Notes under the pieces: generated by a model
The model's database searches: none
Told to the model about the DNA's origin: nothing
What the model saw: the letters and a program-made list of their open reading frames with translations, nothing else
Program-made: the position numbers and the translations under genes
Assembly: GCA_030625885.1 (NCBI GenBank)
Contig: DAOUPZ010000005.1
Span: 1 to 64,000 of the forward strand
Reading direction: 5' to 3'
Length of the DNA: 64,000 nucleotides
Source: Clostridia bacterium
GTDB taxonomy: Bacteria; Bacillota; DAOUPZ01
Shown: in pieces, positions 1-64,000 of the stretch
Numbering within the stretch: position 1 is the stretch's first letter
How the letters are laid out: each line of letters starts with the position of its first letter

Positions 1-1221
1 TTGCTGCATGTTTCCCGCCACTTCCGTGATACCGTTGGCCAGTTCATCTACCGTAATGGAAACCTGTTCTGACCCTTTCCCCGTTTCCTCAGAAGTTGCA
101 GCCATCTCCGCAGCAGACCCAGCCACCGTTTCCGATACCTGATTAATTTTTTGGATCAATTCCCGTAATTTATCCCGCATCATGTTAAAATCTACAGCCA
201 ATTGCCCGACTTCATTCCGGCTCTTAATCTCTGCTGTAACCGTTAGGTCACCTCGAGCCATTGCCTCAGCTACTTTACTTAATTTCTGAATGGGTTTAAC
301 AATACCGCCTGTCACGAAATAAAGTACCAGCGCTAATATTAAGATCGCAATGATTGTGGTAATGATATTATTCCTTTTTAGTACGTTTAATTGTGCCAAT
401 ACTTCTTTTTCTGGCACAACAGCTATAAGGCTCCAGTTTGCTGAAGGAACTTGTGCATAACAAGCCAGCTTTGTATCTCCATCAATTTTATATGTTGCAT
501 GCCCCGATTCTCCTGCTAACGCTTTCTCCATCATTTCTAAAAGTTCTTTATTATCCGCAATATCCTCGCTCATTTTAATGCCTATTTTTTCTTCATTAGG
601 ATTAGCTAGATTTGTTGAGTCACGGTTATCAATCATAAAAGCATATCCTGTTTGCCCTACTTGAATGTCTTTAACAAGATTGGTCAGCGTCTTCAATTCC
701 ACATCACCTGCAAAAACGCCACGGAGCGTACCGTCTTGAAGATAAAGGGGTTTCACTGCACCTACTATCATTTCCTTAGTATTCATATCAAGATAAGCTG
801 AACCAAACGTGATTTCTTCTACTTCCAATCCTTCCTTGTACCAGCTCCTTACCCTTGGATCATAATCATCAGGCGGAACCCATCCTGCCCCATCAATCAT
901 ATCCCCTTGAGTTGTACCAATATAAATATCAGAAATATTAGGGAATTTTTTTACCATTCTTTTCATATACGATAATTCTTGAGATTCATCAAATTCCGGC
1001 GCCGAAATGGCATAATTAACACCTTCAATCATTTTTAACCGTGTCATTAACCACCCATCCAACTGATTGGCATTGGCCTGCGCAACAGCCATGGTATTCT
1101 CATACGCATCATAAATAACTTGCTCTTTAGCCTTCTGATATCCCAAAAAAGACACTGTTAATAAAGCTGCCAAAACCACAGGCAAAACCCACACCATAAT
1201 TTTCGTTTTTAAGCTTTTCAT
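1..1221 (-). CDS. Methyl-accepting chemotaxis protein, C-terminus cut by window edge
   Basis: 407 codons are visible and the frame is still open at the left edge, so about the last third of the signalling domain is missing. Residues 7-28 form a first membrane segment, 30-285 an extracellular double-Cache sensor, 287-304 a second membrane segment and 307-358 a HAMP linker, followed by the start of the coiled-coil signalling domain. The sensor carries R125, W127, Y143, D145 and D173, the spacing of the dCache amino-acid-binding motif known from PctA-type receptors, so an amino-acid ligand is inferred. It would relay ligand binding to CheA/CheW. Upstream DNA is AT-rich and holds no riboswitch, unlike the second receptor gene in this window. 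Confidence 0.93.
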   Translation of the reverse strand, partial: MKSLKTKIMVWVLPVVLAALLTVSFLGYQKAKEQVIYDAYENTMAVAQANANQLDGWLMTRLKMIEGVNYAISAPEFDESQELSYMKRMVKKFPNISDIYIGTTQGDMIDGAGWVPPDDYDPRVRSWYKEGLEVEEITFGSAYLDMNTKEMIVGAVKPLYLQDGTLRGVFAGDVELKTLTNLVKDIQVGQTGYAFMIDNRDSTNLANPNEEKIGIKMSEDIADNKELLEMMEKALAGESGHATYKIDGDTKLACYAQVPSANWSLIAVVPEKEVLAQLNVLKRNNIITTIIAILILALVLYFVTGGIVKPIQKLSKVAEAMARGDLTVTAEIKSRNEVGQLAVDFNMMRDKLRELIQKINQVSETVAGSAAEMAATSEETGKGSEQVSITVDELANGITEVAGNMQQ

Positions 1222-1373
1222 CAAATCCCCCCTCTAATACACGCAATTATTATTCCAAAATATTTAATTACATGAATAAAAATTTAAAAACGTTAATGTG
1301 TTCTATATCAACACATATTCATACTCAATTTCTACCCTTATTACCAACAATTAAACAATATAATTTAAATTTA

Positions 1374-2066
1374 TTATGAAAACATAGATAATCTACATAC
1401 TAGAGGAAAATGGTCTGAAGCTTTGGCATTAATGGTTTGACATGTAAACAAAAACTTTTTTCTATTGACAAAAATATAGTCAATCTGTACCTTAGCCTCA
1501 GGAACAGGATAAGTATAAACACTCCCCTTTCCTTTAGAAAATTGTTTTTCTAACAAAATCAATTCAGAAGCATGGGGTAGTGCATTAAAATCTCCCATTA
1601 AGACAATTAATCTTTCTTCTTTGCCATCAACAAATGCAAGGATTTCTTTTATATGATATTCACGTTCCTTTTTATCTAATCCTAAATGTGTTACTACAAC
1701 GCCCATTTCTCTTGAAGGCGTTTTCAGAAGTGCAAATAGATAGGAACGTTTCTCCAATCCTTTACCTTCGTTTGAAAAAAAATTAGAAAACTGCCTATTT
1801 TCTGATTCAATAATTGGAAATTGTGTGAGCAAAGCATTACCATACGTATAATCCTTAGCAGGTGCAAACGCATAATACATATTTAACTTCCTTGCCAACC
1901 ATGATACTTGATCAATGTATAAGCTGCGTGGCGCACCACAATCTACTTCATTCATACCAATAATCGCAGCACCGCTGTAATATATTACTTTAGCTATTTC
2001 CCCGAGCCCTTTTACCCCATGTTGAATATTATAAGTCATGATTTTTAACTGCCTCATCCCTGTCAT
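1374..2066 (-). CDS. Endonuclease/exonuclease/phosphatase (EEP) family protein
   Basis: A 230-residue single-domain EEP-fold hydrolase, the Mg-dependent family of exonuclease III, DNase I and sphingomyelinase-type phosphodiesterases. The catalytic motifs are all present in order: N13 in YNIQHG, E40 in NEVD, H127 in THLGLD, D159 and N161 in GDFNA, D196 in IDYIF, and D218-H219 in SDHFP. There is no signal peptide or membrane segment, so it should be cytoplasmic. The substrate cannot be told from sequence. The first ATG is only one base from the AGGAG motif; a second ATG three codons on (position 2057) lies 10 bases from it and may be the true start. It stands alone, divergent from the next gene. 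Confidence 0.85.
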   Translation of the reverse strand: MTGMRQLKIMTYNIQHGVKGLGEIAKVIYYSGAAIIGMNEVDCGAPRSLYIDQVSWLARKLNMYYAFAPAKDYTYGNALLTQFPIIESENRQFSNFFSNEGKGLEKRSYLFALLKTPSREMGVVVTHLGLDKKEREYHIKEILAFVDGKEERLIVLMGDFNALPHASELILLEKQFSKGKGSVYTYPVPEAKVQIDYIFVNRKKFLFTCQTINAKASDHFPLVCRLSMFS

Positions 2067-2209
2067 TCTCCTCTCTTTTTAATGAATCATTAATGAAACA
2101 AACAAATAAATTTGTCATTCATAGTTTTAAAATAATAACACATAATAAATATAAAGACTCTAATAACAAAAGAATTACAATCTAATTTATTAGCAAAGGA
2201 GGTTAAATT

Positions 2210-2404
2210 ATGAAGGAATTCACCTTACGCGACGAATTTAACAAAAAATTTAACAATGTTAATTTAGAGAAATTTACAAAAGCCGTTATAAATTTAAAAA
2301 CTGACCAAGAAATTGCTGCTGAAATGGGTATTCCTATAGACCAAGTTAAGGCTATTAAAAATGAAATGGAATTTTATTCATCAGATACAAGACATAATCG
2401 ATGA
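2210..2404 (+). CDS. Small protein with helix-turn-helix-like segment
   Basis: A 64-residue plus-strand gene with an excellent ribosome site (AAAGGAGG, 8 bases before the ATG), so it is very likely translated. Residues about 31-55 (from TDQEIAAEMGIP to KNEM) look like a short helix-turn-helix of the kind that reads (D/E)QEIA-x3-GI, but there is no second domain. I do not recognise a named family. It could be a small DNA-binding protein or an anti-sigma-like adaptor; both are guesses. It converges on mazF and its stop codon lies inside the shared palindromic terminator. Confidence 0.75.
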   Translation: MKEFTLRDEFNKKFNNVNLEKFTKAVINLKTDQEIAAEMGIPIDQVKAIKNEMEFYSSDTRHNR

Positions 2405-2460
2405 ATAATAGTAAAAAACTGCCGCCTAAATTTAGGCGGCAGTTTTTTACTATTATTCAT
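2401..2460. terminator. 60-bp perfect palindrome, bidirectional terminator
   Basis: Positions 2401-2430 are the exact reverse complement of 2431-2460. The core is CTGCCGCCTAAA and its complement, flanked by A6 and T6 tracts, so a rho-independent terminator is formed for both converging genes. The palindrome takes in the stop codon of the plus-strand gene (2402-2404) and that of mazF (2453-2455). Symmetry breaks at 2400/2461. Confidence 0.9.
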
Positions 2461-2803
2461 TATCAATACCTATACTAATCATGATGCTCTTATCAACTTG
2501 ATTCATAATAACCTCATCCAAGTGAGCAATACTTTTCGTGAGACGAACCTTATCAATCGTGCGAATCTGTTCTAATAAGATAACTGAATCTTTCTCTAAA
2601 TCATGTTTCTGCGCATTGATCTCAACATGAGTCGGTAATTTTGCCTTGTTAATTTTTGAAGTAATAGCCGCCACAATCACTGTGGAACTGTATTTGTTAC
2701 CAACATCATTTTGAATCACTAAAACAGGACGATGTCCTCCCTGCTCTGAACCAATAACAGGATTTAAATCTGCATAAAATATGTCGCCTCTCTTTACCTC
2801 CAT
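2453..2803 (-). CDS. mazF: MazF/NdoA (EndoA)-type mRNA interferase toxin
   Basis: 116 residues, full length for the family. It starts with the PemK/MazF signature ([21 protein letters not shown], here residues 3-23) and has the RPVLVIQND strand with the conserved Arg, the T-S-K-I segment at about 49-52, and the terminal LTKSIAHLD helix, all typical of Bacillus EndoA. The enzyme cleaves mRNA at a short motif (UACAU in Bacillus; specificity here unknown) and is neutralised by the antitoxin encoded immediately upstream with a 2-base gap. It is the last gene of its operon and ends in the palindromic terminator. Confidence 0.95.
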
Positions 2804-2805
2804 AT

Positions 2806-3078
2806 CTACTCCTCCGCAATATTTTGTTCATATGCTTCTAAGGTTTCGGTCTCAACCCCAACAGCAACTTCCGCTATTTCTCTGTGAATTTGAGCCAATT
2901 GGAGATATCCCTGCTTTAGTAATTCTTCGGTTTCTTTCCTTTTCCGTTTTTGCAGATAGCCAATCAAAATCTCACGAATGAACTCACTTCTATTCTTTTT
3001 TTCTACTTGTACCACCACATCTACTTCTCGAAGTAAATTTTCTGGTAAGGTAATCATTACTTTTCGTATTTCCGGCAT
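2806..3078 (-). CDS. ndoAI: Ribbon-helix-helix antitoxin of the MazF-type toxin
   Basis: A 90-residue CopG/Arc-type protein: residues 4-45 form the strand ([12 protein letters not shown]) and two helices (SEFIREIL) of a ribbon-helix-helix DNA-binding domain; the acidic C-terminal tail ending in AEE is the usual toxin-binding part. I place the start at 3078 because GGGAGG lies 7 bases upstream; an ATG five codons earlier directly abuts another AGGAG. In this family it represses its own operon and blocks MazF. It is the first gene of the pair, driven by the promoter at 3167-3196. Confidence 0.92.
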
Positions 3079-3166
3079 GATTTTTCCTCCCATCTCCTAT
3101 AGACGATTTTCTTCAGCCTTAACATCTCCATCAGATCACTTTGCTGGATATAACGCTCTATATAGT

Positions 3167-3196
3167 ATTATATATAGTGTTATTGTATTATGTCAA
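3167..3196 (-). promoter_or_regulatory. Probable sigma-A promoter of the toxin-antitoxin operon
   Basis: Read on the minus strand: TTGACA (3191-3196), an 18-base spacer and TATAAT (3167-3172). Both hexamers match consensus. The -35 lies inside the 3' end of the VanW gene. The -10 region is embedded in a TATA-rich near-palindrome that could be the antitoxin operator. Confidence 0.7.
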
Positions 3197-4697
3197 TACT
3201 GGTGTCTATATTTACGGGAGCATCATCCGAATGCATATACTGTGTATCATCAAATTCTAAATCAAATTTCTGGGTTACTGCAGGGTGCTCCTCATTCATT
3301 TCGTCTTTATCAGCTGTGGAAGTTTTTCCTGCTCCTATTCTTACTATGCCCGAAACTGGAGTATAATAATCCTTAGAAATAATTTCGCGTTTAGTTTCTT
3401 TATCTTTCTCTTCTACTAATCGCCATACTGTCACTTGATAACCAGGCTTACTCACTTGTTCTACTTTTTGAATGCCTTTAGGTAATGAATAATCTTGACG
3501 CATTTCAATTTTGGGCTGAATCACTCTTTCATTCGTTGTAAATACCCTAACCCGCTTATTAAAACTTTCTCCAAATATATTTATAGTTATTTTACCCTCT
3601 GCCACATAGGTAGTAATGAATAGATTATGCTTGGTATTATTCTTAAACTTAAAATCCAAGCTATTAAAATCTACCGTCGCATCACGTCCTAACCCAACAT
3701 AAGTACTGGGTAAAGAATGGTTGGTCCGGGAAATAATTTCTAAATCTGCATAAAGAACTGAATTATACAGAGTAGACGAGACCTGACAGACACCCCCGCC
3801 TATTCCATCTACCAATTTACCGTTTTCAATCACGGGTGCATTCTTATAACCATTCTCTCCATCCCGTGGGCCAATCCGTTCATTAAATGAAAATACCTCA
3901 TCTGGCTTTAAAATAGTACCATTCAATGCTTCTGCAGCTAATTTAACGTTATAAGAACGGTTCTTTTTAGCAGGATTAAAAGCAGTGGTATAACTGGATA
4001 TAAGTTTTTTTATTCCTAGATTATTAATAAAAGCTTGTGTCCTGTCGGGTTTTGTTTTATTAATTTCAATCGTAACTTGCAGATCATTTTGAGGGTTAGC
4101 TAATACCTTCTGCAGATTTTGTAAGGTTTTTTCTGAATTAATTTCAACGCCTACGATCTCAGGAATTACTTTCACACTGCGATCCTGGTTGACTTGCAAA
4201 AGTGCATTATGAGGTTTGACAAAAATCTCTTTACCTATAGTCGATAAATAACACTTCATTTCTGGAGAATGAACATAGAAGTATAAAGGTATATTTTTTC
4301 CTTTATACCGCGTTTGAAGAATATCTAAAGCTTGTTCCCATGGTTTCCCTTCTCTTCCAATCCGAAAGGCACGGGAGAAGGTTTTATTCTTATCAAGGAA
4401 TATGCTTTTTTCGAAAGGTTTAATTTCCCATGTTTTCTTATCATATTTTAAAACAATAGACTTTTGATTCAATTTCTCTTCTAATTTGTCCAAGAATGCA
4501 AATATATCTTGTTTATCCATTTTGCTGATATCTTGTCCAGCAATCGTTACACCAAAGCACACCATGTTATTCTGTAAGTAATAACGTGTTATCACTCCCG
4601 TCACACCCATAATTAATATCAAAAAAGCGATACAAATACCGAAAGCAATATGCAGCCATTTATACTTGTTTATGGTATAATGTTTTCCAGTTTCCAT
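3180..4697 (-). CDS. VanW family protein, membrane-anchored
   Basis: 505 residues from the ATG at 4697, which has GGAGGAGGGG 5 bases upstream; an in-frame GTG eight codons earlier has no such site. A short basic N-terminus is followed by one membrane segment (about residues 17-38), a long extracellular part resembling the peptidoglycan-binding repeats found before VanW domains, and then the VanW domain with FNERIGPRDGENGY and GGGVCQVSSTLYN. A G5-like strand region (EQVSKPGYQVTVWR) follows, then a Ser/Asp-rich tail. The family (YoaR-like) is common in spore-formers and linked to the cell wall, but its biochemical role is unknown. It is separated by two hairpins from the CBS gene upstream. Confidence 0.88.
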   Translation of the reverse strand: METGKHYTINKYKWLHIAFGICIAFLILIMGVTGVITRYYLQNNMVCFGVTIAGQDISKMDKQDIFAFLDKLEEKLNQKSIVLKYDKKTWEIKPFEKSIFLDKNKTFSRAFRIGREGKPWEQALDILQTRYKGKNIPLYFYVHSPEMKCYLSTIGKEIFVKPHNALLQVNQDRSVKVIPEIVGVEINSEKTLQNLQKVLANPQNDLQVTIEINKTKPDRTQAFINNLGIKKLISSYTTAFNPAKKNRSYNVKLAAEALNGTILKPDEVFSFNERIGPRDGENGYKNAPVIENGKLVDGIGGGVCQVSSTLYNSVLYADLEIISRTNHSLPSTYVGLGRDATVDFNSLDFKFKNNTKHNLFITTYVAEGKITINIFGESFNKRVRVFTTNERVIQPKIEMRQDYSLPKGIQKVEQVSKPGYQVTVWRLVEEKDKETKREIISKDYYTPVSGIVRIGAGKTSTADKDEMNEEHPAVTQKFDLEFDDTQYMHSDDAPVNIDTSIDIIQ

Positions 4698-4778
4698 ATT
4701 ACCCCTCCTCCGACATACCACATAGCATGTATACTATATGATATATTATTCATTCAAAAAGGAATTATGCATGTATTA

Positions 4779-4802
4779 GAAAAACCGCTAATGCGGTTTT
4801 TC
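4779..4802. terminator. Hairpin terminator between CBS and VanW genes
   Basis: GAAAAACCGC, loop TAAT, GCGGTTTTTC: a perfect 10-bp stem with T-tracts on both strands. It lies upstream of the VanW gene and downstream of the terminator at 4848-4887, so it either insulates or attenuates VanW expression. The bases at 4803-4860 between the two hairpins hold low-complexity words (GCTGATAG, ATTGAAAGATTAAAG) and no gene. Confidence 0.6.
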
Positions 4803-4847
4803 AGTTGACAGCTGATAGTGGACAATTGAAAGATTAAAGATGAAAAA

Positions 4848-4887
4848 ATTAAAAAACAAAAAAAACAAGGCTGTTTTAGCCTTGTTT
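4848..4887 (-). terminator. Terminator of the DUF3326-CBS operon
   Basis: On the minus strand AAACAAGGC pairs with GCCTTGTTT around a 7-base loop, followed by a run of eight T. The 5' arm contains the last codons of the CBS gene and the loop begins with its TAA, so the stop codon sits within the hairpin. Confidence 0.85.
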
Positions 4888-5334
4888 ACTCATCCAACGT
4901 ACCAGATCTGACCGGGTAACAATTCCTCCCAGCTTTCCTTCATGGTTAAGTACGGGTACTCTGTTAATTTTTTTATCGACCATCAAAGTAGCAACCTTTT
5001 CTACGCTGTCCTCTTCATGCACACAAACAGCATCCGAACTCATCAAATCTCTTACCATTACAGCTGTGGCTTTTTTTAGTTCTTCATCATATTTTTTAGT
5101 GTCTCCCAGATAAATAATTCCACCTAAAATATCCGCAAAGGTTGGTACTTTCAACTTCTTATTTCGCACCACCAGGTCCTGTGCGGACACGATACCAATG
5201 ACTTCATGGTTCACATTAATAACTGGAACACCGCTAATTTTGTTATCTGCTAACACTTTTGCTACATCTTGTACTGTAGCATCTGGATAGACAGTTATCA
5301 CTTCTGTCGTCATTATATCTTTTACAATAGACAT
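4876..5334 (-). CDS. CBS-pair domain protein
   Basis: 152 residues from the ATG at 5334, which has AAAGGGG 7 bases upstream; an upstream in-frame TTG is poorer. The protein is nothing but two CBS motifs: residues 4-60 (DIMTTEVITV ... IGIVSAQDLV) and about 95-150 (DLMSSDAVCV ... GGIVTRSDLV), joined by an insert of about 30 residues. CBS pairs bind adenine nucleotides such as AMP, ATP or S-adenosylmethionine and usually regulate a partner. The gene lies 19 bases after the DUF3326 gene in the same operon, so the DUF3326 protein is the obvious candidate partner. No enzyme domain is attached. Confidence 0.92.
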   Translation of the reverse strand: MSIVKDIMTTEVITVYPDATVQDVAKVLADNKISGVPVINVNHEVIGIVSAQDLVVRNKKLKVPTFADILGGIIYLGDTKKYDEELKKATAVMVRDLMSSDAVCVHEEDSVEKVATLMVDKKINRVPVLNHEGKLGGIVTRSDLVRWMSKQG

Positions 5335-5353
5335 GTCTTTTCCCCTTTCTTCT

Positions 5354-6454
5354 TTATAATTCAAATATATCTGCCAACGGGCGACGCACCATGGCTGGAT
5401 TAATCCCTGCTTTAAGACATCCCAAAATGCCTAGCGCCTCTAAATAATTATTTACCTCTAAAACACCTGTTTTAAACCCTATTTTTTCTCGAGTTACATC
5501 TAATACTGTACTATTTTCTCGTATAGCAATAACAGGAATACCATTTTCTATTGCACAAAGAATAGGGATACCCCCTAAAGCATCAGCGGGCGCTAATACA
5601 GCATTGACATCAGTAACAGCTATATCACCGTTCATCTGATGAGATACAGTAACAGGTTGCGGCGCTCGCGAGAGACCTTGCATAATACAAGGCACATACG
5701 TATGGCTAATTACTTCTGCTCCAACACGGGGGTCTACAAATTCATCTACTGGAACATGCGAATAAAGATCTGTTGCATTAGCGGGTGCATGCGCAGCGGG
5801 TACCCCCAGTTCAGATACAAGAAAATGGGAGATTGTTGCTTCAATACCCCCAATAGGATCTGCTTTTCCCTCTTTTACGTAAGCTTCTTCCATTTCCGGT
5901 GTGATATCCAAAATACGTGTTATGACAGCAATTGCTTCGGCCCCCCCATCAACCAGCACTTTCCCTGCGGAAAACAAGGTATCTAAATCTTCCACATTTC
6001 CATGAGAAGTACCTGTACTGCTCAAAAGTGCTCGAGCATCGATCGGTCGATCCGTTATCTTATAGCCTACGACCTCTATTCCGTTAACCGCTCGCACGGT
6101 ATTCACTGCATTAAGCACACGCATGAGTTCACTTTTTCCACCTAAATCCTTGGAGCTTTGTGGCGGCTCTACTACGTTGCGATCAATTAGAATACCAATT
6201 GCATTTTTTCGACGAGGTCTTAAAACTGTTTTCCCTCTCATCATGTCATCCAACATTTTTCCTTCAACATAAAGGACTTGCTCTCTTGCTTCATTTAAAT
6301 CAGAAGCATTCACCACATTAGGATGTGTAATCACACAGTCCGCAATCTGCGTCAGCAAATTCGTCGCCGGTGTCGCATCTCCCGCAAATCCGCCAATTTG
6401 TGCACCAATACCTGTTGGTACTAATTGTACCACTGTAAAAGGTCTCTTATTCAT
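5354..6454 (-). CDS. DUF3326 family protein
   Basis: 366 residues, full length for the family as I know it (DUF3326, found in bacteria and some phototrophs, function unknown). The N-terminus VVQLVPTGIGAQIGGFAGDATP and the glycine-rich stretches at about 150-170 (LLSSTGTSHGNVEDLDTL) and 285-300 (APADALGGIPILCAIENG) suggest nucleotide or phosphate binding in an alpha/beta fold, but this is inference. There are no membrane segments. Its ATG overlaps the TGA of the 58-residue gene upstream by 4 bases and a CBS protein follows, so the three products are probably made together. Confidence 0.88.
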   Translation of the reverse strand: MNKRPFTVVQLVPTGIGAQIGGFAGDATPATNLLTQIADCVITHPNVVNASDLNEAREQVLYVEGKMLDDMMRGKTVLRPRRKNAIGILIDRNVVEPPQSSKDLGGKSELMRVLNAVNTVRAVNGIEVVGYKITDRPIDARALLSSTGTSHGNVEDLDTLFSAGKVLVDGGAEAIAVITRILDITPEMEEAYVKEGKADPIGGIEATISHFLVSELGVPAAHAPANATDLYSHVPVDEFVDPRVGAEVISHTYVPCIMQGLSRAPQPVTVSHQMNGDIAVTDVNAVLAPADALGGIPILCAIENGIPVIAIRENSTVLDVTREKIGFKTGVLEVNNYLEALGILGCLKAGINPAMVRRPLADIFEL

Positions 6455-6627
6455 CGTACAATCACCGCCTCTACTGTCATCGTTGCTTCAGAAACTGCCG
6501 TAATTGCACAGCGTAACACTTTCGCAGCCTGAGTCTGTTTTTTTATTTCCTCTTCCAGCCTGTCAACTCTATTGGATTGACTTAAATCAATGCTAATGTT
6601 AAGTTCTACAAATTCACCTTTCATCAT
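6451..6627 (-). CDS. 58-residue protein, first gene of DUF3326 operon
   Basis: A short gene easily missed by length cut-offs. It starts with ATG ATG at 6627-6622, has AGAGGTG three bases upstream, and its TGA overlaps the DUF3326 start as ATGA, the classic sign of translational coupling. The product begins MMKGEFVELNISIDLSQ and ends TMTVEAVIVR, with a charged helix (residues 20-36, RVDRLEEEIKKQTQAAK) in the middle; predicted strand-helix-strand. One cysteine (C40). I recognise no family. The coupling suggests a subunit or chaperone of the DUF3326 protein. Confidence 0.75.
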   Translation of the reverse strand: MMKGEFVELNISIDLSQSNRVDRLEEEIKKQTQAAKVLRCAITAVSEATMTVEAVIVR

Positions 6628-6712
6628 AACACCTCTTTATATTATTTCAAAAAATATAAGTTAGTTACATAAATGTAATAGCTTAAAACTTTTTTCTTTC
6701 CCCTTTAACCCA

Positions 6713-6734
6713 AAAACGGCATCAGCCGTTTTTT
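6713..6734. terminator. Hairpin terminator after membrane protein gene
   Basis: AAAACGGC, loop ATCA, GCCGTTTT: a perfect 8-bp stem with T-tracts on both strands, abutting the stop codon of the minus-strand gene at 6733-6735. Confidence 0.75.
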
Positions 6735-7473
6735 ATTCTATTTCCGGTGCTGCATCTGGATTAAATGGATTCGTTCGGATCGCTAGCGAAAAAAGGTACG
6801 GATAATTTTCTTTTAAATGTTTCATATAATCTAACCATTGATGTAACAACAATCCGTATGCTCTTTCAATATCTCCCTCTAAATGCTCTCGATCTTTATC
6901 CGACAAGTGATTGACATCTGACCGTTTTTCCAATTCTTCGGCTAAATGGAATACAGCCCAAAGAAGTTCTGTAAAAGATTCATGTTCCAATAAATTGGGG
7001 TTTTGCAACAAATTGATTAAAAAGGCTCTTTTTGCAACAAGAGAATCACATAATGTGCTTAAAGCGCCCCTATTACTTTCGATAACATACTTATGATTCT
7101 TTAGCTTTTTACAGACAGCTGCAAATTCCTGGTGTGACCAATCATTACTAATGTGTAAATTTGCTGCTATTTCCTCACAATGCGGGTCAAATTCAGAAAA
7201 GTAACGCAAAAGATTTGTCCCAACTTCACTGAAAAAAGCGCCAATTACCATATTTAACTTTTGTAGTTTAGCTCTTTTTTCCCGGCGGCTCAATAATTGA
7301 TTAACGACCAGGGTAACCAAAAGTACTTGCATAGGAACAAAGGCAATCTGTCCTAATAAAGTAATAAAAATACGATGGGCATCCCCGAAAATAAAGTAAT
7401 GAATACAATAAATCAAAAAAGATAATAAAACCAATACTAACCCAAAAACATACTGCCATTTCATGCGTTTCAT
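6733..7473 (-). CDS. Unrecognised two-helix membrane protein with cytoplasmic helical domain
   Basis: 246 residues. Two hydrophobic segments (about 9-29 and 36-62) form a hairpin at the N-terminus, followed by a basic stretch (SRREKRAKLQK) that should face the cytoplasm and a soluble, largely helical domain of about 170 residues with conserved-looking aromatic pairs (FFSEVGTNLLRYFSEF, LLHQWLDYMKHL). No catalytic motif is evident. The start at 7473 has GAAAGGGG 8 bases upstream. It is a single-gene unit divergent from the TauE gene. Related proteins seem to occur in other Firmicutes, but I cannot name the family. Confidence 0.7.
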   Translation of the reverse strand: MKRMKWQYVFGLVLVLLSFLIYCIHYFIFGDAHRIFITLLGQIAFVPMQVLLVTLVVNQLLSRREKRAKLQKLNMVIGAFFSEVGTNLLRYFSEFDPHCEEIAANLHISNDWSHQEFAAVCKKLKNHKYVIESNRGALSTLCDSLVAKRAFLINLLQNPNLLEHESFTELLWAVFHLAEELEKRSDVNHLSDKDREHLEGDIERAYGLLLHQWLDYMKHLKENYPYLFSLAIRTNPFNPDAAPEIE

Positions 7474-7587
7474 CTATCATACCCCTTTCCAGTTCATAAC
7501 TATAAATAGTATAATTTTTTTATGTCCATTTGTCTACTGATTATGGTATGATATAAAAACAACAAGGCATCGTAAAGGAGGAATCAT

Positions 7588-8364
7588 ATGAGCATACCCA
7601 ATATCATATTCATTCTTTTAACAGGCATTGCCGCCGGATTTATTAACGTTTTAGCAGGTGGCGGCTCACTGCTAACCATGCCTGTACTTATCTTTATGGG
7701 GCTCCCTTCTGCAGTCGCCAATGGTACAAATCGTATTGCCTTAATGATCCAAAACATCGTAGCCATCACAAATTTTAAACGCAAAGGTTTTTTTAATTGG
7801 CATTTAAGCCTCATGCTGGGTATTCCTGCTGTGCTAGGCTCAGTCATTGGTGCGCACTTGGCTATTTCCTTACCAGATCAAGTTTTTAATAAAATACTAG
7901 CGATTATTATGCTAGTTGTCCTAACCTTAATATTATGGAACCCACTTAAAAAAAGAACTATGAGCCTGGATGATGAAGGAAAACTTACATTAAAACAAAA
8001 AATAGCAGGTATCATTGTTTTCTTTTTCGTGGGAATATACGGGGGATTTATTCAAGCAGGGGTTGGCTTTATGATTATTATGGCCTTAACTTTAATTACC
8101 GGAATGTCTTTGGTAAGAATAAATAGTATTAAGGTATTTGTAATTTGCTTTTATATGATATCATCATTGCTTATATTCATCTTAAACGATCAGATTAATT
8201 GGGTCCTGGGTTTCACCTTAGCAGTAGGAAACGGCATTGGGGGTTGGCTAGGCAGTAATTTTGCAGTCGCTAAAGGCGACAAATGGATTCGCATTTTTCT
8301 CATTATTAGTGTTACAATAATGGCACTCAAGCTCCTGGGTCTATTTGAAATAATCGGTTTATAA
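7588..8364 (+). CDS. TauE/SafE family membrane permease
   Basis: 258 residues with about eight hydrophobic segments in two halves, each opening with the glycine-rich repeat typical of the family (GIAAGFINVLAGGGSLLTMP near residue 12 and GIYGGFIQAGVGFMIIM near 153). TauE/SafE proteins export sulfonates, sulfite or sulfoacetate-type anions; the substrate cannot be told here. A strong site (AAAGGAGG) precedes the ATG, and TGGTATGAT (about 7548-7556) makes an extended -10 promoter. It is one of only two plus-strand genes and is monocistronic, ending in a perfect palindrome. Confidence 0.9.
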   Translation: MSIPNIIFILLTGIAAGFINVLAGGGSLLTMPVLIFMGLPSAVANGTNRIALMIQNIVAITNFKRKGFFNWHLSLMLGIPAVLGSVIGAHLAISLPDQVFNKILAIIMLVVLTLILWNPLKKRTMSLDDEGKLTLKQKIAGIIVFFFVGIYGGFIQAGVGFMIIMALTLITGMSLVRINSIKVFVICFYMISSLLIFILNDQINWVLGFTLAVGNGIGGWLGSNFAVAKGDKWIRIFLIISVTIMALKLLGLFEIIGL

Positions 8365-8402
8365 ATAAAAGCCCTTAATATTAAGGGCTTTTATTTATAA
8401 AC
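8357..8402. terminator. 46-bp perfect palindrome, terminator of TauE gene
   Basis: Bases 8357-8379 are the exact reverse complement of 8380-8402, with core AAGCCCTTAAT and its complement between A- and T-tracts. The TAA stop of the permease gene (8362-8364) lies inside the left arm. It can terminate on both strands. Confidence 0.88.
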
Positions 8403-8466
8403 TCTCTTTATTTTATCCCTAACGATCGTTTCTAAACTTAGGGGTAATCAATCGATTATCTTTTTC

Positions 8467-9126
8467 TTATCCCTTAGCACTTATTTTATGTGAAAGGAAA
8501 AAAATGTTTTTATTAATCAAATTTACGAGAATATAAACAATGGGCGTATCACACATTGCCACGATTAGCTTAATCGCATACTGACCAAGAATCATCGATA
8601 AAATAGGAGCACCTGTACCATAAAAACCAATGACAATAAATACAACGGTATCAATTAATTGGGAAACACCAGTGGATAAATTATTTCTAATCCATAAATA
8701 TTTCCCTCCAGTTTTATCCTTCCAAAAATGAAATGCCCAAATATCATGATACTGACTTATAAGATATGCCGACATACTGGCTACAGTTATTCTTAAGCTG
8801 CTACCCAAAATCAGGTTATAGGCTTCCTGGTTATGCCAAAAAGGTGCCGCAGGCATCCATATTGCAATCTTAATCATAATAGCTGAAATAACACATGCGA
8901 AAAACCCTAAAACAACAATATATTTTGTTCTTTCTTTCCCCCAAATTTCAGCTATTGTATCCGTAACAGCAAACGTCAGTGCATAGCATATGACTGCTGC
9001 GGGTACCATCCATCCCCCAATAGCTACGACTTTACCAGCAATAACATTACTAATAACCAAAAGCGCTATAAATAATGAACCCAACAACAAAAAATATTTT
9101 TCTTCTCTTGTCATGTTTTTCTCCAT
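8467..9126 (-). CDS. Queuosine precursor transporter (YhhQ/VUT, DUF165 family)
   Basis: 219 residues from ATG 9126, which has AAGGAG 8 bases upstream. The frame stays open another 70 codons upstream, but that part runs into the 139-bp repeat at 9246-9384 and is not a real N-terminus. The protein has six or seven membrane segments and the family hallmarks: SNVIAGK near residue 25, the ALTFAVTDTIAEIWGKERTK loop, and SQLIDTVVFI late in the protein. Members import preQ0/preQ1 for queuosine synthesis by salvage. No preQ1 riboswitch motif is visible upstream; a TATGAT box lies near 9185-9190 on the minus strand. Confidence 0.9.
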   Translation of the reverse strand: MEKNMTREEKYFLLLGSLFIALLVISNVIAGKVVAIGGWMVPAAVICYALTFAVTDTIAEIWGKERTKYIVVLGFFACVISAIMIKIAIWMPAAPFWHNQEAYNLILGSSLRITVASMSAYLISQYHDIWAFHFWKDKTGGKYLWIRNNLSTGVSQLIDTVVFIVIGFYGTGAPILSMILGQYAIKLIVAMCDTPIVYILVNLINKNIFFLSHKISAKG

Positions 9127-9245
9127 TCTATCTTCTCCTTCAAATTTATAGTACTGTATAACGCACTTAGAATTTAACCATAATTTTATCATATATATGT
9201 AAAATAATAAAGCACTCAAAAAAATTAAAAGTAAGTTAACTATAT

Positions 9246-9384
9246 GTAACGCAATAAAGAACTTACATTGCAGGTTTGCAGGAAAAGCGAAGGAAAGATG
9301 GGGACATTCCACGAGGTACAAGTGGCGTGTCCCCATGTTGCCAGAGCAATGTTAAATGTAAAAACTTTAATGCGATTTATATAG
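9246..9384. repeat. 139-bp MITE-like repeat, copy 1
   Basis: Matches 60155-60293 at all but about 10 of 139 positions with no gap. The ends form an imperfect terminal inverted repeat of about 28 bp (CGCAATAAAG..CTTACATT on the left; complement of AATGTAAAAACTTTAATGCG on the right). The middle folds as ATGGGGACA with TGTCCCCAT. It carries no gene of its own, though it extends an open frame into the transporter gene. The rest of the 9127-9609 gap holds an AT-rich hairpin near 9400-9425 and the palindrome at 9523-9566. Confidence 0.85.
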
Positions 9385-9522
9385 TAATAAATAGAATGCG
9401 TATTTATATATATATTACGCTTTTATTTAAGGAATAGCACTAGGAATAATATAGAAAAAATATTCATTTATATCTCAAGTTGACTCCGTTCTGTACCATT
9501 AATAGGACACATCTTTCGCCTT

Positions 9523-9566
9523 AGTTGTAAAAAAGCACCTTAATATTAAGGTGCTTTTTTACAACT
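9523..9566. terminator. 44-bp perfect palindrome terminator
   Basis: Bases 9523-9544 are the exact reverse complement of 9545-9566; core AAAAGCACCTTAAT, flanked by T/A tracts. It lies 43 bases after the stop codon of the small membrane protein gene (9610) on the minus strand and can act in both directions. Confidence 0.85.
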
Positions 9567-9609
9567 CTTTTGAGATCAACACTTCTATATTCAAAATTTT
9601 TTATCTATC

Positions 9610-9984
9610 CTAATACCTTTTCTTTAAAAATATTAAACTCCCCAAATAAGCAAAAAGTGCAACATAGAGTTCTACGTAAGTTCTTGTAGAAATTTTGCCC
9701 AGTGTAACAATTTCTTTAATGTAATACCAGAAAACAACACCCAAGAGAAAATAAAATCCAACGGCCAACGCTCTATTCGTAATATACTCCAAACGTTCAT
9801 CCAATTCATCCTTCTTCGCTTTAATTTTTTTGACTTTGAGAAGAAAAGCGACTGAAAAAACACCCAGGAACCACATGGCTTTAAACGTACCATAGTAACA
9901 ACTTGCTATGATAATCAATAAAGCAAGTAACCCATAGAAGAAATAATTTTGCCTCAATACTTTTTCATAAAATGATTTACTCAT
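9610..9984 (-). CDS. Small membrane protein, DUF2178/DUF3796-like, partner of XRE repressor
   Basis: 124 residues from ATG 9984, which overlaps the stop codon of the repressor gene and has AAGGAGGGG 7 bases upstream; an earlier in-frame ATG has no such support. Four hydrophobic segments (about residues 13-30, 33-48, 72-92 and 103-119) with a charged loop in the middle (KKIKAKKDELDERLEYI). The DELDER motif followed by a membrane helix is typical of the small membrane proteins paired with Cro/C1-type repressors in Firmicutes. The function is unknown. It is translationally coupled to the repressor and controlled by the double operator upstream. Confidence 0.75.
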   Translation of the reverse strand: MSKSFYEKVLRQNYFFYGLLALLIIIASCYYGTFKAMWFLGVFSVAFLLKVKKIKAKKDELDERLEYITNRALAVGFYFLLGVVFWYYIKEIVTLGKISTRTYVELYVALFAYLGSLIFLKKRY

Positions 9985-10195
9985 GATCCATCCCCTCCTT
10001 AGCTTCGGAAAAATCAAAAATATCTTCAATTTTACAACAAAAAATTAACGCCATTTTATACGCAAGAATCAATGATGGGTTGTATCTCCCTGTTTCAATG
10101 GAAATAATGGTCTGCCGCGAAACACCAAGTTTTTTTGCCAAATCTTCCTGCGTCAAATCCAATTGACTGCGCAAATCTTTTATCTTATTTTTCAC
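9977..10195 (-). CDS. XRE (Cro/C1)-type helix-turn-helix repressor
   Basis: 72 residues, essentially one HTH domain (residues 4-58): LRSQLDLTQEDLAKKLGVSRQTIISIETG is the complete consensus helix-turn-helix and the IEDIFDF tail is the standard ending of the YozG/PbsX-like group. Such small repressors usually control their own operon and a downstream membrane protein; the gene order here fits. The two 18-bp inverted repeats in its promoter (10214-10231 and 10267-10284) are the likely binding sites. Confidence 0.93.
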   Translation of the reverse strand: MKNKIKDLRSQLDLTQEDLAKKLGVSRQTIISIETGRYNPSLILAYKMALIFCCKIEDIFDFSEAKEGMDHE

Positions 10196-10213
10196 ATTCT
10201 ATCATCCCCTTTT

Positions 10214-10284
10214 TGTAAAGTTTGCTTTACATTTGTTGGTTTAATTATACTATATGTCAAAGTCTATGTAAAGGATACTTTACA
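10214..10284 (-). promoter_or_regulatory. Promoter with paired 18-bp operators of the XRE operon
   Basis: Two inverted repeats share the form TGTAAAG-N4-CTTTACA: 10214-10231 (spacer TTTG) and 10267-10284 (spacer GATA). Their centres are 53 bp apart, about five DNA turns. Between them on the minus strand lie a -35 TTTACA (10267-10272, part of the upstream operator), a 17-base spacer and a -10 TATAAT (10244-10249). The downstream operator covers about +6 to +23. A dimeric repressor at both sites would block the promoter directly. Confidence 0.8.
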
Positions 10285-10303
10285 TTAAAAAGTTAAAAAA
10301 ACG

Positions 10304-10345
10304 GTTCTTGACTTGCCTTTTTTAGAAAAAAGGCAAGTCAAGAAC
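10304..10345. terminator. 20-bp perfect stem with 2-base spacer
   Basis: GTTCTTGACTTGCCTTTTTT at 10304-10323 and its exact complement at 10326-10345, separated by AG. It sits between the 67-residue protein gene (ends 10361) and the XRE promoter and is the probable terminator of the ABC operon, though the T-tract is inside the stem. The flank AACTGTCCCCC resembles the stem of the terminator at 31522-31557. Confidence 0.55.
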
Positions 10346-10360
10346 TGTCCCCCATTTGCT

Positions 10361-10564
10361 TTATTCAGGCTTATAGCAAGCAAATGATTCTGCTGTCCAA
10401 CGTCTATAACGACAATTATAACAGGATCTCAATTCATCTGCCACAATCTCATCCTCAACATCAAGTTTAAAATTAGGGCATTTATCTGCTGCCTGTGCTG
10501 CACCAGCCCCGTCCTCTTTCCCACCACGAAACACCTTTTCCCCTCTTTCATTGACTTTCCACAT
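10361..10564 (-). CDS. 67-residue four-cysteine protein, last gene of ABC operon
   Basis: Begins at ATG 10564, 9 bases after AGGAG; that site overlaps the stop of the TiaS-like gene. Cysteines at 29, 48, 51 and 63 (CP-x17-CYNC-x11-C) could hold a zinc ion or an iron-sulfur cluster. The N-terminal half is a charged, glycine-alanine-rich linker (GGKEDGAGAAQAADK). There is no membrane segment or signal. I recognise no named family. Its position as the terminal gene of a metal- or cofactor-type importer operon suggests a role in handling the imported compound, which is inference only. Confidence 0.7.
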   Translation of the reverse strand: MWKVNERGEKVFRGGKEDGAGAAQAADKCPNFKLDVEDEIVADELRSCYNCRYRRWTAESFACYKPE

Positions 10565-10576
10565 GTAAATCAACTC

Positions 10577-11323
10577 CTACCCAAGACTTTTCAATATTTT
10601 TTTGGGACACATCTGCCACTTGACACCATCAGGATCATTCTCAGTGGGACTTACGATAAGAACACATTTCCCTTCCAATAATACAGATTTTACCCAATCA
10701 TTTAATCTAACCTTATCATTATAATCCAAATCATTTCCATCTAAACAGCGAACCGCATCGATATCTGTCTGAGAAAGAATTTCCCCCGCAGTTACTATGT
10801 CATTTATCCCGTTAATTTTATGTTTTCCCTTAAAACGGCCGTCATTACCGCTCAAACGCAGTCCCACGCCAGCCAGCGCACCAATAACACCCTGGCCTGT
10901 ACCCCCATGCTCAGAAAGGTGAATTCCCAGCCGTTCTGCCATATTATACGCTTCTTTCTTAGTCATTACATCCTGTTTAGCACGATGACCATACTTAATG
11001 AGGGTATCCACATCATCAATTTGATCAATCACCGCTACACACAAACCCGGATCCGACTCCGGCGCACTTTCACGCACCAAAAAATCAGCTGCAAAATCAA
11101 TCAAGACTCGTAAATAACTTGTATCAATATCCGCCTCAAAACACATCGAACTGTTATGTGAGGTATACGGAATGTCAGGATGAACCAATAATTGATGGCG
11201 GGTAATACGCGTTGTTTTTCCCCAGTTACTTGTTTCAATATGCTCTGCAATCATTTCCGCTAATTCTCCAGTTCCCTTACTCTCCATATTATCTGTATCA
11301 TCAATACACACCAAAATACGCAT
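10577..11323 (-). CDS. TiaS-like kinase-domain protein
   Basis: 248 residues. The N-terminus carries CIDDTDNMESKGTGELAE, the ATP/metal-binding signature of the kinase domain of archaeal tRNA(Ile2) 2-agmatinylcytidine synthetase (TiaS), and the middle has SEHGGTGQGVIGALAGVGLR, also typical. The OB-fold and zinc-ribbon parts that TiaS uses to hold tRNA are absent, so tRNA modification is unlikely; bacteria in any case use TilS. It more plausibly phosphorylates or activates a small molecule. It lies 17 bases after the substrate-binding protein gene of an ABC importer and 12 bases before a four-cysteine protein, so its substrate may be what the importer brings in. Confidence 0.78.
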   Translation of the reverse strand: MRILVCIDDTDNMESKGTGELAEMIAEHIETSNWGKTTRITRHQLLVHPDIPYTSHNSSMCFEADIDTSYLRVLIDFAADFLVRESAPESDPGLCVAVIDQIDDVDTLIKYGHRAKQDVMTKKEAYNMAERLGIHLSEHGGTGQGVIGALAGVGLRLSGNDGRFKGKHKINGINDIVTAGEILSQTDIDAVRCLDGNDLDYNDKVRLNDWVKSVLLEGKCVLIVSPTENDPDGVKWQMCPKKILKSLG

Positions 11324-11340
11324 ATCATATACCTCCTAAA

Positions 11341-12423
11341 TTATTGTTTGGCCTCTCTCATCCCTTTTCCGCTCATCATCTTTTGCATCATGTCTTCAGA
11401 CAACTCATGGTCAAAAAATTCTTTATAGAAATATTGTGTCTCAGCTTGAATATCTATATCATTGAATCGATCTGGATATAATTTTTTCGCGGTCCATAAG
11501 ATGGCAAGGGGCGTTTCAATGCCGCCGGGATGTCCCCAGCGGGAAATACCATTAGGCATCTTATATACTTTATGATCTGTAACCGCTTTAATATTCCCCC
11601 ATTGTTCATTAGCCATGATATATTCATCTACACCTTCTTCATTAACAATAATGACCTCTGGATCCCACAGTAAAATTTGTTCCAAACTGGCAAAATACTT
11701 ATTCTCTGCAAAGTGAAGGTTTTCATTGACAGAAACATTATACGCTCCAGCTATCTGCGTCCAATCACCCGGCAAGGTATTCTTTGCATCTGTTCTGACA
11801 GCTTCGTTTACAGAATGATAAACCCTGACCCTTTCTTCCATTGGAATATCTTTAATATTTTCCTGTACTCGATCCATGCATGCTTGATAATAATCGTTGA
11901 ATTTTTTTGCTTCATCAATGGTCCCAATGGCTTGACCCATCATTTCTATAGAATATTTTTGTCCTTCTATGCTATTAAAGTCAACAACCAAATAGGGGAT
12001 GTTGAATTCTTCCATCTTCGCTAATTCTTTTTCATTATTAGCAATTTCGCCTTTAATAAAAACAACATCAGGATCGACTTTGGCCATTTCCTCTATATTG
12101 ATAATACCGCTAACACTGGTTACAGGCGCATCCGTTATGCTTGGACAAATCTCTCTCAATAACACCTCACGTTTGGTTCCCGGAACAATAGCTGCAATAT
12201 CATCCCCTCGTCCCAACATGGTAACAACCTGAGCGGTATAAGCATACATACACCCTATTGTCTCAACCTTTTTAGGGATTTGAACGTCCCTGCCCGCACA
12301 ATCTGTAATCGTAATGGTTTCGCCTGCTACTTGATCAGGCACTGATTGCGGGTTCGCACCACACCCGGAAATCATAAACAGCAAAAGTATTAATAAAACG
12401 TTTACAATCGATTTTTTACGCAT
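11341..12423 (-). CDS. ABC importer substrate-binding lipoprotein (FecB/BtuF class)
   Basis: 360 residues with a lipoprotein signal (hydrophobic stretch ending in ISGC, C21) and a periplasmic-binding-protein type-2 fold: ITDCAGRDVQIPKKVETIG at the start, LGRGDDIAAIVPGT, DPDVVFIKGE, and the terminal SRWGHPGGIETPLAILWTAKKLYPDRF. This family binds iron chelates, heme, cobalamin or oxyanions such as molybdate. The long methionine-rich tail (MMQKMMSGKGM) is unusual. It stands between the ATPase and the TiaS-like gene in one operon. Confidence 0.9.
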   Translation of the reverse strand: MRKKSIVNVLLILLLFMISGCGANPQSVPDQVAGETITITDCAGRDVQIPKKVETIGCMYAYTAQVVTMLGRGDDIAAIVPGTKREVLLREICPSITDAPVTSVSGIINIEEMAKVDPDVVFIKGEIANNEKELAKMEEFNIPYLVVDFNSIEGQKYSIEMMGQAIGTIDEAKKFNDYYQACMDRVQENIKDIPMEERVRVYHSVNEAVRTDAKNTLPGDWTQIAGAYNVSVNENLHFAENKYFASLEQILLWDPEVIIVNEEGVDEYIMANEQWGNIKAVTDHKVYKMPNGISRWGHPGGIETPLAILWTAKKLYPDRFNDIDIQAETQYFYKEFFDHELSEDMMQKMMSGKGMREAKQ

Positions 12424-12438
12424 CTTTCACACTCCTCA

Positions 12439-13251
12439 TTATTTTTTTAGTGTATTGATTGGAATGATATGTTTTAACTCATTTCCCCTAGTGGTTAAAT
12501 GAGAGATAACTTCTGAGTTAATATTAAAAATCCTTTTCATATTTTCTGATGTCAAAACCTTACCTGGATACCCAATCTCAGCAAACTCACCTTCATTCAT
12601 CAATGCCACCCGGGTTGGAATATCATTATTCTCAAAATAAAAGGCATGATTGGGAAAATGCGTTGCCATAATAACGGAAAGCGCCTTATCTTTCACCAGT
12701 TTTACAATGGTTTCCATAACCGTAAGCTCATGTTTGAAGTCAAGATGTGCTGTCGGTTCATCCATCAGCATAATGGGTGTTTTCTGAGCCAGCGCTCTAG
12801 CAATCATCACCATCTGCCCTTGACCTCCGCTGATTTGTGTATAACGCCGATCTTTAAGCTTGCTCATTCCTACGATTTCTAAAGCGTTCTCCGCAATTGC
12901 AACATCTTCCATTGAAGGCGTCGAAAATGTAGGCGTATAGGCTGCTCTTCCCATTAATACGATATCTATAATCTTGTAAGGGAATGTTCTTTCATGCCTT
13001 TGTGGTACATAGGCAATATGTTTTGCAATCTCATAAGATTTGAAATGGTCAATGTTTTCTCCCTCTAAAACAATCTGTCCCCTTTTAAGTTTCAATATGC
13101 CCAATAAGCAATCCAGGAAAGTCGTTTTGCCACACCCATTTGGTCCAAAAAGGCAGAGAATTTCTCCTCTCCTTACGTCTATATCGATATTCTCAAACAC
13201 ATTTTCGTGTTCATATGCAAAGGTTGCGTTCCTAACTTCAATTAAACTCAT
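12439..13251 (-). CDS. ABC importer ATPase (FecE/BtuD class)
   Basis: 270 residues with Walker A GPNGCGKTT near 36-44, signature ISGGQGQMVMIARAL near 141-155, Walker B LMDEPTAHLD near 161-170 and switch His in ATHFPNH. The order and spacing match the iron-chelate/cobalamin importer ATPases. It starts 4 bases after the permease stop codon, so the two subunits are made together. It powers import through the permease encoded just upstream. Confidence 0.93.
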   Translation of the reverse strand: MSLIEVRNATFAYEHENVFENIDIDVRRGEILCLFGPNGCGKTTFLDCLLGILKLKRGQIVLEGENIDHFKSYEIAKHIAYVPQRHERTFPYKIIDIVLMGRAAYTPTFSTPSMEDVAIAENALEIVGMSKLKDRRYTQISGGQGQMVMIARALAQKTPIMLMDEPTAHLDFKHELTVMETIVKLVKDKALSVIMATHFPNHAFYFENNDIPTRVALMNEGEFAEIGYPGKVLTSENMKRIFNINSEVISHLTTRGNELKHIIPINTLKK

Positions 13252-13255
13252 AGCG

Positions 13256-14290
13256 TTACCAGCCCCCTCCTTTTGTTCTTTTCAAAAGATATACAAAGAA
13301 AGGACCACCCACCAAAGCGGTTAAAATTCCAAGTGGAATTTCTGCACCGGTTAAAACCCTGCCAAGATTATCAACAATGATTAAAAAACAGGCGCCAAGA
13401 GATACTGCCGTTGGTATAAGAATACGATTGTCATTCCCTACCATCATTCTCCCAATATGAGGAATAACTAACCCAACCCAACCAATAATGCCGCTGACAC
13501 TAACAGCCCCTGCTGCAGCGAGCGTTGCGCAAATAATCACAATCCCTTTACTCACAGTTGTATTGATGCCTAAAGAACGTGCTTCCTTTTCTCCCATTGA
13601 TAAAACATTCACCTGCCACCTGATGGCAATTAACCCCAGTATCCCTATAACCATGGGGAGCCCCCCGAGAATAATATCCTTATAACGTGCGGAAGCTAAA
13701 CTACCCATTAACCAAAAAACAATCGCCGGCAATTGATCATAAGGATCGGCAACATACTTGGCGAGAGAAATTAATGCAGAAAACACCGACGAAACAATAA
13801 CACCTCCCAAAACAAGCATGATAGTCGGAGTGGTGTTATAAATTCGTCCGATAATATAACTTAAACCAACGGCTAAAACGCCAAAACCAAACGAAAAAAC
13901 ATACACCATAAATGTATTATGAAAAAACAAAAATGCCAAAGCCGCGCCAAATCCTGCACCGGAACTAACCCCTAATATGCCGGAACTGACGAGCGGATTA
14001 CGAAACAACCCCTGAAATGAAGCCCCGCTTACTGCAAGGCAACCACCGACAAGCGCTCCTAAAATCGCTCTTGGCATCCGTACATCCCATACCACTGTTT
14101 TATAAATGGGGGGAAAGTCTCCCCCTATCCCCGTAAGCTTAAACCATAATATCTTCATAACCATCGATATAGATACTGGATACCTGCCTAGAAAAAGCGA
14201 ACAAAATATACAGATTAAAGGTGCGAAAATCAGTAATATATAAACCAACCTTCTTTTTACCTTATTCAATATAAAGAACTCCTTTATCAT
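13256..14290 (-). CDS. ABC importer permease (FecCD/BtuC class)
   Basis: 344 residues with about ten hydrophobic segments and the FecCD hallmarks: R-x-PRAILGALVGGCLAVSGASFQG (about 73-95), NPLVSSGILGVSSGAG, the ATPase-coupling loop EKEARSLGI, and GWVGLVIPHIGRM near the C-terminus. A single permease gene means a homodimeric channel. It lies 7 bases after the surface-protein gene and just ahead of the ATPase gene. Confidence 0.93.
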   Translation of the reverse strand: MIKEFFILNKVKRRLVYILLIFAPLICIFCSLFLGRYPVSISMVMKILWFKLTGIGGDFPPIYKTVVWDVRMPRAILGALVGGCLAVSGASFQGLFRNPLVSSGILGVSSGAGFGAALAFLFFHNTFMVYVFSFGFGVLAVGLSYIIGRIYNTTPTIMLVLGGVIVSSVFSALISLAKYVADPYDQLPAIVFWLMGSLASARYKDIILGGLPMVIGILGLIAIRWQVNVLSMGEKEARSLGINTTVSKGIVIICATLAAAGAVSVSGIIGWVGLVIPHIGRMMVGNDNRILIPTAVSLGACFLIIVDNLGRVLTGAEIPLGILTALVGGPFFVYLLKRTKGGGW

Positions 14291-14297
14291 AAATTAA

Positions 14298-15086
14298 TTA
14301 TTTTTTTCTTCTAAAATAAAAGTATCCTCCGATTGCTGCTAAAACAATGATGCCTGCAACCACAATCCCTTTATTGTTTCCCTGTTCTGTTACTTCATCC
14401 GCAGAATCTGCCACACTTTCTTCCGCCGCTTTTTCCTGAATATCTGAAGTATCATCTTCTTCCTGTTGATCACCGTTTATTTCTTCAGGCGTTTCTTCTT
14501 CCTCTACGATTGTTGCTTCAAACGGTTCATTTTTTTCCACCACTGTCTTCTCTTCAGCAGGCGCTGGAGTTTCAACCTGCTGTTCCGAATTATTATCAAC
14601 AGGCTTTGCAGCCTCAAGCGTAGTAAATGTTACCGTGACTTCCTCTCCTAGAGAAACACCACTTTTGGACTGCAGGTTGGGAGAAATTTTTACGGTATAG
14701 GTCGTAGAAGACTCTAACGTCTGCTGAGGAATGAGAACAATATCATCTCTTTTCTCACGTCCTTCCAGCGTTTGATCATCTGACATTTCAACCGCAAAAG
14801 GAACAAGATTGCCAGCAGCATCATTCATAACAAAACATTCCTTGTTTTCATCCTTTACTTTCATATTCACTACATTTTTGCTAAAAGTAAGTGTGATCCG
14901 GGGAGAAAGCGAAATATTATCCTGACCCTCTGCAGGATCAGATGACTCTAGAACTAATGGGCTTTTTTGTTCGCCGCCACTCCCATCTCCATTCCCTGCC
15001 AGAGCAGGTATAACCATAAATACACAAAGCATGACAGTTAAAATACTCATTAATTTTAATACTGATTTCCCTTTTAAATTGAACAA
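14298..15086 (-). CDS. Secreted Ig-like (Big_5) protein with C-terminal membrane anchor
   Basis: 262 residues if it starts at TTG 15086, which has AAGGAGG exactly 8 bases upstream; the open frame continues upstream into the leader but without such a site. A signal peptide (residues 1-27, ending ALAG) is followed by one Big_5-type Ig-like domain (about 42-150: SSDPAEGQDNISLSPRITLTFSKNV ... GVSLGEEVTVTFTT), a long acidic Glu/Pro-rich linker (about 155-235) and a terminal membrane helix with RRKK tail. That layout suggests a wall-spanning receptor. As the first structural gene of the ABC operon it may capture the ligand at the surface, by analogy with other importer-linked surface proteins. Confidence 0.82.
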   Translation of the reverse strand: MFNLKGKSVLKLMSILTVMLCVFMVIPALAGNGDGSGGEQKSPLVLESSDPAEGQDNISLSPRITLTFSKNVVNMKVKDENKECFVMNDAAGNLVPFAVEMSDDQTLEGREKRDDIVLIPQQTLESSTTYTVKISPNLQSKSGVSLGEEVTVTFTTLEAAKPVDNNSEQQVETPAPAEEKTVVEKNEPFEATIVEEEETPEEINGDQQEEDDTSDIQEKAAEESVADSADEVTEQGNNKGIVVAGIIVLAAIGGYFYFRRKK

Positions 15087-15162
15087 AATAACAACCTCCT
15101 TAAAATGATTTAATTTTATATTGTTCTCCTGGCAACTCCCTTGTAGCCAAGAAAAAATTACC

Positions 15163-15276
15163 TCAAACATTTTCATAAAAAAATCCTGTACATATTTTCC
15201 GTACAGGATCTCCCTTCTTCTTTCCGATACGGGAGGAACGATAATTTCTTACCGAACCCAACGGTTGTTCAATCAT
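15163..15276 (-). CDS. 37-residue leader peptide overlapped by a terminator
   Basis: ATG at 15276, with AGGGGGAG 5 bases upstream. The peptide starts MIEQPLGS, has a basic middle (RSSRIGKKKGDPV) and ends FFYENV. Codons 23-32 also encode the terminator hairpin at 15177-15209. A ribosome translating the leader would cover the hairpin, so expression of the ABC operon may depend on translation or stalling in the leader. The rest of the 15087-15461 gap holds an AT-rich promoter-like stretch (TTGAAT near 15353-15358) and a second small hairpin (15125-15150). Confidence 0.45.
   Translation of the reverse strand: MIEQPLGSVRNYRSSRIGKKKGDPVRKICTGFFYENV
15177..15209 (-). terminator. Leader terminator (attenuator) of the ABC importer operon
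   Basis: On the minus strand ATCCTGTAC pairs with GTACAGGAT around a 9-base loop and is followed by seven T. It lies about 90 bases before the first structural gene, so it must be bypassed for expression. The word GGGAGATCCT occurs both at the start of the hairpin and at the leader ribosome site, and CTCCC at about 15230-15234 can pair with GGGAG just before the hairpin, which offers an alternative fold. Confidence 0.7.
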
Positions 15277-15461
15277 AGGATCTCCCCCTTAGATTAGACA
15301 ACTCGAAGAAAATAAAACAAAAATATTTTTTTGTATGCTCATATTTCTAATTATTCAACTCCAAACAACAATTTCCTGCATCCAGAAAATAATTCTAATC
15401 ATTGCTTTTTATACTGTTATATATGAAAAGGTCACATTTTTCTGTAAAGATACTTCTCAAT

Positions 15462-16304
15462 CTATTTACACACAAAAACATAATCATTGATACTCACTCC
15501 CAGATCCTTGGCAATCACTGGACATTTTGCTTTCAAAAGAAAAAATATCCCCCTATTTTCATCTGATAACGTTTCATAATTTCCTTGCCCTTTACTGATG
15601 ATAATATCTGCCGCTTCATACACATCCAGAAATTCTCTGCTGCACGCTTCTAAAATCGTACCCGGAGCACTACAACCACTGGATATTAGATGAGTACCAT
15701 AATTTAAGCCCGACTCCAAACCTTCCTGAAGTGTGGCATCATTGATAATGGGTTCACTTCTTACTGCATAGGTAATATCCAGAAATAAAAGTTCTTCCAC
15801 TAATATTTTATCAAAAACTGTTTCACCCGCATTATCTCCGATGATCAACAGCGTTTTTGCTGTACTTATATCTTTCTTAAATCTCTCAATATCATTTATC
15901 TTAAACTCTTTATCAAATTCTTCAATAATGTTTCTTTTAACATCTACATTGCCGTTAACTGCAGCATCAATCACATTTCCAACTGCTGCAATTTTCAATG
16001 ATGCTTCCAAACGGTCTTTCTGTTTAAATAAGAAATATTTCATGTCGGGGTAAATTCTTTGAGCTGATTCAATATGGTTTTTCTTTATTTCACGGTATGG
16101 ATCATCAATTCCAGTATGTTTTTTGACTAAATGGTATAGTTCTCTGCCAACTTCGGGTGAAGAATCGAATTGATCCACGTTACTAATGATCTTTGTTGCT
16201 TCTATTAATATTCGTTTTTGCATTTTTTCATCGCTCATCGATATCCGAGCTGCTTCTAACGCTTGCCTTAAGAAACATGGCATACAATCCAGATAAATCT
16301 TCAT
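15462..16304 (-). CDS. DUF89 (ARMT1-like) metal-dependent phosphatase
   Basis: 280 residues. The N-terminus has CMPCF (C7, C10), the CxxC mark of the prokaryotic DUF89 subgroup; the catalytic part shows LLIIGDNAGETVFDKIL near 151-167 and a late ISKGQGNYETL. DUF89 proteins are cobalt, nickel or manganese-dependent damage-control phosphatases that remove phosphate from side-product metabolites. The start has GGAGG 6 bases upstream. It is divided from the ABC operon by the leader region and from ABC-F by about 55 bases. Confidence 0.9.
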   Translation of the reverse strand: MKIYLDCMPCFLRQALEAARISMSDEKMQKRILIEATKIISNVDQFDSSPEVGRELYHLVKKHTGIDDPYREIKKNHIESAQRIYPDMKYFLFKQKDRLEASLKIAAVGNVIDAAVNGNVDVKRNIIEEFDKEFKINDIERFKKDISTAKTLLIIGDNAGETVFDKILVEELLFLDITYAVRSEPIINDATLQEGLESGLNYGTHLISSGCSAPGTILEACSREFLDVYEAADIIISKGQGNYETLSDENRGIFFLLKAKCPVIAKDLGVSINDYVFVCK

Positions 16305-16359
16305 TTTCTACCTCCATGCACAATTTATTATAAGAATAAACTAGGTTTTAAAGATTTTT

Positions 16360-17916
16360 TTATACGATCTTAGTTGTCCAAGATTCACAATTCCATATAT
16401 CCGTTACAACATCCTTATAAAATTCTGGCTCATGACAAATTAAAAGAATACTACCCGTATATGCCTGTAACGCACGCTTCAGCTCTTCTTTAGCATCGAC
16501 ATCCAGATGATTTGTCGGCTCATCCAAGATAAGCAAATTGGTTTCCTTATTAATCAGTTTGCATAGACGTACTTTAGCCTGCTCACCACCGCTTAACACA
16601 ACCACTTTACTTTCAATATGTTTTGTTGTCAAGCCACATTTTGCTAAAGCTATACGAACTTCAAAATGACTGTATGCCGGAAATGCCCCCCAGAACTCTT
16701 CGATACACGTGTTGTAGTTCCCTTCCTTAATTTCCTGTTCAAAATACCCGATATGCAGATAGTCACCGAGTTCAACAGATCCAGATATAGGGTTAATCTC
16801 GCCAAGAATGCTTCTAAGAAGTGTTGTTTTTCCTAGCCCATTAGCTCCAATAAGTGCAATTTTCTGTCCCCGTTCCATACACAGATTCAAAGATTTAGAG
16901 AGTGGTTCGTTATACCCGATAACTAAATCCTTTGTTTCAAAAAGTAATTTACCAGAAGCTCTTGATTTTTTAAAATTGAATTCTGGTTTTGGTTTTTCTC
17001 TTTCAAGTTCAATTCGCTCCATTTTATCAAGCTTTTTCTGCCGAGACATCGCCATATTCCTCGTAGATACGCGTGCCTTATTTCTTGCAACAAAATCTTC
17101 AAGTGCCGCAATCTCTTGTTGCTGTCTTTTATATGCCGCTTCCACTTGCTGTTTCTTGGCTTCATAAACCTGAATAAATTTGTCATAGTTACCCACATAT
17201 CGGTTTAATTCTTGGTTCCCCATGTGATATATTAAGTTAATGACACTGTTGAGAAAGGGTATATCGTGAGAAATCAAAACAAAGGCATTTTCGTACTCTT
17301 TTAGATAACGCTTTAACCATTCAATGTGCTGTTCATCAAGATAGTTTGTAGGTTCATCCAAAAGAAGAATATCCGGCTTTTCAAGTAATAACTTTGCAAG
17401 AAGAACCTTCGTTCTCTGTCCGCCGCTAAGATCCTGTACATCCTTATCAAGCCCAATATCTTGTAACCCAAGGCCACGAGCAATTTCTTCAACTTTTGCA
17501 TCTATGATATAAAAATCGTTATTCGTTAAAACATCCTGTATGATGCCCAAATTTTCAAGCATCTTTTCCAGTTCCTCCGGTGTCGCTTCCGCCATTTTAT
17601 CGCATATCTGATTCATTTCAGCTTCCAAATTGAAGAGATATTGGAATGCACTCTTAAGGATATCACGAATCGTCTGACCTTTTTCGAGTGTTGTGTGTTG
17701 ATCGAGATAACCAATTCTAACACGTTTTGCCCACTCAATTTCACCATCATCCGGTTGTAATTTTCCAGTTATGATATTAATAAAAGTAGATTTCCCTTCT
17801 CCATTCGCTCCGATAAGGCCAATGTGTTCACCTTTCAAAAGTCGGAATGAGACATCGTTAAAAATTGCACGGTCACCAAATCCATGGCTTAGATTTTTTA
17901 CAGTTAATATACTCAT
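16360..17916 (-). CDS. ABC-F family ATPase (YkpA/YbiT-like)
   Basis: 518 residues with two complete ATPase cassettes and no membrane segment: Walker A GANGEGKST near 36-44 and GANGLGKTT near 356-364; signatures LSGGQRTKVLLAKLL and LSGGEQAKVRLCKL; Walker B LLDEPTNYLD and ILDEPTNHLD. The linker between them (about 240-315) is highly charged, as in ribosome-binding ABC-F proteins. Family members bind the ribosomal E site and act in translation or in protection from ribosome-targeting antibiotics; sequence alone does not decide. AGGAG lies 6 bases before the ATG. Monocistronic. Confidence 0.92.
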   Translation of the reverse strand: MSILTVKNLSHGFGDRAIFNDVSFRLLKGEHIGLIGANGEGKSTFINIITGKLQPDDGEIEWAKRVRIGYLDQHTTLEKGQTIRDILKSAFQYLFNLEAEMNQICDKMAEATPEELEKMLENLGIIQDVLTNNDFYIIDAKVEEIARGLGLQDIGLDKDVQDLSGGQRTKVLLAKLLLEKPDILLLDEPTNYLDEQHIEWLKRYLKEYENAFVLISHDIPFLNSVINLIYHMGNQELNRYVGNYDKFIQVYEAKKQQVEAAYKRQQQEIAALEDFVARNKARVSTRNMAMSRQKKLDKMERIELEREKPKPEFNFKKSRASGKLLFETKDLVIGYNEPLSKSLNLCMERGQKIALIGANGLGKTTLLRSILGEINPISGSVELGDYLHIGYFEQEIKEGNYNTCIEEFWGAFPAYSHFEVRIALAKCGLTTKHIESKVVVLSGGEQAKVRLCKLINKETNLLILDEPTNHLDVDAKEELKRALQAYTGSILLICHEPEFYKDVVTDIWNCESWTTKIV

Positions 17917-18078
17917 TTCATGCTCCTTTTCTAATGTTTCTGTTCAACTTCATACGTTGTAACTCAGTGTATTTAATTTTATGTCGTTCTGTAGCTGTTT
18001 TACAAAAATCCAAATACCCTTAAACACTATACAAACATACATGGTTAATTATATACGAATGGATCTTTTTTTTAAAGT

Positions 18079-18110
18079 AAAATAAAAAATGCATAACAGC
18101 TGTTATGCAT
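18079..18110 (-). terminator. Terminator of histidine kinase gene
   Basis: ATGCATAACAG and CTGTTATGCAT (18089-18110) form a 22-bp perfect palindrome followed on the minus strand by a T-rich tract. The stop codon TAA of the kinase gene (18103-18105) is inside the stem. Confidence 0.8.
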
Positions 18111-18861
18111 CTTCTTGACCTTGATATAGTGGAAGTGTAAAAGAAAACGTGCTGCCTTCCCCTCTTTCGCTATCAACCCAAATTTGCCCGCCCATCATTT
18201 GAACGAATTCTCTCACAATACTAAGCCCTAATCCCAGACCCCTTTGCCCCATTTCTAATGCTTCCTGACTCTGGTAATAGCGTTCAAATATTTTTTCCTG
18301 CTCCTCTGGAGCTATACCAATGCCTGTATCCGTTACAGAGACACGAATCATTCCTTCTTCATAAGGTATGACACACAAAATAATATTTCCATTTCGCGAC
18401 GAAAATTTGAACGCATTGGATAATAGGTTTGTTAAAATCTGTCTAACCTTGCTAGAATCACCATAAACTCTACACTCCGAACAATGGTTATCTACAATGA
18501 ATTCTATCTCTTTTTCCATAAAAAGAGGTATATATACATCAACAATAGAATCTAGAAACTCCCCTACTAAAAAAGCATCATTATTATAATAGATTTTCCC
18601 TAAATTACTCTTAACATAAATCATCATATTATCAATCATCTTCAATAACTCATTCGCATTACGATATATGACTCTGCCTGCTTTCTTTACTTTCTCAGGA
18701 TCCTTAACATTTCCTTGAGCTAAAAGGGAACTATATCCCATAATCCCGGCAAAAGGCGTTCGTAATTCATGATTCATTTGGGCAATAATTTCATCTTTTA
18801 ACCGCGACTTTTCTTCTAACCCCCGTATTTTTTCCTCCATAATTTTTTGTTCTTCTTTCAC
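18103..18861 (-). CDS. Orphan sensor histidine kinase, HisKA plus HATPase
   Basis: 252 residues. A short coiled coil (1-22) leads into the HisKA dimerisation domain with phospho-acceptor His in MNHELRTP (about residue 30) and the ATPase domain: N box NLLSNAFKFS, G1 DTGIGI, G2 GLGLGLSI. There is no sensor, PAS or membrane domain, so it is soluble; it resembles the C-terminal half of hybrid kinases. No response regulator is encoded nearby. The start is uncertain: GTG at 18861 lies close to GGGGA, while ATG eight codons in has a weak site. It may feed the sporulation phosphorelay, as many orphan kinases in spore-formers do, but that is inference. Confidence 0.88.
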   Translation of the reverse strand: MKEEQKIMEEKIRGLEEKSRLKDEIIAQMNHELRTPFAGIMGYSSLLAQGNVKDPEKVKKAGRVIYRNANELLKMIDNMMIYVKSNLGKIYYNNDAFLVGEFLDSIVDVYIPLFMEKEIEFIVDNHCSECRVYGDSSKVRQILTNLLSNAFKFSSRNGNIILCVIPYEEGMIRVSVTDTGIGIAPEEQEKIFERYYQSQEALEMGQRGLGLGLSIVREFVQMMGGQIWVDSERGEGSTFSFTLPLYQGQEDA

Positions 18862-19047
18862 TTCCCCAACACCCTCTTTTCTTAATAACCCCTAATTGTA
18901 AATTTCATAATAATACCTTAATGTTATCATTCTATTATTTTCCATATTTTCCTGCCTATTTATGAAAAAACTGCTTCGCTGTTTTTTTAATTCACAATTT
19001 ATAATGTATAATTCACAATTAAAAGACAATAATTTAAAAGTAAATTT

Positions 19048-19202
19048 GCAAATTGAATAGATATACTGTAGAAAAACATTTGGCGAGTACGGGCAGAACC
19101 TTACCCTTTTATAATAACTTTCAACGCAATGCTCCCACTTTACACCTTATTAAACTTTTCTTAGCATTCAAAGTTTTTCGGAAGTATATCTATTCAATTG
19201 CA
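19048..19202. repeat. MITE-like element with about 31-bp terminal inverted repeats
   Basis: AATTGAATAGATATACT at 19051-19067 is repeated exactly inverted at 19183-19199, and the match extends inward with a few mismatches (GAAAAAC at 19071-19077, complement GTTTTTC at 19173-19179). The 90-bp middle holds no convincing gene. It sits in the gap between the pyr operon terminator and the kinase gene. The rest of this gap (18862-19047) holds a hairpin with T-tracts at 18965-18986 and two direct copies of AATTCACAATT. Confidence 0.65.
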
Positions 19203-19227
19203 CTACCTTTTTTTCTAACTCTATTAA

Positions 19228-19251
19228 AAAAACAGCCTTTCGGCTGTTTTT
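19228..19251 (-). terminator. Terminator of the pyrimidine operon
   Basis: AAAAACAGCC, loop TTTC, GGCTGTTTTT: perfect 10-bp stem with T-tracts on both strands, 15 bases beyond the pyrE stop codon. Confidence 0.85.
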
Positions 19252-19265
19252 CTGCTCTTTTACCC

Positions 19266-19838
19266 TTATTTGCGACTGCCTGGCTTTACGATCGGAAGAC
19301 CTTGTTTACAAAATGGGCATTCTTCTGGTTCGAAAGACTGCACTTCCATAGAAAGTAAAGCAAACTGGGGAACACCAAATTGTACTTTCCCATTACTACG
19401 GTCAACCATTAACCCAACACCCATAACTTCTCCCTCATTTTCACGAACAAGATCAATGACTTCTTGTACAGATCCTCCGGTTGTAACCACATCTTCTACT
19501 ACTAAAACCTTTTCACCGGGCTTAACTGAAAAGCCACGTCGTAAAGCCATCTTACCATCAACCCGCTCAGTAAAGATTGATCTAACGCCCATTTGACGTG
19601 CAACTTCAAATGCAATAACAATTCCACCCATTGCTGGACCAATGACAACATCCACAGATTCATTTTTGAAATACTCAGCAATATCAGTACATAATTGAGT
19701 TGTATGTTCAGGATATTGAAGTACTTGCGCACATTGCAGATACTGACCGCTGTGTCTTCCAGACGTTAATTTAAAATGCCCCTCTTGCAGTACGTTTGTC
19801 TTTTTAAAAATATCAATGACTTCTTCTTTTGTTAACAT
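19266..19838 (-). CDS. pyrE: Orotate phosphoribosyltransferase
   Basis: 190 residues. Joins orotate and PRPP to orotidine 5'-phosphate, step five of UMP synthesis. The PRPP loop VLVVEDVVTTGGS (about 110-122), the flexible loop RRGFSVKPGEKV and the N-terminal LTSGRHSGQYLQC are all present. The C-terminal CPFCKQGLP with a CxxC is a feature of the clostridial/Thermus subtype rather than the E. coli type. It overlaps pyrF by 7 bases and is last in the operon. Confidence 0.96.
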   Translation of the reverse strand: MLTKEEVIDIFKKTNVLQEGHFKLTSGRHSGQYLQCAQVLQYPEHTTQLCTDIAEYFKNESVDVVIGPAMGGIVIAFEVARQMGVRSIFTERVDGKMALRRGFSVKPGEKVLVVEDVVTTGGSVQEVIDLVRENEGEVMGVGLMVDRSNGKVQFGVPQFALLSMEVQSFEPEECPFCKQGLPIVKPGSRK

Positions 19839-20572
19839 GATGTATTCATCCCTTTCTCCATTGATTCACAAATCATTTGTGCTGCTTGTACTGGATCTGA
19901 CGCTTGAGTAATCGGCCTTCCCACAACAACATAAGTCGCACCAACACGTAACGCATCTTCTGGCGTCATGGTGCGTTTCTGATCATTCTTTGCTGCCCAA
20001 TCAGGCCGCACGCCTGGTGTAACAATAGCGAATTGATCCCCGCACTGCTGCCGAATTACTTCAATTTCTCGCGGAGAAGCCACTACACCATCCAGGCCAG
20101 CTTCTTGAGCCATTTTTGCCCATTTTACCACTTGTGTTTCTACTTTCCCTGAAATACCTACATCTTCATTCAATGTCCGCTCATCAATACTGGTCAATAC
20201 GGTTACTGCAAGCAATAGCGGGCAAGGTTTCCCCATTTTTTCTGCTGCTTCCCGAGTTGAAATTGCTGTCTGTCGCATCATTTCCATACCACCTGCCGCA
20301 TGAACGTTAAACATATAAACGCCCATACGTGCTGCCACTTCACCGGCTTTTTTCACCGTATTCGGAATATCATGAAATTTTAAATCAAGAAAGACTTTTT
20401 CGCCACGTTCATGCAAAAAATCAATGATCTTGGGACCCTCCGCAGTATAAAGCTGCATGCCTACTTTCCACATGCCAACATGGCCCGTCAATTTTTCGAT
20501 AAGACTTTCCGCTGACTGCAAATCAGGCACATCCAGGGCAACAATCAAACGTTCTTTAGCGGATAATGTCAT
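19832..20572 (-). CDS. pyrF: Orotidine-5'-phosphate decarboxylase
   Basis: 246 residues; converts OMP to UMP. The active-site string FLDLKFHDIPNTV (about 62-74) carries the Lys and Asp of the catalytic array, and GVRPDWAAKNDQKR is the phosphate-binding loop of class 1 enzymes. Start chosen at ATG 20572, 7 bases after AGGAGG; a GTG one codon earlier is also possible. It is divided from pyrD by about 340 bases of repetitive DNA but keeps the orientation and sense of the operon. Confidence 0.96.
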   Translation of the reverse strand: MTLSAKERLIVALDVPDLQSAESLIEKLTGHVGMWKVGMQLYTAEGPKIIDFLHERGEKVFLDLKFHDIPNTVKKAGEVAARMGVYMFNVHAAGGMEMMRQTAISTREAAEKMGKPCPLLLAVTVLTSIDERTLNEDVGISGKVETQVVKWAKMAQEAGLDGVVASPREIEVIRQQCGDQFAIVTPGVRPDWAAKNDQKRTMTPEDALRVGATYVVVGRPITQASDPVQAAQMICESMEKGMNTSC

Positions 20573-20639
20573 CACGCCACCTCCTATAAATAATTAACCT
20601 AATTCTTCTATATTAGTATCCAAAAAAGCGTAATAATAT

Positions 20640-20910
20640 CTTTATAGCTGGCAGGTAGCTCGTTCCTTTCAGTCACTTGTAGCAGGTGGGAGGTAGGACT
20701 TAACTTGATAACTCCAGCTTTTCGCTTTCATATAATAAGAGTGAAGAGTGAAGAACGCTCCCGGAGGTCGCTGGAAGAAAAAGATCAAGGAATTCAAAAT
20801 ATTATTTTTTTCTTTTCTCTTCATTCTTCCAGCAGCCAAAGGCTGCGATCTTCACTCTTTCTTTAATCTTTCCCTACCTGCTACCTGCTGGTTGCTACCT
20901 GCTATATTTC
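20640..20910. repeat. Nested low-complexity foldback between pyrD and pyrF
   Basis: No gene seen. Words of the left half reappear inverted in the right half: GGCAGGTAGC / GTAGCAGGTGGGAGGTAGG against CTACCTGCTACCTGCTGG near 20873; GAGTGAAGAGTGAAGA against TCTTCACTC near 20850; CGCTGGAAGAA against TTCTTCCAGCAGC near 20825. CTACCTGCT is also repeated directly three times. The whole could fold back as a long imperfect hairpin in the transcript of the operon. Confidence 0.6.
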
Positions 20911-20913
20911 AAT

Positions 20914-21834
20914 TTATATTTGCAAGCTTCCAATAAGCTCATGAATGTCTTTCATGCCTTCTTCTTCTAAATATTGCTCTATGCCATTTACGATGTCCAT
21001 TGTCGCATGGGGATTAACAAAATTAGCTGTCCCTACCGCTACTGCAGAAGCCCCTGCGATTAAGAACTCGACCGCATCTTCGGCAGTCATGATGCCCCCC
21101 ATCCCAATAATAGGAATGTCAATCGCACCTGCCACCTGCCATACCATCCGTAAAGCAACCGGCTTAACCGCGGGTCCTGATAATCCGCCTACAATGTTCG
21201 CTAAGCGAGGCTTGCGGGTCTTAGCATCAATACTCATTCCTAATAGTGTGTTAATCAACGAAACCGCATCTGCACCTGCTTCTTCCACACTTTTGGCAAT
21301 CTCTACAATACTGGTCACATTAGGCGATAACTTCGCGATAAGAGGCAATTGAGTAACTTTCCGCACGGCACCAATCACATCCTGCGCCATGGAACATTGT
21401 GTCCCGAAAGCAATCCCACCTTGTTTTACATTAGGACAAGAAATGTTCACTTCTAGCGCTGCAATCCCTTCTTCTCGATCCAATCGTGCTGCTAATTCAG
21501 CGTAATCTGCAGCGGAGTTTCCAGCAATGTTAACAACAACCGGAACATCATGCTGTTTTAGAAATGGCATTTCATGTGCAAGAAAATAATCAACACCTGG
21601 ATTCTCCAAACCGACAGCATTTAACATCCCTGCTGGTGTTTCTGCTATACGAGGCACCTTATTCCCCGCCTTCGGTTTTAAAGTTGTCCCTTTAACAACA
21701 ATTGCACCTAAGCGATTTAAATCTAGATATGGAGCATATTCCTTACCAAACCCAAAAGTTCCCGATGCCGTCATGACAGGATTATTCATCTTTAAACCAC
21801 CAATATTAACAGCTAACGAGGGTTTATTCTTCAT
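20914..21834 (-). CDS. pyrD: Dihydroorotate dehydrogenase B, catalytic subunit
   Basis: 306 residues, FMN-binding barrel. The active-site loop [11 protein letters not shown] has the Cys typical of class 1B enzymes, and the FMN-binding [29 protein letters not shown] is intact. Class 1B enzymes pair with an iron-sulfur/FAD subunit (PyrK) to pass electrons to NAD+. pyrK lies directly upstream, overlapping by 11 bases, which supports this pairing. Confidence 0.96.
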
Positions 21835-22624
21835 CCCAAATCACCTCCTCAGCCTCAAAAACCGGCCCATCAACACATACTTTTTTATAAGTAAAAGCAC
21901 TATCTTCGGGCACTTTAATAGAGCAGGCACAAGATAAACAGGCACCAACACCGCATCCCATCTTTTCTTCTAAAGAAACCTGACATGGAATATTAGCAGC
22001 CATTGCCTGCTGCGCTACTTCCTTTAACATGCCATGGGGACCACATGTTAATATCTGATTAATATTACAGGTTCTGATAACCTCTGGCAGCATATGGGTC
22101 ACCAATCCCTTCAAACCACTGCTGCCATCAACGGTCCAAATAAAGATTTGGTCACTATACAGTCTAAAATCATCTTCTACATAAACATGTGAACGTGATT
22201 GAGCACCCAATAGGGTAACAATTTCAAAACCCTGTTTCTTAATATCTTGCGCTACTGAAAGTAAAGGCGCAATACCAATCCCGCCACCTACTAATACATA
22301 TAGGCCATTCCCTTTTTTCAAACTAAAACCATTCCCCAAGGGCCCCATCAAATCTACATATTCTCCCGGACGCATTTGGGATAAAAGCGCAGTTCCTTTC
22401 CCTTTAACCTGATAAAGGAAAAACAATTCACCTGTTTTACTCCGATATTGATGAATACTGATTGGCCGACGTAATAATGGATCATATTCCGCGCCGCAGC
22501 GAACATGAAAAAACTGACCACTTTTCACTTCCTTTGCTATTTCCGGCGCTTCAACCACCATCCGAAAGACATCAGGTCCTACTTGTTCATTAAATAAAAT
22601 CCTCGCTTGCATTTGTTGCGACAT
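21824..22624 (-). CDS. pyrK: Dihydroorotate dehydrogenase B, electron transfer subunit
   Basis: 266 residues from ATG 22624, which has AAAGGAGG 8 bases upstream; the frame is open upstream into pyrC but without a good site. FAD-binding [15 protein letters not shown]-binding [10 protein letters not shown] and CGPHGM, and a [2Fe-2S] cluster motif [11 protein letters not shown] plus a later CVDGPVF give the full cysteine set. It takes electrons from PyrD and passes them to NAD+. Sits between pyrC and pyrD. Confidence 0.96.
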
Positions 22625-22641
22625 GAAACACCCTCCTTTCG

Positions 22642-23928
22642 CTAAACAAGTTCCCCATTCTTCATCACAATTTTTCCACTTACAATTGTCATGATTGGCC
22701 ATCCTTTTAGATTCCAGCCATGAAAGGGCGAATTTTTCCCTTTAGAAGCAAATTGGCTGACATCCACTGTTTTTTGCTGATCTAAATCAATAATAGTAAT
22801 ATCAGCTTCTACACCCGCCTTTAATGTTCCTTTATTAATTCCTAATATTCGTGCAGGATTAACGGTCATCTTTTCGATAGCCTGAGCAAAAGTCAATGTC
22901 CCTTTGTGCACCAGTTCTGTTATCACTAAAGGAATCAGTGTTTCTAGACCCGATATTCCAAACAACGCATTGTCAAATTCAACTTCTTTTTCTTCAATCG
23001 CATGAGGCGCATGATCTGTTGCAATGACTTCTATGGTTCCATCTCTTAACCCTTCTTTGATCGCTGCTACATCTTCCGCACGTCTCAGGGGTGGATTAAC
23101 TTTTAAATTGGTATCAAAGCTGTGCAAAGCCGTTTCATCCAACGCAAAATGATGTGGCATTGCTTCAGCTGTGACGGGTAAACCAGCCGCTTTGGCACGG
23201 CGAATCATTTCAACACTCTGAGCAGTACTGACATGACAAACATGCACATGTGCGCCTGTCAGCTCACTAAGCATGATTTCCCGTGCTACCATAATGGACT
23301 CAGCAATAGCCGGCATGCCTTTAAGCCCTAGTAAAGTAGACATTCTTCCTTCATTAATCACACCATGAGCTGCAAGATTTTTATCTTCACAATGAGAAAG
23401 AACGGGTAGTTCAAACATTTTCGCATATTCCATCGCATGACGCATCTTTTCCCCATTCATTACTGGGTTACCATCATCCGTAATGGCTACAATACCAGCC
23501 GCTTTTAAATCTCCAATTTCCGTCAAACGTTCCCCTTGTAACCCGTTCGTAATTGCCCCAACAGGATAAACATGAACCATACCTTCTAACTGAGCCTTGT
23601 TTTTCACAAACTCTACAGTTGCCTGTTGGTCAATCACAGGTTTGGTATTAGGCATACAAGCCAGTGAAGTTACCCCGCCTTTTGCAGCGCTACGGGTTCC
23701 TGTCGCAATCGTTTCTTTGTATTCGTATCCGGGTTCCCGTAAATGAACATGCATATCAATTATACCTGGAATAACATATTTTCCCTGTACATCAACGGTT
23801 TGATCTGCAGCACGTTCAATATTCTTTTCCACAGCTGCGATCCTGCCGTCTTCAATATAGATATCTTTAACACCTTCTATTCCCTGGGAAGCATCCATTA
23901 CATAACCATTTTTGAGTAATATCTTCAT
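22642..23928 (-). CDS. pyrC: Dihydroorotase
   Basis: 428 residues, class I dihydroorotase. Metal ligands are visible in HVHLREPG (His59-x-His61 region), the DDG stretch [22 protein letters not shown] and the catalytic [11 protein letters not shown]. It cyclises carbamoyl-aspartate to dihydroorotate. Its start overlaps the end of pyrB by 4 bases (ATGA). Confidence 0.97.
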
Positions 23929-24854
23929 ACCTCCCCACCTCCTCCTGCCAATAAGTAGAGTAACGCCATACGAATTGCAAGACCATTGGTTACTTGATCT
24001 AAAATCGCAGACTGATTTGAATCGGCTACATCAGGGGTAATTTCCACCCCACGATTAATCGGTCCAGGGTGCATAACTAAAACATCTTTAGCAGCATACT
24101 TTAAACGTTCGTGATTAATACCGTAAAGACGAGAATATTCTCTTAAGCTTGGAAATAATCCTTTTTCTTGTCGTTCTTGTTGAATCCGTAATACTTGTAT
24201 CACATCGGCATCCTTGATGGCTTCTTCCACATTTGTACAAGCCTTAATCCCCAAACTTTGCAACTCTGGCGGCAACAACGTATTAGGTCCAGCAACAACA
24301 ACTTCTGCTCCCATCTTGGTAAGCCCCCATATATCGGAACGTGCCACACGACTATGAAGAATATCCCCCACAATAGCTACTTTTAATCCTGCAACTTGCC
24401 CTTTCTTCTCTCGAATGGTATAAAGATCCAAAAGCGCCTGTGTGGGATGTTCATGCGTCCCATCGCCTGCATTGATTACGCCTGCTTTAATTGTTTGACC
24501 TACCAAGTGTGGTGCACCCGACATGCCATGTCGAATAATGACCACATCAGCGCCAAGCGCCTGCAATGTTAATGCCGTATCTTTGAGACTTTCTCCTTTG
24601 ACAATACTGCTGGCACTTGTCGAAATATTAATGACATCAGCACTCATCCGTTTGCCAGCCAATTCAAAGGAAGTTCGAGTGCGAGTACTCGGCTCATAAA
24701 ATAAATTAATAACGGTCTTTCCTCGCAATGTAGGAATTTTTTTAATCGGACGTAACGTTATTTCTTTAAAAGGCACTGCTGTATCTAAAATATATTCAAT
24801 TTCTTCTCGAGACATTTCCTGCAACCCTAAAATATCTTTTCTGTTGAAACTCAT
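23925..24854 (-). CDS. pyrB: Aspartate carbamoyltransferase catalytic subunit
   Basis: 309 residues. Carbamoyl-phosphate loop STRTRTSFE (about 55-63), the lid KGESLKDT, aspartate-binding [11 protein letters not shown] and [11 protein letters not shown] are all intact. It makes carbamoyl-aspartate, the first committed step. No pyrI regulatory subunit is present, as in other Firmicutes. It is separated from uraA by a terminator-like hairpin. Confidence 0.97.
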
Positions 24855-24916
24855 TGTATACCGTCACTCCTTTCATATAATATCTCACCCATCATCTTCA
24901 TACTTATTATTTATCG

Positions 24917-24940
24917 AAAAACAGCCATTTGGCTGTTTTT
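24917..24940 (-). terminator. Intercistronic terminator between uraA and pyrB
   Basis: AAAAACAGCC, loop ATTT, GGCTGTTTTT: perfect 10-bp stem with T-tract. I see no PyrR-binding loop or antiterminator in the preceding 40 bases or in the 3' end of uraA, and no promoter in the 62 bases before pyrB, so the downstream genes depend on readthrough. Confidence 0.8.
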
Positions 24941-24980
24941 CTTATACTTCTTTTAATACTTTTTCTTTTTCAGAATCATT

Positions 24981-26287
24981 TTAATCGGTTTCCAGAATAG
25001 AATCTTTTTCAAGATTTGATTCCTTATCTTTAGGCAATACCATATTGAGAATAATACCGGTAATGGTTGCCAATCCCATACCTTGCAGCGTAATAGGACC
25101 CATTTCAATGGCCATTCCACCAATTCCCAAAACTAAAATGGTAGAAGCAATAATTAGGTTTCTGGTATCTTCTAAATTAGTATGAGCATCAATTAATGTA
25201 CGCATACCTGTGCTGGCAATCATTCCGAAAAGCAAAATGGTAATTCCTCCCATGACGCCAGGCGGAATCGTAGATATCAACACACTAAGTTTATTTACAC
25301 AACTTAAAGTAATTGCTAAGCAAGCAGCCACCGTTACAACATAGGTTTTATATACTTTTGTCATAGCAATAACACCCACATTTTCGCCATAAGTTGTATT
25401 AGGCGGCCCACCGATAAAACCTGACAATGCTGTTGCCAATCCATCCCCAAGTAACGTACGATGTAAGCCGGGTTCTTTGACAAAATTTTCTTTTGTTACT
25501 TTACTTAAAACCAGCACATCTCCTAAATGTTCTACCACCGTAACTAAAGCAATAGGGGCAATAATGATAATAGCTGATATATTAAAAGTCGGATGTACAA
25601 GTTTGGGAAACGCAAACCAAGGTGCAGCAGTAATTTTACCCAAATCGATTAAAGTTGTGGGTTCCATTCCAAGTGCACTCTGAATAAATGGATAAACGAT
25701 TGCAAATAAATATCCAGAAATAATTCCTATCAAAATAGGAATAACCTTCAAAAAACCTTTCGCAAAACGACTGATAACAATGGTAACCGCCAACGTAAAG
25801 AATGCAACGGGAATATTAGATTTAGCCATTCCTACTGCCACAGGCGCAAGCCCTAACCCAATGGTCATAATAACAGGTCCAATGACAATGGGTGGTAAAA
25901 AACGATCGATAAACCCGGTCCCTGTCATTTTAACAATTGTAGAAAAAATGACATAAATAAAACCAGCTGCAATACAGCCACCCAAAGCTGCTTTATACCC
26001 AAATTTTGTTGCGGCAACAATGATAGGTGTAATAAAAGCAAAGGATGAACCTAAATAAGCTGGTACTTTACCTTTAGTAATAAAATGAAATAATAACGTG
26101 CCAAGACCCGCAGCCAGTAATGCTAACGACGGTGTCAGCGGTGAAGACATTCCCGCATCATTTAAAGCTTGAGAAACTAAAATCGGTACAAGAACGGTTG
26201 CCCCAAACATTGCAAATAAATGTTGAAATCCTAACGGTATTGCTTTAATTAACGGAACCTTCCCCTGCGTTTTCATCATCTGATTCA

Positions 26288-26288
<1 letters not shown>
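24981..26288 (-). CDS. uraA: Uracil/xanthine permease (PyrP/UraA)
   Basis: 435 residues with about 14 hydrophobic segments in the NAT/NCS2 pattern. The motifs AYLGSSFAFITPI, the GGPPNTTYGENVGVIAMTKV substrate-site loop and the GGITILLFGMIASTGMR segment identify a uracil permease. Its ATG shares one base with the pyrR stop codon. It brings uracil in for the salvage route that PyrR monitors. Confidence 0.94.
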
Positions 26289-26833
<545 letters not shown>

Positions 26834-26855
26834 TTACCCCCACCTCCTTATTTGC

Positions 26856-26956
26856 AAAAAAAAGCCTTCTTACACTAGTAAGAAGGCATAATATACCATG
26901 AATATACGACAATATTCATCCCATCTCCTTACCAGTCTCTCGTACTAGTTTAAAGG
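26856..26956 (-). promoter_or_regulatory. PyrR-binding attenuator of the pyr operon
   Basis: On the minus strand: a PyrR loop at 26927-26956 (outer CCTT/AAGG, inner ACTAGT/ACTGGT, loop ACGAGAG, close to the Bacillus loop consensus but one base shorter), then a terminator at 26864-26887 (GCCTTCTTAC, loop, GTAAGAAGGC) followed by eight T. The CTAGTA of the first hairpin can pair with TACTAG of the terminator, giving the antiterminator. UMP-bound PyrR would hold the first hairpin and allow termination. Confidence 0.85.
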
Positions 26957-26980
26957 TGACACCCTATTCTTTTCTCACTT

Positions 26981-27009
26981 AGTTTAACATCATCAATAAG
27001 GCTTGTCAA
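26981..27009 (-). promoter_or_regulatory. Promoter of the pyr operon
   Basis: Minus strand TTGACA (27004-27009), 17-base spacer, TAAACT (26981-26986). The -35 overlaps the stop codon of rluD, so the pyr operon begins directly at the end of the preceding unit. Confidence 0.7.
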
Positions 27010-27944
27010 TTATTTTTTTCATAAGGCTTAAGCGAACTTAAAATTCTTTCCATCTCTGCTGGAAGAGAAACTTTAAATTCCATATAATTTTTAGTTTTAG
27101 GATGATCAAATCCTAATATATGAGCATGTAAAAATTGGCCGGACAGATTAAACTTTTCTTTTTTAGGTCCATAAACCGGATCACATACGATTGGATGATG
27201 AATATAAGCCATATGGACTCTAATTTGATGCGTCCGCCCTGTTTCTAAAGCCAATTCCATAAAAGAATAGTCTCCAAAACGCTCCCGCACTTTAAAATGA
27301 GTAATGGCATGACGGCTATGTTGCTGCACCACTGCCATTCGCTTCCGTTCAACAGGATGGCGTCCAATAGGGGCATCTATGATGCCTTGATCAGTTTTTA
27401 TATTTCCATGAACCAACCCCAAATATATCTTTTTTACTGTTCTAGCCTTTATTTGATCTGCAAGATGTAAATGAGCCGAATTGGTTTTCGCCACCATCAT
27501 GACGCCTGATGTATCTTTATCCAACCGGTGAACAATCCCCGGTCGGACTACCCCATTAATACCCGATAATTGCCCTTCACAATGATAAAGTAATGCATTT
27601 ACTAACGTTCCGGATTCATTTCCTACTGCTGGATGAACCACCATACCCTGAGGCTTATTGATGACAATAATATCTGCATCTTCATAAATAATGTCTAAAG
27701 GAATAGGCTCAGGTTCGATTTTCAATTTTTTCGGCTGTGGAATAAAAATACTAACCTTGTCTTTCACTTTTACTTTATAGCTGGCTTTCTCTCTTTTTTC
27801 ATTAATCCACACCTGATCTTCATCAATAAGCCTCTTAATGTGCGAACGAGAAAATTCAGGTATAGCTTGCGACAAAAAAGCATCCAACCTTTGCTTTTCA
27901 TTTTCCTCTTTTACCTCAAATTCCTTCTTGTTGTTGTGATTCAT
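27006..27944 (-). CDS. rluD: RluD-family 23S rRNA pseudouridine synthase
   Basis: 312 residues: an N-terminal S4 RNA-binding domain (about 14-75, RLDAFLSQAIPEFSRSHIKRLI) and the pseudouridine synthase domain with catalytic Asp in HRLDKDTSG (about 143-151). It is the YlyB-type enzyme that in Bacillus also lies just before pyrR. It overlaps lgt by 29 bases, with AGAGAGG 9 bases before its ATG. Confidence 0.95.
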   Translation of the reverse strand: MNHNNKKEFEVKEENEKQRLDAFLSQAIPEFSRSHIKRLIDEDQVWINEKREKASYKVKVKDKVSIFIPQPKKLKIEPEPIPLDIIYEDADIIVINKPQGMVVHPAVGNESGTLVNALLYHCEGQLSGINGVVRPGIVHRLDKDTSGVMMVAKTNSAHLHLADQIKARTVKKIYLGLVHGNIKTDQGIIDAPIGRHPVERKRMAVVQQHSRHAITHFKVRERFGDYSFMELALETGRTHQIRVHMAYIHHPIVCDPVYGPKKEKFNLSGQFLHAHILGFDHPKTKNYMEFKVSLPAEMERILSSLKPYEKNN

Positions 27945-28695
27945 CTTGTAGTTCCTCTCTTAATTGTGAAGTGTTTTGTCTTAAATTTCGCATAAGAAGG
28001 ATGATTCCACTTATACCAAGGAAAATACTTACCAATTGAAAAACAGATAATGGCCCTAATATGCGAATACTATCACGCCAAAATTCCACAATAAAACGAA
28101 TAAACGCGTAAATAATTAAGTAAAGCGTAAATAAATAACCATTATAAATAATTTTTTTCCGTTTCTTCCAAAGAATTAAAAACATAACGACATCTAAAAA
28201 TGACTCATAGATTTGTGTTGGATGTCGAGGAACATCAAAGAAATTAACCCCCCACGGCATATGGCAAATCACCCCATAGCAGCAACCATTCAAAAAACAT
28301 CCAATCCGCCCAATAGCCATACCCAGCGCTAGTGAAGGCGTCAGCGCATCCGCTAATTTCCCCAGCGAAATCCCCCGACGTTTAACAATAAAAAACACAA
28401 CAATTATGGTAGCTATCAACCCGCCCTGAAAGGCCAAGCCGCCTTCACGAAATGCCAATATCTTACCTGGAAACTTCATATAATAATCTAAATTGATAAG
28501 AATATAAAAAAGACGCGAACCCACAATGCCTGCCAATAAACAGTATAAACTCACATCAAAAACATCTTCTTCCTTGAGCCCTTTTCGTCTGGCTTCTTTT
28601 AATGCTAAGATAACGCCAACACCAAAAGCGATGGATAACATAACACCGTAACCAAAAATGGGTATAGAACCAATATGAAACAAAACAGGTTTCAT
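27916..28695 (-). CDS. lgt: Prolipoprotein diacylglyceryl transferase
   Basis: 259 residues with about seven membrane segments. The Lgt signature GRIGCFLNGCCYG (about 130-142) holds the essential Arg, and HPTQIYES follows. The enzyme adds diacylglyceryl to the lipobox Cys of lipoproteins, before LspA cleaves the signal. Its start overlaps the lspA stop by 4 bases, so the two successive enzymes are translationally coupled. Confidence 0.93.
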   Translation of the reverse strand: MKPVLFHIGSIPIFGYGVMLSIAFGVGVILALKEARRKGLKEEDVFDVSLYCLLAGIVGSRLFYILINLDYYMKFPGKILAFREGGLAFQGGLIATIIVVFFIVKRRGISLGKLADALTPSLALGMAIGRIGCFLNGCCYGVICHMPWGVNFFDVPRHPTQIYESFLDVVMFLILWKKRKKIIYNGYLFTLYLIIYAFIRFIVEFWRDSIRILGPLSVFQLVSIFLGISGIILLMRNLRQNTSQLREELQDESQQQEGI

Positions 28696-29150
28696 GACTT
28701 AATTTCTTCCTCCTTTGACTTTCTTATCATTTGCAATACCATTAACCCTACGCCCACAACAATACACATATCAGCAAGATTAAACGTAGGCCATATAATA
28801 AAATCAACATAATCAATCACATAACCTAAACGTAGACGATCTAATAAATTCCCAATTGCCCCGCCAATTAACAATGGAAGTGCCCACTTTAACAGGGGAT
28901 CATCTCCCATGGTCTTATGAAATAATAAAATAAAAATAAAAGCAATAAATGTAAAAATGATAAGCCAAGCACGCTTTCCAGATAACATACCAAATGCAGC
29001 TCCAAAATTTTGCACATACGTAAAATAAAGCACATTATGTACCACCGGAATAGACTGGTGAACCGCCATATGGGTATCAACAAAATATTTTATAAGTTGA
29101 TCAAAAAAAACAACGAGTGTCGCTAACCCCCAGAACATCATATTTCTCAT
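28692..29150 (-). CDS. lspA: Lipoprotein signal peptidase
   Basis: 152 residues, four membrane segments, with the two catalytic aspartates in GNLLDRLR and FNLADMC. It removes the signal peptide of lipoproteins modified by Lgt, such as the two substrate-binding lipoproteins in this window. First gene of the lspA-lgt-rluD unit. Confidence 0.96.
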   Translation of the reverse strand: MRNMMFWGLATLVVFFDQLIKYFVDTHMAVHQSIPVVHNVLYFTYVQNFGAAFGMLSGKRAWLIIFTFIAFIFILLFHKTMGDDPLLKWALPLLIGGAIGNLLDRLRLGYVIDYVDFIIWPTFNLADMCIVVGVGLMVLQMIRKSKEEEIKS

Positions 29151-29299
29151 CCTTTCTCCTTCATAATAATTACACCTTATTATTTTATCATAAAATCCTA
29201 ATGTATATAAGAGAAAAGATTAAAGGAAGCTAAAGGCTTAAAGCTTAAGGCAAAAGAATTTTAAACCTTTAACCTATCCTCTTCATTGACCAATAATAA

Positions 29300-29345
29300 G
29301 AAGCTCTCCGTTCTCTGCAGCATCGAGAACGGAGAACTTCTTTTT
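29300..29345. terminator. Terminator between the TraR/DksA gene and lspA
   Basis: TCTCCGTTCTC and GAGAACGGAGA (11 bp) extended by GAAG/CTTC form a stem with a 9-base loop and a T-tract on the plus strand; on the minus strand it lies just after the stop of the TraR/DksA gene. The 29160-29290 stretch before lspA holds only low-complexity words such as CTAAAGGCTTAAAG. Confidence 0.7.
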
Positions 29346-29352
29346 AATGTTT

Positions 29353-29895
29353 TTACAGCTTCTCTACATTATTTAAACTTTCTTTACCCCCACTGGGCAT
29401 CTCGTTATATTTCTCTACATCCTGCCAGGTATCTTCTGCATCATATCCCACTCTGGAACTCACTTCAAATGGAATACGTTCCAAAACATCTTCTTCAGCA
29501 GGACGGGGATTATTAGGATGCTCTTCTTCTAGTTCCTTCTGACACTCAATACATAAAACAGCATAAGGAATAGATTCCAACCTTTGTTCACCAATTTCTT
29601 TTCCGCAAATATCACATTCCCCATACGTTCCATTTTCAATTTTAGCAAGCGACTCTTCAATATTGGCCAAAAGCTCCAGTTCATTATCTTTAATGCCAAT
29701 ATCTTTTTCCCGTTCAAATGTTACATCAGCAATATCTGCCGGGTGATTATCATAGACAGATAGTTCCCCAATCGACTCTGATAATTCATAATCTAAACCC
29801 GAACGGTTTAAAGCTTGTACTTCTGAAACCAAACGACTTTTCTCATCCAGCAAAAGATGGCGAAAGTGATTGAGTTTCTTTCTATTCATTTTCAT
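29353..29895 (-). CDS. TraR/DksA zinc-finger protein (YteA-like)
   Basis: 180 residues: an N-terminal coiled coil, the conserved DNHPAD(I/V)ADVTFEREKDIG segment (about 49-67) and a four-cysteine zinc finger, CDICGKEIGEQRLESIP...LCIECQ (about 95-120). The acidic C-terminal stretch ending FEVSSRVGYDAEDTWQDVEKYNEMPSG is the mark of the YteA/YlyA sporulation-linked family in Firmicutes. It probably contacts RNA polymerase like DksA, but its target is not known. Confidence 0.9.
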   Translation of the reverse strand: MKMNRKKLNHFRHLLLDEKSRLVSEVQALNRSGLDYELSESIGELSVYDNHPADIADVTFEREKDIGIKDNELELLANIEESLAKIENGTYGECDICGKEIGEQRLESIPYAVLCIECQKELEEEHPNNPRPAEEDVLERIPFEVSSRVGYDAEDTWQDVEKYNEMPSGGKESLNNVEKL

Positions 29896-29907
29896 TTATA
29901 CACATCC

Positions 29908-31359
29908 TTAATCTTCGTTAAGCGCCCAATCACCAAAAATAAGGTATTCACGCTCTTTTTCTGTAATCGATTCACGTCCTGGCTTAGCCAAATAGTAGAA
30001 AATAATACCGAGAATCAACCAAGCACCAAACACAATCCATTCCAAAGGCCAGACCAATGCGCCAGGACTACCCGGGACAACCAGTACTAAAGTAAATATA
30101 ATAGCCATTAAAACCGCAATATAACCCGTTGTAATACCTCCTGGCATTTGATAAGGTCTAGGCATATTGGGTTTGTTCTTGCGCATTGAAATAGCCGAAG
30201 CAGAAACCAATAACCATGCTAGCATAAAGCATAAAGATCCTACATCAACAATTGGCAGTAAAATAGCGGTACCAATGAATGGCGCAACTATGGTTAATAC
30301 CCCTACAAAGATGTTCGCATTAATGGGTGTTTTATATTTATCATCAATTTTACCAAACCATTGTGGCAAAAGACGTGCACGCCCCATCCCAAACAGCACA
30401 CGAGTAGAGGCGACAAAAAAAGCGTTAAATGTTGTTAGTAAGCCGCCTAAGGCACCTAGAAGTACGATCCGACCTACTATAGGTGCTATTGTCATCATCG
30501 CATCTGCAGCCGGGAATTCAAGGTTTACCAATTCTTTCCACGGCATAACCATAGATACAGATAGAATGGCCAATGCATAAAAGACTACACCGGCACCAAC
30601 TGCTAAACTTAATACTTTACCCAAACTGTTATAGTCCATTCCTTCGCTGCTTTCTTCCGCCCCCTGTGGAATTGTATCAAACCCAGCAAAAAAGAACGGC
30701 GTAATAGCCAATACGGCCACAATACCACCCAATGTGCTAAACCCTTTTAAGGAATGACCGATCCACGGTTGGGCATTGGCAAAGCTTCCTTTAATAAAGC
30801 CAGTAATAATAAAGATTGCTGAACAAGCTAAAAGGAAATTTGTCATCCCACTCTGGAATTTCGCAACTTTATCAACACCCAGAACATTCATCCAAATAAT
30901 CGCACCTGCTACTACAAGGTCTAAAATAAGAAGGGGTAGATAAACGGTAAAACCCATCACCTCATAGATTGGTATCACCTTCATAACTGGTAACAAACTA
31001 CCTACCAAACGACCGATAGCAACAGCTTCCCATGGACACAGAAATGCATACCCAAAACACAAAACCCAACCTGTATAGAACGAAGCAGTAGAACCAAACG
31101 CACGGTAAGTATACGCGATTTCCCCACCAGCCACCGGCATCGAAGCAGTCATTTCACCATATGCATAAGTTATGGGCAACAACATCAATCCACCAATCGC
31201 AAAAGCAATAATAGCACCTAACGGTCCACCAGCGTTAGCAATCCAACTTCCAACCGTAACAACCCAGCCAACACCAACCATGGCACCAAAACCCAAGGTA
31301 AAGAAGTCAAACAACCCCATTGCTTTTCCTAATTCTTGCCTTTCTAAATTTTCAGCCAT
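29908..31359 (-). CDS. APC-family amino-acid permease
   Basis: 483 residues with about 12 hydrophobic segments. The first helix carries the APC glycine motif GFGAMVGVGWVVTVG, and helix 3 has MPVAGGEIAYTYRAFG. Helix 6 contains ITPFFFAGFDTIPQGAEE, the usual substrate-gating segment. These features place it among basic/neutral amino-acid or polyamine transporters; the substrate is unknown. It follows ileS, from which it is parted by a strong terminator, and is 12 bases upstream of the TraR/DksA gene. Confidence 0.9.
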   Translation of the reverse strand: MAENLERQELGKAMGLFDFFTLGFGAMVGVGWVVTVGSWIANAGGPLGAIIAFAIGGLMLLPITYAYGEMTASMPVAGGEIAYTYRAFGSTASFYTGWVLCFGYAFLCPWEAVAIGRLVGSLLPVMKVIPIYEVMGFTVYLPLLILDLVVAGAIIWMNVLGVDKVAKFQSGMTNFLLACSAIFIITGFIKGSFANAQPWIGHSLKGFSTLGGIVAVLAITPFFFAGFDTIPQGAEESSEGMDYNSLGKVLSLAVGAGVVFYALAILSVSMVMPWKELVNLEFPAADAMMTIAPIVGRIVLLGALGGLLTTFNAFFVASTRVLFGMGRARLLPQWFGKIDDKYKTPINANIFVGVLTIVAPFIGTAILLPIVDVGSLCFMLAWLLVSASAISMRKNKPNMPRPYQMPGGITTGYIAVLMAIIFTLVLVVPGSPGALVWPLEWIVFGAWLILGIIFYYLAKPGRESITEKEREYLIFGDWALNED

Positions 31360-31521
31360 ATCATATGTGCCTCCTTCACTTTTAAAGTCTACTTATGTGT
31401 GAACAAAGAAAATACTTAATGAAAGTTCTTACTTAATATTAGTCTTTCTAAAGAATAAAGAAATATACATAAACACGAGAAAACGCCTACAGGTCTTTCA
31501 TTTGACAGTTAGAAGAACAAA

Positions 31522-31557
31522 AAAAAAGTGCTGTCCCCTAGGGGACAGTACTTTTTT
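31522..31557 (-). terminator. ileS terminator, near-perfect palindrome
   Basis: AAAGTGCTGTCCCCT and its near complement AGGGGACAGTACTTT with one G/T mismatch, flanked by A- and T-tracts on both sides, 4 bases beyond the ileS stop codon. Confidence 0.85.
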
Positions 31558-31560
31558 ATA

Positions 31561-34359
31561 TTAATTATTACGTGCAACTTCAGCACAACGAGGACAAAGC
31601 GTGGAATGAGCTTCATCTTGCCCAATTTCTTCACTATACATCCAGCATCTTTCACATTTAACGCCGGGGGCTTGTTCTATTTTTATTTTTAGACCACTTA
31701 TTTCATCACTTATATAAAAATCATCTTCTATAGCATCACCCGCATTAGCAAATTCCATCTGCGAAACAATACATACCATTTTCAATAATGATTCATCCAC
31801 CATTTCCGGGATCATACTATCTTCAGGAAGATAAACCGTCACTTTAGCATCTAAAGCGTGACCAATCGTTTTATTTCTTCGGGCACCTTCCAAAGCTTTA
31901 GAAATCTCATCCCGTAATTTAAGGATGTTGTCCCAACGATCGGCTAGTTTTTCATCTAAATAGGTTTCTGTAACATGAGGCCAATCCGTAAAAATGACAT
32001 CTTGTTGACAAGATGCAGCCCCTGGAAGATATTGCCACACTTCAGTTGCTGTATGCGGTAGAATCGGTGCAAATAATTTGACTAATGTAACTAAGATTTC
32101 ATACATAACGGTTTGAGCAGCTCGTCTTTCTACTGAATTAGTACCACAAGTATACAAACGATCTTTCAAAACATCTAAATAGAATGAACTCATATCAACT
32201 GCACAAAAATTATGAATATCATGATATAGCATATGAAACTCAAAATCTTCATAAGACTGTGTCACTCGCTTAATAAGCTTGTGTAATCGAAGTAAGGCCC
32301 ATTTATCCAAATCCATTAATTCTTCATAATCAACCTTATCATTTTCAGGAACAAAATCATATAAATTCCCTAAGATAAATCGACATGTATTACGAATCCG
32401 GCGATAAACCTCTGCCATTTGTTTCAATATATTAGATGATACACGAATATCACTCTTAAAATCGGAAGAAGCAACCCACAAACGTAAAATATCCGCTCCG
32501 TATTGATCAATTACTTTTTGGGGACTAATGACATTCCCTAACGACTTAGACATTTTTTTACCTTCTCCATCAACCACATAACCATGTGTCAAAACAGCCT
32601 CATAAGGTGCTTTACCTTTCGTAGCCACTGATGTCAATAAGGAAGACTGGAACCATCCACGATGCTGATCACTTCCTTCTAAATATAGATCAGCAGGTCC
32701 TCTTAGTTCAGGACGCGTTTCCAAAACAGCTTCATGGCTCGTACCAGAATCAAACCATACATCCATGATATCCGTTTCTTTGCGGAAATGACGCCCACCG
32801 CATTCTGGACATACGATACCCTCTGGAAGCATTTCATTCGGTTCTTTTGCAAACCAAGCATTAGACCCTTCCCGGCGGAACAAATCAGCAACGGCTTTGA
32901 TGGTTTCATCATTAATCAGTTCCTTATTACATGATTTGCAATAGAAAATAGGAATAGGTACGCCCCATACTCTCTGACGAGAAATACACCAGTCATAGCG
33001 ATCGGCAACCATATTAGTAATCCGATCCTGACCCCAAGTAGGAATCCATTTTACATTTTTTATTTCATTTAATGCTTCTTTACGAAATCCATCAACAGAA
33101 GCAAACCATTGTTCAGTCGCCCGGAAAACAATAGGATGCTTACAACGCCAGCAATGAGGATACTGATGGGTGATTTCACTGGTATGAAGCAAGGCACCAC
33201 TTTCTTTTAAATCCTCAATGATTAATGGATTGGCTTTATTGATATGCATCCCAGCATATTTTCCCGCTTCTTGGGTAAAGACCCCATTGTTTTGCACAGG
33301 ATTAATAACGGGTAATTTATATTTCAAACCCACTTCAAAGTCTTCCTGCCCGTGTCCAGGTGCAGTATGAACACAACCTGTACCCTGTTCTAACGTAACG
33401 TGTTCTCCAAGTATTATGGTAGACATCCGATCCATAAAAGGATGCTGTGCTTGCAGACCTTCAAGTTTTTGACCATCAATTGTCATCAATACTTCGAATT
33501 CTTCAATACCTAATTCTTTCATAACCTGTTCAACCAGATCTTTAGCAATCAAGTATACTTCATCATGAACCTTAACTAAGGCGTAAACAAAATCAGGATT
33601 TATAGAAATAGCAACATTAGCCGGTAACGTCCAAGGCGTAGTTGTCCAAATAACCACATTAATATTTTCATTTATTTTACTTAATTCTATTGATTTTGCT
33701 TTTTCTTCCAAAGGCAATGCAAATTTGACATAAATAGAAGCTGACGTCTTGTCTGCATACTCTACTTCTGCTTCTGCCAAAGCCGTTTCACAACTTGCAC
33801 ACCAGTACACTGGTTTTAAGCCTTTATAAATATATCCCTTATTAGCCATTTCCCCAAATACTTCAATCTGCTTTGCTTCATAATCGTGTTGAAGTGTTAA
33901 ATAGGGATTGTCCCAATCTCCTAAAATACCTAAACGCTTAAACTGTTCTTTTTGAATATCCACAAATTTACGAGCGTAGATTTCACATTTTTTTCGCAGT
34001 TCTACAGAATCAATCTCATGTTTATTAATCTTTTCCGTCTTAACGACTTGATGTTCAATAGGCAATCCGTGCGTATCCCAGCCAGGTACATAGGGTGTTT
34101 TATATCCGCGTAACGTTTTATATTTCATGACAATATCTTTTAAAATTTTATTAAGAGCATGTCCTAAATGAATATTTCCGTTAGCATAGGGCGGCCCATC
34201 ATGCAAAACATACAAAGGTGCATCTTTACGTGCCTCTAGTATTTTGTTATAAGTATCTTCTTTTTCCCATTTTTCTTGAATTTCTGGTTCTCGCTTCGGT
34301 AAATTCCCCCGCATGGGAAAATCAGTTTGGGGTAAATTTAATGTTTCCCGATAGTCCAT
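31561..34359 (-). CDS. ileS: Isoleucyl-tRNA synthetase
   Basis: 932 residues, full length for the bacterial type. HIGH motif in PPYANGNIHLGHALNK (about 56-71), editing-domain motif TTTPWTLPAN, KMSKSLGN, and a C-terminal zinc site CERCWMYSEEIG...CPRCAE. It charges tRNA-Ile. GGAGG lies 7-8 bases before the ATG. Unlike many Firmicutes homologues it has no T-box leader. Confidence 0.97.
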   Translation of the reverse strand: MDYRETLNLPQTDFPMRGNLPKREPEIQEKWEKEDTYNKILEARKDAPLYVLHDGPPYANGNIHLGHALNKILKDIVMKYKTLRGYKTPYVPGWDTHGLPIEHQVVKTEKINKHEIDSVELRKKCEIYARKFVDIQKEQFKRLGILGDWDNPYLTLQHDYEAKQIEVFGEMANKGYIYKGLKPVYWCASCETALAEAEVEYADKTSASIYVKFALPLEEKAKSIELSKINENINVVIWTTTPWTLPANVAISINPDFVYALVKVHDEVYLIAKDLVEQVMKELGIEEFEVLMTIDGQKLEGLQAQHPFMDRMSTIILGEHVTLEQGTGCVHTAPGHGQEDFEVGLKYKLPVINPVQNNGVFTQEAGKYAGMHINKANPLIIEDLKESGALLHTSEITHQYPHCWRCKHPIVFRATEQWFASVDGFRKEALNEIKNVKWIPTWGQDRITNMVADRYDWCISRQRVWGVPIPIFYCKSCNKELINDETIKAVADLFRREGSNAWFAKEPNEMLPEGIVCPECGGRHFRKETDIMDVWFDSGTSHEAVLETRPELRGPADLYLEGSDQHRGWFQSSLLTSVATKGKAPYEAVLTHGYVVDGEGKKMSKSLGNVISPQKVIDQYGADILRLWVASSDFKSDIRVSSNILKQMAEVYRRIRNTCRFILGNLYDFVPENDKVDYEELMDLDKWALLRLHKLIKRVTQSYEDFEFHMLYHDIHNFCAVDMSSFYLDVLKDRLYTCGTNSVERRAAQTVMYEILVTLVKLFAPILPHTATEVWQYLPGAASCQQDVIFTDWPHVTETYLDEKLADRWDNILKLRDEISKALEGARRNKTIGHALDAKVTVYLPEDSMIPEMVDESLLKMVCIVSQMEFANAGDAIEDDFYISDEISGLKIKIEQAPGVKCERCWMYSEEIGQDEAHSTLCPRCAEVARNN

Positions 34360-34379
34360 ATATACACCTCCATAAAAAT

Positions 34380-34434
34380 CAAAAGGGCTATGCCCTTTTT
34401 GATATCATTACATTTACTAATAAATTGTATTATA
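34380..34434 (-). promoter_or_regulatory. ileS promoter and short leader with hairpin
   Basis: On the minus strand a -10 TATAAT (34429-34434), preceded by TGG as an extended -10, would start a leader of about 60 bases. The leader holds AAAAGGGC/GCCCTTTT (34381-34400) followed by GATTTTT, a terminator-like hairpin 17 bases before the ribosome site. No T-box sequence (AGGGTGGNACC) is present in the gap. Confidence 0.55.
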
Positions 34435-34484
34435 CCATAAATCAATAAAAATTACACTAGTTTTTAGGAGCAAGTCTTTATCAG

Positions 34485-34793
34485 TTAAACATTTATTACA
34501 AATTCCTTGCTTTTCAAACAATTCTTTACTTGCTCTTGGGAAAAACCAATAATTTTAATCACTTTATCACGCGATTTGTGTCCTGCTACGATCTCCACCT
34601 GCCCTTTGGTCACTTTAAAGTACTTAGAAAAAAACGCAATACAGGCTCCATTAGCCGCTCCATCAACTGGAGGAGAGGTCAATCTTACCTTCAACGCATC
34701 ACCATACATGCCAACGATTTCATTCTTAGATGCGCGAGGTTGAACTCTAATATTAAATTGCACGCCATTATCAACATCATTAATATGCCACAT
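34485..34793 (-). CDS. DUF167 (YggU) family protein
   Basis: 102 residues; IRVQPRASKNEIVG, the basic-patch motif near the start, and VDGAANGACIAFFSK are diagnostic for DUF167. Function unknown; members are widespread and often next to yggT and the ylm genes, as here. Cytoplasmic. Confidence 0.93.
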   Translation of the reverse strand: MWHINDVDNGVQFNIRVQPRASKNEIVGMYGDALKVRLTSPPVDGAANGACIAFFSKYFKVTKGQVEIVAGHKSRDKVIKIIGFSQEQVKNCLKSKEFVINV

Positions 34794-34811
34794 TTTTCCT
34801 CCTAGTTAAGG

Positions 34812-35075
34812 TTAAGCTGTCACCGCTGATTTAACCTTAACATATTTGACATTTCCTAATTTACCTGTTAATGCACCAATTTCATCTGTGGTCCCTTCAA
34901 TAATCAGTGCAATAACAGCTCGATCTTTTTCTCGACCCGGAATACCCATACGGCCAGAAACCATATCGGCATATTCTCCCAAAATTTGGTTTACTCTCTT
35001 TGCTGCTTCACGGTGCTCCAAAAGAATACCAACAACCGCAATACGTTTCTCATTATTATGCCCCACGCGAATCAC
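34812..35075 (-). CDS. TM1266-type iron-only hydrogenase system regulator
   Basis: 87 residues with KRIAVVGILLEHREAA, YADMVSGRMGIPGRE and the ferredoxin-like ALIIEGTTDEIGALTGKLG of the TM1266 family, whose genes usually accompany FeFe-hydrogenase maturation genes. None of those genes is in this window. The start is uncertain: GTG 35075 overlaps divIVA by 20 bases, and a GTG three codons on (35066) has a better-spaced AGGTGA. It may bind an effector as an ACT-like dimer. Confidence 0.85.
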   Translation of the reverse strand: MIRVGHNNEKRIAVVGILLEHREAAKRVNQILGEYADMVSGRMGIPGREKDRAVIALIIEGTTDEIGALTGKLGNVKYVKVKSAVTA

Positions 35076-35565
35076 CTAGTCCCTTGCCGCAGGCAATTTC
35101 TTCTAAAACGTTTTCCTCTATTTCATCTGTATCTTGCAAAACTTTTAACTGAGAATCTAGAAAATGAACATATTTATTTTTAAACAAAATAACTTGACGC
35201 TTTAAATTATCATATTCATTATTTAATACCTTTAGTTTTTCTATGCCATCATGTTCGATTCTTTCTGCCTGCAAACGGGCTTCTTGTAAAACCAGTTCTT
35301 TTTCTTTTTCAGCATTGTTTTTTACTTCTTCCGCTGTTTCCTTTGCTAGAATCAATGTGTTATGAAGTGTATCCTCTAACTGATGATAGCGTTCTAATTC
35401 TTTGTTAATGACATCACTTTGTTCTTTAAGCTGAATATTTTCTTTATACATTCGCTCATAATTTTTGATGATTTCATCTAAAAAATCATCTACATCTTCC
35501 CGCTTATATCCCCTAAGGCAAGTGGAGAATTCCTTGTTTTGAATATCGAGAGGTGTTAGTGCCAT
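35056..35565 (-). CDS. divIVA: DivIVA domain protein
   Basis: 169 residues: the membrane-binding N-terminal domain (LTPLDIQNKEFSTCLRGYKREDVDDFLDEI, residues 3-32) followed by a long coiled coil. It recognises strongly curved membrane and marks poles and septa; in spore-formers it guides septum placement. Gene order ylmE-sepF-proC-ylmG-divIVA is the conserved Firmicute pattern, with ylmH missing between ylmG and divIVA. Confidence 0.95.
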   Translation of the reverse strand: MALTPLDIQNKEFSTCLRGYKREDVDDFLDEIIKNYERMYKENIQLKEQSDVINKELERYHQLEDTLHNTLILAKETAEEVKNNAEKEKELVLQEARLQAERIEHDGIEKLKVLNNEYDNLKRQVILFKNKYVHFLDSQLKVLQDTDEIEENVLEEIACGKGLGDSRGA

Positions 35566-35592
35566 AATATGCCTCCTTATTATTAATTGAAC

Positions 35593-35868
35593 TTAAAATA
35601 GTAACATTACAAATAATTTGTGTATAATTCGTTGTAAAATTTCTAATGCAAAAATTGCAATAATGGGAGAAAAATCGATGCTATATCCACCTGTTGGAAT
35701 TAAATCGCGAAAGAAATTTAAAATTGGATCAGTGGTTCGATAAACAAATTGCACTAAAGAATTCCCATAATCCGGTCTTATCCAGGACATAAAAGCTCTA
35801 ATAATAATAAGCCAAATTAAAATCTGAAAAATAAAATCAATCGATTTAAGTAAAGTGTATGCGAACAT
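35593..35868 (-). CDS. ylmG: YggT family membrane protein (YlmG)
   Basis: 91 residues, two hydrophobic segments (about 8-28 and 67-87) with the motif IIIRAFMSWIRPD and the loop VYRTTDPILNFFRDLIPTGGYSIDFSPI. YggT/YlmG proteins are linked to division and chromosome placement in bacteria and plastids; the mechanism is unclear. Upstream of divIVA in the usual order. Confidence 0.93.
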   Translation of the reverse strand: MFAYTLLKSIDFIFQILIWLIIIRAFMSWIRPDYGNSLVQFVYRTTDPILNFFRDLIPTGGYSIDFSPIIAIFALEILQRIIHKLFVMLLF

Positions 35869-35880
35869 GCTGCCTCCTTT

Positions 35881-36690
35881 TTAACGTTTCTGTTCAGTCA
35901 TTTTTCGTGCTTTTTCGGTAGAAGCTTCTACAGCCCCAATTAATGCAGCACGTAACCCTTCTTTTTCTAGAAGATGAACGGCTTCAATGGTTGTTCCAGC
36001 GGGTGATGTCACCTTATTCTTGAGTTCCGCGGGATGTTTACCCGTAGACAGCACCATCTGTGATGCCCCTAATACAGTTTGAGCTGCTATGGAAAATGCC
36101 ATATCAACCGGTAATCCTGTCTTAATTCCGCCATCAGCTAATGCTTCAATCACCATGTAAACATAAGCTGGCCCACTGCCGCTAAGCCCAGTTAGGCGCT
36201 CCAACATATCTTCTTTTACTGTGTAGACTTTTCCCGTCATTCCAAGTAACATCTCTGCTTCTTGTTGTTGTTCCAAAGAGACATGTTCACCCACAGCTAA
36301 ACCATGAACACCTTCTCCTACTAAACTGGGTGTGTTCGGCATAACTCGTATCACAGGAACTTTTTCTCCAAGTTTTGCTTCAAAGATAGACAGCGGAATA
36401 CCAGCTGCGATTGAAATTACAATTTGTCCCTCTGAAAATAAATCTTTAATGGGCTCAAGTACCTGTTCCATAACCTGAGGTTTAACTGCTAGAATAACAA
36501 TGGATGCAAAATCCAATACTTCTTGATTAGAAGATGTGGTTTTTACTTGCATCTCCTTTTGAATATATTCTAACCGTTGTGGATTAATATCGCTCATCAT
36601 AATATCCTGATTTGATATTTCCCCGGACAAGGATATTCCTTTAACAATCGCTTCTGCCATAGCGCCACTGCCGATAAAACCAATTTTCAT
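35881..36690 (-). CDS. proC: Pyrroline-5-carboxylate reductase
   Basis: 269 residues. NADPH-binding IGFIGSGAMAEAIVKG at the N-terminus, the VMPNTPSLVGEG loop and the signature LSGSGPAYVYMVIEALADGG are complete. It makes proline from pyrroline-5-carboxylate. It is inserted between sepF and ylmG, which is common in clostridia. Confidence 0.97.
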   Translation of the reverse strand: MKIGFIGSGAMAEAIVKGISLSGEISNQDIMMSDINPQRLEYIQKEMQVKTTSSNQEVLDFASIVILAVKPQVMEQVLEPIKDLFSEGQIVISIAAGIPLSIFEAKLGEKVPVIRVMPNTPSLVGEGVHGLAVGEHVSLEQQQEAEMLLGMTGKVYTVKEDMLERLTGLSGSGPAYVYMVIEALADGGIKTGLPVDMAFSIAAQTVLGASQMVLSTGKHPAELKNKVTSPAGTTIEAVHLLEKEGLRAALIGAVEASTEKARKMTEQKR

Positions 36691-36771
36691 AGTACTGCCC
36701 CCTTACTTTCCTTTATCCTTCAATCTTTCCTTCAATCTGATCGCTAATAACTGATAGCTAAAATTAATCCC

Positions 36772-37191
36772 CTATTTTATCCAGGGAAAAACACCTCGCT
36801 CATTGAGTTCTTTTTTCTGTTCAGCAGAAATATCAACATTGTTAGGCGTAAAAAGGAAGATACCGTTACCCACTTTTTGCATACTGCCCTCTAAAGCATA
36901 GGCTACCCCAGTACTAAAATCTAAAATACGACGAGCAAGTTCAAGATCAGCACCTTCAAGGTTAATAATGACGGGTCTCCGGTTCTTCAAATTTTCAGCA
37001 ATTTCCTGCGCATCTTCAAAAACAAGCGGTTGAATAACAACGACACGCATTTGCTTTTGCGCATGAAGACTAACAACCGTACCTTTTTTCTTCTTTATTT
37101 CTTGTAGACCGCCTTCCTCTTCATCAGATAAAGGCACCTCTTCTTCTTCAAAGCCTATGAATCGCATCATTCGCTCAAAAATTTTTGCCAT
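36772..37191 (-). CDS. sepF: SepF cell division protein
   Basis: 139 residues: a short amphipathic N-terminus (MAKIFERMMRFIGF) that binds membrane, an acidic linker, and the SepF core from about residue 48 (MRVVVIQPLVFEDAQEIAENLKNRRPVIINLEGAD) that forms rings bundling FtsZ. Its partner FtsZ is also encoded in the window. Between ylmE and proC. Confidence 0.96.
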   Translation of the reverse strand: MAKIFERMMRFIGFEEEEVPLSDEEEGGLQEIKKKKGTVVSLHAQKQMRVVVIQPLVFEDAQEIAENLKNRRPVIINLEGADLELARRILDFSTGVAYALEGSMQKVGNGIFLFTPNNVDISAEQKKELNERGVFPWIK

Positions 37192-37204
37192 TTTTTATCC
37201 TCCT

Positions 37205-37888
37205 TTAATTTCTAGGCCCAAAAATAGCTGTACCTAACCGAATCATATTCGCCCCTTCTTCAATGGCAACTTCAAAATCATTCGTCATTCCCATTGACAA
37301 ATAGTTCATGTCAACATGAGGAATATTTTGCTTTGAGATTTGTTCAAATAATTGCCGTAATTGACGAAAAACGATTCGCGTTTCCTCTACATTATCTACA
37401 TGAGGCGCAATGGTCATTAACCCTTGAATAGATATGTTTCCACAATCAGCTGCTACCTGCTGAACAAAATCAATGGTTTCCGAAACACGCAATCCGAATT
37501 TACTTTCTTCTTGAGCAACATTCACTTGTACTAATACTGGAACAGGTTTTAAAGCCTTTTTATTCAGCTCTTCTGCTAACGAATAACGATCTAATGAATG
37601 TATAAGATCAATGCTATTGATAATGTATTTAACTTTATTGGTTTGAAGGTGTCCAATAAAATGCCATCGAGCGTTTCTACCAATCTTGTCAAATTTTTCT
37701 CTAACTTCTTGTACTTTATTTTCTCCAATATCCATAACACCAGCAGCAAGTGCCGCTTCAATAGTCGCTACATCTCTAGTCTTTGTCACCGTAATGAGTT
37801 GAATATCCCGGGGATCACGATTGACCTTACGGGCTGCTTCGGCTATACGATGATTGATTTTAATTAAATTTTCGCTAATTTTATTCAT
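37205..37888 (-). CDS. ylmE: YggS/YlmE family PLP-binding protein
   Basis: 227 residues. Lys in LITVTKTRD (K36 region) binds pyridoxal phosphate; WHFIGHLQTNK and LSMGMTNDFEVAIEEGANMIRLGTAIFG complete the signature. The family regulates PLP and amino-acid balance rather than catalysing a known reaction. First of the ylm genes here. Confidence 0.95.
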   Translation of the reverse strand: MNKISENLIKINHRIAEAARKVNRDPRDIQLITVTKTRDVATIEAALAAGVMDIGENKVQEVREKFDKIGRNARWHFIGHLQTNKVKYIINSIDLIHSLDRYSLAEELNKKALKPVPVLVQVNVAQEESKFGLRVSETIDFVQQVAADCGNISIQGLMTIAPHVDNVEETRIVFRQLRQLFEQISKQNIPHVDMNYLSMGMTNDFEVAIEEGANMIRLGTAIFGPRN

Positions 37889-37948
37889 AGTTACCCTCCT
37901 ACACCATTAAATATTTCTGCATTATACGGTAAATTCCTTTACTTCTGA

Positions 37949-39331
37949 TTATTTTTTTGCATGATTTGGAAAAAATTTATCGCGCCATACAATAATGTGA
38001 GGATTAATGACCACTTCCCCTTGCCCAGAAAATTCAGAGGCAATCACATTATTTTCATTACGCGTCATAATATTTAGGGGAACAAAAGTTAGTATCCCTT
38101 TTTTCTTTTGATAAATGCCTTCCTGTCCTTCAATCTTCACAACACTCTCAGTAGGAATTAATACCCCATTCAGTTTCATATTACTAATCTCTAAGTCTAC
38201 TTTCCGATGCTCAATAAAAGACTGTTCAAATTGATCATGAGAAAATATAATCAGCACTTCATCTCCCTTACTTACTAATTGTTTAATCTTTGAAGAAAAT
38301 AATTTTTCATTATTATTAATACGATAACTAATCTTTTCCCCTTTTTCAAATGAAAGGCCTGAACTTATATCACATAAAAATGCTATGTCGCAATGATAGT
38401 TATCAATCACTTTAAACACCGGAATACCTTTTTGAATTTTATTTTCATCTTTCACTTGATTTATACTTTCTTTTAAGTCTTTTATGGTCTCAAAATCTAG
38501 TTTATCAAAGGTCTCTGGTTTAGTTTGTTCTTCCAGCCCGTCAAAGTAAAAACTTACAATCCCTGATACAGGCGCTTTTAAAGCAATAGCTCCAGATAAA
38601 TACTTTTTCTCCAAAGATTTTTTCTGTGATTCTACTTGCTTTTTAGCACTTTCCAATCGACTTTCGTTTTCTGCAATCTTTTCAAGTCCCTCATTCCGCT
38701 TTGTTCCTAATTGATGTAATTCGTCCGAAGTTGCTGTTAAATCCACTTTCTGATATCCCAAAGATGTTTGCGAAAGCTTATTTGTCTTTTCAAGGATCGC
38801 AGCATTAAGTGTTGTAATGTTTTCTTTTAAACGATTTATATTTTCCTCCAATTCCTTTTTCTCTTTTTCATATTGGGTCTCCACATGCACATATTGTTGT
38901 TTATATCTTTTCTGCTGTATTTCACCGACAATATAGCCCACTGACTGCTGAGCAGGAACGCGCTCCCCTCCATTAACTTTTTGAGAGAATACACCTTTCT
39001 CAGGTGCATATACCATTGTTTCATTCATTAACAAAAAACCGGAAGTTCCAAAATCATTATCAATAGATCCTGTTTGAAGCATTTCTGTTCTTATCATCTT
39101 AGTTGTCAAAAAATATACCGCTTTTTTCATTAACATACCAAATATAGACAACAATACAACACTGATCATTAATACCACAAACAGCCGTTTTAATTTCTTT
39201 TTATCTTTTAACTGATATTTTTTTCTTTTCGATCTATTCATATTACTTTTAGCTGCGTATAAATTTGATTTCTTATTTTTGGGGGGCTTATAAATTAATC
39301 TTAAATTTCTTTTTCGTCTATTATTTTTCAT
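37949..39331 (-). CDS. HlyD-like membrane protein
   Basis: 460 residues. A very basic cytoplasmic N-terminus (about 45 residues) precedes a membrane segment (about 48-70), a biotinyl-lipoyl-like strand region (GTSGFLLMNETMVYAPEKGVFSQKVNGGERV), a long coiled coil (about 150-235) and a second half (LKAPVSGIVSFYFDGLEE) as in membrane-fusion proteins. Such proteins occur beside sepF in many clostridia without any efflux pump, so a role in division or wall structure is more likely than export. No partner transporter is encoded nearby. Confidence 0.85.
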   Translation of the reverse strand: MKNNRRKRNLRLIYKPPKNKKSNLYAAKSNMNRSKRKKYQLKDKKKLKRLFVVLMISVVLLSIFGMLMKKAVYFLTTKMIRTEMLQTGSIDNDFGTSGFLLMNETMVYAPEKGVFSQKVNGGERVPAQQSVGYIVGEIQQKRYKQQYVHVETQYEKEKKELEENINRLKENITTLNAAILEKTNKLSQTSLGYQKVDLTATSDELHQLGTKRNEGLEKIAENESRLESAKKQVESQKKSLEKKYLSGAIALKAPVSGIVSFYFDGLEEQTKPETFDKLDFETIKDLKESINQVKDENKIQKGIPVFKVIDNYHCDIAFLCDISSGLSFEKGEKISYRINNNEKLFSSKIKQLVSKGDEVLIIFSHDQFEQSFIEHRKVDLEISNMKLNGVLIPTESVVKIEGQEGIYQKKKGILTFVPLNIMTRNENNVIASEFSGQGEVVINPHIIVWRDKFFPNHAKK

Positions 39332-39440
39332 ATAATCTCTTCCTTACTGTAAGTGGACATGACTCACATAAACAAACTGTGGAAAATAAATATTCTCCAC
39401 AGTTCCTTTATCTTCCTGCCATTATTTATAATTAGGCTTT

Positions 39441-41198
39441 TTATTTACAAACCCCACACCGTCTACAATGCTGCACATCACAAAATGCAGTCATTTTCCC
39501 ACTTAATGATTTTTCATACTCTTGCATTAAATACCCTGGATCAACTTTAGGCATTAACATTGACCAAGGAAAAATCTCTGTCATTAGTCTTTCTCGATAA
39601 ATATAAAAATCAAGTGATCGATCCATTGCTTTTAATGATTTCTTCCATGCTCCAAAACTTCCTGCCTTCCCTTCACGATATACTTCTGCCAAACAACGTC
39701 CTAACTGCCTGTCCCCCCTAGCTAAAAGTGCTTGAACAGCTGACCATTTATTGCTTTCTGTAATGACTTCAATACCATGTTCTTTAGCCAATTTAGCTCT
39801 TATCCATGCTATTTTTTTATCTAACGAATTTACCTTTTCCATTGGGGCCCATTGAAAAGGGGTAACCGGTTTAGGAATAAAGGGATTAATACTCAACGTC
39901 ACTTTCCCTGTTTTCTTCCCTGAAGCTTCATACAATCGTTCACGACAATGTTTAACCAAAGATACCATTTCAACCAAGTCATCCATTTCTTCAGAGGGAA
40001 AACCAATTATAAAATAAAGGCGAATATTGGGAATCCCCGCCTTTGCAGCCATCGTAATTCCTTTTAAAACATCATCTTCTGTAATACATTTGTTTATCAC
40101 ATCACGCAAACGCTGAGACCCTGCTTCCGGAGCAAGTGTTAGCGTTCGCTGCCCACTAGCAGCCAGCAGATCAACTAGTTCTTGTTGCAAAGAATCCGCC
40201 CGAAGAGAAGAAACTGAAATTTCTATATTTTTTGCTAACAAATACTGTGTTAACGCTTTCATTTCAGGATAATCAGAAACAGCAGCGCTTACGAGTCCTA
40301 TCCGGGGTTGATACGTGATCCCTTTTTCAATCGATTTTAAAATATTATCTAAACTTCTTACCCGCGGCGGACGATAACAATATCCTGCCATACAGAACCG
40401 ACAATGTCGCCCACAACCACGAGAAATTTCTATTAAAAACATATTAGAAAAAACGGTATCATTTGTAACAACCTGTGTTATTGTATCATACTTATCAAGA
40501 TTTTCAATCCATCGCCGTTCCACCTGCTCAGGCGCATTTCCCAAACCCTTAATAGTCTGGATTAATCCATTTTCGTGATAACTTACTTTGTAGAGGGAGG
40601 GAACATATACCCCATCAATCTGTGATAACTGCTCAAATAAATCGTTTTTGTTTTTTTTCGTTTTATTCCATGTATCATAAGCATCCATGACTTCTTGAAC
40701 CATTTCTTCACCTTCACCAATCATAAAGAAATCAATAAAGTCCGCTAAAGGTTCTGGATTGCAACTTACAATCGGTCCACCAGCCATAATAATTGGGTCC
40801 TGCTCCCTTCGCTCCCTGGCTAACAAGGGAACACCACCCATGTCCAAAATTTTGAGAATATTAATATAATCCAATTCAAAAGATATCGAGAAACCAATCA
40901 ACTCGAATTGATTCAGCGTTCGTTGTGTTTCTAAAGAAAACAGCTTCGTATTTGTACGAATATGCTCCTGTTCTTCTTCTTGATCTGGAATAAATACCCG
41001 CTCACAGAATGTATCCAGGCGCGTATTTAAAATATGATATATGGTTTGGTATCCTAGATTTGACATCGCTAACTGATAGGTATTAGGATAAGCCAATGCA
41101 ACATGATGGGTTAAACCATCTAGTTTAATAATGGTTCCCTTTTCTGCTGCAAGCCGCTTTTGTGCTTTCTTTTTCAATTGCCACGACACAAATTTCAC
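39441..41198 (-). CDS. B12-binding-type radical SAM protein (TIGR03960)
   Basis: 585 residues. An N-terminal B12-binding-like region (VALAYPNTYQLAMSNLGYQTIYH) precedes the radical SAM core with the cluster motif CGRHCRFCMAGYCYRPPR (about 265-282). The C-terminal CDVQHCRRCGVC could hold a second cluster or zinc. In many Firmicutes this protein is followed or fused to a DUF2344/TIGR03936 partner and RNase G; no such domain is encoded in this window. The substrate is unknown. Confidence 0.88.
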   Translation of the reverse strand: MKFVSWQLKKKAQKRLAAEKGTIIKLDGLTHHVALAYPNTYQLAMSNLGYQTIYHILNTRLDTFCERVFIPDQEEEQEHIRTNTKLFSLETQRTLNQFELIGFSISFELDYINILKILDMGGVPLLARERREQDPIIMAGGPIVSCNPEPLADFIDFFMIGEGEEMVQEVMDAYDTWNKTKKNKNDLFEQLSQIDGVYVPSLYKVSYHENGLIQTIKGLGNAPEQVERRWIENLDKYDTITQVVTNDTVFSNMFLIEISRGCGRHCRFCMAGYCYRPPRVRSLDNILKSIEKGITYQPRIGLVSAAVSDYPEMKALTQYLLAKNIEISVSSLRADSLQQELVDLLAASGQRTLTLAPEAGSQRLRDVINKCITEDDVLKGITMAAKAGIPNIRLYFIIGFPSEEMDDLVEMVSLVKHCRERLYEASGKKTGKVTLSINPFIPKPVTPFQWAPMEKVNSLDKKIAWIRAKLAKEHGIEVITESNKWSAVQALLARGDRQLGRCLAEVYREGKAGSFGAWKKSLKAMDRSLDFYIYRERLMTEIFPWSMLMPKVDPGYLMQEYEKSLSGKMTAFCDVQHCRRCGVCK

Positions 41199-41343
41199 TT
41201 CCTTATTTCATAATGTTCTTACTTGTCATTTCTTCTCTGACAGCACATCATTTTCTGGGCACCAGAGTGCTAAGAACCACATACTTATTCTGTGCAATAC
41301 CCTATTCATCTTATACTATAAAGCTTATCAAAGCATGTTCTCT

Positions 41344-41853
41344 TTACAGTTTCTTCTTCATCTCTGTAATCAGTTTTCCCACTTCATGTTTATGTTCATA
41401 TTGCTTTGCCATATTAATATATTGACGCGCTTTTTCAATTTCGTGCCGATTATAATATATTTTGCTTAAGTTTAAACAAATCATTGCTTTATCGTTTTCC
41501 GTTTTCATGCCGTTTTCCAAGGCTTGAAGGAAAAAGGATTCCGCTTCATCTTCATTTTTCTCCTCCATCGCAAAGAATCCTTTTAAAAAGTAGTAATAAG
41601 CTTTATGCTGGCGCATCAAATGACTGCTTATTTTATCATTTTCAGCCAAAAGTATTTTGGCTTTTTCTATCCGACCCTTTTTAACACAATTTAAAGCAGT
41701 ATAAACACTTCCTGCACTAAAGTACCCATAAAACAAAACCATTCCAATGGCTAAATAAATGGTCCCCCGAAAATAATCTTGGAAAACAAAAGCAATAGCA
41801 GTTAAAATCACGGCTGTAATCATTAAAAGAATCCGCATTTTTTTAGTAAGCAT
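41344..41853 (-). CDS. TPR-repeat membrane protein
   Basis: 169 residues: two membrane segments (about 8-25 and 31-50) then about three tetratricopeptide-like helix pairs (VKKGRIEKAKILLAEN, FLKGFFAMEEKNEDEAESFFLQAL, LSKIYYNRHEIEKARQYINMA). TPRs mediate protein contacts, so it may tether a cytoplasmic partner to the membrane. It lies just upstream of the radical SAM gene, same strand. No named family recognised. Confidence 0.78.
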   Translation of the reverse strand: MLTKKMRILLMITAVILTAIAFVFQDYFRGTIYLAIGMVLFYGYFSAGSVYTALNCVKKGRIEKAKILLAENDKISSHLMRQHKAYYYFLKGFFAMEEKNEDEAESFFLQALENGMKTENDKAMICLNLSKIYYNRHEIEKARQYINMAKQYEHKHEVGKLITEMKKKL

Positions 41854-41921
41854 TCTATCACCTCATATTAAAATTTTCTTTATTTCTATGCTCATTAACC
41901 CTATTTTAGGATAATATACAC

Positions 41922-41952
41922 AAAAAAACAACCTGCAAAGCTTTGGCAGGTT
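41922..41952 (-). terminator. Terminator of the OpuC-ArsR operon
   Basis: On the minus strand AACCTGCCAAAG and CTTTGCAGGTT pair with a one-base bulge, followed by seven T. It lies 32 bases beyond the ArsR stop codon. Confidence 0.8.
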
Positions 41953-41984
41953 ACATTTATACTTATATTTCTCATTTCTCCATC

Positions 41985-42347
41985 CTATCTGTGGTTCAAA
42001 TGCTCGATTCCTTGATTGAAAATTTGGAGAACATGATCATCATCTAGAGAATAAAAGGCAATTTTTCCTTCCTTCCGGTATTTTACTAACCTTGTTTGTC
42101 TTAATACCCGTAATTGATGCGATACGGCAGATTGGCTAATGCGCAAAATAGCAGCAATATCACAAACACACATTTCTCCCTGAGAAAGAACATAAATAAT
42201 CTTGATTCTTGTGGTATCCCCAAATACTTTGAAAAAATCTGCCAAGTCAAACAAAACATCATCTGGTAACATATTTTCTTCTATTTTTCGTACCATCTCT
42301 CCATGAATACAATGGACTTCACAAATTTCATCATTATGTGGATTCAT
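41985..42347 (-). CDS. CadC-like ArsR/SmtB family metal-sensing repressor
   Basis: 120 residues from ATG 42347, 7 bases after AGGAGG; a longer open frame upstream lacks such a site. The winged helix is intact (DTTRIKIIYVLSQGEMCVCDIAAIL, SAVSHQLRVLRQ). Cysteines at 9, 13, 60 and 62 match the spacing of the Cd/Pb-binding set of CadC (7, 11, 58, 60 in the plasmid-borne CadC), so heavy-metal sensing is predicted. No metal exporter gene is nearby; it ends an osmolyte-importer operon instead. Confidence 0.88.
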   Translation of the reverse strand: MNPHNDEICEVHCIHGEMVRKIEENMLPDDVLFDLADFFKVFGDTTRIKIIYVLSQGEMCVCDIAAILRISQSAVSHQLRVLRQTRLVKYRKEGKIAFYSLDDDHVLQIFNQGIEHLNHR

Positions 42348-42364
42348 ATGAGTTCCTCCTGATT

Positions 42365-42380
42365 TATATGTGCACATATA
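42365..42380. promoter_or_regulatory. 16-bp palindromic candidate operator of the ArsR gene
   Basis: TATATGTGCACATATA is a perfect palindrome, 18 bases before the ArsR start codon. ArsR-family repressors bind AT-rich imperfect palindromes of this size near their own start; binding by this protein is inferred. Confidence 0.5.
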
Positions 42381-42452
42381 CTCAACTATATTATATGGCA
42401 AAAAATTAATATTATCTACTATCACCTCATCTTAAACCTTGAATTTTTAAAT

Positions 42453-43091
42453 TTATAACTCACCTTGAGCTTTTAATAGCGCATATTTCTCTACCCATAA
42501 CAATAATTGATTCATTGTAATGGCCAAAACCGAAACAAAGCATGTTCCCCAAAATATTTTAGGTACGGAATTTTGATATAATCCTTCGAATAAGATAACA
42601 CCTAATCCTCCTGCATTAATCCACGCCGCAATGGTCGTAATGCCAATAATGGAAATTGCCGCAACCCGGATTCCTCCAATAATGACGGGTAAAGCCAAGG
42701 GTAATTCAATTTTCCATAACATTTGCAAAAAACCAAGCCCCATTCCTTTTCCTGCTTGTAGGATAGATAGATCAATAGATTGAAAACCTGCCATAATATT
42801 CCGCACAAGAATAAACTGGCTATATGCCACCAATGCAATAACAGCAGGTTTAACCCCCAATCCAGCGATAGGAATAAGCAATGCAAAAAAAGCCAAACTA
42901 GGAATGGTATATATGATGCCCAAAAGCACTAATATGGGGGTAGAAAACCATTTGTTTGATTTCGAAAGCAATAAACCGACAGGCAATGCAAAAGCAATTC
43001 CAAATCCCAATGACATGCCCACCAATAGAATATGCTGCAACAGCAAAGTAAAGATAAAGTTATAATAATTGCTAAAATATACCAGCAACAA
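42453..43091 (-). CDS. Osmolyte ABC importer permease (OpuCB/OpuCD type)
   Basis: 212 residues, about five or six hydrophobic segments, with the permease-ATPase contact loop (QAGKGMGLGFLQMLWKIELPLALPVIIGG). Family members import glycine betaine, carnitine or choline as osmoprotectants. It lies 18 bases after the ATPase gene and is the second permease of the system. Confidence 0.92.
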   Translation of the reverse strand: MLLVYFSNYYNFIFTLLLQHILLVGMSLGFGIAFALPVGLLLSKSNKWFSTPILVLLGIIYTIPSLAFFALLIPIAGLGVKPAVIALVAYSQFILVRNIMAGFQSIDLSILQAGKGMGLGFLQMLWKIELPLALPVIIGGIRVAAISIIGITTIAAWINAGGLGVILFEGLYQNSVPKIFWGTCFVSVLAITMNQLLLWVEKYALLKAQGEL

Positions 43092-43109
43092 CCATCACCT
43101 TCTTTAAAA

Positions 43110-44093
43110 TTATAATGCCAGCGCCATTTCTTCTACTTTATTCATTTTTAACTGGTTCAACCAGATTCTTCCGACTGGCTTTTCAGAGTCATCTTCTACA
43201 ATTACAGAATCTCGCTCACTTCTTAAGATACATATTAAAACATTTTTTAAATTTTCCTGACTTGAAACACGTAACTCTCGTGCATCAATTTTTCCTTCAA
43301 TCCCAATCATCGCTTGCTCTGCTTTCATCAAACTCAATCTTTGAATCACATCTTCTGAATTTACCAGATTTCTAACAAAATCATTTGCCGGACTCAGAAT
43401 CATATTTAAAGGGGTATCATATTGCAAAACCTTCCCTTCATTCATAATTATGATTTTGTCCCCTAACTTTAACGCTTCATCAATATCATGTGTAACAAAG
43501 AGAATCGTTTTATGTAGTTTCTTCTGTATACAGAGCAATTCATCTTGCAAACTTAAACGCGTAATCGCATCAATAGCGCCAAACGGTTCATCCATAAGCA
43601 TAATTTCCGGATCACCTGCCATTGCTCTTGCCAATCCAACGCGTTGTTGTTGCCCACCCGATAATTGTCGAGGATAACGTTTGCGAAATTCTTTAGGAGG
43701 AAGCGCTACCAATTCCAGCAAAAAATCGATCCGTCTATCCTTTTTCTGTTTATCCCATCCGAGAATCTCAGGAACAATCGCAATATTTTTTTCTACAGTC
43801 ATATGGGGAAAAAGCCCAATCTGTTGAATAACATAGCCGATCTGACGCCGCAGACATGTCTTTGGCATCGTTTTTATATCTTTTCCCTGAATCATAATGT
43901 GCCCCGTAGAAGGTTCCTGAATACGATTGATCATCGTTAAAAGTGTTGTCTTACCACAACCTGATGCACCTACAACCGTAACAAAGACGCCTTTTTTAAC
44001 TTTTAAGCTGGTTTCACAAACAGCAGGCTTTAAATTATTTGTATACGTTTTGCTTACTTTATCAAAAACGATTGCATCAGGTTCCATCATCAT
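43110..44093 (-). CDS. Osmolyte ABC importer ATPase (OpuCA type), shortened CBS tail
   Basis: 327 residues. Walker A GASGCGKTT (about 36-44), signature LSGGQQQRVGLARAM, Walker B LMDEPFGAID. OpuCA proteins normally run to about 380 residues with two CBS motifs that sense ionic strength; here only about 80 residues follow the ATPase core (ENLKNVLICILRSERDSVIVED), enough for a single CBS-like motif. The sequence ends normally with a stop codon and no frame break is evident. Confidence 0.9.
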   Translation of the reverse strand: MMMEPDAIVFDKVSKTYTNNLKPAVCETSLKVKKGVFVTVVGASGCGKTTLLTMINRIQEPSTGHIMIQGKDIKTMPKTCLRRQIGYVIQQIGLFPHMTVEKNIAIVPEILGWDKQKKDRRIDFLLELVALPPKEFRKRYPRQLSGGQQQRVGLARAMAGDPEIMLMDEPFGAIDAITRLSLQDELLCIQKKLHKTILFVTHDIDEALKLGDKIIIMNEGKVLQYDTPLNMILSPANDFVRNLVNSEDVIQRLSLMKAEQAMIGIEGKIDARELRVSSQENLKNVLICILRSERDSVIVEDDSEKPVGRIWLNQLKMNKVEEMALAL

Positions 44094-44150
44094 TTACTAC
44101 CTCCTTTGGGTTATCAGTCATAACCACCTTATATAAATTCCTTTTATCCT

Positions 44151-45056
44151 CTATTCCTTAGTCATAAGTCCTTCCTTTTCTAAGAATTCATTTGCCACTT
44201 CGGCATATTCTCTTTTGTTGATATCCACTTCCGCGTTTAGGGATTGTAACACCTCATTGGTCAACTTTTCTGAAATCCGATCTAAAATATCTGAAATTTC
44301 TGGGTTTTTCTCTAACAATTCTCCTCTTACTACAGGAACAACATGATAGGGAGGCCAAAAATGCTTATCATCTTCCAAAAGCACTAAATTTTCTTTGGTT
44401 AATTCTCCGTCTGTTGTAAATCCAACTGTTACATCCGCTTCATCATTTTCAACAACTCGATATTTTACGCCATAATCATATAACTTAATATCTTTGAATT
44501 CAAAACCCCCATAGAACTTTTTCAATCCCTTTAATGCATCTTCTCGTTCTTCAAATTCTGGTACAGCCGCCAATCTCAATTGCGGTGCCAGTTGTGCCAG
44601 TCTGGAAAGGGTATAAAGATTATATTTTTCTGCTACTTTCCTTGTTACCACCATCCCTTGAGAATCATTAGCCTCAGAAGGGTGAAGCCAAATTAAATTC
44701 CACTTATCTTTATATTGCCCAGAAACGATATCATAAACTTCCTGAGAATCAGATTTGGGCGTTTCCCCTAAAACATTAATCAACCCTGTTCCTGTATATT
44801 CCGGATACAAGTCAATTTCACCCTGCTTTAACGATTCATGAGCAACCATGGTACCACCCAAATTCAATTTTCTTTCCACTTCGTAACCATTATTTTCTAA
44901 AGCCAACGCATACATCTCTCCTAAAATAAAGGCTTCTGTAAAGTTTTTAGACCCCACTTTAATCTTACTAACAGCACTTTTTGGGGTAACGCATCCTGTT
45001 AATAAACTTAGCGTTAACACCATTATCATAAATAGAATCAACAACTTCTTTCCCAT
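44151..45056 (-). CDS. Osmolyte ABC importer substrate-binding lipoprotein (OpuCC type)
   Basis: 301 residues with a lipobox LTGC (C22) and the OpuAC-type binding fold: IKVGSKNFTEAFILGEMYALALE near the start and LGGTMVAHESLKQGEIDLYPEYTGTGL, which carries the aromatic and acidic residues lining the quaternary-amine site. It captures compatible solutes outside the cell. It lies between the two permease genes' halves of the operon. Confidence 0.93.
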   Translation of the reverse strand: MGKKLLILFMIMVLTLSLLTGCVTPKSAVSKIKVGSKNFTEAFILGEMYALALENNGYEVERKLNLGGTMVAHESLKQGEIDLYPEYTGTGLINVLGETPKSDSQEVYDIVSGQYKDKWNLIWLHPSEANDSQGMVVTRKVAEKYNLYTLSRLAQLAPQLRLAAVPEFEEREDALKGLKKFYGGFEFKDIKLYDYGVKYRVVENDEADVTVGFTTDGELTKENLVLLEDDKHFWPPYHVVPVVRGELLEKNPEISDILDRISEKLTNEVLQSLNAEVDINKREYAEVANEFLEKEGLMTKE

Positions 45057-45072
45057 TTTTCAGTCCTCCTTA

Positions 45073-45717
45073 TTAAACTCGTCGATATCCAGTAACCGTT
45101 CTCTCCATTCCTGTAAAAACGATTTCTATTAGAACCGCTAGGAGTGCAACTGGAATGGCACCCACCAGCAGCAAGGAAAAGTTATACATTCCCAATCCAT
45201 TGACAATAAATGTACCTAACCCGCCCCCGCCGATAAAAGACGCCAAAGTGGCACTGGCAATGACTTCAACCGCAGCGGTTCGTCCCCCAACAATTATCAA
45301 AGGTATCGCAAGAGGCACTTCTATTTTTCTTAAGATCTGTCTCTCACTCATCCCCATCCCCCATGCAGATTGAATAATAGCATGATCAATGGTTCTAAAT
45401 CCCAAATAGGTATTAATTAATATGGGCGGACAGGCCAAAATGGTTAAGGCAACTAATGCAGGCAAAAACCCCGTACCCAAAACCGGCAAAACAATAATCA
45501 ATATTGCTAAACTTGGAATCACACGCAGAGAATTCATACTATTGATAATCAGTATAGAAAGCTTTTCTTTTTTTGCACATATCATACCAAGCGGAATGCA
45601 AATGATTAAACTCAGTATTAATGCACTAAAGCTGAGTTTCAAATGCACCTGCACCGCTTCCTGAAAGCGAACATTATTTTCTAGAATATAATAGTATGCA
45701 TTGATAATCGTTTCCAC
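45073..45717 (-). CDS. Osmolyte ABC importer permease, first gene of the operon
   Basis: 214 residues if it starts at GTG 45717, which has GAGGGGG 6 bases upstream; in-frame starts 14 codons earlier lack a site. About six hydrophobic segments, with RVIPSLAILIIVLPVLGTGFLPALVAL and the contact loop QSAWGMGMSERQILRKIEVPLAIPLI. The GGGGLGTFIVNGL near the end is typical of OpuCD. Two permeases plus one ATPase and one binding protein make the usual OpuC set. Confidence 0.9.
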   Translation of the reverse strand: METIINAYYYILENNVRFQEAVQVHLKLSFSALILSLIICIPLGMICAKKEKLSILIINSMNSLRVIPSLAILIIVLPVLGTGFLPALVALTILACPPILINTYLGFRTIDHAIIQSAWGMGMSERQILRKIEVPLAIPLIIVGGRTAAVEVIASATLASFIGGGGLGTFIVNGLGMYNFSLLLVGAIPVALLAVLIEIVFTGMERTVTGYRRV

Positions 45718-45759
45718 CTCATACCCCCTCACATCATATTTCATACCTATAATGAACAA

Positions 45760-46225
45760 ATTGTTTCAAAAATGCGCTTTCTGAAATGAGTTGAATCGCT
45801 ACAACTCTTAGTAAAATCAGAGTATATCTCCAGCTTATTCCTGTTTCTCATTTTTATGACTGATTAAGTACAATATCCCCCCACCTCTCATATCACCATA
45901 CATACCGTTCGGTATACGGCAGTTCATAATGTGTGAACGGTAAAACATTATATTCAAACGCGAAATAATAAAAGGGTTCACGGCTAAAGTACCGTAAACC
46001 CTTTTATAGTAAGATTTTATATGTTTTTGCAAATGTAACCTTTTGAGTAAAAGATTGCGTTTGTAGATGTAAAAGAATAAGTTGTGCAGATACTGCATAA
46101 TCTCTTTTGTGCTTTATACATAAGTGAAAAACATAATTTTGCTGTGTTATTATCACTTAATAAAGGAAATATAATGTACCCATAGGATAGTAAGACAGAG
46201 GCTCTCTCTATAATTCGGGTTAAAT
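45760..46225. other. 466-bp gene-poor region with operator-like palindrome and hairpin
   Basis: No convincing gene. At 45902-45915 ATACCGTTCGGTAT has arms ATACCG/CGGTAT around TT, the pattern bound by many TetR-family repressors; no TetR gene is in the window. At 45966-46006 TAAAAGGGTT..ACGG and CCGT..AACCCTTTTA form a hairpin with T-tract, possibly a terminator. The remainder is AT-rich. The region is upstream of the OpuC operon and downstream of the HD-GYP gene. Confidence 0.5.
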
Positions 46226-47884
46226 TTATAGAGATAATTGATCTTCATTAATAACAACGCTTTCATGATTACTATTAAGCAAAATTGCATTTACTCTGTC
46301 ATTTTCTTCTTTTTTTAAAATATACTCTAAAACCTTTACGATAAGATTATCCATTTTTACCGGTGTATTTCGCTTAATCTCTTGTAAAGCATATTCATAG
46401 GATTGGGCATCACGATAAGGACGGCTGGAAGTAATGGCATCGAATGTATCCGCAACGCTAATAATCTTAGCCTCCAGGGGAATTTCCTTCTCTTTTAATC
46501 CAAATGGATAACCACTGCCGTCATTGCGTTCATGATGGGCAGAAATGATCGGAATAATATTTTTAAATTGATTGATAGGACTAAGGATATCCACACCTAA
46601 TAACGGATGCTGTTTTATATGGTTATATTCCTCGGGTGTTAAAGAACCCTCTTTATTTAAAATATCATCATTAATGCCAATCTTTCCAATGTCGTGTAAA
46701 AGCGCAGCCTGGTAAAGATTTTCAATTTGTTCTTCTTCAAGGTTTAAATGAGCCGCTATCTTTCGTGATAAATCTGCAACCCTCTCGGAGTGTCCTTCTG
46801 TATAAGGAGATTTTGCCTCGAGCGCTTTGGCAAGAGCAATGACAAGTTCATGTGAATGATTTTCTAACTGGTTAATCATTTTGTCTCGTTCATTAAGCAT
46901 TAAAAATTGTCGAATTGCCACCAATACTAAGAGAAGAATACTGCAAATGCCAACGCCTAGCATAGAAGCAAAATCCCGCGGCCAAAAAACATTGATAATG
47001 ATTAAGCTTGGGACAAATAACATGATTACATAAGGAGCAATATTTAATACTGTTGGCATATTGAAATTTATTTGTCGTGTTTTATCCTCTAAAGAAGAAT
47101 TGTTTAAAGCAGCAATGGCCGCCATACTTAAAAATATAAAACCGATTGGCCAAAGCATATCAAAAATAATCCCTGTTTGATATGCAGCCCGTACTATACC
47201 GGAAACAAATTTAAGTGCTGCGATTGATATACACATTAATCCCAATATAATATAGATAAAGGTAGATAAATTAATTTTACTTTCATTGCTTTCGGTGTAA
47301 TTATAGATCAGAAGAAGGATGTAAGTGATAATATCCAAAATTAATACGGGTTCTATCAAAACAACCAAAAACATGGAATTGCTTGTTCTCCAGAACGTAA
47401 TCAGGAAACTTCCATGGAAATACCATAAAAGTGTAACTATAGTTATCATAAGTATAGCAACATCAAATACAATTTTGTAATGTTGTTTTCTTATTCTTTT
47501 AAGGGGAATGCACCTAAAAAGGCTAATACTCATTAACCAGTAGCTCAGTAAGTATCCTGAATAACCTACAATGTCAATAGGATTTATCTTGTTTAAGAAA
47601 ACTTCTTTATACATCCAAACCATCTGGCTTAAAACCCAAAAAAAACCAGCTAATGCCATTAATTCAAAAGATTTTTGCAGGGGTTTTTGAACGTACTTAC
47701 TCGTATAATAATAGATTACCCCACATATCAAAGGTGCAATTATTTGAGCAATATTAGAATAAATAAATAGTATTCGAGGATTAGATTGTAAGCAGACAAA
47801 CAGAATTATTATAGAAAAAATCAGAAATTTTAGCCATCTATCTAAGTATTTTAATCCTAATATTTTTTCGCCCTTCATTTTCAA
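46226..47884 (-). CDS. Membrane HD-GYP c-di-GMP phosphodiesterase
   Basis: 552 residues. The first 330 residues contain about nine hydrophobic segments, forming a membrane sensor unlike the named MASE domains I know. The C-terminal HD-GYP domain (about 345-520) has HSERVADLSRKIA, the catalytic HDIGKIGI, HP-x-LG, and the GYP motif within HHERNDGSGYPFGL. HD-GYP proteins hydrolyse cyclic di-GMP. Directly upstream lie cheW and a chemoreceptor gene under a c-di-GMP riboswitch, so degradation, sensing and taxis of the same signal may be linked here. Confidence 0.9.
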   Translation of the reverse strand: MKMKGEKILGLKYLDRWLKFLIFSIIILFVCLQSNPRILFIYSNIAQIIAPLICGVIYYYTSKYVQKPLQKSFELMALAGFFWVLSQMVWMYKEVFLNKINPIDIVGYSGYLLSYWLMSISLFRCIPLKRIRKQHYKIVFDVAILMITIVTLLWYFHGSFLITFWRTSNSMFLVVLIEPVLILDIITYILLLIYNYTESNESKINLSTFIYIILGLMCISIAALKFVSGIVRAAYQTGIIFDMLWPIGFIFLSMAAIAALNNSSLEDKTRQINFNMPTVLNIAPYVIMLFVPSLIIINVFWPRDFASMLGVGICSILLLVLVAIRQFLMLNERDKMINQLENHSHELVIALAKALEAKSPYTEGHSERVADLSRKIAAHLNLEEEQIENLYQAALLHDIGKIGINDDILNKEGSLTPEEYNHIKQHPLLGVDILSPINQFKNIIPIISAHHERNDGSGYPFGLKEKEIPLEAKIISVADTFDAITSSRPYRDAQSYEYALQEIKRNTPVKMDNLIVKVLEYILKKEENDRVNAILLNSNHESVVINEDQLSL

Positions 47885-47952
47885 TACCTCTCTAATTCAA
47901 TATGGTTATTCTTATTTCGAAAATTTCTTTGTCTACATATTAATTTTAGGGA

Positions 47953-47996
47953 TAAAACTGAAATAGAACTTTGCAAAGTTCTATTTCAGTTTTATT
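47953..47996. terminator. 44-bp perfect palindrome, terminator after cheW
   Basis: Bases 47953-47974 are the exact reverse complement of 47975-47996 (core GAAATAGAACTTTG and complement) with T-tracts on both sides. It lies about 27 bases beyond the cheW stop codon and separates the cheW unit from the HD-GYP gene. Confidence 0.85.
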
Positions 47997-48023
47997 TATA
48001 TTAATTCATGTTTTTAAAATAAT

Positions 48024-48488
48024 TTATGCCATTTCAACTAATGCTTTCTGCTCAGAAATGGTAAGTATTTTTTGCAGATCCAATATAATAACCAGCCGGC
48101 TATCCACTTTACCGATTCCTGTTAAATACTCTGCAGTAATTCCACCTATCGTTTCCGGAGCGGGTTCAATATGATCTGTGGATATACGCAAAACTTCAGT
48201 TACTTCATCTACAATAATCCCTATATCATTATTCATTATATCAAATACGATAATACGACTGTGATCCGTAAGATGGCATTCCTCCATTGCAAACCGCTTT
48301 TTCAAATCCATAACCGGTATTACCTTCCCTCTTAAACTAATGATGCCTTTTATGAAATCAGCCGTTTGAGGAATTTTAGTGATTTCCATCAACCGAATAA
48401 TTTCCTGAACCTGGGTAATTGGAACGCCATATGTACATTTTTCACCATTGCTTTCTAGCATAAAAACAACCATCTGAATCTCTGCCAT
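48024..48488 (-). CDS. cheW: Chemotaxis adaptor protein CheW
   Basis: 154 residues, the normal length. YGVPITQVQEIIRLMEITKIPQ, FIKGIISLRGKVIPVMDLKKRF and GIIVDEVTEVLRI are the conserved CheW strands that couple receptors to CheA. It lies 31 bases after a receptor gene and presumably serves it. No cheA is in the window. Confidence 0.96.
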   Translation of the reverse strand: MAEIQMVVFMLESNGEKCTYGVPITQVQEIIRLMEITKIPQTADFIKGIISLRGKVIPVMDLKKRFAMEECHLTDHSRIIVFDIMNNDIGIIVDEVTEVLRISTDHIEPAPETIGGITAEYLTGIGKVDSRLVIILDLQKILTISEQKALVEMA

Positions 48489-48519
48489 GTCGCTTTTCCT
48501 CCTCTATTAATATTTTTTA

Positions 48520-50562
48520 TTACTGAAGTTTAAACTTTTGTACCAGCTCATTTAATTGATCCGCATCTTGTATTAAATTATTTGCCGATGAATTTATTTC
48601 CCCTACTGCCTTACTGGAATGTTCAATTCCCTTGGCAATTTCCTGAGAACCGGCAGCGCTTTGCTCTATTGTAGCAGCAACGCTTTCTATCGCTTTGCTA
48701 ATTTCAGTTGTTGTATTCAAAACATAATCACCGCGTTCTTTCATACTTTTCATAAGCATCGCAAACACATCCGCGGCATCTCCATATTGTTCACCAGTTT
48801 CTACCAAAACAGTATAATCTCTTGTAACATCTTCATTCATAAACTTCAGCAATTCATTAGCATGATCAACCATATTTTTAACACTTCCCTGAACGTTGCC
48901 TGTTAAAGCCTGAATATCTTTTACCGTTGTTGCGGATTCTTCCGCCAGTTTTCGTACTTCGTCAGCTACGACAGCAAACCCGCGTCCTTGTTCTCCTGCC
49001 CGTGCTGCTTCAATGGCTGCATTAAGCGCCAATAAATTCGTTTGATCGGCAATGCCGGCAATGTTTGTTGCCAGTGCAGAAATCTCATCTACTACCTTCG
49101 CTTCCTCAATTGCTTTCTCTAATTTACCTTTAATGTTTTCCGCTAAATCTTTTGCTAAAGCAAAAGATTTTTTGGCATTGCCCTCTACTTCAACTGCTTT
49201 TCCTTTAATCTCTTTGGATTTGTTTTCTCCTTCTACGATTGCATTACCCAATTCATTTAACGCAGCACTGATTTCTTCCTGAGAAGCATTAACTTCTTCA
49301 ATAGAAGCTGAATTTTCCTGCATACCAGCTGCAATTTCTTCCGTGGAAGCAGAAGCCTCAGCTACATTTGCTGACATGTCTTCAGCGAGTACCGAAAGCT
49401 GCTGGCTGGAAGAAGCCGTTTCTCCTGCCGTATTGGATACTTGGCCAATAATCTCTCTTAAATTATGCACCATTTTCTTAAATGCTTGTCCTAATTGTCC
49501 AATCTCATCTTGTGTTTTTATCATAACTTCTGCTGTTAAGTCACCATTGCTGATAATTTCTGCAGTTGTTGTCAATTCCTTAATCGGTGCTATTAGATAA
49601 CGTGTAAAACCGATTACAATCAGAATGATTAAAATTGCAGCCACAATAACCAGCAACAACAGAAAATGACGCATTTGATTAACATCTTTAAAGAAAAGGG
49701 CATCATCATTGGGTGCCGTAACACCAATAGACCATCGCGCTGTTTCAATGGGCGCATAACCCAAATGCTTTTCTACCCCTTGATAGATATCAAAATCATT
49801 TCCTGTTTTGCCATCCACCATATCCTGTGTAATCTGTTTAGAATGATCATTATCGGTAATAAAAGCGTTCTCCGCTTCATTAAGCACAATTTCTTGTGAA
49901 GGATGCGCTAAAAAGATTCCCTTTTGGTCAATCAGATAACCATAACCATTAGCCCCGATTTTAATACCTGAAATATCTTGGGTAATTTTTTCCAAAGAAA
50001 CACTGGCAACTAAAGCACCGGTTATTTGTCCGTTCGTACCTTGAAGTGGTGTAGCAATAAAAAAAGCCGGTTGGTTGGTGATTTTTGAGGTTGCAACATC
50101 AGAGACAAAAGTATTCCCTTTTAAAGCCTCTTGAAAATAATGACGTTGGCTGACATCAGTACCAATTGCAGAAATACTATTATGATGGTCAATCATTCCT
50201 GCTGTATTAACAGTAAACAACGATTCATAGTGAGTAGAACAGCTGGCTTGCTCATGAAGATAATGATTAATCTCTTCATCTGTAGTTAGCATGGGTGGGG
50301 TTAACGTCATTCCTTTAACGTCATCTTCCATTGCACCAATCCAATCATTAAGTCCTTTAGCTGTATCTTGAGCTCTTGCCAATAAAATTTGATCCATACT
50401 GCTTAAGAGCGCTTTCTGTGCTTTTTTGTAACTTAATAAACCTGCAATACATAATGGAATAAGGGATATTATCAAACAAACCACCATAAGTTTAGTACCT
50501 AAACTTATTTTTCGTGTGCTTTTTACCTCTTTTTCTTTTTTTTCTAACATTTTTCTCATCAT
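48520..50562 (-). CDS. Methyl-accepting chemotaxis protein under a c-di-GMP riboswitch
   Basis: 680 residues. Membrane segment 24-43, extracellular double-Cache domain about 45-295 ([17 protein letters not shown]; lacks the RxWY amino-acid motif of the other receptor here), second membrane segment 299-319, HAMP about 320-372, and a full signalling domain with the CheW/CheA-binding tip [20 protein letters not shown]. The ligand is unknown. Followed by cheW. Its 5' region carries a c-di-GMP-I riboswitch and terminator, so its synthesis should depend on the second messenger. Confidence 0.95.
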
Positions 50563-50654
50563 CCTTTTCTTATTTTATTATGATTTTTTTAAATATCTGA
50601 AAAACCTATTTTTTCCCTGGTATTTTTTCGCCTCCTATATTCAATATTTCAAAT

Positions 50655-50695
50655 ATATAAAAAGATAAATCTGCAAGGTTAACAAGCAGATTTAT
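50655..50695 (-). terminator. Terminator of the c-di-GMP riboswitch
   Basis: On the minus strand ATAAATCTGC pairs with GCAGATTTAT around an 11-base loop and is followed by CTTTTTAT. It starts 5 bases after the aptamer and ends about 90 bases before the receptor gene. Confidence 0.8.
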
Positions 50696-50699
50696 ATGA

Positions 50700-50790
50700 C
50701 TAACTTGCAACCCGACAGCCATAGCATATTGCTTTAGGCTCGTAGCTTTGCGTCCTTACCTTTCGATAAGTTTGCCTATTTATGAATTTA
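50700..50790 (-). ncRNA. Cyclic di-GMP-I (GEMM-I) riboswitch aptamer
   Basis: Read on the minus strand the order of conserved blocks is complete: AGGCAAAC, GAAA tetraloop after CTTATC, GGACGCAAAGC, the CCTAAAG tetraloop receptor strand, GCTATGGCTG and GGGTTGC. These are the signature parts of the c-di-GMP-I aptamer. It lies upstream of the receptor gene with an intrinsic terminator between, so c-di-GMP would act on transcription. Whether ligand turns the gene on or off cannot be read with confidence. Confidence 0.93.
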
Positions 50791-51105
50791 TGTAAAAGAT
50801 GATTTTTCTCTTTATTATTAACTTACCATTCTCTGATAACTATCTAGGAAACAAGTCATGATATTAGGAAATTATCCCTAAGCAATATGCATTATATATC
50901 CTGTATATAAAATATAAAAACCTCATATATTATTAAATTACTTGATATACCCTAATATTCATCATTTAAACATATTTTTCTTGCTATTTCGCTATATTTT
51001 TACATTTTTTTAAAATGGGTAAAAATTATATTCAAAAATCACTTCTTTAACGCTCCTGGACGCACTTAAAAACCCAGGAAATATACTCTCCTGGGTAAAT
51101 TAAAT

Positions 51106-51156
51106 TCACTTTTCACCTATTTTATTTAGTCTCAATTTCTTTTGCCAAGGAGTTCT
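51106..51156 (-). pseudogene. Decayed fragment of nrdR
   Basis: 51 bases align to 51792-51842 within nrdR. From CCTATTTTATTT onward the match is broken only by one inserted base and two T-to-C changes, ending together at AAGGAGTTCT. In nrdR this stretch encodes the [14 protein letters not shown] part. The insertion shifts the frame, so it is not translated in register. A terminator follows it at 51068-51096. Confidence 0.55.
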
Positions 51157-51337
51157 GAATAGGCTACACATACTCTCACTACCTCTTCTTCAACAGTTTT
51201 GAAAATTTATTCATATTCCTTACCCCTCGTATTACACCCTATCCTTCATTATACTTTAAAATATTATATTTTATAATATATAAATCTAAAGTATATGGGA
51301 AAAAAGTTCTTCTGGACTGCTGGACACACCACAAAAA

Positions 51338-51364
51338 AAGAGAATCCATTATCAGGATTCTCTT
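51338..51364 (-). terminator. Terminator of the 63-residue gene
   Basis: AAGAGAATCC, loop ATTATCA, GGATTCTCTT: a perfect 10-bp stem followed on the minus strand by seven T. Confidence 0.8.
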
Positions 51365-51379
51365 AGACGTTTTTTACCC

Positions 51380-51571
51380 CTACCTGTTATCAAATTTGTC
51401 TACTAGTTCTTGTAACTTTCTAGCTTGCATACCCGATTCTTCAGCAAACTCTTTAAATATACTACCAACTTCATTATCATCTACTTGCTTAGAATACACC
51501 TCATAATCACGTACAGTTTCTTGAGCATCCAGAAGTTTTTTCATAACTATATCTTTAGTATTCAAATTCAT
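51380..51571 (-). CDS. 63-residue helical protein, unknown function
   Basis: Starts at ATG 51571, 8 bases after AGGAGG. The sequence (MNLNTKDIVMKKLLDAQETV ... ESGMQARKLQELVDKF) is predicted as two amphipathic helices with the acidic pattern E-x-A-E-E of short ferritin-like or spore-coat-type helical bundles, but I can name no family. It has its own terminator and is probably monocistronic. Small abundant proteins of this look occur in spore-formers; that is the only hint. Confidence 0.75.
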   Translation of the reverse strand: MNLNTKDIVMKKLLDAQETVRDYEVYSKQVDDNEVGSIFKEFAEESGMQARKLQELVDKFDNR

Positions 51572-51672
51572 TTGAAACACCTCCTATTAGTTGTACGAAA
51601 ATAGTATTACCTGACAACATATTAATTATTCAATTACTAAATAAGCAGTCAGCATATTATAAATTCACTTTA

Positions 51673-52128
51673 TTATTTTTCTTCTAATAATTTCTCTAAT
51701 TCTTGGCGAAATTTATTAATATCTGTAAATTGACGATATACCGAAGCAAAACGAACATAAGCGACTTCATCTAATTTTCTCAAATGTTCCATCACCATTT
51801 CGCCTATTTTATTTGTTTCAATTTCTTTTGCTAAGGAGTTCTTTAACTCTTTTTCAATATCATCAACCAATTTTTCCAAATGACTCATTTGAATCGGTCG
51901 CTTTTCACAAGCCGTTAATAGCCCTCTCAGAATCTTATTGCGGTCAAAAACTTCCCGTCCTCCGTCTTTTTTAACAACAACCAAAGGAACTTCTTCTATC
52001 CGCTCATACGTAGTAAATCGCTTACCACAGCTTGTACATTCTCGACGACGACGAATTGCACTACCATCATCTGTCGGCCGGGAATCCAACACCTTACTCT
52101 CCAAATGACCGCAATACGCACACCGCAT
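51673..52128 (-). CDS. nrdR: Transcriptional repressor NrdR
   Basis: 151 residues from ATG 52128, 7 bases after AAGGAGG. Zinc ribbon [16 protein letters not shown]...CTSCGKRF at residues 3-37, then the ATP-cone ([24 protein letters not shown]...). It senses ATP/dATP and represses ribonucleotide reductase genes. No nrd genes are in the window. Confidence 0.96.
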
Positions 52129-52303
52129 AACAATTCCTCCTTTTTCTCTCTTAAAAACCAATAAGCCCATATTTTAGTAACTATTTAAGTATATTATACT
52201 GTATGGTACTTGTCGAGAGCAAATTAGAAAGACATCCTTAGAATATGGATGTCCTTGGTTTGTCTTTATCTTTTCTTAGAAAAATTTTATGCTTTCTCAA
52301 AGG

Positions 52304-52633
52304 CTATTCATCTTTCTCATCAAATTCTTCATTATTTTTGTAGTAACGCTTAGAAGGCTTTTTATCACTCCCCCATTCCTGTGCTTGCTCTACATTATTC
52401 TTCTCCGTTGAAACCAAAACAACATCTTCTCCTACTTTTACAATATTCCTCCACGGAATAGCCATTTCATTATTTTTTCCAAAAATACCAAACATGGATT
52501 CTGTGCTTGAAACTGTAATGGCTACAACTACACCCGTGCTGAGGTCAATCTCTATATCTTTAATGGCCCCTAGATTTTTCCCATTTGATACATCAACCAC
52601 GTCCCATTGTTTAAGCTCTGTTACCCGTAACAT
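52304..52633 (-). CDS. YlmC/YmxH family sporulation protein (PRC barrel)
   Basis: 109 residues from ATG 52633, 8 bases after AGGAGG. A single PRC-barrel-like domain (LRVTELKQWDVVDVSNGKNLGAIKDIEIDLSTG ... IPWRNIVKVGEDVVLV) with a charged tail. YlmC/YmxH proteins are conserved in spore-formers and often lie beside sigG; their role is not known. Confidence 0.92.
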   Translation of the reverse strand: MLRVTELKQWDVVDVSNGKNLGAIKDIEIDLSTGVVVAITVSSTESMFGIFGKNNEMAIPWRNIVKVGEDVVLVSTEKNNVEQAQEWGSDKKPSKRYYKNNEEFDEKDE

Positions 52634-52714
52634 CCATCCCACCTCCTAATTCCCATTTACACCTTCTTTTAAATATATATATGCTTTCAAATATAAATAA
52701 ACACTCTAAAAATA

Positions 52715-52739
52715 AAAAAACAGCCTTCAGCTGTTTTTT
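52715..52739 (-). terminator. Terminator after spoIIR
   Basis: AAAAAACAGC, loop CTTCA, GCTGTTTTTT: perfect 10-bp stem with T-tracts on both strands, overlapping the spoIIR stop codon (52738-52740). Confidence 0.85.
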
Positions 52740-53361
52740 ATCTCTTATTTCCGTTTTTTCTGACTTTTTCTAATAACTTAAGCCGAAATTCTACCGGTGC
52801 TTTTTCAATATCTTTTTCATCTAATGATTTATTCATCGATAATCCATGGGGCATATCTACAAAGCATAGAGGTGGAAATAAGACACACCACCAGTTTGAA
52901 CCTTTTCCTTCTCCAATTACAACCCTCAAAGCCTGATACTCCCCTGCAGGCAGCGTAACCGTTCCATATATCTTTGTTGGAAAAGAAAATTCCCCTACTT
53001 GTACGCTTACTGAGTAATCCTTATCGTGTGCTTTTATTTCTTCTACCGCAATGGCTTCTATTTCATTCAAATGCGCTTGAACAAATATTTTTGCTGCCCC
53101 TGCATCCTGTTTCCCTTTGAAATCAACAGCCATTTTGTTAATAATAGCATCCCGTACTTGATTTTTAAGTTGCTGATCGGCTACATCATCACTATTTGCA
53201 ATCACATGCAATCTCAAAACACTCTCTTTGGAAAGTGTTGTTACCGTATGACCTGAATGATCATGCAAATTAACATAATAAGTAAAACCAACACTACACA
53301 AACTTGTAACTATCAATAGGCAAATAATCATAACCTGTTTTTTTGTAAACATCTTCTCCAT
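52738..53361 (-). CDS. spoIIR: Stage II sporulation protein R
   Basis: 207 residues from ATG 53361 (another ATG three codons on is also possible). A membrane segment/signal (about 8-29) is followed by the SpoIIR domain with LRLHVIANSDDVADQQLKNQVRDAI and the WWCVLFPPLCFVD motif. It is made in the forespore and secreted toward the mother cell, where it triggers SpoIIGA to process pro-SigE. Downstream of sigG; SigF control is expected but I found no convincing SigF promoter in the gap. Confidence 0.95.
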   Translation of the reverse strand: MEKMFTKKQVMIICLLIVTSLCSVGFTYYVNLHDHSGHTVTTLSKESVLRLHVIANSDDVADQQLKNQVRDAIINKMAVDFKGKQDAGAAKIFVQAHLNEIEAIAVEEIKAHDKDYSVSVQVGEFSFPTKIYGTVTLPAGEYQALRVVIGEGKGSNWWCVLFPPLCFVDMPHGLSMNKSLDEKDIEKAPVEFRLKLLEKVRKNGNKR

Positions 53362-53379
53362 CCTCTCTATCCTCTTCAA

Positions 53380-53461
53380 GCTTTTTTTATTTCTTCTTTA
53401 TTTTTCGTTCTTCGTTCCTCGTTTTTCGTTCAATATCTTTTAATCTTTCGCTTCCCTCTTA
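53380..53461. repeat. Short A-rich direct repeats between sigG and spoIIR
   Basis: On the minus strand the words AACGA, GAACGA and GAACGAAAAA recur four times between about 53395 and 53435. The same style of A/G-rich low-complexity spacer occurs at 56265-56325 and 20730-20790. No coding or clear regulatory role. Confidence 0.5.
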
Positions 53462-54235
53462 CTATACATACTTACGCATATGCACTAATGCCGCTTTCTC
53501 TAAGCGAGAGACTTGTGCTTGTGAAATCCCGATTTCATTGGCAACTTCCATTTGCGTTTTACGTTGAAAAAACCTTAAAGTCAGAATTAATTTTTCTCTT
53601 TCATTTAATTTTTCTAAAGCCTCTTTAATTGTAATTTCCTCTAACCAGTTATTATCACCAATCTTTTCATCTTGTACTTGATCCATTACAAAGATGGGAT
53701 CACCGCCATCATGATAAATAGGTTCAAAAAGAGACACAGGTTCTTGTATCGCATTTAATGCAAACACAACTTCTTCTCGTGACACATTTAATTTATCTGC
53801 TATTTCATTGATAGTGGGTTCTTTAGAATTTTTATTTGCAAGGCTATCCCTTACTTGTAGCGCTTTATAAGCAATATCTCGTAAAGAACGACTTACACGA
53901 ATAGGATTATTATCACGAAGATAACGTCTAATTTCACCAATAATCATGGGCACCGCATAAGTAGAAAACTTAACATTTTGCGAAAGATCAAAATTGTCTA
54001 TTGCTTTTATCAATCCAATACACCCAACTTGAAACAAATCATCTACATATTCACCCCGATTATTAAATCGCTGAATGACACTTAATACCAATCTTAAATT
54101 TCCCTGTATCAATTTATCCCTTGATGGTTCATCCCCACTCTGTAATTCAACAAACAATTGACGAATTTGATCACTTTTAAGTAATGGTAATTTAGCTGTA
54201 TTAACGCCACAAATTTCAACTTTATTATTCAGCAT
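53462..54235 (-). CDS. sigG: Forespore sigma factor SigG
   Basis: 257 residues. The N-terminus NKVEICGVNTAKLPLL is the SigG-specific anti-sigma-binding segment; region 2 (DDLFQVGCIGLIKAIDNFDLSQNVKFSTYAVPMIIGEIRRYLRDN) and region 4 (KTQMEVANEIGISQAQVSRLEKAAL) are complete. It drives late forespore genes. It follows sigE with a palindromic terminator between, so it needs its own promoter. Confidence 0.97.
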   Translation of the reverse strand: MLNNKVEICGVNTAKLPLLKSDQIRQLFVELQSGDEPSRDKLIQGNLRLVLSVIQRFNNRGEYVDDLFQVGCIGLIKAIDNFDLSQNVKFSTYAVPMIIGEIRRYLRDNNPIRVSRSLRDIAYKALQVRDSLANKNSKEPTINEIADKLNVSREEVVFALNAIQEPVSLFEPIYHDGGDPIFVMDQVQDEKIGDNNWLEEITIKEALEKLNEREKLILTLRFFQRKTQMEVANEIGISQAQVSRLEKAALVHMRKYV

Positions 54236-54273
54236 CTGAAGCCCTCCATTTAATTTATTCTCTTCCCATTACT

Positions 54274-54302
54274 CATTATTGACAGGTGACTTTTTTTTAT
54301 AC
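54274..54302 (-). promoter_or_regulatory. Candidate SigF/SigG-type promoter of sigG
   Basis: On the minus strand GTATA (54298-54302), 14 bases, then GTCAATAATG (54274-54283). The first matches the forespore -35 (GYWTA) and the second follows most of GGNRANANTW. Spacing is one base short of the usual 15, so this is tentative. Confidence 0.4.
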
Positions 54303-54312
54303 AAAAAAAAGA

Positions 54313-54364
54313 AAAAATTTACAAAAAAAACTTATCTTAAGATAAGTTTTTTTTGTAAATTTTT
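54313..54364. terminator. 52-bp perfect palindrome between sigE and sigG
   Basis: Bases 54313-54338 are the exact reverse complement of 54339-54364; core ACTTATCTT and complement between A8 and T8 tracts. It lies 55 bases beyond the sigE stop codon... on the sigG side it is upstream, so reading on the minus strand it lies before sigE and after the sigG promoter region; it can terminate either strand. Confidence 0.8.
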
Positions 54365-54419
54365 AAACTTTCAAATGCTTTTCTATTTTATAATGCCTGT
54401 GTACCTGACAGCATCTTTC

Positions 54420-55154
54420 TTATTGCATTTGCATCATTTCTTGCTTTAGACGTTTTATAATTCGTTTTTCCAAACGTGAAATATAGGATTGGGAGATACC
54501 TAACATATCTGCTACTTCCTTTTGGGTCTTCTCTCTCTCTCCTCTGAGCCCAAAACGAAGTTCCATAATCTTCTTTTCACGTTCATTAAGTTTTTTAAGC
54601 GCAATACCCAACAACTTTCGATCCACTTCTTCTTCTATAAACTTATAGACTAAATCTGATTCCGTACCCAAAACATCAGAAAGAAGCAATTCATTACCAT
54701 CCCAATCCACATTTAGTGGTTCATCAAAAGACACTTCCGTCTTTAATTTATTATTACGTCTAAGATACATCAAAATCTCGTTTTCAATACATCGAGAAGC
54801 ATAAGTCGCTAATTTAATTTTTTTATTAGGATTAAAAGTGTTAACCGCTTTAATCAATCCCACAGATCCTATTGATACTAAATCTTCAATGCCAATTCCA
54901 GTATTTTCGAATTTCCGTGCAATATATACAACCAATCTTAAATTTCGTTCTATTAGAATACCTTTTACGGCTTCATCTCGATCATTTTCAAGCTTATTCA
55001 GTAAATAAGCCTCCTCTTCCGCATTAAGCGGCGGGGGCAATGCTTCATTATTACCAATATAAAATATTCTTTCAGGATCTAGCTTTAATTTATGGAATAT
55101 TTTAATTATAAGAATTCGCCACTTTAACCTTAAACGCCAAAGTAATTGTTTCAT
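54420..55154 (-). CDS. sigE: Mother-cell sigma factor, pro-SigE
   Basis: 244 residues from ATG 55154, which has GGGAGA 7 bases upstream; a longer open frame overlapping spoIIGA lacks such support. The first 27 or so residues ([20 protein letters not shown]) are the membrane-binding pro-sequence cut by SpoIIGA, followed by the SigE regions 2 ([46 protein letters not shown]) and 4 ([27 protein letters not shown]). Directs early mother-cell genes. 22 bases after spoIIGA. Confidence 0.97.
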
Positions 55155-55176
55155 ACTGTCATCTCCCATCATTAAT

Positions 55177-56103
55177 TTACCGCTGTAAAAGCGTACCTGA
55201 ATGAAAAATTTCTGGATTAAGCAAAGCATGATACGTATTATCTCGGGATAATGGCTTTTGATAAATACCAATAATAACATCACTTACACAATATTTTTGA
55301 TCACCATCTAGAATTTCAATTTTATCAGGTCGAAATCCAAGTAACATTCCGTTACTCTTTCCCAAAGCTGAAAATGGAATGAGGGAAAACCTTTCAGAGC
55401 AGTTTTCCTTTTCTAAAACACGCACAAGCTCATCCCAATCATTTATTTCCGTCCCCTGCTCTAAAATAGTTTTCATGTTATCAGGAATTAATGAAGAAAT
55501 AGCACTATAATCAACTACAATAACAGGCTTTTTCGTAATTGGGCATTTTAACTGATTTCCTGTATCCACTAACCCATTTAGAATAATTGATTTCTCTTGA
55601 AAAAAAATATATAGGGTAAGTTGGAGTTGCTTTTGCCAATCTCGTTTCGTTAATACACTCAAACCAAAACGTCCTACTAATATAAGCATTATAATACCAA
55701 ATACCAAGCCTAAAAACACACTATTTCCTGAATAAAAGATCGCGCCTTGACGAAATAACACTTCACGATTAGATAAATAAATGATCCCGAGTGCTGCGCC
55801 ACCCAAAGTAAAAGCCATTAAATAAAAAATAAGCATATATTTTAAAAAAATCTTTTTTCCCAAAGGCCAAAAAGTTAATACTAGCATAATGCCAGATATG
55901 GCAACTTTGATTAAAAATGAATTAAGAAAATGTGTCATAGGTGGAAAAAATATAGCTAATGAATATAATGCCCCTACACTTGCCCCTAAAAAAAGCCGCC
56001 TAATTCTAATACACTTTCCAAAAAACTTTCCCGTAGCCCATAATAGGAGAAAGTTAATTCCAAAATTAGTAAGCAATAGCTGGTCAACATAAATAATTTC
56101 CAT
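55177..56103 (-). CDS. spoIIGA: SpoIIGA, pro-SigE processing aspartic protease
   Basis: 308 residues: five membrane segments in the first half, then an aspartic-protease domain with the active-site Asp in [14 protein letters not shown] (about 182-195). It is activated across the septal membrane by SpoIIR and cuts the pro-sequence of SigE, the gene directly downstream. Transcribed from the Spo0A-type promoter at 56185-56250. Confidence 0.96.
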
Positions 56104-56184
56104 CAGAAACGCCCCTTGATAACTAATGTTTTACATTTTCCCATAGCATTTCCACTATACCTTTTCTATGCATGAGCTCCCTAT

Positions 56185-56250
56185 ATTATACCTCTTTTCC
56201 ATAAGGAAACATGTCAAGACGTGATGTCGTTTTATACTAATAATGTCGAA
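56185..56250 (-). promoter_or_regulatory. Spo0A-type promoter of the spoIIGA-sigE operon
   Basis: On the minus strand: TTGACA (56212-56217), a 21-base spacer and TATAAT (56185-56190). The long spacer is the known hallmark of the Bacillus spoIIG promoter (22 bases there), which needs Spo0A to fire. Two 0A-box-like sites, TGTCGTT (56225-56231) and TGTCGAA (56244-56250), lie just upstream of the -35, and the -35 itself reads TGTCAAG on the other strand, close to a third. Confidence 0.78.
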
Positions 56251-56334
56251 AAAAATCTTTCGAGGAAAGAGGAACGAACGCAGCCTGCGGCTGCTGAAAG
56301 AGGGAAGAAAAAGATTAAAACCACCTGGGCATAG

Positions 56335-56475
56335 TTATGCCGAAAGACAGGTTGGCGCGTCGATAGCCTCAGCAGTATCAAATATTAACCATCCTACTTC
56401 ATGAGCAACATCCTTCAAGTTCGTACAAATCTCTTTATCTTCAAGATGGCTGGAGGCATAATCATGCCCATGCAC
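56335..56475 (-). CDS. Possible 46-residue ORF or gene remnant
   Basis: A frame from GTG 56475 to TAA 56335 encodes a protein-like sequence beginning VHGHDYASSHLEDKE and ending AIDAPTCLSA, with a plausible helix (CTNLKDVAHEVGWLIFDTAE). Composition is normal, unlike the spacer around it. There is no ribosome site and a TGA sits three codons upstream in the same frame, so it may be the tail of a decayed gene. I recognise no family. The rest of the 56104-56536 gap holds the spoIIG promoter and repetitive sequence (56265-56325). Confidence 0.35.
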   Translation of the reverse strand: MHGHDYASSHLEDKEICTNLKDVAHEVGWLIFDTAEAIDAPTCLSA

Positions 56476-56498
56476 AAATTTTCACTTTTTAAAAAAGG

Positions 56499-56529
56499 AA
56501 AGCCGGTATGAATTATTCATACCGGCTTT
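56499..56529 (-). terminator. Terminator of ftsZ
   Basis: AAAGCCGGTATGAA, loop TTA, TTCATACCGGCTTT: a perfect 14-bp stem, 7 bases beyond the ftsZ stop codon, with T-tract on the minus strand. Confidence 0.9.
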
Positions 56530-56536
56530 AAAAACT

Positions 56537-57607
56537 TTATCTTCTTCTTAAGAAAGCGGGAATATCCAGCTCGTCACTCAAAAAAGAAGGAATTTTTCCT
56601 AGTTCATCAGGTAATCCCTGTTGTTTCTTTTCAGAAGCGGTACTAACAGGCTTCTTCTCAAACCCCGTCGCAATCACGGTCACTCGCACCTCATCTTGTA
56701 AATCCTCGTCAATAACTGCTCCAAAAATAATATTTGCTTCAGGGTCAGCTGCTTCTGAAATAATTTCTGCTGCTTCATTAGCTTCTAAAAGTCCTAAATC
56801 TAACCCTCCGGTTATGTTAAAGAGTACGCCCTGCGCGCCTTCAATTGATGTTTCTAATAGTGGAGATGATATAGCCGCTTTGGCTGCATCGGCTGCTCGC
56901 GTTTCTCCACTAGCTCGTCCGATTCCCATTAATGCTGAACCAGCTTCCTGCATAATTGTTTTTACATCAGCAAAGTCCAGGTTAATAAGTCCTGTAACAG
57001 TAATAAGATCTGAAATTCCTTGGACACCTTGTCGTAGGACGTCATCTGCTATACGAAAAGCTTCCATCATAGAAGTTCGTTTCTCTACGATTTGTAATAA
57101 CCGATCATTGGGAATTGTAATCAACGTATCAACCGCTTGTTTAAGTTGTTCTATCCCTTTTTCAGCTTGTACCATACGTTTTTTTCCTTCAAAAGCAAAA
57201 GGTTTGGTAACAACACCTACAGTTAAAGCGCCTAGCTCTCTTGCCACTTGAGCAATAATGGGTGCAGCACCTGTACCAGTCCCGCCGCCCATACCGGCTG
57301 TAATAAAAACCATATCCGCACCTTTTAGAGCCTCTTTAATTTCTTCTTGGGTTTCTTCTGCCGCTTGTCTCCCTACTTCAGGATTAGCCCCAGCACCTAA
57401 TCCTCTTGTTAGCTTTGAACCAATCTGTATTTTATGATCGGCATAGGAAAGGAGTAAGGCTTGAGAATCCGTGTTTACGGTTATGAATTCAATTCCCTGC
57501 AAATTAGCATCAATCATCCGATTAACACCATTACTGCCACCCCCGCCGGCACCAATAACCTTAATCTTTGCCATATAATCGGCATCATTCTTTGTATCTG
57601 TCAACAA
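56537..57607 (-). CDS. ftsZ: Cell division protein FtsZ
   Basis: 356 residues. GTP-binding [11 protein letters not shown], the tubulin signature [10 protein letters not shown] (about 107-116), the T7 loop NLDFADV, and a C-terminal FtsA/SepF-binding peptide ([10 protein letters not shown]). It starts at TTG with AGGGAGGG 6-7 bases upstream. It forms the division ring; its partners SepF, FtsA and DivIVA are in the window. Confidence 0.97.
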
Positions 57608-57672
57608 TATAAACCCTCCCTCTCATCAGCAATAATATGATAAAACCTATACGTAGCTTATTGATCTGTGCC

Positions 57673-58908
57673 TTAGAACATGTTACCAAAAAAATCCTTG
57701 ATGCGTTGAATAAAATCCGTCATAATATGATCACTTTTGAATCCTTTATTCTCGGTTTTATGTATTTCTTCTATCCCAAAAAGTAATAAACCCACACCCG
57801 TAGCATAAATTGGACTGCGAACCATATCCGTTAAACCACCTAAGTTTTCAGGATATCCAATACGAACGGGAAAATTAAACTCTCTTTCAGCTAATACTTG
57901 TATGCCTGGTAAGAGCGAAGCGCCCCCTGTCAAAACAATGCCTCCTGGAAGCAATTCGCTACATCCTAAACGCTTAATTTCCTCATTTACCATTGCAAAA
58001 ATTTCGCTCATTCTTGATTCAATAACACGATATAGAATAGCCTGAGGGACTTGATGAATCCCACAACCACCTACGTCCGGTAATTCAATATGCTTACTCT
58101 GATCAGCCAATGCTTCTGACGCACATCCATGCATTAGTTTAATATCTTCTGCTTGTGCAATAGGGGTTCTTAATCCCATAGCTATATCATTTGTAACATG
58201 ATTACCTCCTACAGGCAGTACAAATGTTTCACGAATACCGCCATGTTCAAATATCGCAACATCTGTCGTACCCCCGCCTATATCAATAAGAATGGCTCCT
58301 AATTCCTGTTCGTCATGTGTCAACACTGCCTTGGCAGAAGCAATGGGTTCTAACACTAACCCACCGATATCAACACCTGCCTGTTCAACACTTTTAGTTA
58401 AGTTTTGAATCACTGTAAAAGATCCCATTACAAGATGCGCTTTTACTTCTAAACGGCTTCCTGACATACCCTCAGGATCTTTAATTCCTTCGTAGCCATC
58501 TATAATAAATTCACTCGGTATCACATGAATTATTTTCTTTTCTGAAGGAATGGGAATAACCTGTGCCGCTTGTATCACTCTTTCAACATCATCAGCGGTT
58601 ATTTCTTTATCATCACTGGCAACAGCTACTACACCACGATTATTGGTTGAAAAAATATGACCACCTGCAATACCTACATAGGTTTCTTCAATCTTGATTC
58701 CCGCCATTCTCTCTGCTTTTTCAATAGCATGTTGTATTGAACGAACTGTTTCGTCAATATTAACAACGATACCTTTTCTTAAACCAGCAGATGGATGGGT
58801 TCCTAGTCCAATAATTTCTACACAATCCTCTTGATCTACCTGGGCCACGATGGCACATACTTTTGTGGTTCCTATATCTAGTCCTACGATGATATCCTTT
58901 GGACCCAT
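57673..58908 (-). CDS. ftsA: Cell division protein FtsA
   Basis: 411 residues, actin fold: VGLDIGTTKVCAIVAQ (phosphate 1), GAILIDIGGGTTDVAIFEHGG (phosphate 2) and GIVLTGGASLLPGI (adenosine). The short C-terminal amphipathic helix (DFIQRIKDFFGNMF) anchors FtsZ to the membrane. Between sbp and ftsZ, normal order. Confidence 0.96.
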   Translation of the reverse strand: MGPKDIIVGLDIGTTKVCAIVAQVDQEDCVEIIGLGTHPSAGLRKGIVVNIDETVRSIQHAIEKAERMAGIKIEETYVGIAGGHIFSTNNRGVVAVASDDKEITADDVERVIQAAQVIPIPSEKKIIHVIPSEFIIDGYEGIKDPEGMSGSRLEVKAHLVMGSFTVIQNLTKSVEQAGVDIGGLVLEPIASAKAVLTHDEQELGAILIDIGGGTTDVAIFEHGGIRETFVLPVGGNHVTNDIAMGLRTPIAQAEDIKLMHGCASEALADQSKHIELPDVGGCGIHQVPQAILYRVIESRMSEIFAMVNEEIKRLGCSELLPGGIVLTGGASLLPGIQVLAEREFNFPVRIGYPENLGGLTDMVRSPIYATGVGLLLFGIEEIHKTENKGFKSDHIMTDFIQRIKDFFGNMF

Positions 58909-59039
58909 ACTGCATCCCCTCTCTATATATCCATCATTGCAGTTACTTATTAAATATTAATAATCATCAAATGGGTATAATGAAGAATATTCAACATAAA
59001 AAATCATTTTCCTTTTTTCATACTAGTAAATGGGAAAAT

Positions 59040-59423
59040 TTATTCTTCATTTTTTTGATTTTCTTCTGCTGAACTTACATCATCACGGATAAAATAGCTA
59101 ATTAGATACCGCCTTATGGCAGCCAAATTGGTAAAAAGCCGAATGCCAAAAGCAAAAACAGCTGCATAATATAAATCTACGCCTAGACGGTCACCAATAT
59201 AAGCCAGCATTGCCGCCAAAAGCATATTCCCAAAGAAACCTGAAATAAAAATATTATTATCAAAATGCTCTTCCATTCCTGCACGAAGTCCCCCAAAAAC
59301 TGAATCAAGTGCTGCTAAAACGGCAATGGACATATATTTGGCATAAAATGGGGGAATCACGACGGGTGAATTTAAACCTATTAAAATACCTACAATCAAT
59401 CCTAATATGGGTAACCAAATCAT
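59040..59423 (-). CDS. sbp: Small basic membrane protein (Sbp, DUF1290)
   Basis: 127 residues, about four hydrophobic segments, with the DUF1290 signature AALDSVFGGLRAGMEEHFDNNIFISGFFGN (about 38-67). Bacillus Sbp lies at the same place before ftsA; its function is not known. Its start overlaps the DUF881 stop by 4 bases. Confidence 0.93.
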   Translation of the reverse strand: MIWLPILGLIVGILIGLNSPVVIPPFYAKYMSIAVLAALDSVFGGLRAGMEEHFDNNIFISGFFGNMLLAAMLAYIGDRLGVDLYYAAVFAFGIRLFTNLAAIRRYLISYFIRDDVSSAEENQKNEE

Positions 59424-60121
59424 GCATTAGCACCTTCTTCCACCGGATGAGCTTGCTCAAACGTATAACTTCCTTTATAAGCAGGAATTTCCAGCTCATC
59501 CTCTATAGTAATTAATAAATTAATTTGTAATGTCACCAATTGTTCAGAAACACCTCCAGGCATTTTCAATGAAGTTTCTAAAGTCTGTGCATCCCCTATT
59601 GCTATAATTTGGTAGGGAGATGCTATAGGTTTATTGTTAGTCCATAAATTTCTAGATCCTTCCCGAAATTCAAGTGAAGAATTAATCGCCAACCGCTCCC
59701 CATTAATGGCTATTCCTTCTGCACCCGCAGCCCACAACTCATTTAGAACCGTAATGATATCATAGTTTTGCAGTGCAGGGCTCTCTTCTATCTCAATCAT
59801 CACCCCAGGACCTTTCACGCCTACCAAACCTGTAGCAATCTTTAATCGTTGCAATTCTTTTTCCATGTTATCACGAGATTGAGTGCCATCTATAGCCACA
59901 GTTTCATACTCTGCTTGTTGTTTCCTTAAAGAAACCAATTCATCTTCCAACCGTTGTCGTCCCTCATTTAGGCTCTTTAAGATTATTACTAAATCTTCTA
60001 CCGGTTGCCGACTCAAGTCATTTTGCGTTTGTTGATTGGTTTTAAATTGTACAGTCACAATAATTCCTAAAAATAAACAAACCACTGTTATTGATAAGTA
60101 AATGCTTTTTTTCCCTTTCAC
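59420..60121 (-). CDS. DUF881 division-cluster protein, copy A
   Basis: 233 residues from GTG 60121, 6 bases after GGAGG; the frame upstream runs into the 139-bp repeat. One membrane segment (about 6-25), a coiled coil, then the DUF881 domain with VKGPGVMIEIEESP and LNELWAAGAEGIAINGERL. DUF881 proteins sit between divIB and ftsA in many Firmicutes and are thought to work at the division site; mechanism unknown. A paralogue is encoded just upstream. Confidence 0.9.
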   Translation of the reverse strand: MKGKKSIYLSITVVCLFLGIIVTVQFKTNQQTQNDLSRQPVEDLVIILKSLNEGRQRLEDELVSLRKQQAEYETVAIDGTQSRDNMEKELQRLKIATGLVGVKGPGVMIEIEESPALQNYDIITVLNELWAAGAEGIAINGERLAINSSLEFREGSRNLWTNNKPIASPYQIIAIGDAQTLETSLKMPGGVSEQLVTLQINLLITIEDELEIPAYKGSYTFEQAHPVEEGANA

Positions 60122-60154
60122 GATCTCCCTCCATCTTTTCAATATCTTTTATGT

Positions 60155-60293
60155 GTAATGCAATAAAGAACTTACATTGCAGGTTTGCAGGAAAAGCGAA
60201 GGAAAGATGGGGAAATTCCACGAGGCACGAGTGGTGTGTCCCCATGTTGCCAGAGCCATTCTAAATGTAAAAGCTTTAATGCAATTTATATAG
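60155..60293. repeat. 139-bp MITE-like repeat, copy 2
   Basis: Copy of the element at 9246-9384 with about 10 differences and no gap. It is inserted between two DUF881 paralogues in the division cluster, 34 bases before the start codon of copy A, so it must lie in the untranslated part of the operon transcript. Same terminal and central inverted repeats. Confidence 0.85.
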
Positions 60294-60375
60294 CACCTAA
60301 AAAGCAAAAACTTAACAGCCAAAGTTTATAACCAATACTGTTTGCTTTAAAACGTTATGGTAAGCTGCACAGCGT

Positions 60376-61128
60376 TTAGCTGTTTTGCTTCGGTTCCTCT
60401 ACAATCTCTACATTATTAAAAGTAAAACTTTTCTTATACGCAGGAATAACAACTTGAGATTCCTTAACTTCTATAGGAAAATCAAGTGATTTAAGTTCAT
60501 AAAGTATACCCTGCCGGTTACCTTCTATACCCTGACGTAGCCTCTCAGGATCACCAATTGCCCTTATTTCAAAAGGTGGTGCAATCCGCTCTGCATTAAT
60601 CATAATCGTATTTCCCACACATCTCACTTCAGACATCATAACAATCCTTTGATCATTTACTGCCATGGATTCCGCACCATATGCCCATAACTCATTAATA
60701 ATTCGTAACAAATCACTATTATGAATAATATACCAGTTTGGATCTCCGCCTAATTGGTTAAAACTTTTCTTATTATCATCCATAACAATAATAACGCCGG
60801 ACCCTTCAAGCTCTGTTAGCCCAGCAACATCTTTCAAATCATCCAATTGGTTTTTAAGTATTTTAAGATGGCTTTCACCCTTAGTTGCTTCCTCTTCATA
60901 TTCATTGATTTGATCACGAACAACCTGAATGCCTGCTTGAAGGCTTTGATTTTCTCCTTCTAGATTCTTTATCATTTTTACAATATCATCATTCTTTTTA
61001 TACAAAGATGTATTATTTAGATTTTCTTGTGCTCTTAGTTGTAATGCTATAATTAATCCTAAGATAATACATATCAAAGTTAAAGAAATAGGCCAATGCC
61101 TATGATGTAACTTACTCACTACCATCAC
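60376..61128 (-). CDS. DUF881 division-cluster protein, copy B
   Basis: 250 residues: a membrane segment (about 12-31), a coiled coil (about 40-95) and the DUF881 domain with LEGSGVIIVMDDN and INELWAYGAESMAVNDQRIVMM. It is about one-third identical to copy A by eye. It lies 35 bases after divIB. Tandem DUF881 genes are seen in other clostridia. Confidence 0.9.
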   Translation of the reverse strand: MMVVSKLHHRHWPISLTLICIILGLIIALQLRAQENLNNTSLYKKNDDIVKMIKNLEGENQSLQAGIQVVRDQINEYEEEATKGESHLKILKNQLDDLKDVAGLTELEGSGVIIVMDDNKKSFNQLGGDPNWYIIHNSDLLRIINELWAYGAESMAVNDQRIVMMSEVRCVGNTIMINAERIAPPFEIRAIGDPERLRQGIEGNRQGILYELKSLDFPIEVKESQVVIPAYKKSFTFNNVEIVEEPKQNS

Positions 61129-61163
61129 CTCGTTTCTTCTATCAAAATAAATATTTACCCTGT

Positions 61164-61901
61164 TTATTTTACAACTGCCTGTTTGCCATTTCTAATGTCA
61201 ATCATTCCAACATCCTGATTTTTACTATGAATATCATTTAAAATTGAATTAAGTAGTTTTATTTTTTTACCTATATCCTGATTTGAACCTACGTACACTG
61301 TTATCGCATCATTAGTAAAGAAAGTCATATCATCTTTTTGAGTCATATTAATTTCAGCAATTTGAAGCTGTGTATTTTTCTCAATTTGTTTCAAAATATC
61401 TAAAATAAAATCCAAATCATTCATATCAATTTTATTTCCAATTGAAGGTATTTTCCCTTTACACCCCGTAATAAAAGGTATGTCAAAATGTGTTCCATCT
61501 AATGATAATACGATGCCTTCATTATCAATTTCTATATAATGACCATTTAATACGATAACGCCAACAGGAATTCTTTCCGTTAATGTAATGATTATGGTAG
61601 AAGGAAACTCGCGTTCTATTGAAACATCTTCAATCAAGTGGTTTTGATCTAATTTCTCTTCAATATCATACAAATTTAGTTTGAAAATATTAATATGATC
61701 AGGAATTCCGGCCATCGTTTTTATAGTTGAACTGTCTAAATAAAAATTCCCTTGAATCCTAATAGCTTGTACATTAAAATAATTTGAATTAATAAAACAA
61801 AAGACAGCTAAAACCAATAAGATAATAAAAACAATAGCTAAAGTACTTCTTCTTTTTTTAATTTTTGCCAGTGTCACTTTTTCTATTTTTCTATTGGACA
61901 T
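61164..61901 (-). CDS. divIB: Cell division protein DivIB/FtsQ
   Basis: 245 residues: a basic cytoplasmic start, a membrane segment (about 18-38), the POTRA domain (FNVQAIRIQGNFYLDSSTIKTMAGIPDHINIFKLNLYDIEEKL) and the FtsQ domain (VSIEREFPSTIIITLTERIPVGVI). It links the divisome to septal wall synthesis. Confidence 0.93.
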   Translation of the reverse strand: MSNRKIEKVTLAKIKKRRSTLAIVFIILLVLAVFCFINSNYFNVQAIRIQGNFYLDSSTIKTMAGIPDHINIFKLNLYDIEEKLDQNHLIEDVSIEREFPSTIIITLTERIPVGVIVLNGHYIEIDNEGIVLSLDGTHFDIPFITGCKGKIPSIGNKIDMNDLDFILDILKQIEKNTQLQIAEINMTQKDDMTFFTNDAITVYVGSNQDIGKKIKLLNSILNDIHSKNQDVGMIDIRNGKQAVVK

Positions 61902-61953
61902 ATCATCACCTCTGCATGCTAGTATTATACCATTGATATGATAAGAAAAAAAG

Positions 61954-61983
61954 AAAAAGTGGTAAGTAAAAATACCACTTTTT
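61954..61983. terminator. Hairpin terminator between ddl and divIB
   Basis: AAAAAGTGGTA and TACCACTTTTT: perfect 11-bp stem, 8-base loop, with T-tracts on both strands. It splits the ddl unit from the divIB-ftsA unit. Confidence 0.75.
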
Positions 61984-62009
61984 AATAAAAATATATTTTT
62001 TTACCAATT

Positions 62010-62075
62010 ATCTATATAACTTATATTGTTGCAAGAGCAATTCTAAATGCAAAATCTTTATTGCTAATCATATAT
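62010..62075. repeat. Internally deleted remnant of the 139-bp repeat
   Basis: From 62027 TTGTTGCAAGAGCAATTCTAA follows the right end of the 139-bp element (TGTTGCCAGAGCCATTCTAA in copy 2) and continues through AAAATCTTTATTGC. Just before it, AACTTATATTG resembles the left end (AACTTACATTG). The middle is missing. Confidence 0.6.
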
Positions 62076-62082
62076 CAAAAAT

Positions 62083-62997
62083 TTAAAATACCATCAATAA
62101 TATTTTTTCTACTAAATCATCAAACTCTAAACCTATGTATCGAGCTGCTTGTGGAAGTAAACTCGTACCTGTCATCCCTGGTATCGTATTGACTTCTAAT
62201 ACATAAGGGGTTCCATTTTCATCCACCATCATATCTACTCTAGAAACGCCTTCACATCCTAAGGCTTTATGAGCAGATAAAGCCATGGATTGTGCTTTTT
62301 TATAAGTCGCTTCTTCAAGAGGCGCAGGAATCACAAATTCTGTCGCACCCTTGGTATATTTGGCTTCATAATCATAAATACCCTTCTTAGGTTTAATTTG
62401 AATGATAGGAAGAGGTTTAACATCATCTTTTCCCAATATTCCAATTGTTATTTCCATACCCGCTACATATTCTTCAATTAAAATTTCTTTGGAATAACAT
62501 GCAGCTTTACTCAGCGCGTCACTGATCTCATCGATATTATTAACAATACTTAAGCCAAAACTGGAACCTTCTATATCTGGTTTAATAACTAATGGAAAGT
62601 TCATTTCATCTAATTTTAGTAAAGAAACATCAAACGCTTCATCTATTTCAGCTGCAATAAAACGTGGTGTCGAAATGCCTTGGTGCTCAAAAATTTTCTT
62701 TGCCATAATTTTGTTCATAGCTAGACTACTTGCCAGTACACCGGAACCAGTATAAGGAATACCCATTATTTCCAACAGCCCTTGAATCGTTCCATCTTCC
62801 CCAAAACGACCATGAAGAGCAATAAAAGCAACATCGATTTTTTGCTGCCGCAATACCAAAGCAATATCTTCATTTACATCTATCCCTACAACGTCATATC
62901 CTTTTCGCTTTATTGCTTCGACAAAAGCAGTACCCGTTTTAAGAGAAATGTCTCTTTCAGCAGATTTTCCCCCCATTAATACTCCAATTTTCACCAT
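62083..62997 (-). CDS. ddl: D-alanine--D-alanine ligase
   Basis: 304 residues from ATG 62997, about 7 bases after AGAGGAG. ATP-grasp fold with VLMGGKSAERDISL, LHGRFGEDGTIQG, IPYTGSGVLASSLAMNK, and the metal site YVLEVNTIPGMTGTSLLP. It makes D-Ala-D-Ala for the peptidoglycan precursor. The Tyr of the YTGSG motif region and the overall pattern fit the D-Ala rather than D-lactate type, but this is not certain. Confidence 0.95.
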   Translation of the reverse strand: MVKIGVLMGGKSAERDISLKTGTAFVEAIKRKGYDVVGIDVNEDIALVLRQQKIDVAFIALHGRFGEDGTIQGLLEIMGIPYTGSGVLASSLAMNKIMAKKIFEHQGISTPRFIAAEIDEAFDVSLLKLDEMNFPLVIKPDIEGSSFGLSIVNNIDEISDALSKAACYSKEILIEEYVAGMEITIGILGKDDVKPLPIIQIKPKKGIYDYEAKYTKGATEFVIPAPLEEATYKKAQSMALSAHKALGCEGVSRVDMMVDENGTPYVLEVNTIPGMTGTSLLPQAARYIGLEFDDLVEKILLMVF

Positions 62998-63099
62998 ATT
63001 TCCACTCCTCTGTTTTTCCATTACTTATTACTCTGATAAACCTTTTTATCTTATCCCTTAGCTATTACATTATAGTATATTCATTTATCTTTGAGAACA

Positions 63100-64000
63100 T
63101 TAATCTCTAATTATTTCAATCCGTGCACCTAGTTTAACCAACTTTTCTTGGAAACTTTCATATCCTCTTTCAATATGATGTATTTCTTCTACAATCGTTG
63201 CCCCATCAGCTACTAAACCCGCCAATACTAAAGCCGCTCCAGCACGTAAATCCGTAGATGAAACAAATGTTCCACTTAATCTCCCTTTTCCACGAACGAC
63301 GGCTGTTGATCCTTCCAGCTTTATTTCTGCACCCATACGACGCAATTCAGGTACATGTTGAAATCTATTTTCAAATATAGTTTCCGTTATAATACTCGTT
63401 CCTTCTCCTAAGGTTGCAAGAACCATCATCTGCGCTTGCATATCCGTCGGAAACCCAGGATATGGAAGCGTTTTTAAATCAAAGGGGGCAAAAGTACCAG
63501 GCCCTATAATTCTCAAGTTACACTTATCACTATCAAATACAATTTTAGCGCCAATTTCACTTAGTTTTGCTACAATTGACTCAATATGTTCATACATAAC
63601 ATTCTTTAATATAACATCACCTTTGGTTAGGGTTGCCCCTACCATATAAGTACCTGCTTCAATTCGATCAGGCATAACATCATACTCAACATTATGAAGC
63701 TTTTTGACCCCTTGAATCATAACTTCTGCTGTGCCTGCTCCATGAATTAAAGCACCCATTTGATTTAAGAAATTTTGTAAGTCGACAACTTCAGGCTCCT
63801 GAGCAGCGTTCTTAATTGTTGTATCACCCTCGGCAAATACAGCTGCCATCATAATATTTTCAGTGGCACCTACGCTAGGATAATCAAGATGAATTTCTGT
63901 GCCAACCAGCCGATCAGCATTAGCGACGATATACCCATATTCTTCCTTAATATCCGCACCAAGCATCTTCAATCCCTTAATATGTAAATCAATAGGTCTT
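63100..64000 (-). CDS. murA: UDP-N-acetylglucosamine 1-carboxyvinyltransferase, N-terminus cut by window edge
   Basis: The last 300 or so residues of a MurA (about 420 in full). The frame continues to the right edge, beginning with RPIDLHIKGLKMLGADI. Conserved parts include DYPSVGATENIMMAA, DRIEAGTYMVGA, PYPGFPTDMQAQ and DLRAGAALVLAGL. The catalytic Cys loop would lie at about residue 115 and its neighbourhood is only partly visible. First committed step of peptidoglycan synthesis; downstream comes ddl. Confidence 0.93.
   Translation of the reverse strand, partial: RPIDLHIKGLKMLGADIKEEYGYIVANADRLVGTEIHLDYPSVGATENIMMAAVFAEGDTTIKNAAQEPEVVDLQNFLNQMGALIHGAGTAEVMIQGVKKLHNVEYDVMPDRIEAGTYMVGATLTKGDVILKNVMYEHIESIVAKLSEIGAKIVFDSDKCNLRIIGPGTFAPFDLKTLPYPGFPTDMQAQMMVLATLGEGTSIITETIFENRFQHVPELRRMGAEIKLEGSTAVVRGKGRLSGTFVSSTDLRAGAALVLAGLVADGATIVEEIHHIERGYESFQEKLVKLGARIEIIRD

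Follow-up and report, generated by a model that had tools for sequence, protein, structure and literature searches.

A predicted OFF-type c-di-GMP-I riboswitch upstream of a chemoreceptor–cheW operon with a neighbouring HD-GYP gene

Introduction

Does c-di-GMP set the amount of a chemoreceptor and its CheW adaptor through an RNA switch in this Clostridia bacterium, and does the adjacent gene for an enzyme that destroys the ligand close a local control loop? Both ideas come from an initial annotation of the window, by which we mean the whole 64,000-nt stretch of DNA analysed here. It proposed that the HD-GYP protein lowers c-di-GMP and that the riboswitch then resets receptor levels. The locus proved to be real and correctly named: aptamer, terminator, gene for a methyl-accepting chemotaxis protein (MCP), cheW, palindrome and HD-GYP gene were all found. 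The loop stood only in part. No other genome of the class was present in the set searched, and comparisons were made through paralogues and a survey of the phylum.

Results

Scanning the whole window with the Rfam c-di-GMP-I (GEMM-I) covariance model (RF01051), a check that had been proposed for the minus strand, returned a significant full-length match at 50703-50786 on that strand (model positions 1-87), scoring 78.6 bits (gathering threshold 35) with an E-value of 8.9e-14. All the conserved blocks claimed for this aptamer were present, GACGCAAA among them, and the interval first noted, 50655-50790, corresponds to the aptamer plus its terminator. Model position 11 matters for ligand selectivity between c-di-GMP and cGAMP variants (PMC9262584, PMC9481103). 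The window aptamer carries the ligand-contact G at this position, within AUAGGCAAAC, and a cGAMP reading was rejected on this ground. The element is thereby confirmed as a predicted c-di-GMP sensor, with ligand binding presumed from the sequence match.

As the initial annotation had recognized, an intrinsic terminator lies 3′ of the aptamer (50659-50693, minus strand; sequence and folding). It comprises an 8-bp stem, AAATCTGC/GCAGATTT, followed by the U-run ATCTTTTT, and the folding of 50655-50702 reached a z-score of -3.8 against shuffles. The terminator stem (50667-50693) is independent of the aptamer 3′ strand, which instead complements the terminator loop. This strand, GGUUGCAAGU (50703-50712, minus), includes the ligand-pairing C and would form the 5′ half of an antiterminator; the 3′ half, GCUUGUUAACC (50677-50687, minus), covers the loop of the terminator and the inner part of its 5′ arm and is retained in sister riboswitches. 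The duplex has a predicted energy of -14.0 kcal/mol (p = 0.02 against shuffled platforms) and is included in the ligand-free minimum-energy fold of the window leader. In partial transcripts of 112-116 nt the antiterminator was favoured over the aptamer by 4-5 kcal/mol; at 116 nt, where the 3′ arm of the terminator is incomplete, the respective ensemble values were -30.2 and -25.8. Once the terminator was complete, at 124 nt, it stood at -33.8 and the antiterminator at -32.9, about 1 kcal/mol apart. Such near-equality is the balance that a kinetic switch requires. Because the terminator is slightly the more stable at equilibrium even without ligand, the case for an OFF switch rests on kinetics.

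Ten platforms of the genome were tested for pairing between the aptamer 3′ strand and the platform, and most outperformed their shuffles, with p-values that are not independent, the sisters being related: apart from the window (contig C3), these included the riboswitches on contigs C31 (0.04) and C30 (0.025) and the sisters C37:98317 (0.003), C26:68240 (0.014) and C37:16775 (0.012). At C37:16775 both strands have changed relative to the family (ACUGCAAAA/UUUUGCAGU) and pairing has been maintained, its own pair (-14.1) being stronger than cross pairs with sister strands. No antiterminator pairing was detected at C26:5525 (p = 0.97 against shuffles), and at C37:102893 and C26:62405 the same comparison gave no significant support. 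A sigma-70 promoter scan produced 29 sites where 25 were expected, indistinguishable from chance, and a sigma-D-like promoter pattern gave no match.

Past the riboswitch terminator follow, as described in the initial annotation, a chemoreceptor gene and cheW, both on the minus strand. The first (48520-50562) encodes a 680-residue MCP of Pfam architecture dCache_1-HAMP-MCPsignal; the second (48024-48488; 154 residues; Pfam CheW, 6.5e-38) starts 31 nt past the MCP gene with a GGAGG of its own. The genome has four CheW domains, of which three are stand-alone, the window cheW being one, and the fourth lies inside CheA. MCPsignal domains, CheW domains and CheA are thus all encoded, and one gene cluster holds CheA, CheB, CheD, a sigma factor and a YcgR-type PilZ protein, which makes it probable that the organism is chemotactic. 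Searching the genome contigs with the window MCP as query recovered distant receptors only. Elsewhere, on contig C1 (L060:367-2106), we observed an MCP that shares 85% DNA identity with the window MCP over the signalling half and has a different sensor half, at the sequence level a case of receptor domain shuffling.

The HD-GYP gene (46226-47878, minus; 550 residues; Pfam HD_5, 1.4e-40) is predicted to encode a membrane c-di-GMP phosphodiesterase. Its start is the ATG at 47878; the listed open reading frame begins at a TTG at 47884. The metal-ligand residues and GYP motif, E/H/HD/H/HH/GYP/D, are retained (EGHSER, HDIGK, HP, HHERNDGSGYP and ADTFDAI in the translation). The palindromic terminator noted past cheW was recovered by folding at 47952-47995: a perfect 20-bp stem of -23.5 kcal/mol (z = -10) with A/U runs flanking both sides, so that termination is probably bidirectional. 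The gap between cheW and the HD-GYP gene therefore contains a terminator, and on account of the palindrome we reject the HD-GYP gene as a simple third gene of the riboswitch operon. Most likely the gene is transcribed from a promoter of its own and its product works on a shared c-di-GMP pool; the genome yields 31 GGDEF hits over the cut-off and 20 HD-GYP hits. The protein would then be functionally upstream of the switch, yet outside riboswitch control.

In total, the 3.1-Mb genome holds 12 c-di-GMP-I riboswitches and 28 MCPsignal matches. Five of the riboswitches precede MCPs: those of the window, C37:98317, C37:16775, C37:72703 and C26:68240; at the last of these an HD-GYP gene comes next. 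Three precede c-di-GMP enzymes, namely an HD-GYP protein on C31, an HD-GYP protein behind a small gene on C11 and a GGDEF-HD-GYP protein at C37:102893; the others are found before a Tad-type pilus operon (C30), before a pstSCAB-phoU operon (C26:62405), on C10 and at C26:5525. Chemosensory or c-di-GMP first genes thus lie behind eight of the 12, compared with 2.4% of all genes. A same-strand HD-GYP gene lies within 5 kb downstream of five of the 12 riboswitches where 0.2 were expected (P about 1e-6, or 3e-5 with the C3/C31 pair counted once). This linkage is not accidental.

Several of these riboswitches have features of their own. An A at the canonical-G position is a signature of cGAMP-binding variants. 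At model position 11 we found A in three of the 12 aptamers (L004, C26:62405; L005, C26:5525; L008, C11:77592) and C in one (L002, C10), so ligand specificity within the genome may be mixed. The C26:62405-62487 riboswitch (L053:6406-6488) has a GC-rich terminator, and a complete pstSCAB-phoU operon follows at a distance of about 500 nt, past a small ORF; c-di-GMP control of phosphate uptake is possible at this locus. About 370 nt past the orphan riboswitch C26:5525 there is a sub-threshold SAM riboswitch match (L005:1953-2033; 36.4 bits, gathering threshold 44.4). On C10 (L002:1316-1480, minus) only about 8 nt separate the end of the aptamer from a strong AAGGAGG, which suggests that the platform is likely translational; the 54-residue ORF behind it had no Pfam match. 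The top-scoring c-di-GMP-I riboswitch (87.7 bits; in locus L049, C30:33000-42149) precedes the Tad-type pilus operon, with a prepilin peptidase and a secretion ATPase, and its platform too looks like an OFF switch, which would be unexpected for an adhesive pilus.

The window HD-GYP protein has two paralogues, on C31 (80% amino-acid identity) and C18 (77%). Between the window and C31 the riboswitch and platform share 85% of nucleotides over 172 bp, the HD-GYP genes likewise 85% over 1582 bp, with a dN/dS of 0.20. The two blocks are adjacent at C31, where the MCP-cheW segment is absent; in the window MCP-cheW and the palindrome stand between them. These common blocks imply that the association of riboswitch and HD-GYP gene predates the present gene order, and by sequence the window gene and the C31 locus go back to one riboswitch/HD-GYP cassette, through either insertion of MCP-cheW in the window or its loss at C31. 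The C31 aptamer, with 60.8 bits, several non-standard pairs and several consensus features lost, may be weakened. The C18 paralogue (L064:4075-5700, plus) is preceded by a riboswitch of another class, Moco/Tuco (L064:3793-3912, plus; 64.1 bits, E = 7.8e-15). Its gene starts 163 nt past this aptamer, with a terminator in between. Homology between C18 and C31 extends no more than about 10 nt upstream of the start codon, which indicates that the coding unit alone is common to them.

There are 17 matches to the Moco/Tuco model (RF01055) in the genome, 16 of them over the cut-off. Genes for aldehyde:ferredoxin oxidoreductases, a NuoF-like gene and genes of ABC transporters are among the targets. 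Signalling genes lie behind five of the 17: apart from the C18 HD-GYP gene these are three MCPs (C26:7999, C26:17974 and C9:66268) and a PAS-GGDEF-HD-GYP gene, also on C9, with the riboswitches at L051:7788-7906, L051:17766-17884, L208 (C9:66145-66266) and L206 (C9:17296-17417, minus), respectively. In all five a terminator-like hairpin follows the aptamer. The probability of five signalling targets in 17 by chance is about 4e-5, a value uncorrected for local clustering. P3 is absent from the Moco/Tuco aptamers inspected, and its absence was linked to the tungsten cofactor by Regulski et al. 2008 (PMC2408646); by this feature these RNAs are probably tungsten-cofactor sensors. The window itself also holds a P3-lacking Moco/Tuco riboswitch (15201-15320, minus). 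The run of genes behind it, from 15176 down to about 11341, resembles a metal ABC transporter with permease, ATPase and binding protein.

Across the phylum, c-di-GMP-I riboswitches occurred in 298 of 399 genomes. The comparison covered 68 usable loci, each from a different genome, in a sample that favours high-scoring aptamers. The first gene encodes an MCP in eight of them (0.23 expected). In ten it encodes a protein with GGDEF, HD-GYP or both, and HD-GYP first genes number eight (0.24 expected). The orders riboswitch-HD-GYP, riboswitch-MCP-cheW (L137) and riboswitch-HD-GYP-cheW-MCP (L138) recur in other families, and one locus (L101) has the order riboswitch-GGDEF/HD-GYP-MCP.

Discussion

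Aptamer, terminator, complementarity, gene order and paralogy are established at the level of sequence; the direction of the switch and its physiology are predictions from them. We hold it quite probable that the receptor-adaptor operon is governed by a transcriptional OFF c-di-GMP-I riboswitch. Without ligand, nascent GGUUGCAAGU would pair with GCUUGUUAACC, the antiterminator would form and RNA polymerase would read into MCP-cheW. With c-di-GMP bound, the 3′ strand would be held in the aptamer, the terminator would fold, and output of receptor and CheW would drop. High c-di-GMP, the sessile condition, would thus withdraw one chemoreceptor and a dose of the coupling protein, to be restored when phosphodiesterases win.

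A close model is Cd1 of Clostridioides difficile, an OFF switch upstream of the flgB operon with an antiterminator that takes up the ligand-pairing C (PMC9262584); in that organism every functional class I switch is OFF (PMC6366702). The window shares with Cd1 a class I aptamer, a terminator stem separate from the aptamer, an antiterminator that would use the aptamer 3′ strand and sequester its ligand-pairing C, and a motility or chemotaxis output (PMC9262584, PMC6366702). Cd1, however, drives a flagellar operon and not a receptor-cheW pair, and its binding and direction have been measured, whereas those of the window are predicted. The reading that we rank second has c-di-GMP raise MCP-cheW expression, as at Bc1-mcpE of Bacillus thuringiensis, where PMC11218506 reports an ON switch in the MCP 5′ UTR with dual regulation by dual terminators and trapping of the ribosome-binding site. 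This precedent, in the Bacillus cereus group, likewise joins a c-di-GMP-I riboswitch and terminators to an MCP, and on that account direction cannot be deduced from the controlled gene; the marginal preference of the ligand-free equilibrium for the terminator also speaks for an ON switch. The architecture argues otherwise. A pilM-type ON platform requires the aptamer 3′ strand inside the terminator stem (PMC9262584); the window stem excludes this strand, which is complementary to the loop instead. We therefore consider an ON switch quite unlikely. The accessible text describes no cheW or HD-GYP gene with Bc1 (PMC11218506), and the window leader has a single terminator of OFF architecture where Bc1 is reported to have two. 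Pairing of such riboswitches with MCP genes is already known, and the riboswitch-MCP-cheW operon adds a case.

What, then, of the loop? A meaningful link between HD-GYP gene and riboswitch holds up: five of the 12 riboswitches show it, and C31 has the two side by side. Chance neighbourhood in a genome rich in MCP, HD-GYP and GGDEF genes is very unlikely; these are numerous for 3.1 Mb, but the excess over expectation persists with C3 and C31 taken as one, and the duplicated riboswitch and HD-GYP cassette common to both largely refutes it. The claim that the loop is local is not supported, since all the GGDEF and HD-GYP proteins counted above draw on the same pool; nor is the claim that the window HD-GYP gene, behind the palindrome, is under the riboswitch. 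Nor does a reset follow. An OFF platform directly on a phosphodiesterase gene predicts positive feedback, a latch in which high signal means less phosphodiesterase and which would sharpen a choice between two states; for a homeostatic reset the platform would have to be ON. It is unlikely, if less so than chance, that read-through past the palindrome brings the whole locus under the riboswitch, with positive feedback in which low c-di-GMP would raise the phosphodiesterase and so fall further. In its favour are the C31 riboswitch directly before a paralogous HD-GYP gene, the eight surveyed loci with HD-GYP as first gene, the L138 and L101 orders and the purifying selection on HD-GYP coding; against it stand the perfect terminator-like palindrome, the common pool and the loss of consensus features in the C31 aptamer, which leaves control uncertain even there. 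The evidence supports a shared-pool arrangement with inherited riboswitch/HD-GYP linkage rather than a local reset loop.

Riboswitch control of c-di-GMP enzymes has been called rare (PMC6366702). C31 and ten of the 68 surveyed loci have such an enzyme as the first gene, whereas the window HD-GYP gene lies past a terminator. The riboswitch before the C18 HD-GYP gene, which has a terminator, belongs with the P3-lacking variant of the Moco/Tuco (Wco) class, RF01055 (PMC2408646). The targets known for this class serve to make or transport the cofactor or are enzymes that use it, but here five of 17 riboswitches precede chemoreceptors or c-di-GMP enzymes. PMC2408646 mentions neither chemotaxis nor GGDEF, and the literature searched contained no report that pairs Moco riboswitches with genes for chemotaxis or c-di-GMP turnover; cofactor-riboswitch control of receptors or c-di-GMP enzymes appears to be unreported.

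Of the three close HD-GYP paralogues, that of C31 follows a c-di-GMP-I riboswitch, that of C18 a Moco/Tuco riboswitch and that of the window a riboswitch-MCP-cheW operon. We think it somewhat probable, judging from these arrangements, that chemoreceptors and c-di-GMP enzymes of this lineage are wired directly to both c-di-GMP-I and P3-lacking Moco-type (probably tungsten-cofactor) riboswitches, that metal-cofactor status sets c-di-GMP and receptor content, and that the window locus is one product of exchange in this shuffling of riboswitches. For the window, c-di-GMP would set the dose of one receptor and of extra CheW, an RNA link from the sessile/motile decision to the composition of the chemosensory array. 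An HD-GYP family behind a c-di-GMP riboswitch would let the signal act back on its own level, an arrangement that has been described as rare. Of greatest value is the finding that paralogous c-di-GMP enzymes, and receptors too, are placed behind two classes of riboswitch: if this is confirmed, the availability of tungsten or molybdenum would steer both motility and c-di-GMP via RNA.
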